Shown: positions 1-49,540 of the stretch, piece after piece
Position numbering within the stretch: position 1 is the first letter of the stretch
How the letters are laid out: each line of letters starts with the position of its first letter
Assembly: GCA_000993565.1 (NCBI GenBank)
Contig: LBWK01000001.1
Coordinates: 148,869-198,408 of the forward strand
From: a candidate division WS6 bacterium GW2011_GWF2_39_15
GTDB taxonomy: Bacteria; Patescibacteriota; Dojkabacteria; SC72
Length of the DNA: 49,540 nt
Reading direction: 5' to 3'
Position numbers and translations under genes: made by a program
The notes under the pieces: generated by a model
What the model was told of the DNA's origin: nothing
Databases searched by the model: none
The model's input: the letters and a program-made list of their open reading frames with translations, nothing else

Positions 1-518
1 CTATCGTGTAAACCTTTCATTACTGTAGTGCGGAATTCAAACTCGGTTCCGCTATTTTTAATCATCTCAATGGATTCTTTTATATGCATTGCCTTCATTC
101 CGCCATTCAAACCCTGCTGATACAACTCTTCGGCATACTTAATATCCATAGCCCAGTAATCAACTAGTCCTTCTTCAATGATCTGAGCCACTTTTTCGGG
201 GAAAGTTCCATTAGTATCAAGCTTAATTTGTAGATTAGGAAGAACCTTTTTCACTTTCCTTATGAAAGCTATTAAATCTTTATGAACAGTCGGCTCTCCT
301 CCTGTAATGACCAGGCCGTCCAGAACATTTCTCCTAGTCTGAAGAAAGGAAATCACGTCATTTTCCGACAGAAGCAGATCCTCCTTTACTCCTTGTGTAA
401 CCAGCTCCGGGTTATGACAATAAGGGCACCTTAGGTTACAACCGTAAGTAAAGACCACCGCCGCCACTCTGCCTGGGAAATCTAGAAGCGTTAGCTTTTC
501 TAAATGTTGAATTAGCAC
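1..518 (-). CDS. nrdG: Anaerobic RNR activating protein, radical SAM (3' end outside window)
   Basis: Radical SAM activase that uses S-adenosylmethionine and a 4Fe-4S cluster to place a glycyl radical on the class III ribonucleotide reductase. The N-terminus reads VLIQHLEKLTLLDFPGR, followed by the cluster motif CNLRCPYC with cysteines at about residues 27, 31 and 34 (CX3CX2C), and a GGEPT stretch typical of the SAM-binding region. About 172 codons are visible; the C-terminus runs off the left edge. The start is GTG at 518, forced by an in-frame TAA four codons upstream. It overlaps the stop of the small glycyl-radical frame (512-655) by 7 nt, so translation is probably coupled. The sequence resembles the NrdG2/PflA-like type (COG1180) more than E. 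coli NrdG; the neighbouring nrdD supports the RNR role. Confidence 0.9.
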   Translation of the reverse strand, partial: MLIQHLEKLTLLDFPGRVAAVVFTYGCNLRCPYCHNPELVTQGVKEDLLLSENDVISFLQTRRNVLDGLVITGGEPTVHKDLIAFIRKVKKVLPNLQIKLDTNGTFPEKVAQIIEEGLVDYWAMDIKYAEELYQQGLNGGMKAMHIKESIEMIKNSGTEFEFRTTVMKGLHD

Positions 519-655
519 TTTTTGCCGTTAACAACATAAACTTTTCTATCTACAAACTCTGCCTGCTTCCCTTTATTCCATTGCTGTACGGGTCTTATGT
601 ACCCCACGACTCTGGAATATACTTCACACTTCTGCCTTCTAACTACCTTTGTCAT
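512..655 (-). CDS. Free-standing glycyl-radical segment of class III RNR (47 aa)
   Basis: A 47-residue frame absent from ordinary gene calls because of its size. It begins MTKVVRRQKCEVYSRVVGYI and continues with a RPVQQWNKGKQ stretch. In full-length NrdD proteins of the Thermotoga/archaeal type this segment directly follows the zinc knuckle and carries the radical glycine in the RVVGY loop (Gly18 here). The large NrdD frame ends before this segment, so the two polypeptides together make one complete enzyme. The ATG at 655 lies 5 nt after the nrdD stop, and its own stop overlaps the nrdG GTG, so all three genes form one operon. It is in a different frame from nrdD. I read it as a real split gene rather than an error, because both halves end and start cleanly; a sequencing indel remains possible. 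Confidence 0.8.
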   Translation of the reverse strand: MTKVVRRQKCEVYSRVVGYIRPVQQWNKGKQAEFVDRKVYVVNGKKC

Positions 656-660
656 ATTTA

Positions 661-2709
661 TTAAATACTTAAATTTAAATCAACATATCCAATCTCGATA
701 TCACATTTAGGACAATACTCATGTTCGCCTTCAAGGTATCCATGCTTAGGACATATGCTAAAGGTAGGAGTGATTGAAAAGTATGGGAGCTTGTAATTCT
801 CAGCAACCTTCTTTACAAAACTCTTAGTGGCTTCAGGATTAGGCATTCTCTCTCCCAGGAAAAGATGTACTACTGTTCCCCCTGTATATTTAGTTTGAAA
901 TTCATCCTGAAGGTCCAGAGCTTCAAATGCGTCATTAGTAAATCCGACAGGAAGGTGAGAGGAGTTTGTGTAGTACGGATCTCCTGCCTTAGTTCCCTCA
1001 AAGTCTGAACAGGTAATTATATCGGGATATAGTTTTTTATCAGCTTTAGCAAACCTATATGCAGCACTCTCTGCGGGTGTGGCTTCAAGATTAAACAGCT
1101 CATTAGTCTCATTCTGATAATCTGCAAGTTTCTCTCTCATAAAGTCCATGATCTCCAATCCGAATTTTCGACCCTTTTTTGTGGTTATATCCTTCCCGAG
1201 GAAATTAATTAAGGCCTCATTCATACCATTAATTCCAATTGTATTAAAATGGTTTCTCCAGTACTCATTAAATCTTGCTTTGATGTCTTCCATATAGAAT
1301 TTCGCATAGGGGTAAAGACCCTTCTCTGTATAATCTTCAAGCGTTTTTCTCTTAATCTCCAAACTCTCCTTGGCAATATCCATCTGTAATGCTAATCTCT
1401 CAAAAAACTCATCTTTGGTCTTTGAAAGGTACCCAATTCTAGGAAGATTAATGGTTACAACGCCTATACTTCCTGTAAGAGGGTTTGATCCAAATAGGCC
1501 ACCGCCTCTTTTTTTCAGTTCCCTATTATCTATTCTCAACCGACAGCACATTGATCTGGCATCATCAGGATTCATATCGGAGCTAATAAAATTGGAGAAG
1601 TACGGTATACCGTACTTAGCTGTCATTTCCCACACAGGTTTTAACCTCTCATTATCCCAGTCAAAATCCTTAGTTATATTGTATGTAGGAATAGGGAAGG
1701 AGAACACACGCCCGATACCATCACCCTCCATCATTAGCTCGGCAAAGGCTCTATTAAACATATCCATCTCTTTCTGGAACTCTTTGTATTTCTTATCCAT
1801 ATACTTTCCACCTATGATAACAGCCTCTTCGGCTAACTGACCGCTAGGGACCACATCCATCGTTATATTAGTAAATGGTGTCTGAAAACCAACTCTTGTA
1901 GGGACATTCATGTTAAATAGGAATTCCTGAATCCCCTGCTTTACTTGGTCATACGAGAGTTTGTCATAGTGGATGAAAGGGGCGAGATATGTATCAAAGC
2001 TTGAAAATGCTTGTGCACCTGCGGATTCACCCTGAAGAGTGTAAAAGAAGTTCACGACCTGTCCTAATGCCGCTTCAAAATGCTTAGGTGGCTTTGATGA
2101 TATCTTACCAGGTACTCCTGTAAACCCCTTAAGTAAGAGATCCTGCAGGCTCCAACCACAACAATAAACGGTTAACATTCCAAGATCATGTATATGAATA
2201 TCAGCATTGATGTGTGCATTCCTAACTCGATCAGGATATATCGTATGTAGCCAGTAATTAGATTGTACTGAGGTTGCAATGTGATTATTTAATCCCTGCC
2301 ATGAAAAAGCCATATTACCATTCTCCTTAACTCTCCAGTCAAGCTGGTCCACATAACCATTTACCAAATCCTGAGCATCTATCAAAGACTTGATATTTTT
2401 AAGCCGATTACTCACATCAGAATGCAGTTCATATGCAACAGAGGTTTTCCCGTGACCTTCTTCCAAGAGAGTCTCTCTAACAATTTCTCTGATTTTTGAG
2501 GTTTCTATCTCATGATCACTGCTTAGTTTTTTTTGAACTTTTGCATCTACAATATCTGCTATTTCCTGAGCTCGTTTCATATCCTCACCTCCGACAAAGT
2601 CGGCAGCTTTAAAGATAGACTTAGCAATACGACTTAGATTATAGGGTTCTTTTTCGCCTGATCTTTTAATGACGGAAATAGAGGTCACAGAGACAGTTTT
2701 GGTGCTCAT
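661..2709 (-). CDS. nrdD: Anaerobic ribonucleoside-triphosphate reductase, large part lacking the glycyl-radical tail
   Basis: Reduces ribonucleoside triphosphates to deoxy forms under anoxic conditions. Residues about 8-100 form an ATP-cone regulatory domain (SVIKRSGEKEPYNLSRI). The catalytic barrel follows: IHIHDLGMLTVYCC near residue 183 and MCCRLRID near residue 388 match the two cysteine-bearing strands of the family. The C-terminus holds a zinc knuckle with Cys653, His656, Cys666 and Cys669; the second ligand is His where Cys is usual. After CPKC the protein ends within 13 residues and contains no RVxGY glycine loop. That loop is encoded by the next frame (512-655). At 682 residues plus 47, the pair matches the usual length of about 700. 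Active only with the small segment and NrdG, if the split is genuine. Confidence 0.93.
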   Translation of the reverse strand: MSTKTVSVTSISVIKRSGEKEPYNLSRIAKSIFKAADFVGGEDMKRAQEIADIVDAKVQKKLSSDHEIETSKIREIVRETLLEEGHGKTSVAYELHSDVSNRLKNIKSLIDAQDLVNGYVDQLDWRVKENGNMAFSWQGLNNHIATSVQSNYWLHTIYPDRVRNAHINADIHIHDLGMLTVYCCGWSLQDLLLKGFTGVPGKISSKPPKHFEAALGQVVNFFYTLQGESAGAQAFSSFDTYLAPFIHYDKLSYDQVKQGIQEFLFNMNVPTRVGFQTPFTNITMDVVPSGQLAEEAVIIGGKYMDKKYKEFQKEMDMFNRAFAELMMEGDGIGRVFSFPIPTYNITKDFDWDNERLKPVWEMTAKYGIPYFSNFISSDMNPDDARSMCCRLRIDNRELKKRGGGLFGSNPLTGSIGVVTINLPRIGYLSKTKDEFFERLALQMDIAKESLEIKRKTLEDYTEKGLYPYAKFYMEDIKARFNEYWRNHFNTIGINGMNEALINFLGKDITTKKGRKFGLEIMDFMREKLADYQNETNELFNLEATPAESAAYRFAKADKKLYPDIITCSDFEGTKAGDPYYTNSSHLPVGFTNDAFEALDLQDEFQTKYTGGTVVHLFLGERMPNPEATKSFVKKVAENYKLPYFSITPTFSICPKHGYLEGEHEYCPKCDIEIGYVDLNLSI

Positions 2710-2756
2710 AATATAGACAGTTTGTTTAAATACCTTGATGACAAGACCTGAGCGTA

Positions 2757-2784
2757 AAAAACGCCAGAAATTAGAAATCTCTGG
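2757..2784 (-). terminator. Likely intrinsic terminator upstream of nrdD
   Basis: On the minus strand a hairpin with arms CCAGA and TCTGG (plus two further A-T pairs around one mismatch) is followed after CG by six T residues. It would end transcripts coming from the DUF1761 gene about 150 nt upstream and insulate nrdD. Outer bases AACG and CGTT at 2760-2763 and 2794-2797 can also pair, so an RNA leader for nrdD is an alternative. Confidence 0.45.
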
Positions 2785-2876
2785 TTCAAACAGCGTTATC
2801 AGCCAATCATCAATACATCCTAATTTTCTATTTACCGACTGTCAATGGCCTATAACCCCCTATGAGCCTGTTATAT

Positions 2877-2893
2877 TTATAGCAGTGCTATAA
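2877..2893. promoter_or_regulatory. 17-bp palindrome, possible operator
   Basis: The perfect inverted repeat TTATAGCAGTGCTATAA lies between the end of the DUF1761 gene and nrdD. It does not match the NrdR box I know (ACAnnATATnGT type). It may be a repressor site or a hairpin in the transcript. Function not established. Confidence 0.25.
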
Positions 2894-2934
2894 GTGGTTC
2901 CGACCCTCAAGACTACAGGATAATAGATATTGGC

Positions 2935-3330
2935 TCAACCCATCAATATGATTACAATTGTGGCAAGCAATACATTAACCACCTGATAACCCGCATCTAT
3001 AAAATATAATTTGAGTGTCTTTTGTCCGAAAATATAATTAGAGGCAAATGAAGTAGCAATATATCCTAAGCCTATTAACAAACCGATAACAAGCCCGTCC
3101 ATAACTTCCGTGACCGCAAGCCGGCTGATCAGGAGAGAGGTAATAGCAGCCATAAATAAGGCCGCTATAAAAGTAAGCAGATAACCTGTGCCAGGACCGC
3201 CTTTCACATCGTCCTCAGACAAATGGCTCTCTTTCATCCATATCTTTGAAAATAATGGTCCATACCATAAAAATCCTAATAGCATACTACCAACACCTGA
3301 AAGCAACACAGCTAAGAGATTGAATTCCAT
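2935..3330 (-). CDS. DUF1761 family membrane protein
   Basis: A 131-residue protein with four predicted membrane helices (about residues 4-24, 49-70, 78-98 and 108-130). The family signature GFLWYGPLFSKIWM appears at residues 19-32, followed by an acidic loop (SEDDVKGG). DUF1761 proteins are small integral membrane proteins of unknown activity found in many bacteria. It lies 24 nt downstream of the yggT-like gene on the same strand, so the two may be co-transcribed. Function cannot be inferred beyond membrane location. Confidence 0.8.
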   Translation of the reverse strand: MEFNLLAVLLSGVGSMLLGFLWYGPLFSKIWMKESHLSEDDVKGGPGTGYLLTFIAALFMAAITSLLISRLAVTEVMDGLVIGLLIGLGYIATSFASNYIFGQKTLKLYFIDAGYQVVNVLLATIVIILMG

Positions 3331-3354
3331 ATTAAGCTTAAATGAATTTAAATA

Positions 3355-3681
3355 TTATTTCTTCTTCGTATATACTGATACACTATTATAGATAAATGTG
3401 ACAAACTCCACCAATAGCCATGAGAAAAGGGCATAGAAAACTACTGCTATAAGAGTGGAAAACTCAAAGACGTAACTATTTTCTATTACATAAGGAGAAA
3501 ATATCCCTTCAAAAGGAGTCAGAAGGGGAGATGTTGAGTTATAAATAAACCGTGTAAAATCTGCAGAAGGATTTGCACCAAGTAATCGGAATAGAAACCG
3601 AAGCATGAGCCCCATCATTGCAAGGCTAAACACAAAATTGATTAAGCCTGTCAAAAGATAAGTCATTCTTGATCTATCCAT
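3355..3681 (-). CDS. YggT family membrane protein
   Basis: A 108-residue protein with two long hydrophobic segments (about residues 8-32 and 72-98) around the family core LRFLFRLLGANPSADFTRFI and SPLLTPFEGIF. YggT proteins are small inner-membrane proteins often found near cell-division or export genes; their biochemical role is poorly defined. The start is the ATG at 3681, and the C-terminus ends in a Lys run (YTKKK). It sits between the double deacetylase gene and the DUF1761 gene on the same strand. Confidence 0.85.
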   Translation of the reverse strand: MDRSRMTYLLTGLINFVFSLAMMGLMLRFLFRLLGANPSADFTRFIYNSTSPLLTPFEGIFSPYVIENSYVFEFSTLIAVVFYALFSWLLVEFVTFIYNSVSVYTKKK

Positions 3682-3766
3682 ATTCTTTGCTTAATAATTT
3701 ATATATTCTTATTATAGAATATGTGAATATAAATTAAAAGACTCAAAAAGAACCCTACTTAAAGCT

Positions 3767-6700
3767 TTATATCTGACTTTTCAGTTCAGTGAGTGCCTGT
3801 TCAATAGTTTTAACTGTAATTCCTGTCTGTTTTATATAGTTAACCTCTGAAGTTAGGTTGGCAGGTGTTGTTGAGAAAGCATCCCCACCTACGGCTATAT
3901 CGTGATAAACAAGTACTAACCACTCTTTCTGGGCTATTGCCTGATCAATCCAGGAATTAACAGTTGCCACAGGAGTATTAAGATTTACATTCTGAACCCT
4001 TATATTATATGGGTCAAAGCGGTCTTTTGAGTTAAATCCTGTATCAACAGATCTATGTGAGGTATAGAGGTTCTTAATTCTTGAAATCACCTCATCATTG
4101 TACTCACCGTACGGAGTTGCAAATGCCGTTACATTAAATCCTAGGATACCGTTTAATGTTGTTCGGGATTGGGAAAGCTCCGTGTCAACCGTTGAAAGCG
4201 GAAGGGAAGTAAGGTGAGGGTGGTTTATCGTATGTGAGCCTATTTCATGTCCGGCATTTTTCATCGCAAGTATCTGTGCGCCTGTCATTCGCCCTGCTGT
4301 TCCTATCGTTCCAGTTTGGATGTAGAAGGTCCCTTTCATACCGGCACTTTCCAGAATAGTTTTCGCCTGCTGGTACTGAGAAGCCAGGCCATCATCAAAG
4401 GTTAAGGTCACAATACCTCGGTTGAACGCAACAGGATTTGCAAGTTGCACTAGAGAGTAGTCATCTGTAATCAAGTAACCTGCGGAAGTGAGGCTAAGGT
4501 AGATAGTAATTGTGGCGGCGTTGGCAGGCATTTTCAAATAGTGGGTGTAACCTGTCCAACTGGTCGATTGAGGCAATGTGGTTAAGTACATATACTCATC
4601 TGTGCCGTTTGAGTATGTAATATAGGCATCAAGTTCTATATAGTCTGAAGCTTTATAGAAAGCTTTAAACTCATATTCTTTCCCGCCTGTAACAGTTACA
4701 GGATTAAAATGGAAGTTAGCACTGCCATTTGTAAAGCTTGTAGACTCAACCTTCACTGCCTTGTTTCCGGTATGTCCTCCTGTTATATATGTAAAGATGG
4801 CATTATTTGTTCCACCTTTTTCAGTTGACCACTTATCAGGCAAGTTAGAACTAGATCCTGAAACAGTTTCAACAGAAGGATTCGCAATTAAATTAATTGA
4901 GCTAGGAGGTGGCGTCACTGTATTGTCAACATTAATAACAACAGGTGTTGAAGTACTCGTTTCTCCTAAACTATTAGTGACAACAGCAGTTAAGGAATGA
5001 TTGCCATTAACAACAGAAGTACTATTCCAATTAAGGAGGAATGGAGAGGCTGTTAGTGTTCCTCCAATATTATTACCATCAAGTTTATACTGCACACTTT
5101 GAATATTTGACCCAGTAACACTGGATGTAATTGACACATTTCCAGCCACTGTTTGGTTGCTTATTGGGGCAACAATGTTTACACCAAGTGCAGGCACGGG
5201 TGGCGGTGGGGGAGTAACGCCTGTGACTTCTTGAAGTGCCTGAGCAGTTGTGACTATTGGTACTCCATTATCATGCAGCTTTTTTAGTACCGCTTCCAAA
5301 TCCTGAGGGGTTGTCGTCCATGCGAGCCCACTCCCGTCATCAGGTTTAACATCGTGATAAACAATCATTAACCAAGTTTTGTCTGCAATTGCCTGATCAA
5401 TCCACTCCAGTACTGTAGAGATTGGTGTCGTAGAGACAACACTCTGGGCCCGAAGATTTAATCTGTTTGTTCCATTTTTTGTATTAAATCCTACATCCGT
5501 TGATCTATGAGAATCATAATATTTATCTATTAGGGATAAAACGGATTGGTTGTACAATCCGTACGGAGAAGCAAAGCTTGAAACGGGTACTCCCAAGTAA
5601 TTTTCAAGTGCTGTTTTGGAATTCTTTAATTCCTCTTCAGCTTGTGCCAACGATATTTGAGTAAGGTCAGGATGAGTCACGGTATGAGATCCCATTTCAA
5701 ATCCATAATCAGCCAGTTCAATATACTGCTGCTTTGTCATAAAACCCGGTAGTCCAAGATCCTGAGATGTAATATAAATTGTTCCTTCTGCATCATATTT
5801 TTTGAACAAAGGATATGCATAATCATAGAAACTGTCATACGAGTCATCAAATGTTAGGGTTGCCAGCGGCCTTGCAAGCGGTGCAGGGGCTGAAACAACT
5901 TCCAAGCTATAGTCATCAGATATAATATAACCGACATCTGATATTGCCAGATAAATAGATATTTTCTTGGCATTTGCAGGTGTTATGAACTCCACCTCAA
6001 ACTTGTTCCAAGCAGCAGATGGCACCTGAATACCTAAATATAAGTATTCAATAGAGCCATCCTGCATTGTAACAGCTGCATTCGCTTCGGTGATAACATT
6101 TGTCTGATAATAACTGCTGAATTTGTAATGAGTAGAACCTGTAACTGTAACAGGAGTGAAATACCAGTCGGAAGACCCTGAAGTATAGCTAGTCAATTGT
6201 ATCTTTAAACTTCGTCCACCTGTATGACCCGTTCTAAGATACGAGAAGGTTGCATTATGAGTTCCAAACTTCTCTTTATTCCAAGACAGGGGTAAATTCG
6301 CGTTTCTGGGTCTTACAGTCTCAAGCGAAGGATTGGGAATTAAATTTGAGGAGACGGGAGGAGGAGGAGTAACCGTATTCTGAATATTAATAGTCACAGG
6401 ATTCGATACAGTACTACCACCTGCAGTATTACTCAAAACCGCTGTTAGTGAATATGTTCCATCCGTCTTGCTTGCTGTATTAAAGCTCAAATTATAGGGT
6501 GCAATGGTAACTTCACTTCCGATATTTACCCCATTGATTTTGTATTGAACACCTCTGATATTACTGCCTGCGACATTTGAAGTAAGCTGGATTGTTCCAG
6601 ACACCGTTGCATTATTTGCCGGGGCTGTTATTGAAATAGATAACGGAACAGGTGTGACTGCCCCATTAGTCTCGGCAAGCATAAAATTATCAGTAGTCAG

Positions 6701-7231
6701 CGTACCATTCTTGTTTATTAAATGAAAAATTGTAACTTTGGATATATTTGCAGGGGTAGTAAAATCTACCGTAGCAAGCTTCCATACTGATGCTGATGCA
6801 ACGGCTGTTTTCAGCCACTTGTAGCCCACCGATCCCCCTGTGTATGTAAATTGAGCCATTATTTCGGTATTCACACTCGATTTATAATAATCTGAGTATG
6901 TGTACTTTGTATTAGGTTTAACAACAACAGGATTGAAATACCACTTTGCATCACCACTAGCATAATTAGATACATTTACACTGATGCTTTTCAAACCCTG
7001 TTGAGCACTATTTAGATAACTAAAGGTTGAAGTATTGCTTCCCCATGCATTATTTACCCAGCCTTCCGGTACATTGGGTAAACTACCCGATAGTGACTCC
7101 ACTGAAGCATTACTGATAAGATTTGGCCCTACAGCCTGTATTTTAGTCGCCGTGCTAAAATAAGCCAAAAACAGTGGGATCAAAGGCAACCATAACAAAT
7201 AAAAAACTATCCGAGAGAATCGGTTTTTCAT
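3767..7231 (-). CDS. Secreted double polysaccharide deacetylase with binding and Ig-like modules (1154 aa)
   Basis: Large extracellular enzyme expected to remove N-acetyl groups from peptidoglycan or another envelope glycan. A membrane or signal segment spans residues 8-28. Then follow a beta-rich binding module (about 35-195), an Ig-like domain (197-287), a second binding module (293-455), a first NodB domain (457-670), a second Ig-like domain (675-760), a third binding module (765-925) and a second NodB domain (935-1150). Both NodB domains keep the catalytic set: LTFDDSYD with SHTVTHPDL, and LTFDDGLA with SHTINHPHL. Proline runs (VTPPPP) link the modules. The binding-Ig-NodB block is an internal duplication, with the Ser in TFDDS as the main difference in the first copy. 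Two active deacetylase domains on one chain are uncommon. The divergent neighbour is a nucleotide-sugar dehydrogenase. Confidence 0.88.
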   Translation of the reverse strand: MKNRFSRIVFYLLWLPLIPLFLAYFSTATKIQAVGPNLISNASVESLSGSLPNVPEGWVNNAWGSNTSTFSYLNSAQQGLKSISVNVSNYASGDAKWYFNPVVVKPNTKYTYSDYYKSSVNTEIMAQFTYTGGSVGYKWLKTAVASASVWKLATVDFTTPANISKVTIFHLINKNGTLTTDNFMLAETNGAVTPVPLSISITAPANNATVSGTIQLTSNVAGSNIRGVQYKINGVNIGSEVTIAPYNLSFNTASKTDGTYSLTAVLSNTAGGSTVSNPVTINIQNTVTPPPPVSSNLIPNPSLETVRPRNANLPLSWNKEKFGTHNATFSYLRTGHTGGRSLKIQLTSYTSGSSDWYFTPVTVTGSTHYKFSSYYQTNVITEANAAVTMQDGSIEYLYLGIQVPSAAWNKFEVEFITPANAKKISIYLAISDVGYIISDDYSLEVVSAPAPLARPLATLTFDDSYDSFYDYAYPLFKKYDAEGTIYITSQDLGLPGFMTKQQYIELADYGFEMGSHTVTHPDLTQISLAQAEEELKNSKTALENYLGVPVSSFASPYGLYNQSVLSLIDKYYDSHRSTDVGFNTKNGTNRLNLRAQSVVSTTPISTVLEWIDQAIADKTWLMIVYHDVKPDDGSGLAWTTTPQDLEAVLKKLHDNGVPIVTTAQALQEVTGVTPPPPPVPALGVNIVAPISNQTVAGNVSITSSVTGSNIQSVQYKLDGNNIGGTLTASPFLLNWNSTSVVNGNHSLTAVVTNSLGETSTSTPVVINVDNTVTPPPSSINLIANPSVETVSGSSSNLPDKWSTEKGGTNNAIFTYITGGHTGNKAVKVESTSFTNGSANFHFNPVTVTGGKEYEFKAFYKASDYIELDAYITYSNGTDEYMYLTTLPQSTSWTGYTHYLKMPANAATITIYLSLTSAGYLITDDYSLVQLANPVAFNRGIVTLTFDDGLASQYQQAKTILESAGMKGTFYIQTGTIGTAGRMTGAQILAMKNAGHEIGSHTINHPHLTSLPLSTVDTELSQSRTTLNGILGFNVTAFATPYGEYNDEVISRIKNLYTSHRSVDTGFNSKDRFDPYNIRVQNVNLNTPVATVNSWIDQAIAQKEWLVLVYHDIAVGGDAFSTTPANLTSEVNYIKQTGITVKTIEQALTELKSQI

Positions 7232-7457
7232 AGTATATATACTTCTACTTACTTTAGACGTCCTATTATGTACACGAAAGGGGATATATGTAAATACCTA
7301 AATATGTATAATATTCACTATAAGCTATGGCCAAGCCAAAACCTGATAACATATTTAAAAGGTTTAATGCGAACTATAGGTATTACAACGATAATATTCT
7401 TTCCAAAATCTTTAAACTTTGTTAAGCTAAACGGAGTTTAATTATGAATCAAATTTT

Positions 7458-8732
7458 ATGAAAAAGACTAAAGTTGCTGTGATTGGCTTAGGATATGTAG
7501 GTTTTCCGCTCCTATGCTCAATTGGAATATCCAAGAAGTATGAGACAATTGGTTTCGATCTATCAGCTTCCAAAGTTGAACTGGCCAAAAAGCATATATC
7601 GCCTGTTCAGGATGAATTAGCAGAGAGCCTCATAAAAGATACTGTTTACGAGGTGAGTACGGATCCGGATATTTTAAAAGATACTGATATATTCATAATC
7701 TGTGTACCGACTCCTATAGATGAGATGTTTGTACCTGACTATACACCTGTTATAAAGGCTTCTGAAACAGTGGCAAAGTATATTAAAAAGGGAGGATATA
7801 TTGTCCTGGAGTCAACTGTAAATCCTGGAACATGTGAAGAGATAATGCAGCCTCTTCTTGAAGAGAAGACGGGAATGAAAGCAGGAAAAGATTTCGAACT
7901 GGCACACTGTCCTGAAAGGATTGATCCCGGTAATACCAAATGGAATGTCAAGAACCTTCCAAGAAATATCGGAGCCTTAACAAAAGAGGGCTGTGCATAT
8001 CTAGCAGACTTCTACAGAGAGGTATTGGATGGAGACATTAACGAGATGGAGTCTATTAAGGAAGCTGAAGCCACCAAAATCATTGAAAATGCTTTCAGGG
8101 ATATTAATATTGCCTATGTTAATGAGTTAGCAAAGTCCTTTGATGTTCTAGGTATAGACCTTATAAACGTAATTAAGGGAGCAAGCAGTAAATTCTCCTT
8201 TATGCCCCACTATCCGGGTCCGGGAGTAGGGGGACATTGTATTGCCGTTGACCCGTATTATTTAATTGAGAGAGCAAAGAAAGCCGGTTTTGACCATGTA
8301 TTCCTAAGAAAAGCCAGAGAGGTTAACAACAGTATGCCGTATTACACAGTAGAAAGATTAATTCACGGATTAAATGACGCCTCAAAGTCCATTAAAGGAT
8401 CACAGATTGCACTTTTAGGTCTTTCGTATAAGAAGAATATCTCAGATCTGCGTGAGAGCCCTTCTCTAAAGATAAAATCTATTCTTGAAAAAGAATATGG
8501 TGCCAAACTCAGAATTTACGATCCGTATAATTTGGAACTTTCAACACACAAAACTCTGGAAGAGGTTCTTAAAGGTGCAGATGCAGTAATAATAGCAACT
8601 GATCACAGTGAGTTCGTACAGCATCCGACAGCAGAGTGGGCCAAAATCCCAGTTATAGTGGACGGAAGAAACTGTTTGGATAAGATTGAACTGCTGGACA
8701 GAGGCGTTATTTACAAAGGAATAGGAAGGTAA
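7458..8732 (+). CDS. Nucleotide-sugar dehydrogenase (UDP-HexNAc or UDP-glucose 6-dehydrogenase type)
   Basis: NAD-dependent four-electron oxidation of the C6 hydroxyl of a UDP-sugar to a uronic acid. The N-terminal Rossmann motif is VAVIGLGYVGFPLL; a CVPTPID stretch, a STVNPGTCE stretch and the catalytic loop GVGGHCIAVDPYYL with Cys261 follow, then the C-terminal UDP-binding domain. At 424 residues it has normal length. The wording around the catalytic cysteine is closer to the WecC/WbpA/Cap5O group, which oxidises UDP-N-acetylhexosamines, than to UDP-glucose dehydrogenase; substrate is therefore an inference. The ATG at 7458 is used because the upstream ATG at 7444 hits a stop after five codons. 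It is followed at 50 nt by a deacetylase, so both may modify the same envelope polymer. Confidence 0.88.
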   Translation: MKKTKVAVIGLGYVGFPLLCSIGISKKYETIGFDLSASKVELAKKHISPVQDELAESLIKDTVYEVSTDPDILKDTDIFIICVPTPIDEMFVPDYTPVIKASETVAKYIKKGGYIVLESTVNPGTCEEIMQPLLEEKTGMKAGKDFELAHCPERIDPGNTKWNVKNLPRNIGALTKEGCAYLADFYREVLDGDINEMESIKEAEATKIIENAFRDINIAYVNELAKSFDVLGIDLINVIKGASSKFSFMPHYPGPGVGGHCIAVDPYYLIERAKKAGFDHVFLRKAREVNNSMPYYTVERLIHGLNDASKSIKGSQIALLGLSYKKNISDLRESPSLKIKSILEKEYGAKLRIYDPYNLELSTHKTLEEVLKGADAVIIATDHSEFVQHPTAEWAKIPVIVDGRNCLDKIELLDRGVIYKGIGR

Positions 8733-8782
8733 AACTATTTGCTGTTAACAGCCACTGCAAAAAGAGGTATATTGAATACGAA

Positions 8783-9640
8783 ATGAAAAAGAAACCTGTC
8801 TTCAAATTGTCCAACCTCCTCATTCTTTTAACAGTGCTTACTTTTTTCAGCTCGATTTTCCTTTTTCTCTATACTCCTCATCAGATTAACGTGGAGAATA
8901 TTCCCGTGCCCTATGAGATCGTACCTGAAAATCCGTTATCAGAACAACTCGTATTAGGGGCTTCGCTAAAGGGATACGTTAAAGTTCCCGTTTTGATGTA
9001 TCACAATATAGCACCTATCCCCGGTGGGGGTTCAGCAAGTTACAGAGGACTCTTTGTTTCCCCTTACATGTTTGAACAGCAGATGAAATACCTGAGAGAC
9101 AACGGTTATAAAGCATTAACCACACAGGAATTCTTCGATATCCTAAAAAGCGGCGTGACCCCGAGGCAGAAGTCTGTCCTAATTACATTTGATGACGGAA
9201 GCAGAGGGCAGTACAAATATGCATATCCGATTTTAAAGAAATATAAACTCAAAGGAGTCTTTTACATAATCACGGACAAATCACCTATCAAAATGAATGA
9301 GGTCAGAGCAATGGCTAGAGGAGGAATGATTATAGATTCACACACATCTTCACACCCTGACTTAAGAAAGGTTCCTGCTAACAAAAATCTGCGCTATCAG
9401 ATTACAACAAGCAAGAAAACACTCGAACATCTTACCAAACAAAAAGTTGTCTCAATAGCTTATCCGGGATGTGTTGCAGATTCAAGAACCTTTAAGATCG
9501 CTAGTGCAGGTGGATATCTTCTAGGATTCTCTTGCGGCAGAACTATATACCATAAGTATTCAAATAGATATTACCTCTCCAGGGTCCATGTATATAGTGA
9601 TATGGCAAGTTTCAAAAGGGCATTGACTGTCGGACTTTAA
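8783..9640 (+). CDS. Membrane-anchored polysaccharide deacetylase
   Basis: A 285-residue NodB-type deacetylase. A single membrane segment spans residues 11-30, a linker follows, and the catalytic domain begins at KVPVLMYHNI (68-77). The metal and catalytic residues are visible: TFDDGS with Asp137 and Asp138, and SHTSSHPDL with His187 and His191; the later AYPG stretch is also typical. It resembles PgaB/IcaB-like and peptidoglycan deacetylases with the LMYHxI opening. The C-terminal domain ends soon after YYLSRVHVYSD, so the protein is single-domain, in contrast with the 1154-residue enzyme nearby. Probably in one operon with the sugar dehydrogenase. Confidence 0.87.
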   Translation: MKKKPVFKLSNLLILLTVLTFFSSIFLFLYTPHQINVENIPVPYEIVPENPLSEQLVLGASLKGYVKVPVLMYHNIAPIPGGGSASYRGLFVSPYMFEQQMKYLRDNGYKALTTQEFFDILKSGVTPRQKSVLITFDDGSRGQYKYAYPILKKYKLKGVFYIITDKSPIKMNEVRAMARGGMIIDSHTSSHPDLRKVPANKNLRYQITTSKKTLEHLTKQKVVSIAYPGCVADSRTFKIASAGGYLLGFSCGRTIYHKYSNRYYLSRVHVYSDMASFKRALTVGL

Positions 9641-9643
9641 AAG

Positions 9644-10573
9644 CTACACCGCTGATTTCTCTGATATAACAAAACCTCCTAGAATTATTCCTCTCCTGCG
9701 AACCCATTTGTAATGACTTCTCAATTTGGTAAATAACGTGCTTAGTGACTTATTCACTTTACCACTAGCTTCTAATAGGTGAATCTGATTTACAACAAGC
9801 AGGGACGCTAGAACTCCAGAAAGAGTACCCATCGTAAACACTGTTTCATCAGGTTTTATTATATTTGACCCAACTAGAAAAAGTGCAATAGGAACTCCTA
9901 CAATACTAGCAAGAGCGTTGATAAATTGCTTTACTTCCAAACCTCTTGACTCCTGAACCAGGAGTAAGATCTTTGAATATTCAGCTGCAGTTAATTCATC
10001 CAATACTTTGAACTCTTCATGCTTAAAAGGAATTCTCCTTAGGAGATCCGGTGAGGCCATTACATCAATTGCTTTGTCTGAAATATATCCCGGTCTATGC
10101 TGTAATATTCTAAGTGCAATCCCTGCTGCCAAAGGACAAGTATTGCCTTCCCTAACTAACTGTCTGTCAATTATCATGGCAAGGTTTTCTAAAACAACTT
10201 CTTGAGATACACTTGGGGTATAGCCATTTTCCAACCTTTGTGAAATGATATCGATTAAATTATAGAGCGTGTTCAGCTTGGTGGAAAGGCGTATCGGTTC
10301 CCTGTGAGGAAGCCTCGGATTTTCATTACGACTTCGAATCATACGATTCAGTAACGACTTTTGGTCGCTCTCAACACCATCGAGGTTCAATGACCCCAGT
10401 AAAATTTCCGTAGGAATAACTAATCTTCGAGTAAGGTCGTCATCTTCTTCATCCGGGCAGATCAAAAGCATCAGCTGAGACGAGATCAAATCAATAGGCT
10501 CTTCTCCCCATCTTTCTATATATTCGAGCTGATCCAGGGTAAGATCAAATTCTGACAATGATTCATACATCAT
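9644..10573 (-). CDS. Unknown protein of a two-member paralogous family, with C-terminal membrane pair
   Basis: No known family recognised. The 309-residue protein has a charged, helix-rich N-terminal part (1-205) and two hydrophobic segments near residues 218-236 and 245-262, followed by a basic tail (KWVRRRG). It is clearly homologous to the product at 24943-25809: both carry a LNLDGVESDQKSLLNRM-like motif (LDLDSGEPDGKSLLDRL in the other), then SVSQEVVLENLAMIIDRQ and VREGNTCPLA, which align with SPSQENILKNLALVFDRQ and VRENNTCLVA. The paralogue lacks the membrane pair. The conserved Asp-Arg-Gln, Arg-Glu and Asn-Thr-Cys positions suggest a defined fold or binding site. It converges with the deacetylase gene with only 3 nt between their stops. 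Confidence 0.75.
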   Translation of the reverse strand: MMYESLSEFDLTLDQLEYIERWGEEPIDLISSQLMLLICPDEEDDDLTRRLVIPTEILLGSLNLDGVESDQKSLLNRMIRSRNENPRLPHREPIRLSTKLNTLYNLIDIISQRLENGYTPSVSQEVVLENLAMIIDRQLVREGNTCPLAAGIALRILQHRPGYISDKAIDVMASPDLLRRIPFKHEEFKVLDELTAAEYSKILLLVQESRGLEVKQFINALASIVGVPIALFLVGSNIIKPDETVFTMGTLSGVLASLLVVNQIHLLEASGKVNKSLSTLFTKLRSHYKWVRRRGIILGGFVISEKSAV

Positions 10574-10620
10574 ATACAGAATTATACTATCCCATAGTTA
10601 GTATTACAAATATCAGCTTC

Positions 10621-11091
10621 CTACATTCTTCTATGCATCCCTCTATGACCAAATCCGACAATACCTAAACTGTCTAAACTATCTCTTAATTCATCCATCT
10701 CCTCCTGAGTAACTTTAAGACCCTTCTCATTCAATTTATCCAACATATTTAATCTCATGGCCCCTTTGTAACCTTCACCAATATTATTTTTCTTAATCTC
10801 CCACATAGTTTTAACAATTGTGGCCTGCCTCTGTGTCAACTTACCATCCTTTATAGCTTGATTTACCTTTGTCATTGCTTCGGTAATCATCTCATCATGA
10901 ACTGTTATTCTTGCCTCTTCTATTGCCTTTGTGACTTTATCCTCTGAAACTCCCAGTTTATTTGCCAATGCACTAATAAAGGAGGATCTGTGCTCTGTAT
11001 TACCTGCATAGACTTTTGAGAGAGTTGACGTACTAAGAACAATAACAGCGACTGTTCCTGCAACTGTAAGATATATCATTGATTTTTTCAT
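10621..11091 (-). CDS. Secreted small protein with helical EDKVTKAIEEA domain
   Basis: A 156-residue exported protein. Residues 1-29 form a signal peptide (MKKSMIYLTVAGTVAVIVL ending at VYAG). The mature part opens with ALANKLGVSEDKVTKAI, a short helical motif seen in small secreted proteins of the YckD/DUF2680 kind, and continues with helices rich in Lys, Glu and Met. The C-terminus is GHRGMHRRM, His/Arg-rich, which may bind metal or nucleic acid. Function unknown. The upstream gene (11192-11839, same strand) encodes a lipoprotein. Confidence 0.65.
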   Translation of the reverse strand: MKKSMIYLTVAGTVAVIVLSTSTLSKVYAGNTEHRSSFISALANKLGVSEDKVTKAIEEARITVHDEMITEAMTKVNQAIKDGKLTQRQATIVKTMWEIKKNNIGEGYKGAMRLNMLDKLNEKGLKVTQEEMDELRDSLDSLGIVGFGHRGMHRRM

Positions 11092-11191
11092 AATTTAATA
11101 ATGACTCAAATTAACATTTACATGATAATTGAACGTAGGTGAAAAATAAGTGAAGATTCGGGGAAAGCTATATTGGAGCTATTTACCAAGC

Positions 11192-11839
11192 TTATGGTAG
11201 AGGACCGAACTTAATTACAACACCCAGATTACCCGCTTTTATCTTCCCTCTAACAACGGGAAACTGCCCGACACTACGATCAGTCACAAACCTTTTAACC
11301 ATTTCCCTATGCAATCTTGCAGGATCAAAACCGCATTGGGCAAAATATAGCCAGGCCAACTCTTCTGCCTCATAATTCAAATATAGACCTGTATCATACT
11401 CAAGCTGGGATAAAACCTCAGTTATATCAATCATGACTTCAAGACCTGACTCATTTTCCAAAACTATACCAAAACTTGTATTTCCACCAGTATTAAAAGC
11501 CCCTTGAAATACTGTACCTGCAGGAATAGTTATATCTGTAAACTTTGGATACAGCTGATAGGAACCGACCATATCAGTTCCAAGCAGTTCCATCCTGGAA
11601 TCTGAGGATACTGGCCTGAAAGCACCATTTCTACATACCTGTGCCTCAAGAGTTGCTTCTGACGTAGCAGTAGCTGGTTGCTCAGAGGGCTCATCAAATG
11701 TTGGGGTATATGGGAAAGTGGTTGGTTCCGTATCAGGTCTCGAATATGACGGAGTTGGACTTACGGCTCGATTTGCCGCACATGCGGTTAATACTGTCGC
11801 TAACAAAAGTGACGCTGCGGTATTTAGTTTACTACTCAT
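11192..11839 (-). CDS. Lipoprotein of unknown function
   Basis: A 215-residue protein with a clear lipoprotein signal: hydrophobic stretch then the lipobox LTAC with the acylated cysteine at residue 20. A Thr/Pro/Ser/Glu-rich linker (about 25-65) leads to a folded domain from about residue 68, which contains ITIPAGTVFQGAF and ends VVIKFGPLP. Four later cysteine or aromatic positions are scattered without a known motif. Such linker architecture is typical of surface lipoproteins in Gram-positive-like envelopes. No homologous family is recognised. Confidence 0.65.
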   Translation of the reverse strand: MSSKLNTAASLLLATVLTACAANRAVSPTPSYSRPDTEPTTFPYTPTFDEPSEQPATATSEATLEAQVCRNGAFRPVSSDSRMELLGTDMVGSYQLYPKFTDITIPAGTVFQGAFNTGGNTSFGIVLENESGLEVMIDITEVLSQLEYDTGLYLNYEAEELAWLYFAQCGFDPARLHREMVKRFVTDRSVGQFPVVRGKIKAGNLGVVIKFGPLP

Positions 11840-11940
11840 AATTGTAAATAGTATAGCAAAGCTGATATTCCAAGTCTAGAATACATAGCAGCCAAACTCT
11901 ATTCTTTTCAATACACATCTGTTATCATTCACCTTATTTA

Positions 11941-12678
11941 ATGCCAAAAAGAATGTTTCTATACATACTTATCATAACAATATTAATCAGCAGCCTCTCC
12001 TATATTGCATTGCTACTACTTAATCTCAAGAGGAATCTGCTGCATGATGTCACGGACTACCTCATTGCCCTGTCTGCAGGTACAATGATCGGGACAGCAT
12101 TCCTTCATTTAATCCCGGAATCAATTCCTCTTTTAGGAGGAGAAAACACTTTCGTTCTCATCCTGATCTCATTTCTCTTTTTCTTCATTATAGAAAAGGC
12201 TATACACTGGCACCATTCACATAATTCCAGTGAATACAAAAATACAACCGGTCACATGAATTTAATTGGGGATGCACTACATAACTTCATTGACGGGATA
12301 CTAATTGCAGGAACATTTGCTATTGATATAAGGCTGGGAGTATTAACCTCCCTCTCCGTTGCTTTACATGAACTTCCTCAGGAATTAGGAGACTATGGAG
12401 TGCTAATACATGCAGGATGGGGGAAAATAAAAGCTCTAAAAGCTAATATATTAGTATCTGTCACAATGATATTTGGAGGATTGCTCGGCTACTTTCTTTC
12501 AACACTCTTTGGTGCAATTATTCCATATCTTTCGATTATCGCAGCCGGAGGATTTATATATATATCAGCTTCAGACCTTATTCCACAACTAAAAAGTGAA
12601 AACAAAATTATAAGATCTATCTTTCATATCGGTATCTTTTCCCTTGGTATTCTGCTCACATATGCATTTCGTGATTAG
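11941..12678 (+). CDS. ZIP family divalent metal transporter
   Basis: A 245-residue membrane protein with about eight helices, expected to import zinc or iron. The transport-site motifs are present: HNFIDG in the fourth helix (His114, Asp118) and HELPQELGD in the fifth (His143, Glu144, Glu148). A His-rich cytoplasmic loop (HWHHSHNSS, about residues 90-98) is the usual metal-sensing variable loop between helices three and four. Start at the ATG at 11941, divergent from the lipoprotein gene. Metal specificity cannot be read from the sequence. Confidence 0.9.
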   Translation: MPKRMFLYILIITILISSLSYIALLLLNLKRNLLHDVTDYLIALSAGTMIGTAFLHLIPESIPLLGGENTFVLILISFLFFFIIEKAIHWHHSHNSSEYKNTTGHMNLIGDALHNFIDGILIAGTFAIDIRLGVLTSLSVALHELPQELGDYGVLIHAGWGKIKALKANILVSVTMIFGGLLGYFLSTLFGAIIPYLSIIAAGGFIYISASDLIPQLKSENKIIRSIFHIGIFSLGILLTYAFRD

Positions 12679-12853
12679 TAATAATACTGTCAACGAGACC
12701 TTTTCAGGATTTGTTTCACCTAATTAGCCCTCCAAATGAATTGTTTCATACCGTATAGGTATTCAAATCGTAGAATATGCATTCAACCTACTTGAAACTG
12801 ATCTCGGGGAGTTTGTGTTTGTTCCGTTGGTAAATGAAGACGGGTATAGATAG

Positions 12854-14059
12854 CTAATTAGTAAACCAGAGATTTCCGCCTAGATGCCATACAGATACTT
12901 GATATATACCTTTTGACCTAATAACATCAAGCTTCCTATTTAAGGATGTAGAGTCAGAAAAGGAATAACAGGTTGAACCCGACTTCCATTTCATCTCATA
13001 TGAGGCTGGATCACGTTTGGCCGATGAAAAGCCCGATAGGTTTTTAAGCTGTGAATAGGTAAGAATGGAGATATTTCCGCTATTACATACACCACTGTAG
13101 CCATAAGCAGGAATACCGATTGAGATCTTTGAAGGTACTTTGAATTTTTTCTTGGCATAATCAATAACTGATCCCAACCATTTTGTCGGTTGAATCGCAG
13201 AACCCGCACCATAATCATACTGGTAGTCATAAGCCATAATTGTATATTGATCAACCGGAAGAGAATTGAAATCTTCATACTTCAAGCGATAATGAGATTG
13301 AGTGGAACTATCCGGAATAGCTGGGAGATCGATTTGAAGTTTTTTCCCTTTTTTATGCAACTCAGTACCTAAGGATGTGATCATTTTCTTAAACCCGGTA
13401 TAATCACTCTGCGTCCATGAGCTGAATTGCTCAAAGTCTATATCCACTCCCGTCATACCATTCTTCACTATGAAACTAACTACCTGATTCACGAATGAGT
13501 TCATTAAAGCTGAATTTGAAACCATCCTGGACATTCCAGATCTTTCTCCTGATATCGTAACATACTGCTCCTTTGAGTATGCCTTGAGGATAGCTGCATT
13601 TGACGCTGAATAACCGTTACATCCATAATTTGACTCTGTTAGGGTTGAAAGATGACCACTATCAGTCAGACTTAAATACTCGACCTTTACAGTGTGAACC
13701 TTTCTAACTTTAAGCTCAGAAACTGCAGTACAGGCAGGAGGTCCTGGATATATCCAAGCTTCGATCTGCATATAATTTGTGAGTGATGTTCCGGCAATTG
13801 AACCTTGCGACCTCTCGACCGGCTGTGGAACCGGAAGTTTAGATGGCTTAGTGAGTCCGCTCCCGAAAGCATACTTAATCTCGCTATTTTCTGTATTGTA
13901 GACAACACACTTCTTCTCTTCACAGCTCAAACCTAAGTTTACAACTGCTAGAGAGCCGTTTTCCCGTATTTGAAGATACACCGCAGAAGCTAATATAACT
14001 CCGATAATTAGATTGAAAATAGCTGCTATAGATCTTTTATGGCGAATAATCTTCTCCAT
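12854..14059 (-). CDS. Glycoside hydrolase family 18-like (YaaH/chitinase type) secreted protein
   Basis: A 401-residue protein anchored or secreted by a hydrophobic segment at residues 12-27. The GH18 catalytic signature appears as MTGVDIDFEQF, with Asp206, Asp208 and the acid Glu210; the later IMAYDYQYDYG and ISIGIPAYGYSG match barrel strands of the spore-germination YaaH group. The substrate is likely peptidoglycan N-acetylglucosamine or chitin-like polymer. A disulfide-rich insert is likely, given cysteines at about residues 46, 51, 107, 156, 335 and 378. Length is normal for a single GH18 domain plus an N-terminal extension (30-110) that I do not recognise. It is divergent from the pfl operon. 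Confidence 0.85.
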   Translation of the reverse strand: MEKIIRHKRSIAAIFNLIIGVILASAVYLQIRENGSLAVVNLGLSCEEKKCVVYNTENSEIKYAFGSGLTKPSKLPVPQPVERSQGSIAGTSLTNYMQIEAWIYPGPPACTAVSELKVRKVHTVKVEYLSLTDSGHLSTLTESNYGCNGYSASNAAILKAYSKEQYVTISGERSGMSRMVSNSALMNSFVNQVVSFIVKNGMTGVDIDFEQFSSWTQSDYTGFKKMITSLGTELHKKGKKLQIDLPAIPDSSTQSHYRLKYEDFNSLPVDQYTIMAYDYQYDYGAGSAIQPTKWLGSVIDYAKKKFKVPSKISIGIPAYGYSGVCNSGNISILTYSQLKNLSGFSSAKRDPASYEMKWKSGSTCYSFSDSTSLNRKLDVIRSKGIYQVSVWHLGGNLWFTN

Positions 14060-14170
14060 TTTTATAGTTTAACAAAGATTTAAGATTAGGAATAGGATAG
14101 CACAGGCAGATCAGGGGATTATACCAGATTTCTAAGTTTTCGATCGATATTCTTGTATAGCCTTTAAGGA

Positions 14171-14196
14171 AATGATAATCTTTTCAATGATAATCT
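14171..14196 (+). promoter_or_regulatory. Direct repeat and possible extended -10 ahead of pflB
   Basis: AATGATAATCT occurs twice with a 15-nt period (14171-14181 and 14186-14196), ending 14 nt before the pflB ATG. Each copy contains TGATAAT, which resembles an extended -10. The pair may be tandem start sites or a binding site for an anaerobic regulator. No Shine-Dalgarno sequence is evident before the ATG. Confidence 0.3.
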
Positions 14197-14209
14197 AACT
14201 GCCCACCTC

Positions 14210-16459
14210 ATGAATGACCTGGCCGGTGAACTCTGGAAAAAAGAAGTAAATCTGAGTGATTTCATTACCCATAACTATTCTCCATATACCGGGGATGAAT
14301 CCTTTCTAGCACCAGTAACAGAGAGGACCAGCAGTATTCATCAAAAAGTATTAGATCTCTTTAAGCAGGAACACCAAAAAGGCGGGGTTCTGGATGTAGA
14401 TACACAAACTCCCTCATCAATTATCAGTCATACACCCGGATACATAGACAAAGCAAATGAGATCATTGTCGGTTTACAAACTGATGCACCTCTCAAAAGG
14501 AGCATTATGCCAAACGGGGGAATAAAGCTGGTAGAAAGGGCTGCAAACTCATACGGATACAAAATAGATCCGGAAATATCCAAGATATATACACGGTATC
14601 GCAAGACACATAACGACGGTGTTTTCAGTGTATATACTGAAGAATTAAGACTCCTACGGAAAAAGCATGTCCTCACAGGGCTTCCTGATAACTACAGCCG
14701 TGGGAGGATAATCGGGGACTATAGAAGGGTTGCACTCTACGGTGTGGATTTCCTGATTGCTGACCGGACAAAATATCTGCAGGATTTTACATCCGAGATG
14801 TCAGAGGAAAATATCCGATTGCGAGAAGAGATCTGGGAACAGATTAAAGCCCTTGAAGAGCTCAAACAGATGGCTTATGAATATGGATACGATATTTCAA
14901 AACCGGCTTCCGACACTAAAGAAGTTATACAATGGATATACTTCGCCTATCTGGCAGCTACCAAACAGCAAGATGGGGCTGCTATGTCTATCGGCCGACT
15001 CGATACCTTTATTGATATCTATGCCCAGAAAGACCTATCACATGGGAAATATAATGAGTCACAGATACAGGAGATGATTGACGATTTTGTCATCAAATTG
15101 AGAATGATACGATTTCTAAGGACACCTGAATATGACGAACTCTTTGCCGGTGGGCCGAACTGGGTAACTCTAACTCTCGCAGGAAGTGGTGTTGACGGCA
15201 GACCATTAGTAACCAAAACGTCCTTCAGATTCCTGCATACTTTGACTAATCTGGGACCACATCCAGAGCCTAACCTTACAGTCCTATGGAGCAAAAATCT
15301 TCCCCAGACCTGGACAGCATACTGTGCTAAACAGTCCATCAGATCCTGTGCAATACAGTACGAAAATGATGACCTAATGAAAAAGGATTTTTCAGATGAT
15401 TATGCTATAGCCTGCTGTGTGTCTGCAATGAGGGTAGGGAAGGACATGCAGCTTTTCGGTGCACGTGCCAACATCGCTAAAGCCCTTCTCCTTGCCATTA
15501 ACGGAGGTAGAGAAGAGCCTTTAGCAAGCGACGGGAGCACAGGGGGAGAAGTGGTAATTCCGGACTTAAAGCCTCTCGCAAATAGAGAATATCTGAATTT
15601 TGACGAGGTATGGAATCAATATGTAGCAGTGCTTAATTGGATCGCACAAAGATATGTAAGTACAATGAATATTATCCACTACATGCATGACAAATACCAC
15701 TACGAAAGCCTGGAAATGGCTCTGCACGATCCGCAGGTGAGAAGGTTAATAGCATTTGGTGCGGCAGGTTTATCGGTAGTTGCCGATTCACTTAGTGCAA
15801 TCAAATATGCAAAGGTAAAACCGTTATGGAATGAGAATAATGTGGCAGAAGGATACGAAATTGAAGGAAGTTTCCCTAAATTCGGCAATGATGACGAACG
15901 GGTAGATTCAATTGCCAGAGAAGTGACCAGAGAGTTCGTTAAAGCTCTGCGAAAACATGCCGCATATAGAGAGGCGGTTCATACACTCTCAATTCTCACC
16001 ATCACGTCAAATGTCGTTTATGGTCAGGCTACCGGAGCCACTCCGGACGGAAGGAAATCCGGGGAGCCTTTCGCACCTGGAGCAAATCCCATGCATGGGA
16101 GAGATTCTAAAGGTGCAATTGCCTCCCTCAACTCCGTTGCTGCAATTCATTATGAAGACTGCATGGACGGGATATCCAACACCTTTTCCATAGTTCCACA
16201 GTCACTCGGAAAGTCATTTGAAGAACAAACTAATAATCTTGTCCAGCTTCTCAACGGATACTTCATAGGCAAAGAAGCTCACCACCTAAATGTAAATGTA
16301 CTGGACAGACAGATGCTCCTAGATGCACAGCAACATCCCGAAAAATACCCTCAGCTCACAATACGGGTAAGCGGGTATGCGGTCATGTTTAATAACTTAA
16401 ACAAAGTACAACAGGACGAAGTTATATCAAGAACATTCCATTCACATATCTCAGAATAA
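14210..16459 (+). CDS. pflB: Formate C-acetyltransferase (pyruvate formate-lyase)
   Basis: Glycyl-radical enzyme that converts pyruvate and CoA to acetyl-CoA and formate. The active-site cysteine pair is in IACCVSAM (Cys402-Cys403), and [18 protein letters not shown] follows as in E. coli PflB. The radical glycine is Gly722 in RVSGYAVMF near the C-terminus, so this enzyme is intact, unlike the split NrdD in this window. Length 749 is close to the E. coli 760. The substrate-positioning stretch [11 protein letters not shown] is also present, supporting a true PFL over glycerol or choline lyases. It is followed after 2 nt by its activase and then by an acetyl-CoA synthetase, which fixes its role in acetate and formate fermentation. 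Confidence 0.97.
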
Positions 16460-16461
16460 TT

Positions 16462-17214
16462 ATGGTCACAGGAAAAATACACTCAATTGAATCTTTCGGT
16501 ACACTAGATGGTCCCGGGGTACGCACTGTAGTTTTCATGCAGGGCTGTCCAAATCACTGTGTATACTGCCATAATGTGGATTGTGCTATTCCTAAAGGAG
16601 GGAAAGAATATACTGTACAGGATTTAACCGCTGAAGTTTTAAAAAACAAGGAATATTGGAAACCTTTTCAAGATGACACACCAAAAGGTGGCGTTACATT
16701 CAGTGGGGGAGACCCATTATACCAGCCGGACTTTCTTCTTGAATGCGTTCAGAACCTTAAAAAGGAAGGTATACATATCGTAATAGATACTTCAGCTGTA
16801 TCAGCGTTTGAAAAGATTGATTCCCTTGTGGAGTTCGTTGATCTCTGGATGATATCAATAAAACACATGGATGAAGACTCACATAAAGAATTGGTCGGTA
16901 AAGGAAATGCGGAAATACTTGAAAACATAAAAGAGCTTGACAGAAGGATAAGCAATACCGGAAAGAAGATCCGGATCAGATTTGTAATAATACCCGGCCT
17001 TACCGATTCGGAAGAGCATATTAAAAAGTTAGGAACCTACATAAAAGGCCTTAGGAACCTGGAAAGGGTAGAACTACTTCCATACAGTACAATAGGCAGA
17101 CATAAGTGGATAGAACTCTTCGGCCGTTACAGGCTTGAAGGGATTCCCGAGGCGACAAATGAAGACGTTACACGCACAAAACAGATATTAACTTCATACA
17201 CCAATAAATTCTAA
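16462..17214 (+). CDS. pflA: Pyruvate formate-lyase activating enzyme, radical SAM
   Basis: Generates the glycyl radical on PflB. The start reads GKIHSIESFGTLDGPGVR, a hallmark of PflA, followed by the CX3CX2C cluster motif CPNHCVYC with Cys29, Cys33 and Cys36. The SAM-binding SGGDPLYQ segment lies near residue 80, and FVIIPGLTDS near residue 176. At 250 residues the length matches E. coli PflA (246). It starts 2 nt after the pflB stop and its last base overlaps the acd start codon, so the three genes are translationally coupled. Confidence 0.96.
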   Translation: MVTGKIHSIESFGTLDGPGVRTVVFMQGCPNHCVYCHNVDCAIPKGGKEYTVQDLTAEVLKNKEYWKPFQDDTPKGGVTFSGGDPLYQPDFLLECVQNLKKEGIHIVIDTSAVSAFEKIDSLVEFVDLWMISIKHMDEDSHKELVGKGNAEILENIKELDRRISNTGKKIRIRFVIIPGLTDSEEHIKKLGTYIKGLRNLERVELLPYSTIGRHKWIELFGRYRLEGIPEATNEDVTRTKQILTSYTNKF

Positions 17215-19322
17215 TGGACAATCTTGAAAAGCTTTTCAACCCTCAAAGTGTGGCTATAGTAGGGGTATCAACATCCCCAGACAAACTTGGGAGTGTAATT
17301 TTTAATAATCTCATTAATTTTGGCTTTTCCGGCAAAGTATTTCCTGTAAACCCTAAATATACAGAAATTAACGGACAAATTTGCTATCCAACTGTCTCAT
17401 CAATAGATGAACCGGTTGATACTGTCTGCATTGTAGTCCCGCAATCTGCAGTTAAAGATGTTGTCATTGACTGTACAAAGAAGGGTGTAAAAGCCGCCAT
17501 TATAATATCTGCTGGATTCGGTGAAACGGGACAGGCGGGTGAACAGCTGGAAAGCGAGCTCCTTGAAATAGCAAAACCCTCCGGAATGAGAATACTCGGC
17601 CCAAACTGTTTAGGACTCATTACACCCCTTTCTAAAACAAATATATCCTTCGCAGCATCAAATCCAAAAGAAGGGAATGTAGCATTCTTTTCACAATCCG
17701 GAGCTATCTGTACAGCACTTCTTGATATGGCCACACCAATAAATCTGGGTTTTTCACACTTTATATCTATAGGGAATAAGATAGATATTACAGAGAATGA
17801 TTTAGTTCCCTTTTTCAACAAAGATAATAATGTCAAAGTAATTGCGGCATATCTCGAAGAGATATCACAGGGCAGAGACCTTTTAACTTTGTACAATTCT
17901 CACACAAATCCCAAACCCTTTATCCTTCTAAAACCTGGAAGGACCTCAGCCTCAAACAAGGCCGTACAGTCACATACTGGAGCAATGGTAGGAGAAAGAG
18001 ACGTATTTGAAACAGCAATGAAACAGAGCGGGATCATCTCTGTGGATTCAATAAAATCGCTTTTTAATTTAATTAAAGGTTTTTCTAAGTTAAACTTGCC
18101 AAGAGGAAACAGAGTTGCAGTAGTGACTAATGCGGGCGGGGTGGGGGTAATAGCAACTGATGAGATAATTTCAAAGGGTCTAACCCTAGCACAGTTGTCG
18201 GATGATAGCCGGAGAAAATTAAAGGAAAGTCTGCCAGTGGCTGCAAGTACTGAGAACCCAGTCGATATTCTCGGAGAGGCACCTGCTAATAGGTATATCA
18301 GTGCTTTGCAGGTACTCATAGCTGATCCCAACGTCGATATTATTCTGGTCCTTCTAACTCCGCAGTTTGTTACACAGATCAAGGAGACCTCTGAAGCTGT
18401 CGTTTCATTGTCAAAGACTACAGATAAAACTATTGTACCTATCTACTTAGGTTATGAAAAAATACAGGAAGGATTAGAAATATTTAATAACAGTGGAATA
18501 GCTGTTTATGAAGACCTGCCTGATGCTTTAGAAGTATTGGCCCAGATGTATAGATTTTCGCAGTGGAAAGCCAAAAAAGACGAGGCCTACCAGACAGAAA
18601 AGCAACTGCAGTCCCTCTCACTTGGCAAATACCACAACGAAGTATCAAATCACACGACAGAGGCACCCACAGCTCTTCCAGACGAGCTTGTAGAGAGTAT
18701 ATGTAAAGAGGTAGGTATCCCAATCCCGCCACAGAAATTATGCACATCAGTTGATGAATGTATTAGTTTCTCTGAATCATTGTATCCCGTTGTTATGAAG
18801 ATTCCCAATTCCCAAATCATGCATAAAAGCGATGTTAAAGCTCTTGTTCTAAATATTACTAATGAGAGTGAGCTGAGGGACGCATACTCTGAGCTTACGC
18901 AAAGTGGGACTGCCAAAGTACTCGTCCAAAAACAGATGAAAGCAAAGGAAGAACTAATTATAGGAGCAAAAAGAGACGGCAATTCTGAGGTCTATAAAAA
19001 CGGGGACGGGTTCGGACATACAGTACTTTTTGGTAAAGGAGGAATATATACTGAAACATATAAGGATACAGCACAAATACTTGTTCCCGCTTCTACGGAG
19101 CAGATAGTTGATTCAGTAATGAGAACAAAGGTCATAAGAATACTAAGCGGGTTAAGAGGACAACCCCAATTAGCTCTTAAGCCTTTGCTGACAACGCTCC
19201 TTGCCATTCAGAAACTTCTCATACTCTATCCGGAAATTGACAATATGGATCTTAATCCATTATTTATTGACCAAACAGATGTATGGGCTGTAGACGTAAA
19301 GATACTTGTCTCTAGTACCTAG
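17214..19322 (+). CDS. acd: ADP-forming acetyl-CoA synthetase, fused alpha and beta subunits
   Basis: Converts acetyl-CoA, ADP and phosphate to acetate, CoA and ATP. The order is a CoA-binding Rossmann domain (about 1-130, SVAIVGVSTSPDKLG), the succinyl-CoA-ligase-like domains (about 145-450) and a C-terminal ATP-grasp domain (about 480-700). The phosphohistidine sits in QSHTGAMVG (His254), and the ATP-grasp histidine motif is IMHKSDVKALV (His537). EELIIGAKRD and LFGKGGIYTE mark the nucleotide-binding core, with a roughly ten-residue insertion between them compared with the common form. The single 702-residue chain is the bacterial and Entamoeba-type fusion; archaeal forms are often split. 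Its position after pflB-pflA shows that the operon harvests ATP from pyruvate. Confidence 0.94.
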   Translation: MDNLEKLFNPQSVAIVGVSTSPDKLGSVIFNNLINFGFSGKVFPVNPKYTEINGQICYPTVSSIDEPVDTVCIVVPQSAVKDVVIDCTKKGVKAAIIISAGFGETGQAGEQLESELLEIAKPSGMRILGPNCLGLITPLSKTNISFAASNPKEGNVAFFSQSGAICTALLDMATPINLGFSHFISIGNKIDITENDLVPFFNKDNNVKVIAAYLEEISQGRDLLTLYNSHTNPKPFILLKPGRTSASNKAVQSHTGAMVGERDVFETAMKQSGIISVDSIKSLFNLIKGFSKLNLPRGNRVAVVTNAGGVGVIATDEIISKGLTLAQLSDDSRRKLKESLPVAASTENPVDILGEAPANRYISALQVLIADPNVDIILVLLTPQFVTQIKETSEAVVSLSKTTDKTIVPIYLGYEKIQEGLEIFNNSGIAVYEDLPDALEVLAQMYRFSQWKAKKDEAYQTEKQLQSLSLGKYHNEVSNHTTEAPTALPDELVESICKEVGIPIPPQKLCTSVDECISFSESLYPVVMKIPNSQIMHKSDVKALVLNITNESELRDAYSELTQSGTAKVLVQKQMKAKEELIIGAKRDGNSEVYKNGDGFGHTVLFGKGGIYTETYKDTAQILVPASTEQIVDSVMRTKVIRILSGLRGQPQLALKPLLTTLLAIQKLLILYPEIDNMDLNPLFIDQTDVWAVDVKILVSST

Positions 19323-19373
19323 CAGTTAGTGAGCAGCTAAAATCATTTTCTATTACGTATCCGATTTTACGTC

Positions 19374-22300
19374 TCAAAACACCTTGATACTTGTAATATC
19401 TACTACAAATGCACTTCCATACCAAAACCTTGTATGAATAGTATTAGAACCCGTTGTCAAATTTAAACCTGGAAAAGCAGAAAGGGGAATATCTACTATC
19501 TGCGTACCGTTTTTACCGTTTATTCCGTAATTTGACAAGCTTATATATTTCCACCCATTTTGATCAAATATGATAGCTGATGCATCACCTCCTAAAGCAT
19601 TTAGACCGTGAAGATCGTATGTAATTCGTAGAGTCGTTTTACCTGCTAATACACCTGTACTTATTGATTTATACTTCTCACTTGCTCCGTTATTCCCCGT
19701 CAAATGCCATGGAGAGGACAAGAGTTCGGTTCCTACCGAGACCTCACTTACAGTAAATGTTGCAGAAGAGATTCCAACCGCTCCAAAGCTATCGGTAGCT
19801 TCAAAGGTTATATTCTCACTCCCTCCTGCCCATGTCGTTAAGTATGTAAGCGTAGCAATATTATTCGCAATGGCGACAGAAATATTAGTATTACCTGAAT
19901 AGCTCCAATTTAAACTATCTCCGGAATCAGGATCACTACCGTACGATCCTAAATCAATTGTGGCAAATTCCTGACCTTTTATTATTGATTGACCGGGGAT
20001 CTGAGAGAAATTAGGAGCACGGTTCACATTATTCACAACAAGATCATAACTTTGATTAACGGAATTTGTACCATCATTAACCGCAACCGTAATTGTAGAC
20101 GTTCCGGAATCGTTATAACTTGGGATCCATGAAATCACTCCCGTTGATGGGTTTATAGACATACCTGTGTTTCCCTGAATTAGCGAATATGTCAAAGTGT
20201 TATTCTCAGGATCAGTAGCTTCAACGTCATACGTATAAAGGGTATTTTCGTTTCCAGTTATAACAGGTGTAGAGGTTATAGCTGGAGCATAGTTTACGCC
20301 ACTAAGACCCAAAACCTGAATACTGTAGATATCAACTGTAAAGGCACTCCAGTACCAGAATCTTGTATGAATTGTATTAGAACCAGTTGCTAAGTTGAGA
20401 CCCGCGAAATCAGAAAGAGGAATATCGACCGTCTGAATTCCATCCTTCCCATTTACTCCATAGTCTGACAAACTTATGTAATTCCATCCATTTTGGTCAA
20501 AGATTATTGCTGAGGCATCATTATCTAAAGCATATAAACCATGAAGATCATATGTTATCCGTAAAGTTGTCTTGCCTTCCAATACATCTGTACTCATAGA
20601 TTTATACTTTTCACTTGCCCCATTATTTCCTGTTAAATGCCAGGGGGTGGTCAAAAGCTCTACTCCAGACGGTGTATTTGGATTAATCCTAAATTCCGAA
20701 GAGCTGCTAGCACTTGCACCCGTATCATCAGTTACCGTGAAAGTAATATTTTCGCTTCCACTCCATGATTCAGGGTAGGATAGTGTAGCAATATTGTTAT
20801 CAATTGAGATTGTAATATTTGTATTCCCAGAGTAATTCCATGTTAATACATCCCCGACATCAAGATCGCTTCCATATGTTTCTAGGTTTACAGCAGTAAA
20901 CAGTTGTCCCTGAGTTATAGTTTGAGAAGGAATTTGTGTAATAACGGGTGGGGTGTTCTCAATAATTACTGCGTATTCACTAAAGTGTGGAATGTTTATT
21001 TTTAGCACTTTTTTTACAGGATCGATTATCTTATTACCCAGAATCTCAACCCAGTGTTTCGCAACTAAATCAAAGTAGAAAAGGCTAAGACGGTTAAAAT
21101 CTTTTCCTGCAAGGAGATCTTCATTATACTTTATCTCAAGCATTACATCTTCATCAAAATTCGAAATCTCAACGCCAGAAGCGGTAAGAGCCGTTAATTG
21201 ATAAGCATTGCCGGCTAAACTGAGGTTCTGGTCTAATGGAGTAATATAATTTCCCGTTAATTTATTTAACTGCACTATTACATCTTGATTTACTGCATTT
21301 GGAGGGAATGTTAAAACAATATCCGAATCAACCGATGTGACTTGTCCTCCATTCGGTGTCACATTTGGACAATTTGCAGGAACTGAGGCCCCATGACGTA
21401 AAAAGAACGCACAAGGGTTAATAAAACCATTATCATCCAGTTCAGGGTTTGACGAACTGGAATAACCTCCTCCCCAATCCGGAGATGTTGTTACCTGGAA
21501 GTGAAGATGGGGATTGCTAACATTGGGAGAGAAGTCCCCTACAGTACCCAGCAATTGCCCAACAGGGAGGTTTCGATGAGATGGATCAGAATTAGAATAA
21601 GCATCAAGAATGCTTTGGTCGATATTTATATGCATATATGTGACGTAAACTGTTCTATCAAGATCCTTTACATCAAGCTTCATTGTGATGCGTCCTCCTT
21701 GTTCTCCCACAAAAAGATCCGTCATGGTTCCGCTACCAATTGTAACGACTTGTGCATTTTTAGAGCCTTTTTTGCAGGCTGTTACGTCAGAGGAATTACT
21801 TGTATCAATCTCTAAAGTACCCTTTGCATCACTAGCAATTATATCTATACCTCCGTGATACTTATTCGCAGAGGTATTCGCTTCATGTCCCCCCAAACAA
21901 TCCGACCAAATATATACTGGTCCGCTACCATATATAAATCCTGGTTCAACTTTAAAGTCACTCACATTCTGACTCCCCACCTGCATTGGAAAAATTATCT
22001 GCTGGCTTGAAGATGGCGTTGTTGTTTTACATACATCTGCGACTCCAGGAGCATTCTGCTGACATCCATTATTACATGTCTGAGACACCGTATAATTTCC
22101 ATTTGTACAACTATACAGAGTGTTTGCGTCTAGCTGGACTGAAGCCCCGCAATATAATCCGTCCCCATTTGGACATACAGCTGTAGTTGCCGTAGTACAT
22201 ACATCGCGAGTTCCTGGTGGATTAATATGACATCCTAAGTTACAGGATTCCTTTAGTTGAGGGGCTGCACCTGCACCTGCACCTGCAGCTGAGCAGGTGT

Positions 22301-23360
22301 AAAGATAATCCGGATTTTGACCAACTGAGGATCCACAGTAATCGCCGTTGCCCGGACAACTAGTTGGAGCAGGGGCTTTACAGACATCTGCAGTACCCTC
22401 CGGAAAGACTTTACAGCCGTTACTGCAGGATGATTTTAAGGTTGGATCTGCACCTGCACCCGAACAGTAGTATAGGTTATTAATATTTTCTCCTATCGAT
22501 CCGCCGCAGTAGTCACCAGAGTTAGGACAGTTACCTGACGGAGCCACTTTACATACATCAGCAGTACCAGACGGGTTATATTGGCAGCCATTGGAACTAC
22601 ACGTTTGTTTCAGAGTAGGGTTCGCACCGGCTCCAGAGCAATAATATAAATCATTAGCATTTTGTCCAACAGTCCCACCACAGTAATCACCAGAACTTGG
22701 ACAAGGACCACTTGGTTTACATACATCTGCCGTTCCTTGAGGGTTATATTGGCAACCATTGGTACTACACGTTTGTTTCAGAGTAGGATTCGCACCGGCT
22801 CCAGAGCAATAGTACAAATTATTGCTGTTTTGTCCCACTGTACCACCGCAGTAATCACCAGAACTTGGACAAGGACCGCTTGGCTTACATACATCTGCCG
22901 TTCCTTCAGGGTTATACTGGCAACCATTGGAACTGCACGTCTGTTTCAGTGTAGGGTTCGCACCCGCTCCTGAACAATAATATAAATCATTAGCATTTTG
23001 TCCAACTGTCCCACCACAGTAGTCTCCTGAACTTGGACATGGACCACTAGGAGCAGAGTTACACTGGTCTGGAACACCAGGAGGGTTAATTTTGCAACCG
23101 TTTGAACAATTTTGACTTACCTGCGGGTTAGCTCCCGCACCAGTACAGTAGTAAAGGGTGCTAGAATTGAGACCTAGCCCGTCATTACCACAGTAGTAAC
23201 CACCTGTAGGGCAACTACCCGCCATTACTTTTGATGGATTCGTGACTAATGTTAAGAATAGAATTGTCGCAAATATTAAAACAGGAAAAAGAAATGTCAA
23301 AAGAATCCTAATCCTGGTCGACTTGAAAAAACTCCCGGTGAATGGATTTTCTATTCTCAT
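19374..23360 (-). CDS. Giant secreted wall protein: seven Cys-rich repeats, M23 peptidase domain, cadherin-like modules (1328 aa)
   Basis: A membrane or signal segment spans residues 20-40. Residues 50-451 hold seven tandem units of 56-61 residues, each with six cysteines in a CP..YC..YYC..C..GC..DVC pattern, probably three disulfides. An M23 (LytM-like) metallopeptidase domain covers about 455-655: HGGID gives His502 and Asp506, with YMHI (His577) and HLHF (His618, His620). A ZU5-like segment follows (about 665-835). The C-terminal third has three cadherin or dystroglycan-type beta modules and two near-identical modules starting WHLTGNNGASEKYKS. The protein probably cleaves or binds peptidoglycan cross-links at the surface. 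It follows a terminator (23394-23418), so it has its own promoter. Confidence 0.85.
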   Translation of the reverse strand: MRIENPFTGSFFKSTRIRILLTFLFPVLIFATILFLTLVTNPSKVMAGSCPTGGYYCGNDGLGLNSSTLYYCTGAGANPQVSQNCSNGCKINPPGVPDQCNSAPSGPCPSSGDYCGGTVGQNANDLYYCSGAGANPTLKQTCSSNGCQYNPEGTADVCKPSGPCPSSGDYCGGTVGQNSNNLYYCSGAGANPTLKQTCSTNGCQYNPQGTADVCKPSGPCPSSGDYCGGTVGQNANDLYYCSGAGANPTLKQTCSSNGCQYNPSGTADVCKVAPSGNCPNSGDYCGGSIGENINNLYYCSGAGADPTLKSSCSNGCKVFPEGTADVCKAPAPTSCPGNGDYCGSSVGQNPDYLYTCSAAGAGAGAAPQLKESCNLGCHINPPGTRDVCTTATTAVCPNGDGLYCGASVQLDANTLYSCTNGNYTVSQTCNNGCQQNAPGVADVCKTTTPSSSQQIIFPMQVGSQNVSDFKVEPGFIYGSGPVYIWSDCLGGHEANTSANKYHGGIDIIASDAKGTLEIDTSNSSDVTACKKGSKNAQVVTIGSGTMTDLFVGEQGGRITMKLDVKDLDRTVYVTYMHINIDQSILDAYSNSDPSHRNLPVGQLLGTVGDFSPNVSNPHLHFQVTTSPDWGGGYSSSSNPELDDNGFINPCAFFLRHGASVPANCPNVTPNGGQVTSVDSDIVLTFPPNAVNQDVIVQLNKLTGNYITPLDQNLSLAGNAYQLTALTASGVEISNFDEDVMLEIKYNEDLLAGKDFNRLSLFYFDLVAKHWVEILGNKIIDPVKKVLKINIPHFSEYAVIIENTPPVITQIPSQTITQGQLFTAVNLETYGSDLDVGDVLTWNYSGNTNITISIDNNIATLSYPESWSGSENITFTVTDDTGASASSSSEFRINPNTPSGVELLTTPWHLTGNNGASEKYKSMSTDVLEGKTTLRITYDLHGLYALDNDASAIIFDQNGWNYISLSDYGVNGKDGIQTVDIPLSDFAGLNLATGSNTIHTRFWYWSAFTVDIYSIQVLGLSGVNYAPAITSTPVITGNENTLYTYDVEATDPENNTLTYSLIQGNTGMSINPSTGVISWIPSYNDSGTSTITVAVNDGTNSVNQSYDLVVNNVNRAPNFSQIPGQSIIKGQEFATIDLGSYGSDPDSGDSLNWSYSGNTNISVAIANNIATLTYLTTWAGGSENITFEATDSFGAVGISSATFTVSEVSVGTELLSSPWHLTGNNGASEKYKSISTGVLAGKTTLRITYDLHGLNALGGDASAIIFDQNGWKYISLSNYGINGKNGTQIVDIPLSAFPGLNLTTGSNTIHTRFWYGSAFVVDITSIKVF
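19377..20666 (-). repeat. Two copies of a C-terminal module inside the giant wall protein
   Basis: About 105 residues are encoded twice, at roughly 19377-19720 and 20300-20666. Both start WHLTGNNGASEKYKS, continue with TTLRITYDLHGL and ASAIIFDQNGW, and end with SNTIHTRFWY. The copies differ mostly at synonymous and conservative positions, so this is an internal duplication under selection, probably of a glycan-binding fold. Confidence 0.75.
22008..23213 (-). repeat. Seven tandem Cys-rich repeats within the wall protein
   Basis: Units of about 168 nt encode the CPSSGDYCGGTVGQN-type domain. Units 2, 3 and 4 (residues 108-277) are almost identical in protein and DNA, which points to recent unequal crossing-over or replication slippage, while units 1, 5, 6 and 7 have diverged. 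Copy number may vary between strains. Confidence 0.85.
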
Positions 23361-23393
23361 TTATTTAGTCCCTTAGCTAAATTTATATTGAGT

Positions 23394-23418
23394 AAAAAAA
23401 AGCTCCAGTTTCTGGAGC
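23394..23418 (-). terminator. Intrinsic terminator after the RimK-like gene
   Basis: Arms GCTCCAG and CTGGAGC around a three-base loop, followed on the minus strand by eight T residues. It lies 147 nt past the stop of the RimK-like gene and 34 nt before the start codon of the giant wall protein, separating the two units. Confidence 0.85.
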
Positions 23419-23564
23419 CATCATCGTCTAAATAGTAATATTAATACACAAATTCATTTGAAACGATGTTTAATATATTGTTATACATTTAATATATCAA
23501 ATACGTCAGCCATTTACAACTTTATGAAACATCCCACCGTGACAGGGTTTTTAGAGCTGATGGA

Positions 23565-24443
23565 CTACTTTTCTAAAAGGGTTCCAATATAGTTAAAAGC
23601 GGCAACAGTCTCTAAAGAGTTCTGTGTTAATCCGGGACGTCGGTTAACCTCCAGGACATAATTTACCCCGGTTATTTTGCTCGTAACAATATCTATACCC
23701 GCCCAATTAAGAGAAAGGGCCTTAGCGGCATTAACAGCAAGTTTGAGTATTTCGGGTGAGACGGAATCGACATTAATAAACTTCTCAGTTGCTCCCAAGG
23801 CAACATTATTTCTATATTCATCTGCAACCCTGCTTCTAATGCATACTGATGTAGGGAGACCATTTGCAATAATTACTCTGTAATCGAAATCGTTTGGAAT
23901 ATACTCCTGAAATACATATCTATTGTATCCTCCGATACTCCTGATCGTACTTTTTATCTCTGATTTCTCTTTAATAAGGTACACATTGTTCCCAAGTGAT
24001 CCTAGTGAGGTTTTATATATACACGGAAGACCGCAAATCTTTTCGATCTCACCAATATTCCCGTCATCGATCTTTAAGCTGTTATGGAAATATGTATTAG
24101 GAACCAGAACTCCTTTGGAAGCAAGAAAGAATATATCGGAGAGTTTTGTAGCATGTATATTTGTCATATTATGTTGAATATCTTCACTCTCAAGACAGAG
24201 ATGTAACAGGTATGCCATATGAGTGGTCTTCCAGCCTGACTGTATCCAAACATATCCATAATTTCTAATCTCTTTGCCCTTAATATAGGTATTAACTTTG
24301 CCGTCAACAATAGAAAAGATAATATCTTTAATAGAGGCCGTATCCAGCATTATGTCATTTTTCATTAACTCTTTTTGAATTCTGATCTTCTCGCTTGCAG
24401 TTGTATTGATGCCTACGGCTAAGATCGAATGGTTGACTCTCAT
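23565..24443 (-). CDS. ATP-grasp ligase, RimK-like
   Basis: A 292-residue ATP-grasp protein. The N-terminal third (1-95) is a pre-ATP-grasp domain. The core has CIYKTSLGSLGNNVYLI (nucleotide-binding lysine and small loop), VFQEYIPNDFDYRVIIANG (the QEYI..DxR metal and ATP-binding strand of RimK) and the C-terminal metal ligands in LEVNRRPGL. RimK relatives ligate glutamate or other amino acids to the ends of proteins, or make peptides and cofactors such as F420 and lysine precursors. The substrate is not readable from sequence, and no acceptor peptide gene lies beside it. It ends at a clear terminator. Confidence 0.8.
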   Translation of the reverse strand: MRVNHSILAVGINTTASEKIRIQKELMKNDIMLDTASIKDIIFSIVDGKVNTYIKGKEIRNYGYVWIQSGWKTTHMAYLLHLCLESEDIQHNMTNIHATKLSDIFFLASKGVLVPNTYFHNSLKIDDGNIGEIEKICGLPCIYKTSLGSLGNNVYLIKEKSEIKSTIRSIGGYNRYVFQEYIPNDFDYRVIIANGLPTSVCIRSRVADEYRNNVALGATEKFINVDSVSPEILKLAVNAAKALSLNWAGIDIVTSKITGVNYVLEVNRRPGLTQNSLETVAAFNYIGTLLEK

Positions 24444-24515
24444 AATGCATTGTGGGGAATATTATGTAACATTATAGCATTTAAAGAAGCAAAAGAGTTG
24501 ATTTCGTCTCAAGAT

Positions 24516-24543
24516 AAAAAAAGAGCCCATTGCTGGGCTCTTT
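24516..24543 (-). terminator. Intrinsic terminator after the RRM protein gene
   Basis: Ten-base arms AAAGAGCCCA and TGGGCTCTTT around the loop TTGC, followed on the minus strand by further T residues (seven in total from the arm onward). It starts 19 nt after the RRM gene stop, the textbook position. Confidence 0.88.
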
Positions 24544-24561
24544 CAAGGTCAATAGAATGGA

Positions 24562-24825
24562 TTACATTCTTGGCTTCATAGGTCTGGCTTCATTAACAGT
24601 AATAGCTTTTCCATCAAGCTCCTTACCATTCATTTCTGCAATTGCTTTTTGTGCATCTTCTGCAGTCTTCATTGTAACAAAACCGAATCCCTTGGACTTA
24701 CCTGAATCTCTGTCCATGATTATTACGGCTTCAACAACTTCACCAATCTCTTCAAAGGCCTTTTTAAGGTCTTCTGTTGTGAGATTCCATGAGAGTCCTC
24801 CTACGAATAACTTTGTATTCTCCAT
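24562..24825 (-). CDS. Small RNA-binding protein with a single RRM domain
   Basis: An 87-residue protein that is one RNA recognition motif. RNP2 is LFVGGL (residues 6-11) and RNP1 is KGFGFVTM (45-52), with the aromatic residues that stack on RNA bases. Such single-RRM proteins occur in cyanobacteria, several other phyla and candidate-phylum bacteria, and may act as RNA chaperones. The gene is monocistronic, with its own terminator 19 nt downstream. Confidence 0.93.
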   Translation of the reverse strand: MENTKLFVGGLSWNLTTEDLKKAFEEIGEVVEAVIIMDRDSGKSKGFGFVTMKTAEDAQKAIAEMNGKELDGKAITVNEARPMKPRM

Positions 24826-24942
24826 TTAAATAAAAATATAACTTAATCTGTAAATATAATCAAAACAATATCTACACATTCCACTGTACAGCATAATGAA
24901 GAAGAATGATAGCGGGTAAAATAAAGCCAATCTTCTTAAGAT

Positions 24943-25809
24943 TCATTCAGAAACAGGTGAGGGCAATAAATCCTGATTAATTGAGGGAACTTCACTACAC
25001 ATATAGTTTTCTAATTCCTTGGGCTTTAATCCAAATACAACTCTTATATGTTCCCAATCTTTCATCCACTTAAGAAAAATGTCCGACTTTCTTTCCCAGT
25101 ACTCTCGCTGTTGTTCAAGACTTGCTTTTATATATTCATCTGTTTCTTCTTTTATTCTTTCTGCAAGCATATTTATCCTTATATAAAGGTTAAACAGGGT
25201 AAATATATCTTCCAACCTGTATCCGCCGCCCATCATTGCACCCAAGTTTTCCCATGTAAGATAAACTGGATTATTCTTTAAATGATGTATGGCCGCTGCT
25301 GATAAGTATTCACTCCTATTCTCAAGGAATTTATGCGCAAATTCCTGGGCAACAAGGCATGTGTTATTCTCCCTTACTATCTGCCGATCAAATACTAATG
25401 CAAGGTTTTTAAGGATATTCTCCTGAGAAGGTGAGGGAACAAATTCACTTTGCTGATAGGGTGCTATCATATTATTATCCACAAACATACCAATCTTTTT
25501 AACTCGTAACCAGAAGAAGTTTTCATCACGCTTGGAAATTACTGTGCCGTCTTCATGAGGTGGAAGTAATCGGTCCAATAAAGATTTACCGTCAGGCTCA
25601 CCACTATCAAGATCTAACATTTCAAGAAGAACATCTGGACTTACTGTTAATTCTTGAATTTGTTGCTCATCTAAACCTGTTTGTGGTCCGCATAAATACA
25701 CCTGAGATTCAAAGACGGCCAGTTTGTCTGATCTGTGCTTAAAAAAATATTCCCTTTGAGACCCTGTTAACCCATTTTGAAACAATAATCCTTCATTATC
25801 CACGCACAA
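24943..25809 (-). CDS. Unknown protein, soluble paralogue of the 9644-10573 product
   Basis: A 288-residue protein with no recognised family. It shares with the 309-residue protein at 9644-10573 the segments LDLDSGEPDGKSLLDRL, PSPSQENILKNLALVFDRQ and VRENNTCLVA, then a YLSAAAIHHLKNNP stretch (YISDKAIDVMASP in the other). Around those, similarity is weak. The C-terminal half here is charged and helical (residues 205-270, possible coiled coil with EYWERKSDIFLKWMKDW), replacing the membrane pair of its relative. Paralogues 15 kb apart with swapped C-terminal parts suggest a family with a common N-terminal domain and variable output or location. The codon and base use match the rest of the window. 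Confidence 0.72.
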   Translation of the reverse strand: MCVDNEGLLFQNGLTGSQREYFFKHRSDKLAVFESQVYLCGPQTGLDEQQIQELTVSPDVLLEMLDLDSGEPDGKSLLDRLLPPHEDGTVISKRDENFFWLRVKKIGMFVDNNMIAPYQQSEFVPSPSQENILKNLALVFDRQIVRENNTCLVAQEFAHKFLENRSEYLSAAAIHHLKNNPVYLTWENLGAMMGGGYRLEDIFTLFNLYIRINMLAERIKEETDEYIKASLEQQREYWERKSDIFLKWMKDWEHIRVVFGLKPKELENYMCSEVPSINQDLLPSPVSE

Positions 25810-26054
25810 TTATATCCTATAATTATTCGGTTTCAAAGAGTGCTCGGCTAAGGTCGGATAAACCTATTGTGTTGTAATTTCGACTCTTTTACAATGGTCT
25901 AAAAGCAAAGTGTATCACAAATGGTCTTATACCTAACAAAAAGAAGAGTAGAAGATATTATGGTTCTAAAATTAATCCTTTTCGTATTCATTATACCAAG
26001 TTTCAAACTAACGGGAGTAGTAAACTATAGGTTAATATCCGCGCAGATTTATTG

Positions 26055-26060
26055 TATAAT
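26055..26060 (+). promoter_or_regulatory. Consensus -10 box ahead of the Cys-rich small protein
   Basis: A perfect TATAAT lies 29 nt before the TTG start at 26090. No convincing -35 element is seen at the proper spacing. It supports the choice of this TTG as the start. Confidence 0.4.
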
Positions 26061-26089
26061 ATAATGCTTTTAAGTTAAGGGTTATTACT

Positions 26090-26371
26090 TTGGAAGGACA
26101 ACCGTTTGTAACACAGGATGAAAAGAAATGTAAAAGACAATGTGCAATTGCAAATTGGAGAGCTATGCATGGTATGGAAGTGAAATGTGATATGCAGGGT
26201 TCTCTTGATACGAGACCGACTGAAAAACCTGAGGCTGCTCCAACTCGTATGTATCCGCAAGCTCAATGTGCAGTTCAATTGCCAAAGGAATTAGAAGCAA
26301 TTCGTGTTGTTAATACAGTTGCAGAGGCTATCGTTGAAGAAGCTGAGAGAATAAACAGGATTCTTAAATAA
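26090..26371 (+). CDS. Small Cys-containing protein of unknown function (TTG start)
   Basis: A 93-residue soluble protein. The first half is basic with cysteines in KKCKRQCAI (residues 14 and 18) and VKCDM (33), and one more in QAQCAV (60). The pattern is not a standard zinc ribbon, but two to four ligands could bind metal. The C-terminal third is a predicted amphipathic helix (VVNTVAEAIVEEAERINRIL). The TTG start follows a TATAAT box by 29 nt, and no in-frame ATG occurs upstream. No family recognised. Confidence 0.5.
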   Translation: MEGQPFVTQDEKKCKRQCAIANWRAMHGMEVKCDMQGSLDTRPTEKPEAAPTRMYPQAQCAVQLPKELEAIRVVNTVAEAIVEEAERINRILK

Positions 26372-26436
26372 TTCAGATTCTAAATCTTCGGAACATCAGA
26401 AGTTCAACCGTGATTTTTGTATTTTTTAATGATAGT

Positions 26437-26450
26437 ATTAGTTAACTAAT
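26437..26450. promoter_or_regulatory. 14-bp perfect palindrome ahead of a VOC gene
   Basis: ATTAGTTAACTAAT lies 17 nt before the start codon at 26467. Its symmetry and position suit a dimeric repressor site of the MarR, HxlR or ArsR sort, though no regulator gene is adjacent. Confidence 0.35.
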
Positions 26451-26466
26451 TTATATATCCGAATAT

Positions 26467-26976
26467 ATGAATAAGATAACACCATGTCTCTGGTTCGATA
26501 TGAACTGTGAAGAAGCAGTTAACTATTATATTTCCACCTTTAACGGATCTCCAAATAAAAATGCTGAGTCCAAAATTATCAGTCTTCAAAGGTATGAAGA
26601 GGGTATGGAAACACCAGGAATCGATCAGATGGTAGGGAAGGTCCTTACGGTTATTTTTGAACTTAACGGGCAGCGATTTATGGCACTCGACGGAGGACCT
26701 ACATTTAAATTCACTGAAGCTATTTCTTTTGAGATTGAATGTGACGATCAAAAGGAAGTAGATTATTTATGGGAAAAGCTTTCTGCAGTGCCGGAGTTTG
26801 AGCAGTGCGGATGGATAAAGGATAAATTCGGAGTCTCGTGGCAGATAGTTCCAAAGAGGTTAGGTGAGCTTCTTGGAGACCCTGACAAAGAGAAAGCTCA
26901 GAGAGTGATGAACGCGATGCTTAAGATGAAGAAAATAGAGGTAGATGAATTGGAGAAAGCATATAAGGGAGAATAG
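26467..26976 (+). CDS. PhnB-like VOC superfamily protein
   Basis: A 169-residue protein of the vicinal-oxygen-chelate fold. It opens with the PhnB/3-dmu-9_3-mt signature: MNKITPCLWFDMNCEEAVNYY, then ISTFNGS, and later FMALDGGPTFKFTEAISFEI. The closing GWIKDKFGVSWQIVP is typical of the same group. Members bind metals or small hydrophobic ligands, and their substrates are mostly unknown; the family name from ubiquinone methyltransferase is misleading here. One of three VOC genes within 3 kb. Preceded by a palindrome. Confidence 0.87.
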   Translation: MNKITPCLWFDMNCEEAVNYYISTFNGSPNKNAESKIISLQRYEEGMETPGIDQMVGKVLTVIFELNGQRFMALDGGPTFKFTEAISFEIECDDQKEVDYLWEKLSAVPEFEQCGWIKDKFGVSWQIVPKRLGELLGDPDKEKAQRVMNAMLKMKKIEVDELEKAYKGE

Positions 26977-26984
26977 TTATCAAA

Positions 26985-27377
26985 CTATTCTTTAGGCTGT
27001 TCCATCATATTATCCCATGGCGTCATAAGCTGAAAGTAGTTGCCGTCAGGATCGGCAAGTGTTGCAATCCATGCTCCCTGTAATTCGTAAGGTTCTTTGA
27101 TTACAGAGGTTCCTTTAATGCCTTTAATTCTTTCAAATTCCTCTTTTACTTCCTTCGTTTCAAAATTGAGCATTATTCTATTTGGATCCTTTGATTTATT
27201 ACCAACTTCAGAATGATAGCCGATTGAAAAGAATGTACTTCCTACTAGCCAGCCGTGGTATGTATCATCTTTCATATCAGGTTCTTTCTGGAAAAGTTCA
27301 CTGTAAAAGGCTGATAATGTATTTAAATCATCAGTGCCTAGCATAACATTATTGAGATTTAGCATATGAATAAGCAT
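26985..27377 (-). CDS. VOC/glyoxalase-like protein
   Basis: A 130-residue VOC protein with two half-domains (about 1-60 and 65-130). Start region LNLNNVMLGTDDLNTLSAFY and end region GAWIATLADPDGNYFQLMTPW are the family signature of glyoxalase/bleomycin-resistance-type folds. The metal-ligand positions normally held by His and Glu are poorly kept, so catalysis is uncertain. It converges with the PhnB-like gene; their stops are 8 nt apart. Confidence 0.83.
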   Translation of the reverse strand: MLIHMLNLNNVMLGTDDLNTLSAFYSELFQKEPDMKDDTYHGWLVGSTFFSIGYHSEVGNKSKDPNRIMLNFETKEVKEEFERIKGIKGTSVIKEPYELQGAWIATLADPDGNYFQLMTPWDNMMEQPKE

Positions 27378-27537
27378 AGAATAATTTATATATTTCAGTA
27401 TAGCTTAAATATAGATAGATTTGAATAGTAGAATATATTAATTCGTAAAATATCCTCATTAATTGAGCCTTTGGAAAAGAAGGGAAGCAAGGCAGTAGAT
27501 AATTTCAGTTAGGAGCCAAATAGGGTAGAATAGGGGT

Positions 27538-27852
27538 ATGGATACTACGACAATTTCCGGAGGTACAGTTCATAAACTGACTTCAGATATAAAAACCGCC
27601 TTATCTAAAGATCAAAAGGCACTCACAATCTGGGAGAGTCTTACACCACTCGCACGCAATGAATGGATATGCTGGATTACTTTCCCCAAAAAAGCGGATA
27701 CTAGGAAGGAACATATCAAAAGACTTATTTCAGAACTAAAGGAAGGGATGCGTAGACCATGTTGCTGGTTAGGCTGCATACACAGAAAGGACAAAGCCAT
27801 TAGTCCTTCAGTACAGTCCATTTTGAATAGACGATCCAAAGGAAAGGCTTAG
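27538..27852 (+). CDS. YdeI/OmpD-associated family protein (short form)
   Basis: A 104-residue protein matching the C-terminal YdeI/OmdA domain: ALTIWESLTPLARNEWICWI, then KKADTRKEHIKRLISELKEG. The family usually continues into a longer N-terminal DUF1905 domain that is absent here. The end PCCWLGCIHR adds two cysteines and a histidine close together, a possible metal site. Function unknown; the family has been linked to peptide-resistance stress in enterobacteria, which I do not assume here. Confidence 0.75.
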   Translation: MDTTTISGGTVHKLTSDIKTALSKDQKALTIWESLTPLARNEWICWITFPKKADTRKEHIKRLISELKEGMRRPCCWLGCIHRKDKAISPSVQSILNRRSKGKA

Positions 27853-27859
27853 AGGGGTG

Positions 27860-27882
27860 GTCAGGAATTAGAAATTCCTGAC
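27860..27882. terminator. Perfect 10-bp hairpin between convergent genes
   Basis: Arms GTCAGGAATT and AATTCCTGAC enclose a three-base AGA loop, 8 nt after the YdeI-like stop and 72 nt past the DMT exporter stop. No T-run follows on either strand, so termination would depend on Rho or the hairpin may protect 3' ends. It shares an ATTAGAAAT core with the hairpin near 2770. Confidence 0.45.
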
Positions 27883-27953
27883 TAAATGTAACTTCAATGA
27901 CAAAGCTTTCAAACTCTTACTCTCTGATTTATAACTTATGTGAAAGATAGATA

Positions 27954-28868
27954 CTATTGAAGAATCGGTTGTCCTTTAACATTAACTCTCTGCTTAATTA
28001 TCTCAACAATATAGGGAAGTGTTGCTGCTAATAAAATGAATAGACCTCCAAAATACATCTCCTTTGATAAGGTTTCATTTAAAAAGAGATAACCCACTAT
28101 AGAGCCAAACACAATTTCCATAGGTACAATTAGACTACCCACTTGTGCTTCAACTTTATTAAATCCTCTGACGATTAGAACTCCTGTTGTTAAAGTAATC
28201 AGAGAGAAGGCAACAAGCCATACATAGGACATATAATTGCCTATACTTGGGAATGTTTCAGCATTAATAATAGCTACGACTAAACATATAACAAAAGTCA
28301 GAGTATTATCAGAAAATATCATTTGTTCTTCAGAGTAGTTGCCTGAAAGTTTCTTGGTCAAAGTATTCCACAATCCGATGACAAAGCCCGAAAACAAAGC
28401 AAATATTACATAGATGTTGGTGACAAAAGAAAGATTAGAACCATAAATAAATGTGATCCCAATCAATACACAGATAAGTGATAATGCCTTCTCAAGATTG
28501 AGCTTCTCTTTAAAGAAAACAACTCCTGATAAGAATGAACTTATTATCATAGCAGCGTATAGAAGGTAGTACACTAGACCCACTGGAAGTTTATTAAATG
28601 CTATAAAGGTCATTACAGGCTGTAAACTAGACGGAATAATCCATAATGCAAACCATTTTAAATCCTTCTTCTGATATATCTGCCATTTCTTCTTATTCAT
28701 TAAGAATATAATGAGAAGTACTGACATTATGATTCCACTCCTTAAAAAGCCCTGAGAAAACTCACCAAACCCTGATATATTTCTATAAAATAATCCATAG
28801 AGTCCGTATATAGCGGATGCAAGCAGGAGTTCTAAACCTCCTACGATTCTGTTAGTTTTTGTGTTCAT
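27954..28868 (-). CDS. EamA/DMT family small-molecule exporter
   Basis: A 304-residue membrane protein with ten predicted helices arranged as two EamA repeats (about 10-140 and 150-290). The second repeat ends with VGSLIVPMEIVFGSIVGYLF and LNETLSKEMYFGGLFIL, typical of drug/metabolite transporters that export amino acids, nucleosides or other small metabolites. The C-terminal tail is short and basic. Substrate unknown; in this window it stands among VOC and other short genes. Confidence 0.88.
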   Translation of the reverse strand: MNTKTNRIVGGLELLLASAIYGLYGLFYRNISGFGEFSQGFLRSGIIMSVLLIIFLMNKKKWQIYQKKDLKWFALWIIPSSLQPVMTFIAFNKLPVGLVYYLLYAAMIISSFLSGVVFFKEKLNLEKALSLICVLIGITFIYGSNLSFVTNIYVIFALFSGFVIGLWNTLTKKLSGNYSEEQMIFSDNTLTFVICLVVAIINAETFPSIGNYMSYVWLVAFSLITLTTGVLIVRGFNKVEAQVGSLIVPMEIVFGSIVGYLFLNETLSKEMYFGGLFILLAATLPYIVEIIKQRVNVKGQPILQ

Positions 28869-28983
28869 TTAGATAGGATTATATAACAATCCATTCAGGA
28901 TGTAATGAATCAAATACTTAAACACAGGATAGGGACTGGAAATTAGAATCGTGGTCTGTAGTGGGAAAAATTCGTTTGAAAAG

Positions 28984-29367
28984 CTATTTGCTGGGAGAAA
29001 ATTCAATTATCCACTCAATACCGTACTTATCTCTAAACATACCCATATATGATCCCATACCATCGCTCATAGGTACTTCTACATTACCTCCAGATGAAAG
29101 ACCGTTAAATATTTTATCTGACTCTTCTTTACTTTCTGTACTTACTGCAATTTTACTTCTATTTTCATTCTCACTTACTTGTCCCATACCTTCCGGAACA
29201 TTGTTTGCAATCAACATATTATCTTTACCAATAGGCAAGGTGATAAACATCATTTTACCTTTATCATTTAATACTTTCTTAACATCTCCACCGAAAACCG
29301 ATTTGTAGAAATTAAATGCTTCTTGTGCATTACCGTTAAAGTTAATCCAAGGATTTATTTTAATCAT
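28984..29367 (-). CDS. PhnB-like VOC protein
   Basis: A 127-residue protein, the third VOC member in this stretch. Signature MIKINPWINFNGNAQEAFNFY at the start, SVFGGDVKKVL, then GMFRDKYGIEWIIEFSPSK at the end. Compared with E. coli PhnB, length and layout are normal. The function of such proteins is unsettled. It is upstream of no obvious partner; the exporter gene lies 115 nt downstream on the same strand. Confidence 0.87.
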   Translation of the reverse strand: MIKINPWINFNGNAQEAFNFYKSVFGGDVKKVLNDKGKMMFITLPIGKDNMLIANNVPEGMGQVSENENRSKIAVSTESKEESDKIFNGLSSGGNVEVPMSDGMGSYMGMFRDKYGIEWIIEFSPSK

Positions 29368-29494
29368 CGTTTAATAGTATCAAATTATTGTAATATTCTA
29401 AATGATAAATATTTAAAAATAAATAGAGATATAAATCGATATTTAAAGTATCTTGATGAAGTAAATTAGGGGAAAATATTAGAGATAATCATTT

Positions 29495-29520
29495 CCCAAA
29501 TGGGTATTAAGAGGTATAAT
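29495..29520 (+). promoter_or_regulatory. Possible promoter with inverted repeat
   Basis: A TATAAT box (29515-29520) lies 30 nt before the ATG at 29551. The inverted repeat CCCAAATGGG (29495-29504) occupies the expected -35 to spacer region, as an operator would. Confidence 0.3.
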
Positions 29521-29550
29521 GTTCAAAATTATATTTAGTACGAGAGATAA

Positions 29551-29907
29551 ATGATCCTAAAAGTAACAAGTATACGATTTCTTGCATATGCAGATGAGAA
29601 AGAAAGATCTTTAGAGCCTGCAATGGCTGGAATTAAAATACCTTTGCTACAAGAACATGTTCAAGCGTACAAAAGCGGGTTTATACCCGATTTAAGCCAG
29701 GAAATGACCTTATTAGAGTCTGAACTCGGAAAATTCAATGTTAATTTCGGACTAAATCATGGTGGACCCCACTATGATAAAGGGTATCAGTTAGCACAAA
29801 ACCCTAAAGATGCTGTTTTTGATATCTACAGTGGAACGGACAACGGAATAATTGGAAATATCCATTTACAAATAGAAGGGTACGAACCAATTACTTCAAG
29901 CTCATAG
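29551..29907 (+). CDS. Unknown 118-residue soluble protein
   Basis: No family recognised. The protein is soluble with alternating beta and loop segments: a start MILKVTSIRFLAYADEKE, a Leu-rich helix, then FGLNHGGPHYDKGYQLAQNP, a His/Gly loop that might bind a metal or nucleotide. The C-terminus is GNIHLQIEGYEPITSSS, likely disordered at the end. Gene end is followed within 19 nt by a repeat element shared with the region after the 574-residue gene, and it is preceded by a plausible promoter. Confidence 0.6.
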   Translation: MILKVTSIRFLAYADEKERSLEPAMAGIKIPLLQEHVQAYKSGFIPDLSQEMTLLESELGKFNVNFGLNHGGPHYDKGYQLAQNPKDAVFDIYSGTDNGIIGNIHLQIEGYEPITSSS

Positions 29908-29925
29908 GGTATATATTAAAGATTC

Positions 29926-29967
29926 AATCTTTATAAGGTATCCCTACCTCATGAGGCTATATATTAT
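29926..29967 (+). repeat. Imperfect 42-bp element, copy 1
   Basis: Matches 32125-32165 at about 33 of 42 positions. Both begin AATCTTTA and end TATATATTAT, and both can form a short hairpin (CCT to AGG pairing flanked by TAT and ATA here). It follows the 118-residue gene by 18 nt and reaches into the tail of the decayed peptidase gene. Confidence 0.45.
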
Positions 29968-30340
29968 TTATTATGGAGTTGAAATAGTCATAAGTAGGTT
30001 TTGTGCCATACACAGATTCAAAAACGGTACTGAACCCCTCTTCAGAATTATTCTTTCCAGATAGTCCATTTAGAAGACAAATCAGTTTATCCTTTCCATA
30101 TGTATCTATTAGATACTTTACAGCGTAGCTGCTCTCAGCGTAATCATCTCCAGTAAATTTATCATAACTGCTTAGGAAGCTTGAGAATGTCTTTGGAGGG
30201 ATATTGTCTTCCAACTGATCAGCGACAAAGTTTGCTATCCCTTCATCAAGCCATATTAGGATAATTACTTTGGGTTATGGAATGGAAGAATTTATGTAGC
30301 TGAAAGATATTTGTCATTTATAATTACCAGTTCTTCTGAT
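29957..30340 (-). pseudogene. Decayed C-terminal part of a peptidase MA-like metallopeptidase
   Basis: A 106-codon open segment ends at 29957; its reading runs VIILIWLDEGIANFVADQ upstream of the first ATG. WLDEGIA is the glutamate-bearing helix of MA-clan metallopeptidases, and the tail YLIDTYGKDKLICLLNGLSG fits the C-terminus of the peptidase MA family. No HExxH helix is present in frame. Upstream, in another frame, peptide-like sequence ELVIINDKYLSAT is followed by stops. The pieces suggest one gene broken by frameshifts and truncated. A short intact 85-residue protein from the ATG at 30214 is the alternative, but would lack any active site. Confidence 0.55.
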
Positions 30341-30345
30341 AATAT

Positions 30346-32070
30346 ATGCATATGGCATTACCATTAAGGCCTCAAAATCCACCTTCAGACAGGAAATCAA
30401 GTGAAACATATTTATCCCCTTACAGGGAACGCTATATTACTGAATCCGAGGATAATTCGGTAGAGCTAGATAGGTTAAGAATCACCTGGCAGGCAATACT
30501 TGAAGGGTCATGGAACATGTCACGAGAAATGGAAGTACTATCCATTAACAGAGGTCAAAATGAACAAGAATATACCAGGGAAAGAGTTGCACCCAATACA
30601 CCGGTCTCTTCATTAAATGCTGACAATAAAGGAATCTTTCAAATTACCCTTAGGTCAGTCCAGGATCCGAGAATAGGTCCTAATGGAAGACGGATGGACG
30701 GAGGCGCTCCGACAGGTGAGGGTATGCTAAGCACTGGGATTGAAGTAGACTGTGCCATTTATGAACCTGATGCCGATAGAAACCATTTCTATAGAGATTT
30801 TAATATATTTCCTCCCAGTCAGATACCAATGGATAGTGAAGGAACAATTGCTACCAGCGGAGTTATAGAACTTAACGGTGTATACCAGACACGTACGAGG
30901 AACATCATTATACTTGAACGCATACCCATAGGCGGCAGGATCAAGTTGGTCGCGACTCAAATTCGTATATACCTTCCCATTACGGATGGACAGATCAGCG
31001 AACTTGAGCAAAATGGCTACCACGAAGCGGGACTTGTCAGGGAATCCTCAGCCCAGGCAGTTGACTTGCTTAACGATCTGACCAGGCTCTATGAAGAGAG
31101 AGTCCATGCAAGAAGGATAGGGAATGTCATCCCTGAAGCTCACCAAACTCAAGAGATTCAGTCTCACGATAATTCCACAGCTGTTAACGAACCCTCCTCC
31201 AGCCCCACGACAATACCGACACTTACAACTCCCCATATAGTTGAACCTCCTTCTTTGACATCAATTTCTGGTACCACAGTTAGTCAACCACGAACAGGTC
31301 TCTCGGATTGGGCACAAGACCAAGAAAGGCAGTTTTTTGAAAATGACAGACCAAGAATTCAGCAGGAAGTTGAGGCACGGGTACTTGCTGAACTGGAAGC
31401 GGCACGACAGAGAAATGCTTCTCAAAGAGCAGAAAGAATAACTACAAGAGAGGAAAGGATAACACATGGATTAAGAGATGCAATAAGAGGGAAACTGAAT
31501 GCGGCAGTAACCTCCCAGGCATTCGATGATTTACAATGGAAAGATGATCTAGATGGTAGACGAAGGTATGAGACATCAGCTGTATGGGGAACGAAAATCC
31601 AAGCCACCATTTCATTACTTGATGAACTTAGCGGAAGGAAGACGCAAAGCACACAGGATGCTTCACAACCAAGGCAAAGGGGCAGAAGTATGGAGGATCT
31701 TATTTCTGCTATGGGACCAAGGCCTAATGAACATCCTATGTACAAAGTAATTACGAGGGCAATAGAGCAAAGGGATGGTTTTATATCAAACCGGAATCAG
31801 GCCTTTGTTCTTAGAGGGATGGAATATGACGGTATGTACTCCAATGAGTGGTATTTAGTAGAAAGAATCCTTGATCCCAATGACAATGAGTGGAAAACTG
31901 CGGTATCAATAATTGCTGTTATACCTTCTAAACCTTTAACGGAAACCGAATACTTAGCAACAGCTAGAAGCATATTTGATAACTATCTGATTGATAACGG
32001 TAGGGATATTGCTACTGAGAGAGTAGATATACGAAACATGGCGCGTCACTCTGTACGGTATATCAACTAG
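30346..32070 (+). CDS. Unknown 574-residue soluble protein with central coiled coil
   Basis: No known family recognised. Residues 1-60 are polar; 90-245 form a beta-rich globular region (FQITLRSVQDPRI, VELNGVYQTRTRNIIILE pattern). Residues 268-315 are a Ser/Thr/Pro linker, 325-390 a charged helix with heptad-like Leu/Ala spacing (RPRIQQEVEARVLAELEAAR), and 400-574 a second globular part ending VRYIN. There is no signal peptide or membrane segment, so the protein is cytoplasmic unless exported by another route. It starts at ATG 30346, downstream of a decayed gene, and is followed by the second copy of a repeat element. Glu/Arg/Gln content is high, as in scaffold or nucleic-acid-binding proteins; function unknown. 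Confidence 0.75.
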   Translation: MHMALPLRPQNPPSDRKSSETYLSPYRERYITESEDNSVELDRLRITWQAILEGSWNMSREMEVLSINRGQNEQEYTRERVAPNTPVSSLNADNKGIFQITLRSVQDPRIGPNGRRMDGGAPTGEGMLSTGIEVDCAIYEPDADRNHFYRDFNIFPPSQIPMDSEGTIATSGVIELNGVYQTRTRNIIILERIPIGGRIKLVATQIRIYLPITDGQISELEQNGYHEAGLVRESSAQAVDLLNDLTRLYEERVHARRIGNVIPEAHQTQEIQSHDNSTAVNEPSSSPTTIPTLTTPHIVEPPSLTSISGTTVSQPRTGLSDWAQDQERQFFENDRPRIQQEVEARVLAELEAARQRNASQRAERITTREERITHGLRDAIRGKLNAAVTSQAFDDLQWKDDLDGRRRYETSAVWGTKIQATISLLDELSGRKTQSTQDASQPRQRGRSMEDLISAMGPRPNEHPMYKVITRAIEQRDGFISNRNQAFVLRGMEYDGMYSNEWYLVERILDPNDNEWKTAVSIIAVIPSKPLTETEYLATARSIFDNYLIDNGRDIATERVDIRNMARHSVRYIN

Positions 32071-32124
32071 ATTTGGTAATTCATATGGGGTCGTTGGTGG
32101 AAGAAAGTAAAGCAAGAACTCTAC

Positions 32125-32165
32125 AATCTTTAAGGGTATACCCACCTCTAGGGAGTATATATTAT
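32125..32165 (+). repeat. Imperfect 41-bp element, copy 2
   Basis: Contains the palindrome GGGTATACCC and pairing arms TATAC with CCC against GGG and GTATA around a 7-nt loop. It lies 54 nt after the 574-residue gene and 52 nt before the aminotransferase start. See copy 1 at 29926-29967. Confidence 0.45.
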
Positions 32166-32217
32166 ACAAGAATCTCTAATAGTGATATTATAAGCCACGT
32201 AACTTGTACTGGAAACT

Positions 32218-33399
32218 ATGCCAACACTAGTTAATCGACAAGCAAGAAGAATGAACTCACTTGGAGAATATTTCTTTTCACGTGCCCATAAAAAGATTGA
32301 TCAATTAGCTTCAACAGGAAGAACAATCATTAATCTGGGAATTGGCAGTCCTGATTTAGCCCCGTCTCCATTAGTGATTAAAGAATTAGCTCAAAAAGCT
32401 TCTGATTCATCCATGCACGCATATCCAAGTTATTCAGGTTTACTAAAATTCCGTACTGAAATTGCAAATTGGTACCAAAGAGAGTTTGGTGTGAAAATTG
32501 ATCCTCAAAATATGGTTCAACCAACTTCTGGATCGAAGGAAGGAATTGTATTCACAACACTTGCTCTGGTTAACCCCGGAGAAGAAGTGCTCATTCCAAA
32601 CCCTGGTTTTGCTACATATGAGAGGGCTGCAATTATTGCTGGTGCTATACCAAGAATGTACTCACTTGATAGAGAAAATGGGTATCAGCCTTCATTTGAA
32701 TCACTCGAGAAAACAGATCTTTCAAAGGTAAAATTAATGTGGATTAACTACCCACATAACCCGACTGGCTCAACCGCATCAATAAAGCAGTTAGAAGAAA
32801 TTGTTAAATTCGCAAAAAAGCACTCAATCATCTTAGTAAGTGATAATCCATATTCACACATCTCATTTGGTAGAAACCACGAGTCAAGTGTACTAGAAAT
32901 ACCAGGAGCTTTAGATATAGCTGTTGAACTTAATTCTTTGAGTAAAACATACAATATGGCAGGTTGGAGACTTGGGTGGGTAGTTGGTAATCCAAAACTA
33001 ATGAAAGCCATTGCCGCTATTTATAGCAATATTGAGACAGGTATTTTTAATCCTATTCAGTATGCTGGCGTTAAAGCCCTACAGTTACCCCAAGCCTTTA
33101 TAAGTGAAAGGAATGAAATCTACCGAAAAAGATCTATTATAGCTACCGAAATAGCCAAAATAATTGGATGTGAGACTTATGAAACTAAGGCCTCTCTATA
33201 TGTTTGGGCTAAACTACCACAGAAAGTGGTAAATGCCGAAGAATTCTGTTTTAACTTGCTTGAAAATACTGGCGTATTTATTACCCCAGGAACTGCTTTT
33301 GGAAGCAATGGCGACGGGTATATACGTATAGCGTTATGCCAGTCAGAAGAGGTTTTACTAAAGGCAAAGCACATGATAGAAGAATATCTCACTAGCTAA
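32218..33399 (+). CDS. Class I/II PLP-dependent aminotransferase (DapL/AspC-like)
   Basis: A 393-residue fold-type I aminotransferase. NLGIGSPDLAPSP is the N-terminal substrate arm, SGSKEGI the PLP phosphate-binding turn, NYPHNPTG the ring-stacking motif, SDNPYSHI the Asp that contacts the pyridine nitrogen, and SLSKTYNMAGWRLGW carries the Schiff-base Lys243. The C-terminal RIALCQ holds the carboxylate-binding arginine. It resembles LL-diaminopimelate and broad aspartate/aromatic aminotransferases; substrate is not settled. It heads a tight cluster with a ThDP enzyme 17 nt downstream, a cupin and a threonine-synthase-like enzyme, so it probably feeds or drains a 2-oxo acid for that pathway. 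Confidence 0.9.
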   Translation: MPTLVNRQARRMNSLGEYFFSRAHKKIDQLASTGRTIINLGIGSPDLAPSPLVIKELAQKASDSSMHAYPSYSGLLKFRTEIANWYQREFGVKIDPQNMVQPTSGSKEGIVFTTLALVNPGEEVLIPNPGFATYERAAIIAGAIPRMYSLDRENGYQPSFESLEKTDLSKVKLMWINYPHNPTGSTASIKQLEEIVKFAKKHSIILVSDNPYSHISFGRNHESSVLEIPGALDIAVELNSLSKTYNMAGWRLGWVVGNPKLMKAIAAIYSNIETGIFNPIQYAGVKALQLPQAFISERNEIYRKRSIIATEIAKIIGCETYETKASLYVWAKLPQKVVNAEEFCFNLLENTGVFITPGTAFGSNGDGYIRIALCQSEEVLLKAKHMIEEYLTS

Positions 33400-33416
33400 A
33401 TTTTAATCCCTTTCCC

Positions 33417-35042
33417 ATGAAATTCTATGAGTATATCAATAAGACACTCAAGGAATATGGGTGTCGCAAAGCATTTGGAGTACCTGGAGGGCAAGTCAAG
33501 CCTTTATGGCAGAACATGGACGATATAGAGATCATTACCTGCGCACATGAACAAGAAGCTTCTTATGTAGCAACTGGCTATTCAAAAGCTTCCGGTGAGC
33601 TGGTTGCAGTCATAACAATTGGCAGCCCAGGAGTTACAAACTGTGCAAGCGGTATTGCCTCTGCGAATATGGATTCAGTCCCCATGATTTATATATCAGG
33701 ACAACCTCCTGTAAGATTTAAAGGTTTAGGATCATTACAAGAAGAAAGTCAGGTCAACAGATCATTCGACTCAGCAGATATATTAAAGAAACTAACCAAA
33801 CAGACTATAGAAATTAACAATATAACCAATGCAGCTCAAATATTTTCTGATAGCTGCAAGAAAGCACTCTCAGGAAGAACTGGCTGTGTTCATATAAGTA
33901 TTCCAGTTGATATTCAGGCGATGGAGTTACCAGAGAGTGAGCTAATCCATAAAAAAGCTGAAAAAAAAGAGGTCGCGATTCCAAATCTTCCTAAAATTAC
34001 TAAACCACTCGTAATTATTGGATGGGGAAGCTGGCAAGCCAAAGCTACTAAACAAATCTATGAACTAGCTGAAAAGATTGGAGCTCCTGTATTAGTTACC
34101 TCAAAAGCATCTTGTTGCATATGGGGTGAACACCCTAACTATCTAGGGAAATTGGGTTATGGTTACAATCCAGTTCTTGAAAAATTTATTGAGGAATATT
34201 CCCCTGAACAAGTATTAGTATTTGGATCATCAATGGCTAGAAAAAATGTATCCGAATCATTTCTTAATATAATCAAACGTGCCACGACTTACCTATATTC
34301 AATCGAGTGTGAAGATGTAACCTTCCGATTCCCTAGTGGAAATTGGATCCAAGTTGATGACATGGCTTCAATGATTAAATTGTGGATTAAAAATGTAAAA
34401 CCGTCAAAGCAGAAGATCCATTACAATCTCAAAACTGTTCGCGAAAATCAGATGAGATTTTTCTCTGACAATATAAACGATCAAGACCTCATGGCGAAAG
34501 CAATTTTAGAACTTAATAATTTATGTGACGAAACTTGTGTAATATCTGCTGATGCAGGAAACCATTTGCTCGATGCGGCAATAATGTATGAACCTAAGCA
34601 AATTGGTGGAATGTTTCTTGACGTTGGAATCCGTGCAATGGGAAGTGGGCCATGTACATCAACTGGTATGGCCGTTGCTTTAAGGGACAAATTCCAAATT
34701 GCGGTTACAGGCGACGGGAGTATGTTGATGAATGGCAATGTAATGGCAGTGGCTAAACGAATGAACCTTCCAATACTTTTCCTCGTAACAAACAACTCTT
34801 CACTTGGACGAGTGCGAATAGGGCAAATGGATGAACAAAAATTTATCGGAACCGACCTTGAAAATATAGATTTCACTATGTATGGAAAGACTTTCGGCTT
34901 GAAAACCTATACAGCATCATCTATAGATGAATTTCGTAGTGCGATGAAGAAAATATTAGCAGAAAAAAAGACTGCTTTACTGGAACTCTTAACAGATAAA
35001 GACGAGATTCCGCCATCACTGAAAGGAAAGCCGTTATTCTAA
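33417..35042 (+). CDS. Thiamine-diphosphate enzyme of the acetolactate synthase superfamily
   Basis: A 541-residue ThDP enzyme with the three usual domains: PYR (1-170), central (about 185-330) and PP (360-530). The activating glutamate is Glu45 in AHEQEASYVATGYSKASG; the diphosphate-binding motif starts with GDGS (Gly432-Asp433-Gly434) and ends with the Asn pair in LVTNNSSLG. GSPGVTNCASGIASANMDS and VHISIPVDIQ are typical acetolactate-synthase-type strands. The usual ALS FAD-binding region is not evident to me. Candidate activities are decarboxylation of a 2-oxo acid or transfer of its acyl or aldehyde unit. There is no ilvN or ilvC neighbour, which argues against valine synthesis. The aminotransferase upstream may make its substrate. 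Confidence 0.88.
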   Translation: MKFYEYINKTLKEYGCRKAFGVPGGQVKPLWQNMDDIEIITCAHEQEASYVATGYSKASGELVAVITIGSPGVTNCASGIASANMDSVPMIYISGQPPVRFKGLGSLQEESQVNRSFDSADILKKLTKQTIEINNITNAAQIFSDSCKKALSGRTGCVHISIPVDIQAMELPESELIHKKAEKKEVAIPNLPKITKPLVIIGWGSWQAKATKQIYELAEKIGAPVLVTSKASCCIWGEHPNYLGKLGYGYNPVLEKFIEEYSPEQVLVFGSSMARKNVSESFLNIIKRATTYLYSIECEDVTFRFPSGNWIQVDDMASMIKLWIKNVKPSKQKIHYNLKTVRENQMRFFSDNINDQDLMAKAILELNNLCDETCVISADAGNHLLDAAIMYEPKQIGGMFLDVGIRAMGSGPCTSTGMAVALRDKFQIAVTGDGSMLMNGNVMAVAKRMNLPILFLVTNNSSLGRVRIGQMDEQKFIGTDLENIDFTMYGKTFGLKTYTASSIDEFRSAMKKILAEKKTALLELLTDKDEIPPSLKGKPLF

Positions 35043-35063
35043 TTTAAAATTTTGAAATCAGTC

Positions 35064-35432
35064 ATGAATATTATCAAGAACAAAGAATTGGGAGAGTTTT
35101 TCAGGCATTCCTTCAAATTAATGCAGAGTTTTGAACATGGAAGAAGGTATTATCATACATTAACAAAAGAGGATAATAGTCCCGTTGTTATTCGAAAGAA
35201 TACAGATCAAATTACTTATGTTGCGGAAGGGAGTGGAACAGTTTATTTAGATGGGAAGGAGCAGAAGATTAAGGCAGGAGAAACTATTCTAATTGTATCG
35301 GGAACAACTATACGTTTCGTAGCAAGTTCAGAAAAGTTAACTCTTTTCCATATTCATATACCAGATACAGGAAGAGAGAATGATCGACAAATTTTAGAAG
35401 GAAAGGACTTTAACTACTACAAAGTTAAGTAA
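35064..35432 (+). CDS. Cupin-domain protein without obvious metal ligands
   Basis: A 122-residue single cupin. YVAEGSGTVYLDGKEQKIKAG marks the first conserved half-barrel and TLFHIHIP the end of the second. The usual HxH ligands of motif 1 and the His of motif 2 (here TTIRFVA) are not in their normal places, so it is probably a binding or isomerising protein rather than a metal oxygenase, or uses the later HIH pair. A TTG at 35052 is an alternative start giving 4 extra residues; the ATG at 35064 fits better. It sits 21 nt after the ThDP gene and 41 nt before the threonine-synthase-like gene, so it is one transcription unit. Confidence 0.8.
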   Translation: MNIIKNKELGEFFRHSFKLMQSFEHGRRYYHTLTKEDNSPVVIRKNTDQITYVAEGSGTVYLDGKEQKIKAGETILIVSGTTIRFVASSEKLTLFHIHIPDTGRENDRQILEGKDFNYYKVK

Positions 35433-35473
35433 TCCTTAATAGTATTTAATATAAATTAATAAGGTTTATACAA

Positions 35474-36598
35474 ATGACAAAAGCACCTCTCGTTTACTTC
35501 TGTATGGATTGTTCTTTTTCCTCTGACGGAAAACATTATAAAAAATGCCCAAACTGTGGTGGAGTAATCTCATATAGACGTGCAGATAATAAATACCACA
35601 TAGAAAAAGGTGAATATGATGTCGAGAGATACTGGGATTTTCTTCCGCTTCAAGATCCAACTAAACTCATCCGTAAAGGAAATAAGAGAACTCCTTTGAC
35701 TGAATCCCAAGAGTTCAAATCAAAATATCCTGCAACGAAAGTTATGTTGAAAGACGAGACAAAAACCGTAACTGGATCTAGTAAAGACAGAATGGCAGTT
35801 GTCGCATTAAGTCAGTTGAATGAATTTGGAGAAAAATCCATTGTAGTTAGCAGCACAGGGAATGTTGCTAGTGCAAGCGCCTGGCTCTTACGCAATCATC
35901 CTGAGTTTCAGTTGCATTGCTTCATTGCAGACGAATTTGTACCAAGGCATAGATTTATGGATGCCCCAAACATTACAGTTCATAGAGTTAATTCAGATTA
36001 TGATGCAGCAATAAAAGAGGGTATCCAATTCTCAAGTGAAAATAATGTATATCATGACGGAGGATATTTTAGTGTTGCAAAAAGGGCGGGACTTGGAATG
36101 GCGTTTATAGAAGCATGGGAGCAATCAAATTTAACCTTTGATTATTATTTCCAAGCATCAAGCAGTGGAATGGGAGTATTAGGCGTTTATGAAGTAGCTA
36201 AGAAGATGAAAGATAGTGGAATGATAGATAGAATACCAGCACTTATGCCTGTACAGCAGAGCTCGTGCGACCCAATGGTAAAGGCGTTTGAAGCCGGTGA
36301 AGAAAAGATATTACCTGAATTTATTGTTGATAAGCCAAGAGGGATAGCCAAAGCAATTTTAACTGGAGATCCAACAGTTTGCTATCCAAGCTTATACAAA
36401 GTAGTTAAGGAGACTAATGGTTCATTTATATCCGTAACTGAAGAGGAGATTAGGTCTGCAGAAAAGCATTTAAATAAAGTTGAGAATATTAAGGCAACCG
36501 CAGATGGAGCTGTTGCTTTAGCAGGATTTATAAAATATGCTGAGACTCATGCGGATGAACTTAAGGGGAAGAATGTATTAGTAAATATAACAGGTTAA
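35474..36598 (+). CDS. Threonine-synthase-like PLP enzyme with N-terminal zinc ribbon
   Basis: A 374-residue fold-type II PLP enzyme. An N-terminal zinc ribbon has Cys10, Cys13, Cys25 and Cys28. WDFLPLQDP and RTPLTES follow, then the PLP lysine motif TVTGSSKDRMA (Lys104) and the phosphate-binding SSTGNVASASAWL. The family includes threonine synthase and the related cysteate synthase of coenzyme M biosynthesis, which take a phosphorylated amino acid and do a beta or gamma replacement. No homoserine kinase or other threonine pathway gene is nearby, so a different product is plausible. Last gene of the four-gene cluster; the tRNA-His gene faces it 52 nt downstream. Confidence 0.87.
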   Translation: MTKAPLVYFCMDCSFSSDGKHYKKCPNCGGVISYRRADNKYHIEKGEYDVERYWDFLPLQDPTKLIRKGNKRTPLTESQEFKSKYPATKVMLKDETKTVTGSSKDRMAVVALSQLNEFGEKSIVVSSTGNVASASAWLLRNHPEFQLHCFIADEFVPRHRFMDAPNITVHRVNSDYDAAIKEGIQFSSENNVYHDGGYFSVAKRAGLGMAFIEAWEQSNLTFDYYFQASSSGMGVLGVYEVAKKMKDSGMIDRIPALMPVQQSSCDPMVKAFEAGEEKILPEFIVDKPRGIAKAILTGDPTVCYPSLYKVVKETNGSFISVTEEEIRSAEKHLNKVENIKATADGAVALAGFIKYAETHADELKGKNVLVNITG

Positions 36599-36649
36599 TC
36601 AATTAGCTGAGAAAATTGACAACGCATGACTGAAGTAAGTCCGAACAAA

Positions 36650-36727
36650 TGGGGTGGAAGATGGGACTTGAACCCACAACCCTCGGTTCCACAAACCGAT
36701 GCTCTAACCAGTTGAGCTACATCCACC
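36650..36727 (-). tRNA. tRNA-His (anticodon GTG)
   Basis: Cloverleaf with anticodon stem TCGGT/ACCGA around TTGTGGA (anticodon GTG), T-arm GTGGG-TTCAAGT-CCCAT, and the extra G-1 paired with C73 that identifies histidine tRNA. CCA is encoded. The acceptor has one T-T mismatch at pair 6-67. Confidence 0.93.
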
Positions 36728-36769
36728 ATAACAATACATAAGGATTATACAGTACTTACATAGATATCA

Positions 36770-37732
36770 TCAATTATTCTTTTTCAACAAGGGTAATACT
36801 TTATCTATAAACTCCCTACACGAACTACATCCGCCATCGAAATACACCTGCGATATAACCTCATCAAGCTTCTCAGCATTACCTCCATATCTTTTCACCA
36901 TTTCAGGATCATCAGCCATATGTCTAAACTCTCTCTTCCAAAGCTTATTGATATGAAGATCCATACTATAACTTGGGTTTTTCTTCACCGTTCCAGTATC
37001 CGCCTTATCTGTAGAATTATCATCTACAAACATGTTGTAGCCGGTTATTAAGGTAAACACTGTGGACGCAAAACATCTTATATCATTATCTTTAAAATCT
37101 TCAAAAGTTATAGCGTTACCCGATATAACAATAGGGGAAACATATCCGGGAGAACCAGCAAGATATGTTTTATGTGCAGGACCAATTGCCAGCGGACTCA
37201 AACCTACGTCCACCACCTTCATTTCATGCACCCTTACATCATATTCCTCGCCTTCTGGAAGCATTATAGAGGAAGGCTTAATATCTCCATGTGTAACTCC
37301 CAATTCATGCAAGTAATCAAAAACACTCCCCGCCTTATTTATAATCATGCTTAAAAAAGGCTCTTCAAGCCTACCCAACTGCTTTAAAGTCTTGCCCTCT
37401 ACCCATTCCATAACTATCATGGGTAGGGGACCAACATCAGTCTGGGCGACACAGAAATCATAAACTTTAACAACATTGGGATCTGTAATCTGTGCAAGAA
37501 GCTTTGCCTCCCTGACAAAAGTTTTAAATTCTGAATCATCTTCAATATCGCTATAAATTTTAGTACCAGGCAAAATCATCTTCAGAGCGATTGCTCTATC
37601 CATCATTTTATCCTTCCCTTTAAAGACTGCTGCCATCCCACCTGTTTTTACATAATCGTCACTAACTTCAACACAATATCTATCACTCTCCACCGTATGA
37701 TAGTACCCTAATAATCCGTCCGGGATGCCCAC
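36770..37732 (-). CDS. Hanks-type protein kinase-like protein with altered catalytic loop
   Basis: A 320-residue kinase fold, no membrane segment. Glycine loop VKTGGMAAVFKG (residues 29-40), VAIK-type Lys51 in IALKMI, alpha-C Glu75 in REAKLL, catalytic loop HGDIKPSSIML with Asp150 and Lys152, and DVG at 175-177 in place of DFG. The metal-binding Asn of the canonical DIKPSN is Ser155, HRD is HGD, and the APE motif is replaced by SPGYVSP. Activity could be low or absent, yet the lysine and two aspartates remain. The C-terminal 60 residues have a FDGGCSSC cysteine pair. GTG start at 37732, 6 nt after the 37-residue frame. Substrate unknown. Confidence 0.82.
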   Translation of the reverse strand: MGIPDGLLGYYHTVESDRYCVEVSDDYVKTGGMAAVFKGKDKMMDRAIALKMILPGTKIYSDIEDDSEFKTFVREAKLLAQITDPNVVKVYDFCVAQTDVGPLPMIVMEWVEGKTLKQLGRLEEPFLSMIINKAGSVFDYLHELGVTHGDIKPSSIMLPEGEEYDVRVHEMKVVDVGLSPLAIGPAHKTYLAGSPGYVSPIVISGNAITFEDFKDNDIRCFASTVFTLITGYNMFVDDNSTDKADTGTVKKNPSYSMDLHINKLWKREFRHMADDPEMVKRYGGNAEKLDEVISQVYFDGGCSSCREFIDKVLPLLKKNN

Positions 37733-37738
37733 AGTGTA

Positions 37739-37852
37739 CTATCCCTCTACATAATCTTTCAGTGGCAGGACATCTTCAGACAAATCTTTCACTGTTGGAT
37801 GTAAAACTATCTCTTCGATTTCTCTAACTTGTGGAACTTCCTTTTTAGCCAT
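37739..37852 (-). CDS. 37-residue conserved-looking micro-protein upstream of the kinase
   Basis: Reads MAKKEVPQVREIEEIVLHPT and ends LPLKDYVEG. The start ATG has a GGAG Shine-Dalgarno about 9 nt upstream, better than most genes here, and the stop is 6 nt from the kinase GTG, so translational coupling is likely. Composition is acidic and helix-prone. It may be a short partner or substrate of the kinase, or only a leader peptide. No family recognised. Confidence 0.5.
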   Translation of the reverse strand: MAKKEVPQVREIEEIVLHPTVKDLSEDVLPLKDYVEG

Positions 37853-37882
37853 AATTGATACTCCAATGATATAATACAACCA

Positions 37883-38368
37883 ATGATAAAACTACTGAAG
37901 GTTCTAACAACTGATGACGATGAAAAAACTCTAAGAATGATCTCCAACGAGATACCTATGGAGGAAATAACCAGTGATACTTTCCACAAATTCCTGGATG
38001 CTTTAAAAGCCACAGCTGTAAATGCCGAGCTTCCCGAAGGATGGGAACCGGCAGGACTAGCCGCAATACAGGTTGGAGTGCCCAAAGCAGTATTTATATC
38101 ACTAGATATCGATACTGGTGAGTTCACGGAATATATAAACCCTAAGATAAAAGTAATAGGGGATAAACAAAGCTCAGACCTTGAAGGCTGTCTAAGCCTC
38201 CCCGGTGTAACCGGATATGTAAAAAGACCAAAGAAAATAAAAGTCACATACCTGGATAGATACGGCAAATCACACACACAACGTCTCTCAGGATTCAACT
38301 CCAAAATTGTACAGCACGAATACGATCATCTGATCGGAATCCTATTTACAGACAAACTAGCTAAGTAA
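37883..38368 (+). CDS. def: Peptide deformylase
   Basis: Removes the formyl group from the N-terminal methionine of new proteins. All three signature motifs are present: AGLAAIQVG (residues 57-65; canonical GxGLAAxQ), EGCLSLPG with the metal ligand Cys103, and QHEYDHLIG with His145, Glu146 and His149. At 161 residues it has normal length. It is divergent from the kinase unit with a 30-nt gap and its stop overlaps the start of the next gene by one base, suggesting one operon. Confidence 0.95.
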   Translation: MIKLLKVLTTDDDEKTLRMISNEIPMEEITSDTFHKFLDALKATAVNAELPEGWEPAGLAAIQVGVPKAVFISLDIDTGEFTEYINPKIKVIGDKQSSDLEGCLSLPGVTGYVKRPKKIKVTYLDRYGKSHTQRLSGFNSKIVQHEYDHLIGILFTDKLAK

Positions 38369-40005
38369 TGCCAATCACACACAGTCTAACCGACAAGGAA
38401 AATAAGAAGTTCAGACGTACTCTCCTCCAATACCTTTTAGTAATACTCGCAGTTATATCTCTTCCATTCCTTTTCAAAGACAAAGGCAGCAATATTACAA
38501 ACGTAAAAGGAATCAAAGACGTTAAATACATATGCCTAACTGGCGAAATACAGCCGGCATATATAGGTATCCTTAACACATACGCTAACAACAACGGATA
38601 TCAGATAGACAACGGAAGCAATGCAGACTGCTACATAACTATCGCCCGTAATATTAAAGACATAAACAATTACACAAGACTAACAAATAAGATATATATG
38701 GTAGTAGGACGTTTTGATAATCTGACATCTGATATATCCACGACTCAGCTGAAGGAAGCTTTAATTACACAAAAATACAAAGGAAACAATATCATTTGGG
38801 ATACAGAGACTGACGATTTCCTGAAATCCAGTTTTGAAACCATTGGAGTGGGGCAGAAAGTATATACACAAGAAGAAGTAACCAGCTCTCTTTCAAGAAG
38901 CCCTAACATACTCACAATCATTCCTTTTGAGAAATTAACAAACAAACACAAAGTCCTCTCCATCGATGGCCTTAATCCCTTGGAAAAGGACTTTTCATCA
39001 CTTCGTTACCCCCTTGCAGACAAATACTGGATCAGTGGCCCTAAAGATGTCCGTGATTCAATATCAAAACTCCTGTACACCACAGTACCGGAAACGAACT
39101 ATGAGAGTAAAAAGCTCACCACACTTGTGCTAACCGGATCATCGGCGTTTGGCAGCGGAATCCAGCAAAAGCTTATCAACCAACGAGGTCTTTCCTTTAT
39201 CTCTCAGTCACTTAGAAACATAATTGAGACGGCAGACATAGCCCAAATAAATAACGAAGCCTCACTCTCACAACCCTGTGTTCAGTCTGAAACCTCCTCC
39301 AAATACTGCACAACGCAGGAGAATCTCAAACTCCTCAAATCGCTTGGATTTGATATAGTCGGCGTGAACGGAAATCACATTATGGATATTAGCTATAGCT
39401 CATATATAGACACTCTTAACTGGTATAAGGCAAATGGTCTGGAATACTACGCAGGAGGGCTGAATTCATCGGATGCCTGTACACCCAGGATAGTAACCGC
39501 AAACGGTTTAAAGTTTGCCTTCATCGGTTTTAACTTCCTTTACCCGTTCAGTTACTATGCCACAAAAACAACAGCCGGCAGTGCTAACGTTGATCTAAAT
39601 ATAATGAAAGAGACTATTAGCAAAGCTCGAAAGACTTCAAACATAGTTATAATGGATATGGGGTGGGGATACGAGTATCAGAGTAATCTTCTTAACTACC
39701 AGACTGAGTTTGCACAGAAAGCTTTAGACTACGGAGCCGATATTGTTATAGGTACAAACAGCAGAGTATTTCAGAAAACAAAGATTGGTGATGACAAAAG
39801 TATATTCTATGGACTGGGTGCCTTCCTCCCACAAACCTATAAATCATCCCTTTCTGCCATATACAGACTAACCTTCTACAATGGAAAGCCCGTCAATACA
39901 ACCGTCTTTCCAATTACACTAACAGGCAACACTGTCGAGTTGGCATCAGGCTCCCAATCAGATACAATACTTAAAGCACTCTACAAACAGCTGGAGATAA
40001 AATAA
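38368..40005 (+). CDS. CapA/PgsA-like metallophosphatase-fold envelope protein
   Basis: A 545-residue protein with a membrane anchor at residues 18-32. The C-terminal part (about 250-530) is the CapA fold: LVLTGSSAFG in the place of the usual GDxMLxR, INNEASLS as the NLExPLT-like strand, VNGNHIMD as the NNHAxD strand and the FAFIGFNF core. CapA proteins make poly-gamma-glutamate capsules or act as related phosphatase-fold enzymes; the residues here deviate at the metal-binding ends, so activity may differ. The N-terminal 240 residues are of the SBP-like or unknown kind. Stop-start overlap with def; followed by the 402-residue Ig-like protein. Confidence 0.72.
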   Translation: MPITHSLTDKENKKFRRTLLQYLLVILAVISLPFLFKDKGSNITNVKGIKDVKYICLTGEIQPAYIGILNTYANNNGYQIDNGSNADCYITIARNIKDINNYTRLTNKIYMVVGRFDNLTSDISTTQLKEALITQKYKGNNIIWDTETDDFLKSSFETIGVGQKVYTQEEVTSSLSRSPNILTIIPFEKLTNKHKVLSIDGLNPLEKDFSSLRYPLADKYWISGPKDVRDSISKLLYTTVPETNYESKKLTTLVLTGSSAFGSGIQQKLINQRGLSFISQSLRNIIETADIAQINNEASLSQPCVQSETSSKYCTTQENLKLLKSLGFDIVGVNGNHIMDISYSSYIDTLNWYKANGLEYYAGGLNSSDACTPRIVTANGLKFAFIGFNFLYPFSYYATKTTAGSANVDLNIMKETISKARKTSNIVIMDMGWGYEYQSNLLNYQTEFAQKALDYGADIVIGTNSRVFQKTKIGDDKSIFYGLGAFLPQTYKSSLSAIYRLTFYNGKPVNTTVFPITLTGNTVELASGSQSDTILKALYKQLEIK

Positions 40006-40017
40006 GTAACACTTAAA

Positions 40018-41226
40018 GTGAGAAAACTATTATTAGCATTAACAATCTCTTTGTTCCTTTTCACATTATCTGTAGATAGGGTATCAGCAGTAACCCAGGA
40101 TGAGATTGACCAAACCCTTACAAACCTTGAGACACAGAGAATACAAAAACTCGAAACAGAACTCGGTCTTACAATCCCGGATATTTCAGACAACCCCACC
40201 CACACTATTACATTTAAAGACCCATCCGGAAATACAGGGGTAAAACTTGAAATTGACGGGCAGGGGTTTAAGACGATAGTAAGTCCATATACACTCCCTT
40301 CACTTGGAATAGGAAAACACACTATAATATTCAAATTCACCGATTCAGAGGAAACACCGCAGATACTTGAAGAAATCCTCACAATAATCCCACGCCCCCC
40401 AATAATAGACGCCCCTGAAAAACTTGGAGCTACAGAATTAACCTTTAAAGGAACTGCTTTGGCCGGGTCAGTTGTGGACTTGAATCTAACTTCAGGAACT
40501 AAAAACTACAAAGGTGCTCCTGAAGTTAAAAGTGACGGTACATGGAGTTACAATTTCAAAGGCGTTTTTCAATACGGAATCTACAGTATAATTGGTGTAA
40601 CCAGAAAAAATGGATATGCAAGCAACTACTCTGAAACAACTGTTTTTGAACTTAGTAAAACAGGGGAGGGGACTCAGAAAATAGAAACTCTCTCTCCAGT
40701 AAGCTTTGCCTTCAAAGACCTTCTAAAACAGGATCCAGTCGAAGTTGTAAAGGAGAATCCCGACCTGGCTATAACAGCAGCAGGTTTTTTGATTTTGGGG
40801 ATCGTATTCGGACTTCTTCTTTCACGGATGAACAGTTCAGCCAAAGAGATGAAGATAGAGGGTATTCTCGTCAACACTCTAAACAGGAAGGAAAAGAAGG
40901 AGAAAAATGAAGATAAAAAAGTAGAATCAAAGGGTATGACCCTGAGAGAAAAGTTTGAAAAGGCGGGTCTTAGTACTGCTAAAACGAAGGATGATACCCA
41001 AGTAAAAAGCACTGAGGTAAAAGCCGATGAAAAAGAGAAAGACAATGTAGCAAAAGAAACCGAAAAAACAGTTACTAAAGAGGAGTTCTTAAAGGAATAC
41101 AAGGAGGCTGATCCTGATGATACAAAAGGAAAAGAGAAAGAAGAGAAAAAGGTAGAACAAAAATCTGAAAAGCTAGACACAGTAAAGAATATAGAAGTAT
41201 CACTAACATCTAAACCCAGGAAGTAA
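40018..41226 (+). CDS. Membrane-anchored protein with Ig-like ectodomain and charged cytoplasmic tail
   Basis: A 402-residue protein with GTG start. A signal peptide (about 1-22) precedes an extracellular part with at least two Ig-like or Big domains (LEIDGQGFKTIVSPYTL and LGATELTFKGTALAGS). One transmembrane helix lies near 248-270 (ITAAGFLILGIVFGLLL), then a 130-residue tail very rich in Lys and Glu (KEKKEKNEDKK and later). Such a tail is likely disordered and may interact with nucleoid or cytoskeletal partners. It follows the CapA-like gene by 12 nt. No known family. Confidence 0.7.
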   Translation: MRKLLLALTISLFLFTLSVDRVSAVTQDEIDQTLTNLETQRIQKLETELGLTIPDISDNPTHTITFKDPSGNTGVKLEIDGQGFKTIVSPYTLPSLGIGKHTIIFKFTDSEETPQILEEILTIIPRPPIIDAPEKLGATELTFKGTALAGSVVDLNLTSGTKNYKGAPEVKSDGTWSYNFKGVFQYGIYSIIGVTRKNGYASNYSETTVFELSKTGEGTQKIETLSPVSFAFKDLLKQDPVEVVKENPDLAITAAGFLILGIVFGLLLSRMNSSAKEMKIEGILVNTLNRKEKKEKNEDKKVESKGMTLREKFEKAGLSTAKTKDDTQVKSTEVKADEKEKDNVAKETEKTVTKEEFLKEYKEADPDDTKGKEKEEKKVEQKSEKLDTVKNIEVSLTSKPRK

Positions 41227-41253
41227 ACCTCAACTATAAGTTAGCGGGATAAA

Positions 41254-41340
41254 TGCCAGGAGGGGGAGTTGAACCCCCACCTCTTTTTAAAGGAGACTAC
41301 GACCTGAACGTAGCGTGTCTGCCAATTTCACCATCCTGGC
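41254..41340 (-). tRNA. tRNA-Leu (anticodon CAG)
   Basis: Class II cloverleaf with long variable arm; anticodon stem CTACG/CGTAG around TTCAGGT. Acceptor arms GCCAGGA and TCCTGGC. CCA is not encoded, so it must be added. Its 5' end abuts the stop codon of the peptide-binding protein gene, so it could be processed from that transcript. Confidence 0.95.
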
Positions 41341-43005
41341 TTAAAGCTCCCACTTACTAAGTGTATTATACCTCTCTTCAGGGAAATTTATACCACCTAA
41401 ATCAACATTCTTAATTCTATCCGAAACCACAAAATTAAACTGCGGTTCGTAGATCATTATTGCAGGAATATCCTCATTAAGTAACCTCTGCACAATATTA
41501 TATGAATTAACCCTTTCCGTCCTTTTTATCTGTGTACGACCTTTTTCCAAAAAAATATCCACTCTCTCATTGGTATATCCGGAAAGATTAAGATACGGGT
41601 AATCAACTCTCAATGAGTGCCAGAGATCGTACTGATCCGGATCAATACTGGTCTCAATCTCGTAAAGCAGCATCTGGTAATCACGGGTTGCCAAAGTCTC
41701 TTTGGTAAGTCTGTCAAAACTCTGGGGATCTAAGTTCAAAATAATACCTTCATCTCCAAACTGTTTCTTAATCTGCTTTGTAATTACCTCATTACTTTTA
41801 TTGTCCAGATATGTAAGTGTGAAGGTGAGTATCTTTCCATCCGTCGACTGAAAGAAACCTGATTTTGCCTCCTTTTTATACCCTGCCAAAGCGAGCTCCT
41901 GAGCCCCCAGTTTAGGGTTATATTTAGGATATTTTAAAGATCTATCATACGCCCATGACTTTACGGAAAAGGAAGAGTATACAGCCTGCCCGTCAATATC
42001 AGCCTCGCTGATAAGCTTTTCTTTATCCAAAAGGTATGAGATAGCTCTCCTCATTGAAGAGTTTCCGAAAGCTTTCATCCGGCTATTCAAAAAGATTGCC
42101 TTTTTCCTGGTATTAACAACAAATTGCAGGATATCATAGTTTTCTCTATATTCATTTACATAATCCATATCCCTCAATGAAACTCCGCTCACAATATCAA
42201 GACGGTTGTTTCTAAACGCCACCTCCAAGTCTTTAACATTGTTATACATATAATACTCATAATTCTCCACTGCACTGCTCTGTGTGTATGCCGACTTTTT
42301 AAGAATTACACCGGAATCTCCCGAGCTTACAATTTCATAAATACCATTTCCGACCGGTGCTTTTGAAAAGACGTTCTCAGCAAATTGTGACAGAGAAACC
42401 TCTCTGAGGATATGGGCAGGAATTATATATATGGATATTGTTTCCCAAAATGTCGCACTACTCTGGCTAATTGTTATTGTAAACTCACGGTCACTGACCT
42501 TCTTGACCTTCACACCCTCAAAACCCTGTCCGATTGTCTCCTGAGATAGTTTAGTGGCAAGCTCTCTTGCCGTTTCAAAAGTAAAAACAACATCATCTGA
42601 TGTAACGGAGACTCCATCATGCCATCTTGCCTCCGGATCCAAACTAAATGTATATTTCTTTGAATCTGTAGATACACTCCATTTAACAGCAAGATCCGGA
42701 AGGGGCTCCCCCTTCGGTGAGATCTTAACGAGCTTGCGAAAGGTCAACATCTGGAGATCCCTGTCAACCTGTCCCTGAGGAATATAAATGGGATTAAGGT
42801 TTGTCAGATGGCCAACGACCCCTTCACGAATTATCGTTCTGTCCTTCCTAATTAGCATACTCCTGAAGTCGGATTTTGAAAGAACAAAAGTCCCGGAAAG
42901 GAATAAAACAAGAAGTGTCAGAGCTATATAACTGATAGGAGCAAAAAGCCGGACTATTTTTGCTAAAATTTCAGGATAGTTCCATAAGAGCTCCCGTATT
43001 TTCAT
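41341..43005 (-). CDS. ABC transporter substrate-binding protein, oligopeptide type (SBP_bac_5)
   Basis: A 554-residue solute-binding protein anchored by an N-terminal membrane helix (about 20-44) rather than a lipobox. EGVVGHLTNLNPIY, LPDLAVKWSVS, WHDGVSVTSDDVVFTF and APVGNGIYEI are signatures of the DppA/OppA family. The C-terminal half has YPKYNPKLGAQELALAGY, also typical. It would bind peptides or nickel at the outer face. No permease or ATPase gene is next to it; the neighbour is secG, 4 nt upstream. Candidate-phylum genomes often carry such lone binding proteins. Confidence 0.9.
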   Translation of the reverse strand: MKIRELLWNYPEILAKIVRLFAPISYIALTLLVLFLSGTFVLSKSDFRSMLIRKDRTIIREGVVGHLTNLNPIYIPQGQVDRDLQMLTFRKLVKISPKGEPLPDLAVKWSVSTDSKKYTFSLDPEARWHDGVSVTSDDVVFTFETARELATKLSQETIGQGFEGVKVKKVSDREFTITISQSSATFWETISIYIIPAHILREVSLSQFAENVFSKAPVGNGIYEIVSSGDSGVILKKSAYTQSSAVENYEYYMYNNVKDLEVAFRNNRLDIVSGVSLRDMDYVNEYRENYDILQFVVNTRKKAIFLNSRMKAFGNSSMRRAISYLLDKEKLISEADIDGQAVYSSFSVKSWAYDRSLKYPKYNPKLGAQELALAGYKKEAKSGFFQSTDGKILTFTLTYLDNKSNEVITKQIKKQFGDEGIILNLDPQSFDRLTKETLATRDYQMLLYEIETSIDPDQYDLWHSLRVDYPYLNLSGYTNERVDIFLEKGRTQIKRTERVNSYNIVQRLLNEDIPAIMIYEPQFNFVVSDRIKNVDLGGINFPEERYNTLSKWEL

Positions 43006-43009
43006 ACCG

Positions 43010-43231
43010 TTACTTGCTTAATTTGACTATTATTAACGAGAGCGTAGCAAATACGACTGTAAGAACAATGGTTGCATAATAAAGGAACTTCTCAAGCCCT
43101 CTTTTTGTTCGAAATATCTCTCCGCCACCACCAAACATCGTACCTAATCCTTCAGCACGATTCTGAAGCAGAACAGATATCACTATCAAAACTGATATAA
43201 CGACCTGGGCAATCATAAGAGTATCTCTCAT
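43010..43231 (-). CDS. secG: Preprotein translocase subunit SecG
   Basis: A 73-residue protein with two membrane helices and the family linker LLQNRAEGLGTMFGGGGEIF with the RTKRG turn following. It joins SecY and SecE in the export channel. It is encoded 4 nt upstream of the peptide-binding protein gene and downstream of the holin-like gene on the same strand. Confidence 0.95.
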   Translation of the reverse strand: MRDTLMIAQVVISVLIVISVLLQNRAEGLGTMFGGGGEIFRTKRGLEKFLYYATIVLTVVFATLSLIIVKLSK

Positions 43232-43248
43232 AAATCTATACTTTTAAT

Positions 43249-43662
43249 TTAATCATCACCGACTTTTTTAAGAGTTTCAAGCAAGGCAGAAAGAGATGCT
43301 CCTGCAAGTGCGACCCCAATTAAAGTTCCAAACTGAGAAACAGTGAAGGCATTTATAGTTATAACTTGTAGATTAACTTCATTAAAGGAGCTCGCATTAA
43401 GATAAAGGCTGGGAATAAACAGTTCCATTGCATACAACGCCCCGGCAACAAGTAGAAAACCGCTCAGAAGGTAAGTAATAAAGTTGATCTTCACAGTCAA
43501 GAACTTCAGTAAAGGTCTGTGAAGCATAATCGCTAATGATAAACCAAAGAGCGAAATCATATAATACCCGAAATCGCCGGGAAGTCTAAACCCGTCAAAA
43601 AGATTTGATATTGCGACAAATATAACCATATTCAGGAAAAGGGAAAAGAAAAACTTTTTCAT
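43249..43662 (-). CDS. Phage-holin family 4-helix membrane protein
   Basis: A 137-residue protein with four predicted membrane helices. I place the start at the ATG at 43662 because a GGGGG Shine-Dalgarno lies about 9 nt upstream; a longer 160-residue form from 43731 would run across the divergent promoter of pyk. FDGFRLPGDFGYYMISLFGLSLAIMLHRP is close to the PF04020 family (mycobacterial four-TM phage holin group), small proteins of bacterial chromosomes with unclear role. The name does not imply a prophage here. Confidence 0.75.
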   Translation of the reverse strand: MKKFFFSLFLNMVIFVAISNLFDGFRLPGDFGYYMISLFGLSLAIMLHRPLLKFLTVKINFITYLLSGFLLVAGALYAMELFIPSLYLNASSFNEVNLQVITINAFTVSQFGTLIGVALAGASLSALLETLKKVGDD

Positions 43663-43730
43663 AGCTATATTGCCCCCTAAATCTATATTAAGTATACTAA
43701 CAATGATACTATTATATATAAGGACTATCA

Positions 43731-45146
43731 ATGATGCAAAAGCTGCCCCATACCAAGATTATTGCCACCATAGGACCGTCATCATGGAATGAAGAGGTAC
43801 TTAAAGAGATGATCGAAAACGGTATGCAGATGGCCAGGATTAATGCTTCGTTTGCAGACTTTGCCGAACTTGAAAGAGTATCTACCCTCCTGCGAAAGCT
43901 TTCCTCTCGTGTCACTATCATGCTCGATACCAAAGGACACAAGATACGTGTGACAGGGTTTGAACATGAAAGAGAACTAAAAGAAGGAGAACGGATTATA
44001 CTTATCCCCGAAACTAGTGCCATATCTACAGATAACACAATCCAAATTACATATCCGAATCTCCATAAGTTTGTAAATAAAAATACCAAAATCCTTATTG
44101 ATGACGGAAACTTGATCCTTAATGTAGTCGATACTAAAGCAAAAGAAGTTCATTGTGTAGTAAAAGCCGGGGGAATTCTTAAGACAAGAAAGACTGTAAA
44201 TGTCCCGGGAGTACATCTTGATTTTCCAGATCTTTCTCAAAAGGATATCGACGATATTAAATATGCTGTGGAGCATAACTTTGATTATATTTCCGCATCT
44301 TTTATAAGGGACAGAAACGATGTTGAAGCGGTAAAGACAGTCATGGGTAAAACAGATACAAAACTTATAGCCAAGATAGAAGACGGAGAAGGCGTCTCCA
44401 ATATTGATGAGATCATACCTTTAGTAGACGGAATTATGATTGCGAGAGGGGACATGGGTGTTGAACTACCACTGGAGGAGGTACCAATTAAACAGAAGAT
44501 AATAATCCAGAAGTGCAGAATAGCCGGCAAACTTGTTATTGTTGCAACGCAGATGCTAGAGTCCATGAAAGAAAGCCCAAGACCGACCAGGGCAGAGGTA
44601 AGCGATGTTGCAAATGCTGTCATGGATGGAACAGACGCAATGATGCTGTCAGCGGAGACCTCAACTGGTAAATATCCTATAGATGCCGTAAGAGTCATGG
44701 CTACAGTAGCAAAAGAGTCCGAAAAAGTCCTTAAATCACAACCGATATCAGGGAGAACAAGTGCCTCTGAAGAGACCGATGTACTATGCAAGACTGTTGT
44801 TGCTTTAATTGAAGAACTTAATCTGAAAGGGATCATTGTAATCTCTCAATCCGGAACTACTGTTCGAAGTCTCACGAGACATAGACTTAAAGTCCCTATC
44901 TGGAACATAAGTAATAATCCTAAACTAATAAGGCAGATGGATATATACAGGGGTGTAACAGGCATATATATCAAACAGTTTAATACTGATCGTGACACAA
45001 TGGCCAGCAAAGCCGCAGAAGTAGTTTACTCACAAGGGTTATTGGCTATTGACGATAAAATAGCTATAATCTGTGGCAGTTCTATCAAGCGAAAGAATTT
45101 GAACTCAATACTTGAGATTGCTCAAGTTAAAGATCTGCTTGAGTAA
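43731..45146 (+). CDS. pyk: Pyruvate kinase
   Basis: Transfers phosphate from phosphoenolpyruvate to ADP, the last ATP-yielding step of glycolysis. A 471-residue chain with TKIIATIGPSSW at the start, ARINASFADF (canonical RxNxSHG, here with His and Gly altered), IMLDTKGHKIR (canonical DTKGPEIR), IAKIEDGEGVSNIDEI, MIARGDMGVELP with the metal ligands, VATQMLESM and PTRAEVSDVANAV. The ATP and PEP ligand residues (Arg, Asn, Ser, Asp, Lys and Glu in these motifs) are present. The substitutions are unusual but not inactivating. The ATG at 43731 is preceded by AAGGA; a second ATG follows directly. Divergent from the holin-like gene. Confidence 0.95.
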   Translation: MMQKLPHTKIIATIGPSSWNEEVLKEMIENGMQMARINASFADFAELERVSTLLRKLSSRVTIMLDTKGHKIRVTGFEHERELKEGERIILIPETSAISTDNTIQITYPNLHKFVNKNTKILIDDGNLILNVVDTKAKEVHCVVKAGGILKTRKTVNVPGVHLDFPDLSQKDIDDIKYAVEHNFDYISASFIRDRNDVEAVKTVMGKTDTKLIAKIEDGEGVSNIDEIIPLVDGIMIARGDMGVELPLEEVPIKQKIIIQKCRIAGKLVIVATQMLESMKESPRPTRAEVSDVANAVMDGTDAMMLSAETSTGKYPIDAVRVMATVAKESEKVLKSQPISGRTSASEETDVLCKTVVALIEELNLKGIIVISQSGTTVRSLTRHRLKVPIWNISNNPKLIRQMDIYRGVTGIYIKQFNTDRDTMASKAAEVVYSQGLLAIDDKIAIICGSSIKRKNLNSILEIAQVKDLLE

Positions 45147-45147
45147 T

Positions 45148-45223
45148 GGTGACGTAGCCAAGCTGGTAAGGCAGGAGTCTGCAAAACTCCGATGCGCGGG
45201 TTCGATCCCCGCCGTCACCTCCA
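45148..45223 (+). tRNA. tRNA-Cys (anticodon GCA)
   Basis: Acceptor arms GGTGACG and CGTCACC, anticodon arm GGAGT-CTGCAAA-ACTCC, T-loop TTCGATC. CCA is encoded. It begins 1 nt after the pyk stop codon, so it may be co-transcribed with pyk. Confidence 0.96.
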
Positions 45224-45334
45224 TCTCGCTAACTTAGAATAAACACTTAGATGATTCCCATACTAAATTCATGTTATCTTTTAAGCATCTAAATACTGTT
45301 ACAGAAACAAGATTTATAGTAGAATACAGAAGTT

Positions 45335-45418
45335 GCCGAGATGGCGGAATAGGCAGACGCGAAGGACTTAAAATCCTTTTCTCGAAAGGGAGTGGGGGTT
45401 CGATTCCCCCTCTCGGCA
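45335..45418 (+). tRNA. tRNA-Leu (anticodon TAA)
   Basis: Acceptor arms GCCGAGA and TCTCGGC, anticodon arm AAGGA-CTTAAAA-TCCTT, long variable arm. CCA is not encoded. It is 111 nt after the tRNA-Cys with a TAGAAT box between. Confidence 0.95.
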
Positions 45419-45455
45419 TAGCAATTACGATCATAAAGTCTTAAATAAAAAGCGT

Positions 45456-45932
45456 ATGCCGGGAACCTATCACCGTGACAGCCACCATAGCCCGACTCAA
45501 TTTTGGGAAACAGATGGACCAGAATGTCATGACTTAGCTACAGCTTTTGAACAGTTGCTTGGTAAACCGATATCAGAGCAAGTTAACACACTAGCATCGT
45601 ACGGAATATTGTATATAAACTATGCCGATGATACTCCCATTATGGTTGTTGGTATGACAAATGAATCCGAATCCTCTGAACCATACATGTCTTTACCAGG
45701 TTATGATTTGTTGGATACACTCGTGGAGCATGAGGAAGAAACTCTTTTCCCCCAAACCAGTGAACTCCAGGAAGGCAAAATCCCATATAGAATAGTTTCT
45801 ATTAATGATAAAATGATGAAATTGCTTTTCATCTATAGACCTACCTTCAATTCATTAGTAAAATTTACGAGGGATTTCAATGATATGAAGCATGTTATCT
45901 CATATCTGAAAACCACTGGAAGACAAAGATAG
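45456..45932 (+). CDS. Unknown 158-residue soluble protein
   Basis: No family recognised. The N-terminus is His-rich (MPGTYHRDSHHSPTQFWET), followed by an alpha/beta-looking region (GILYINYADDTPIMVVGM) and VEHEEETLFPQ with an acid cluster. The C-terminus is basic. His and acidic positions could bind a metal, but the order fits no known motif. It lies 37 nt downstream of the tRNA-Leu and converges with the rubredoxin-domain gene. Confidence 0.6.
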   Translation: MPGTYHRDSHHSPTQFWETDGPECHDLATAFEQLLGKPISEQVNTLASYGILYINYADDTPIMVVGMTNESESSEPYMSLPGYDLLDTLVEHEEETLFPQTSELQEGKIPYRIVSINDKMMKLLFIYRPTFNSLVKFTRDFNDMKHVISYLKTTGRQR

Positions 45933-45933
45933 C

Positions 45934-46209
45934 TTAATCTGCGTCTTCAAACTTATCAGGGTCTTCATTTCCGCATCTTGGACACTTCTTAAGAGGTTTA
46001 GAACCCTCATAGGTATAGTTACAGATTAAACACTTCCATCGGGTCCACATAATATCGAGATCTTCGGGTGCCAGATTGTCAACCTCATACTGTTTACCTG
46101 TATTTACATTACTTCCGTTAGTTACAGGTGGAATCACGGGATTCGCTGGTGCAACCGGGGTAGGGGGAGCAACAGGAATATTACCGTTCTTATTTATAAA
46201 ATCCGCCAT
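45934..46209 (-). CDS. Rubredoxin-like domain protein with proline-rich N-terminus
   Basis: A 91-residue protein. Residues 11-35 are a Pro/Val/Ala linker (APPTPVAPANPVIPP). The C-terminal half is a rubredoxin-type iron site: WKCLICNYTYEGSKP and KKCPRCGNEDP with Cys60, Cys63, Cys76 and Cys79. In other proteins this module passes electrons, often in oxygen or peroxide detoxification. The ATG at 46209 is chosen; a longer start exists but overlaps more of the upstream gene. It overlaps the kinase-like gene by 20 nt and the stop is 1 nt from the convergent unknown gene. Confidence 0.82.
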   Translation of the reverse strand: MADFINKNGNIPVAPPTPVAPANPVIPPVTNGSNVNTGKQYEVDNLAPEDLDIMWTRWKCLICNYTYEGSKPLKKCPRCGNEDPDKFEDAD

Positions 46210-46816
46210 CGTTAATAAGTTTAACAACTAAGTTAAACGTTGAAAGCTCATTAATTTTAGAGCTGTCAATTACAATATCATTGTACAACTTTGGGCTACT
46301 ATAATCTACACCATAAATTTCTTTATACCTCTTCGAATCACTTTCATACCTGATATCTAGATCATCTAAGGCTTTTTTATATTCATCGCTATCCAAACCC
46401 GAATGAATATTATCTTTCAATAAAGCCCGCATAGCTCTAACCTCCCTGCTTGCCGTCAGCCATATTTTTACAGTGGTCGGTACACGGTATTTAAAAGCCA
46501 GATAAGCAAATATTTTACTCTCAATAAGGACATCCTTGGTATAAGCGTGCTTAATCAGACTCCTATCAATTTTCCTGTCATATTCATTCTCAAGATTATT
46601 TTCATCTATATATTTTATAAAGTCCTCAAGGCTCATTCCTTTTTGTTTAGCATATCCACGCATTAATTCTCCACCGTATATTCTATGAAGGCCGTAAAAT
46701 TTGGCTAGCATCTTTGCGATCGTAGAGCTCCCTGACCCTCCGGGTCCGCCAACCACAATCAGCATTCCTAACTCCCTTGGTCTCTTTAAATCTGCTTTCA
46801 TAATCATACTAAACAT
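46190..46816 (-). CDS. Cytidylate kinase-like (archaeal/CPR type) P-loop nucleotide kinase
   Basis: A 208-residue P-loop kinase with Walker A loop GGPGGSGSSTIAK at about residues 23-35. Then comes GLHRIYGGELMRGYAKQKGM as the NMP-binding region; VLIESKIFAYLAF and KIWLTASREVRAMRAL resemble the LID and core of archaeal-type CMP kinases (PF13189). It likely phosphorylates CMP or dCMP. The start may be as late as residue 18 (MLIVVGGPGGSG), since the first residues carry no conserved signal. The gene is divergent from ftsW, with a 17-nt gap. Confidence 0.78.
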   Translation of the reverse strand: MFSMIMKADLKRPRELGMLIVVGGPGGSGSSTIAKMLAKFYGLHRIYGGELMRGYAKQKGMSLEDFIKYIDENNLENEYDRKIDRSLIKHAYTKDVLIESKIFAYLAFKYRVPTTVKIWLTASREVRAMRALLKDNIHSGLDSDEYKKALDDLDIRYESDSKRYKEIYGVDYSSPKLYNDIVIDSSKINELSTFNLVVKLINDGGFYK

Positions 46817-46833
46817 AGTATATTAAAAAGAAT

Positions 46834-48027
46834 ATGGTGACAAGGAAAGTGAACCTCAAAAGAAAACCTAACGATGACACACAGGGTAGAGTAGACCCAT
46901 TTTTAGTTACATTTGTACTTGTAATGATTGCCTTTGGTGCCGTCATGATATTTGATGCCAGTGTATATCAGGCAAACAGACTTTTCAGTGACCAATACTA
47001 CTTTCTAAGACAGCATTTAATCTGGATTCTTCTAGGAGGAGCACTGGGAACAGCTGCATACTTAATTCCGTACAAATTAATCTTAAAGCTTTCTCCAATC
47101 CTTTTTACCGTTGCAACTTTCCTCCTTGTAGCAGTCCTGATTGTAGGAGATGCTGTAAATGGATCTAAAAGGTGGTTCTCATTAGGATCACTTCCCATAC
47201 AGCCTGCCGAATTTATAAAGCCTATCCTTATTATCTTCCTTGCTGGCATACTTGCAAAGGTAGATGATAGCGCAAAAAAAGGACGTCTCTCAGACTTTGA
47301 TAAATTCAAGAAAAGGATAATTACATTTGGCGGACCACTATTCCTCACATTACTCCTAATAATTGCTGAGCCTGATATGGGAACAACGCTACTTATCGGA
47401 GCAACCGCAATCTTTATGTTTTTCCTTTCTGACAAATCGTCTGCGCATCTGAAAGGGACATTATCACTCGCCGGTATATTCGGAGTACTTGGAGTAGCCG
47501 CCGGAACATTTGCAAGCTACCGAATGGAACGAGTAAAGACGTTTTTTCATCTTCTTTTCAAAGGTGTTGTTGAAGACCCTAATGGTACAGGCTATCAAAT
47601 TCAGCAAATTCTTATAGGAATAGGTTCCGGGGGGTTCTGGGGCAAAGGGTTCGGTCAATCAAGACAACGTTTTGGATACTTGGTAGAAAACACCGCATTC
47701 ACAGACTCAATCTTTGCCGTGATCCTTGAAGAATTAGGCTACATCGGAGGAGTTATATTTGTAATACTCTGGGCATTATTCCTATGGAGAATACTCAAAC
47801 TTTCGCAGAATATTCAGGACAAGGCTGGAAGTCTGACTGTTGCAGGGATCGGGATCTGGTTAACCCTTCAAACATTCCTTAATATGGCTGCAAATGTAGG
47901 TCTAATACCTTTAACCGGTATACCCCTTCCGTTTTTTACATATGGGGGATCGAATACGATTGTCACGATGATAGGTTTAGGTTTATTATTAAATGTATCT
48001 AGATATGCAAAACAAACAAAAGCTTGA
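46834..48027 (+). CDS. ftsW: FtsW/RodA/SpoVE family peptidoglycan glycosyltransferase
   Basis: A 397-residue SEDS protein with ten predicted helices. It polymerises lipid II into glycan strands during division. FDASVYQAN, the loop with RWFSLGSLPIQPAEFIKP, the PDMGTTLLI strand and the end LTGIPLPFFTYGGSN are family signatures. The order ftsW-murG-mraY suggests the division role, but RodA cannot be excluded from sequence alone. It overlaps the murG start by 23 nt. Confidence 0.93.
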   Translation: MVTRKVNLKRKPNDDTQGRVDPFLVTFVLVMIAFGAVMIFDASVYQANRLFSDQYYFLRQHLIWILLGGALGTAAYLIPYKLILKLSPILFTVATFLLVAVLIVGDAVNGSKRWFSLGSLPIQPAEFIKPILIIFLAGILAKVDDSAKKGRLSDFDKFKKRIITFGGPLFLTLLLIIAEPDMGTTLLIGATAIFMFFLSDKSSAHLKGTLSLAGIFGVLGVAAGTFASYRMERVKTFFHLLFKGVVEDPNGTGYQIQQILIGIGSGGFWGKGFGQSRQRFGYLVENTAFTDSIFAVILEELGYIGGVIFVILWALFLWRILKLSQNIQDKAGSLTVAGIGIWLTLQTFLNMAANVGLIPLTGIPLPFFTYGGSNTIVTMIGLGLLLNVSRYAKQTKA

Positions 48028-49186
48028 TAAAAAGATCTTAGTTACTGGCGGAGGTTCAGGCGGACATGTATCCGTAGCAACGGCCTTTATTGATGCACTT
48101 AGTGAGAGGTTCTCAGATATTAATGATCATATACTATATGTGGGAAGCGACTTAGGAATGGTCGGTGAAAAAAATAGTGTAAGTGTTGAACAGCGACGTA
48201 TGGCCGATCGTAACATTAAGTTCGTTTCACTTAGAGCCGGTAAACTACAGAGGAGATTAGAGTTAACAACAATACTACTACTTTTCAGAACTCTTCTTGG
48301 CGTTGTTGATGCCTTCGGGTACATTAGAGAGTTTCGACCTGATTTAGTATTTTGCACAGGAGGTTACCTTGGTGTTCCGATAGCAATTGCATCATGGTTT
48401 TATAGAATACCTATCTATCTGCATGAGCAAACTGCTGCTGTTGGGATGTCAAATAGTTTTGTAGGAAAAATTGCAAAACGTGTATATATCACATTCCCGA
48501 CTTCAGAAAAGTATTTCAACAAAGAGAAAGTTCTACATACGGGAAATCTACTGCGACCAAGTATCTTCAAAGTGCATCCAAAAGCTGATATAGGTGGAGC
48601 ACTCCAAATCATGAAAAAGAACGGCTTACCCGTAATATATGTTTCAGGCGGTGGACAGGGTTCACACATTATTAATACTTTGATCAGAGACATGCTGAAG
48701 TACTCTCTCATGGAGTATCAGATCCTTCTCCAGACCGGTGACAATCAGATTTTTAAAGATTACGATGTAATATACAAAGAGTGGAAGAAGTTACCTGCAA
48801 ATCTTCAAAACAGGCTGTTTGTAACTAAATTCGTAACAGATGATGATATCGGTGCCGTATTTAAAGCGGCTGACCTATATCTCGGAAGATCCGGAGCCAA
48901 TACTGTGTATGAGCTAGGAGTGATGAAGATTCCTTCTATCTTAATTCCTATACCTTGGGTAACGCATAACGAACAGGAACTTAATGCAAATATCCTAAAA
49001 GATCTCGGACTGGGACGTGTCATCCTGGAAGGTGAGGCAACTGGAAGCAAACTGCACGCTGAGATTAAAGATATGTTGTTATTGAAGAAAAAGAGAAATC
49101 TCGATGCAGATGCGATTGAAAAAGTCTTTGTCTTAAACGCTAAAGAGGCTATTATGGAAGATCTCTTTAAATCGATTTATAATTAA
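48005..49186 (+). CDS. murG: UDP-GlcNAc:lipid I N-acetylglucosamine transferase
   Basis: A 393-residue GT28 glycosyltransferase that converts lipid I to lipid II at the inner face of the membrane. The N-terminal GGGSGGHVSVATAF loop, LVFCTGGYLGVPIA, and the C-terminal donor site LYLGRSGANTVYELG followed by SILIPIPWVTHNEQ are all present. The ATG at 48005 is preferred over one four codons earlier because it aligns with family starts. The gene lies in the ftsW overlap and 57 nt ahead of mraY. Confidence 0.94.
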   Translation: MQNKQKLDKKILVTGGGSGGHVSVATAFIDALSERFSDINDHILYVGSDLGMVGEKNSVSVEQRRMADRNIKFVSLRAGKLQRRLELTTILLLFRTLLGVVDAFGYIREFRPDLVFCTGGYLGVPIAIASWFYRIPIYLHEQTAAVGMSNSFVGKIAKRVYITFPTSEKYFNKEKVLHTGNLLRPSIFKVHPKADIGGALQIMKKNGLPVIYVSGGGQGSHIINTLIRDMLKYSLMEYQILLQTGDNQIFKDYDVIYKEWKKLPANLQNRLFVTKFVTDDDIGAVFKAADLYLGRSGANTVYELGVMKIPSILIPIPWVTHNEQELNANILKDLGLGRVILEGEATGSKLHAEIKDMLLLKKKRNLDADAIEKVFVLNAKEAIMEDLFKSIYN

Positions 49187-49199
49187 AAACCTTTAACAA

Positions 49200-49213
49200 A
49201 TAGTATATACTAT
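49200..49213. promoter_or_regulatory. 14-bp palindrome in the murG-mraY gap
   Basis: ATAGTATATACTAT is a perfect inverted repeat 30 nt before the mraY start. It contains TATACT, which could be a -10 box; it might instead be an operator or just AT-rich chance. Confidence 0.25.
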
Positions 49214-49243
49214 ACCACTATATAAATTAGCTAATAACATAAA

Positions 49244-49540
49244 GTGAAGAATGAATTTATTGTATTAATAGGATCATCAGTTATTGCAGCATTAATCCTA
49301 CCCTTTCTGATTAACATTCTTTACAGGCTAAACATTCGGGATCGCGGAAATATCAGGAAAAAAGACGGGAAACTAGATAACAAAGTATTTGTTGAAATAC
49401 TTGGCGGTAAAGCGGGAACTCCAAAGGGTGGAGGAATTATATGGTTAATCCTTTTTCCCGTTATCTCATTCTTCCTCTTCGGGACAGTTCCTCTTAACCT
49501 AATATTGATTGCAATTACACTCGTCTACGGATTAATAGGG
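49244..49540 (+). CDS. mraY: Phospho-N-acetylmuramoyl-pentapeptide transferase (3' end outside window)
   Basis: First 99 residues of a polytopic transferase that makes lipid I from UDP-MurNAc-pentapeptide and undecaprenyl phosphate. An N-terminal helix (VLIGSSVIAALILPFLINI) is followed by the family's cytoplasmic loop with GGKAGTPKGGGIIW, the counterpart of the canonical KxGTPTMGG, and a second helix. Start is GTG at 49244; the ATG at 49251 is in another frame. Gene order ftsW-murG-mraY differs from the usual mraY-murD-ftsW-murG. Confidence 0.9.
   Translation, partial: MKNEFIVLIGSSVIAALILPFLINILYRLNIRDRGNIRKKDGKLDNKVFVEILGGKAGTPKGGGIIWLILFPVISFFLFGTVPLNLILIAITLVYGLIG

Follow-up and report, generated by a model that had tools for sequence, protein, structure and literature searches.

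A putatively mobile four-gene cassette of PLP, ThDP and cupin proteins as a candidate small-molecule pathway in Patescibacteria

Patescibacteria have strongly reduced genomes and are usually presumed to import what they need. The locus described here, from candidate division WS6 bacterium GW2011_GWF2_39_15, raises the question of what is made by four adjoining genes for an aminotransferase, a ThDP enzyme, a cupin and a threonine-synthase-like PLP enzyme. They lie in a window of 49,540 nucleotides, the term being used for the whole stretch of DNA analysed. In a preliminary description, the genes were regarded as an unusual stand-alone small-molecule cassette, distinct from threonine and branched-chain amino acid synthesis and similar in its enzyme families to the cysteate route to coenzyme M.

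Layout and recurrence of the cassette

All four genes are on the plus strand and their reading frames are intact. The aminotransferase gene (32218-33399, 393 aa) is followed after 17 nt by the ThDP enzyme gene (33417-35042, 541 aa), after 9 nt by the cupin gene (35052-35432, 126 aa from a TTG start) and after 41 nt by the PLP enzyme gene (35474-36598, 374 aa). The cupin probably starts at the ATG at 35064 rather than at the TTG, giving a protein of 122 aa. In Pfam, the four products matched Aminotran_1_2 (PF00155, 217 bits), the N, M and C domains of TPP_enzyme (101, 48 and 82 bits), Cupin_2 (30 bits) and PALP (134 bits), respectively. The tight packing, the four family assignments and the full length of the ThDP enzyme, all noted in the preliminary description, were thus borne out. 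Promoter and terminator scans gave signals at chance level only.

Searches for the same four genes in other genomes revealed one further copy, with the order kept and protein identities of 68-78%, on JAHJGY010000063.1 of a distantly related MAG from another class of the same phylum. The cassette was found in no further Patescibacteria genome of three overlapping samples (97 relatives, 380 genomes phylum-wide and 393 genomes of another class). Orthologues of the PLP enzyme, the ThDP enzyme and the cupin occurred in the identical two genomes among the 380 sampled, and a PLP enzyme orthologue was present in 0 of 31 same-family genomes. A contig scan queried with zinc-ribbon peptides only, which relatives divergent in that region would escape, returned a single relative, the already known second copy. 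Viral contigs yielded no relatives with four alignments as queries; among plasmids, the only matches were remote threonine synthases, acetolactate synthases and aminotransferases of aromatic operons, with none for the cupin.

Between the two copies, dN is 0.12-0.20 and dS is above 0.7 or saturated, indicating purifying selection on all four genes. In the second copy, a frameshift, either real or an assembly error, interrupts the aminotransferase frame close to its 5' end. The recurrence of four genes in order in a distant genome, at this level of identity, shows that the arrangement is more than chance. Together with the purifying selection, it points to a real cassette, which we infer to have passed between Patescibacteria lineages by horizontal transfer of the whole block. 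Rfam detected a tRNA-His gene alone, with no riboswitch or further family, and the 3' end of this gene is 51 nt from the cassette end. Insertion beside tRNA-His was considered as well; the contig of the second copy carries no tRNA.

The PLP enzyme and cysteate synthase

The product of 35474-36598 is a fold-type-II PLP enzyme of the threonine-synthase superfamily, with zinc-ribbon-like cysteines at its N-terminus. The Schiff-base Lys104, within GSSKDR, and the STGN motif are retained. The GQKT region of threonine synthase is replaced by GGYFSVAKRAGL, with GLGM where GQKT would be; GQKT typifies threonine synthases without being universal, the exact motif being absent from two of the reference sequences as well. 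Val, Gly and Tyr occupy the positions of threonine synthase Thr88, Asn154 and Ser155, which we take to be phosphate-binding, and a phosphate leaving group is therefore not assured. Judged by its hallmark residues, the protein is not a threonine synthase.

The top NCBIfam profile for the PLP enzyme was TIGR03844 (cysteate synthase), at 116.6 and 107.8 bits against a curated cut-off of 324.9 bits. This profile also gave hits in 12 of 14 control genomes, Methanosarcina acetivorans included, and exactly one exceeded the cut-off. In the PDB, the enzyme matched 9k3c, a cysteate synthase. The motifs GGxx[NS][IV]A[RK]RxG[LM] and YYFQA/FYFQA are common to the PLP enzyme and cysteate synthase, and were seen in 0 of the 32 other PALP proteins compared. 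The phylogenetic placement proposed in the preliminary description grouped the PLP enzyme with cysteate synthase (support 94/87 and 89/95), this support being moderate only, as cysteate synthase was represented in the tree by a single sequence (283 aa of PDB 9k3c) on a long branch. Placement with the threonine synthases instead was disfavoured by an AU test (p of about 0.03). Compared with threonine synthases, cysteate synthase is thus the closer relative of the PLP enzyme, on motifs as well as tree. Models of the PLP enzyme and the ThDP enzyme, built from two-sequence alignments, had mean pLDDT values of 39.7 and 36.6, too low to be of use.

The ThDP enzyme, the aminotransferase and the cupin

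The ThDP enzyme (33417-35042) is a three-domain protein of the acetolactate-synthase (AHAS) superfamily in which Glu45 and GDG...NN are retained; the catalytic residues of the cassette enzymes are intact. The arginine of the AHAS RFDDR motif, the acceptor-binding residue (R276 of E. coli AHAS II), is replaced, the two copies reading GSSMARK and GSSMGRK, and E. coli IlvB and IlvI retain RFDDR. Alignment with references placed a 7-aa insert after Q108-E109. On these hallmark residues, the enzyme is not an acetolactate synthase.

It could be argued that the cassette consists of diverged genes of ordinary threonine or branched-chain synthesis, and its enzymes do share superfamily, cofactor motifs and the PLP lysine with acetolactate synthase and threonine synthase, with an aminotransferase beside them. 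However, the hallmark residues of both synthases, the RFDDR arginine and GQKT, are gone, whereas the AHAS-like protein of the related genome G054 retains RFDDR and the Trp. Moreover, neither thrA and thrB nor ilvC, ilvD, ilvE and ilvN were found in the 79% of the genome searched, so that the lack of threonine and valine pathway partners in the preliminary description holds for that portion. This explanation is considered very improbable.

The top PDB matches of the ThDP enzyme were BbmA and CsmA (8x3x, 8x3z), at 155-169 bits over the whole length and ahead of AHAS, and a ScyA-related profile scored 167 bits. These enzymes are the nearest solved sequences, and BbmA and CsmA have Gly at the AHAS II Trp464 position, as does the cassette enzyme; the AHAS arginine is absent. 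Such likeness would suit an acyloin or secondary-metabolite cassette, in which a ScyA-like ThDP carboligase joins two 2-oxo acids; the aminotransferase would provide or aminate the oxo acid, and tailoring of the amino acid partner would fall to the PLP enzyme. Yet BbmA and CsmA are distant at these scores, and the tree gave no supported grouping of the ThDP enzyme with them, making this alternative decidedly unlikely.

The aminotransferase (32218-33399) has the class I/II fold and is closest to aminotransferases of the LL-diaminopimelate, aromatic and alanine types. The NCBIfam DapL profiles PRK09276 and TIGR03540 gave 422 and 413 bits, below their cut-offs of 507 and 593, and on these scores the protein appears to be a near relative of DapL. 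It matched 6l1l and 2x5d in the PDB, is 42.6% identical to aminotransferases of Bacteroidota aromatic operons, and is the only one of its kind detected in the 79% of the genome searched. The cupin (35052-35432) is small and single-domain, and its orthologue is 77% identical. The His metal ligands of cupin motifs 1 and 2 are absent; alignment shows Arg48 and Ile87 where related Patescibacteria cupins have His.

An aminotransferase of class I/II also adjoins a full-length ThDP gene in 5-guanidino-2-oxopentanoate decarboxylase loci (AruH/AruI), and the host is seemingly auxotrophic for most amino acids. Many fold-type-II enzymes are ammonia-lyases. The cassette might on these grounds serve amino-acid breakdown, with the PLP enzyme as an ammonia-lyase acting on amino acids that resemble serine or threonine, and the aminotransferase and ThDP enzyme as an Ehrlich- or arginine-transaminase-type pair turning imported amino acids into aldehydes. 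Nevertheless, threonine ammonia-lyase profiles reach at most 44 bits on the PLP enzyme, compared to 116 for cysteate synthase. The aminotransferase and the ThDP enzyme are not close to AruH and AruI, at 23-28% identity, over part of the length for the ThDP enzyme. AruH/AruI-type loci have no PLP beta-replacement enzyme or cupin, and the cassette has no aldehyde dehydrogenase or reductase. A breakdown module is therefore rather unlikely.

Metabolic setting and a proposed pathway

In the 79% of the genome searched, no genes turned up for making serine, cysteine or phosphoserine or for assimilating sulfate, nor did cysH, cysI, cysD or cysC, and phosphoserine aminotransferase was found in neither cassette-bearing genome. 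The substrates of the cassette would thus have to be imported. Overall, the four genes have the look of a self-contained pathway that starts from an amino acid and ends in a small molecule. Our preferred reading, tentatively held and with somewhat more doubt than belief, is that the block-transferred operon encodes a short pathway of beta-replacement, transamination and a ThDP step. The order of steps, the substrates and the product are proposed as follows. The PLP enzyme would combine an activated serine from outside the cell (O-phosphoserine, or a serine carrying some other O-acyl or phosphoryl group) with a nucleophile to give a beta-substituted alanine. The aminotransferase would convert this to the matching 2-oxo acid, which the ThDP enzyme would decarboxylate to an aldehyde, or from which it would ligate the decarboxylated unit to an acceptor to form an acyloin. 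The cupin, having no metal ligands, may bind, isomerise or chaperone an unstable intermediate. For an aminotransferase paired with an adjoining ThDP decarboxylase, the 5-guanidino-2-oxopentanoate decarboxylase loci offer a precedent.

Chemistry in this order is already established from coenzyme M synthesis in Methanosarcina (PMC12713407). The cassette and that cysteate route (cysteate synthase MA3297, aspartate aminotransferase and ComDE MA3298) have three enzyme families and the chemistry order in common. A sulfonate is a possible product family, and a specific case of the preferred reading would run from phosphoserine and sulfite through cysteate and sulfopyruvate to sulfoacetaldehyde, for use in a sulfonated surface group or a secreted metabolite. 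The likeness to the cysteate route held in part. Cysteate synthase is nearest to the PLP enzyme by shared motif and branching, but the score of the latter is far under the cut-off. The ThDP enzyme is full length and acetolactate-synthase-type, unlike ComDE; the sulfopyruvate decarboxylase beta profile TIGR03846 gave 28.8 and 39.8 bits against a cut-off of 221.5, and the score is not specific, as this profile gives hits in all 14 control genomes. Nor is it close to Xsc, whose profile PRK07525 reached 140 bits against a cut-off of 620, weaker than many AHAS profiles. In contrast to the Methanosarcina route, the operon has a DapL-like aminotransferase of its own, and a cupin besides. It includes no sulfonate-using partner gene, and neither phosphoserine nor sulfite supply was found, as described above. 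To our knowledge, coenzyme M chemistry is not expected in Patescibacteria. The sulfonate route in this specific form is accordingly unlikely. A phosphonate (rhizocticin-like) pathway was also considered and rejected, as an E. coli PrpB query found no PEP-mutase-family gene in 79% of the genome.

The view of an unusual stand-alone cassette, neither threonine nor branched-chain, was upheld, with GQKT and the AHAS arginine missing and no partner genes found in the 79% of the genome searched. More speculatively, and on balance doubtfully, it may represent an undescribed mobile Patescibacteria pathway that builds a beta-substituted alanine and turns it, by way of its oxo acid, into an aldehyde or acyloin. 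This product might be a sulfonate formed without ComABC/ComDE, and would serve an amino-acid auxotroph as a surface group, a signal or a secreted metabolite. That selection has kept such a pathway in a genome in which genes for making serine, threonine, cysteine and branched-chain amino acids were not found, and that a lineage of another class has the block too, suggests a product worth keeping. The cassette would be a tractable case for learning what Patescibacteria make for themselves or their hosts. The PLP enzyme possibly represents a new branch beside cysteate synthase, which bears on the origin of that activity from threonine synthase.

Enzymes encoded by the cassette

The host genome is of Patescibacteria type, 0.9 Mb (899 kb) in size and 95% complete, and the window lies at G000:C1:148869-198408. 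At the positions given in the preliminary description, four ORFs stand in tandem on the + strand (32218-36598), separated by gaps of 17, 9, and 41 nt. Their Pfam families are Aminotran_1_2, TPP_enzyme N/M/C, Cupin_2, and PALP.

Judging from its sequence, the PLP enzyme may work like a cysteate synthase, though it is not filed as one. Its best NCBIfam model is cysteate synthase with 116 bits, threonine synthase models score 110 and below, and all are under the cut-off. The best PDB matches, cysteate synthase 9k3c and threonine synthases, have nearly equal scores. The Schiff-base lysine (GSSKDR/GTSKDR) and STGN are kept in both the window's enzyme and its counterpart from a second cassette. In the region of G-Q-K-T of many threonine synthases, both copies read GGYFSVAKRAGLGM and 9k3c reads GGAKNIARRDGMAT. 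Two motifs, GG..[NS][IV]A[RK]R.G[LM] and YYFQA/FYFQA, are each present in both copies and 9k3c, and in 0 of the 32 other PALP proteins compared. The copies group with cysteate synthase in maximum-likelihood trees (94/87 with all rows, 89/95 minus the longest other branches), which is moderate evidence because the cysteate synthase reference is one sequence of 283 residues on a long branch. Grouping with threonine synthases was disfavoured by the AU test (p about 0.03). The likeness to cysteate synthase proposed earlier is partly supported: motifs and tree favour it, and the profile score falls short of the cut-off.

The ThDP enzyme is full length, unlike ComDE (sulfopyruvate decarboxylase), as had been noted, and the activating Glu45 and GDG...NN are present. 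In acetolactate synthase (AHAS), the arginine of RFDDR is acceptor-binding. RFDDR is kept in E. coli IlvB and IlvI and in the AHAS-like protein of the related genome G054, and the ThDP enzyme reads GSSMARK there; the AHAS II Trp464 position is Gly, likewise in BbmA and CsmA, its best PDB matches. In the tree it occupies a long branch of its own. The match to sulfopyruvate decarboxylase beta (28.8-39.8 bits) is at the level of any ThDP enzyme, because that profile also matches in all control genomes; this part of the coenzyme M comparison is not supported. By these residues and profile scores the enzyme is none of AHAS, ComDE, and Xsc. It may be either a decarboxylase or a carboligase. The G054 protein (L109, on G054:C9), from a genome of the same class, looks like a true acetolactate synthase, with MVRQWQ besides RFDDR, and serves as a contrast.

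By profile score, the aminotransferase falls close to the DapL group (422 bits vs. a cut-off of 507), and it shares 42% identity with Bacteroidota aminotransferases from aromatic operons. The cupin ORF is listed from TTG at 35052; a length of 122 aa, from ATG at 35064, is likelier, since the second copy's cupin aligns best from that position. Its metal positions hold Arg48 and Ile87 where related Patescibacteria cupins have histidines. Despite these missing histidines its conservation equals that of the cassette enzymes, and we infer a binding, isomerase, or chaperone role.

Host metabolism and candidate pathway

Searches by tblastn with E. coli queries covered 79% of the 899 kb genome, the remaining ~190 kb being G000:C1 about 296001-432000 and G000:C2 about 288001-342362. 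Those regions read as N and come to 199 kb when counted piece by piece, with adjacent pieces sharing 1 kb. In the 79% searched, no homologue of thrA/B/C, serA/B/C, cysC/D/H/I/J/K/M, ilvA/C/D/E/N, leuA, or prpB was found, in agreement with the earlier remark that threonine and valine partners are missing. ThDP and class I aminotransferase queries match the cassette's own genes only, and the CysN query matches are most likely translation GTPases. A SerC profile search found no SerC in G000 or G151 (the genome with the second cassette), the one 16.5-bit fragment match in G000 being far under the cut-off. Since no amino-acid synthesis partners were found in the readable genome, the cassette probably works without known ones, on imported substrates.

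The most economical order of steps would be beta-replacement by the PLP enzyme, transamination by the aminotransferase, and decarboxylation or ligation by the ThDP enzyme. Methanosarcina uses the same order of chemistry on its way to coenzyme M, from phosphoserine through cysteate and sulfopyruvate to sulfoacetaldehyde (PMC12713407; PMC12068725). A sulfonate is a possible product of the cassette, but profile membership fails, and neither tblastn over 79% of G000 nor the SerC profile revealed a phosphoserine or sulfite source. In bacteria, cysteate synthase is also used for sulfonolipids (PMC11211663), but the four genes include no acyltransferase partner. The cassette may instead be an amino acid breakdown module or form acyloins.

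Second copy, distribution, and genomic setting

The preliminary description had suggested looking for the same four genes elsewhere, and they occur together, in identical order, on JAHJGY010000063.1, a Patescibacteria MAG from modern marine glass biofilm. This was the one relative from a scan of named-genome contigs with two N-terminal peptide patterns, so more copies may exist. Protein identities between the copies are 78% for the aminotransferase (3' three quarters), 68% for ThDP, 77% for the cupin, and 72% for PALP. With dN of 0.12-0.20 and dS above 0.7 or saturated (two counting methods), these comparisons show purifying selection on all four genes, the cupin included. The second aminotransferase (L037, 36-1228) is split by a frameshift within its first 91 codons, which may be an assembly error. 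Past the cassette, that contig continues with an unrelated gene on the other strand, which limits the conserved block to the four genes, though on the upstream side the contig begins close to the cassette.

A PLP enzyme orthologue was found in the window's genome only among 97 genomes (its own and relatives, 31 of the same family), in 2 of the 380 genomes of a phylum-wide sample (G000 and G151), and in 0 of 393 genomes of another class, a search without its own positive control; these samples overlap. ThDP and cupin orthologues are found in exactly the same two of the 380. The class of G151, which is not that of G000, has the cassette in 1 of 8 genomes. This all-or-none pattern across two distant lineages points to transfer of the cassette as a block, although loss elsewhere is also possible. 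Base composition gives no sign of a recent foreign origin, since the GC content of the cassette is near that of the readable genome (37.4% vs. 38.7%).

Directly upstream of the cassette lies an orphan ORF of 574 aa (30346-32070, + strand) without a Pfam or PHROG match. Downstream, at 36650-36726, the opposite strand carries a tRNA-His gene, the sole match of an Rfam scan; promoter and terminator scans around the cassette gave nothing above chance. The cassette end (36598) and the 3' end of the tRNA-His gene are 51 nt apart, a classic position for integration. Past the tRNA gene lies a gene for a Ser/Thr protein kinase (36770-37732, - strand). None of 58 related genomes has a close homologue of this kinase (E below 1e-30), which makes this flank of the cassette lineage-specific as well.
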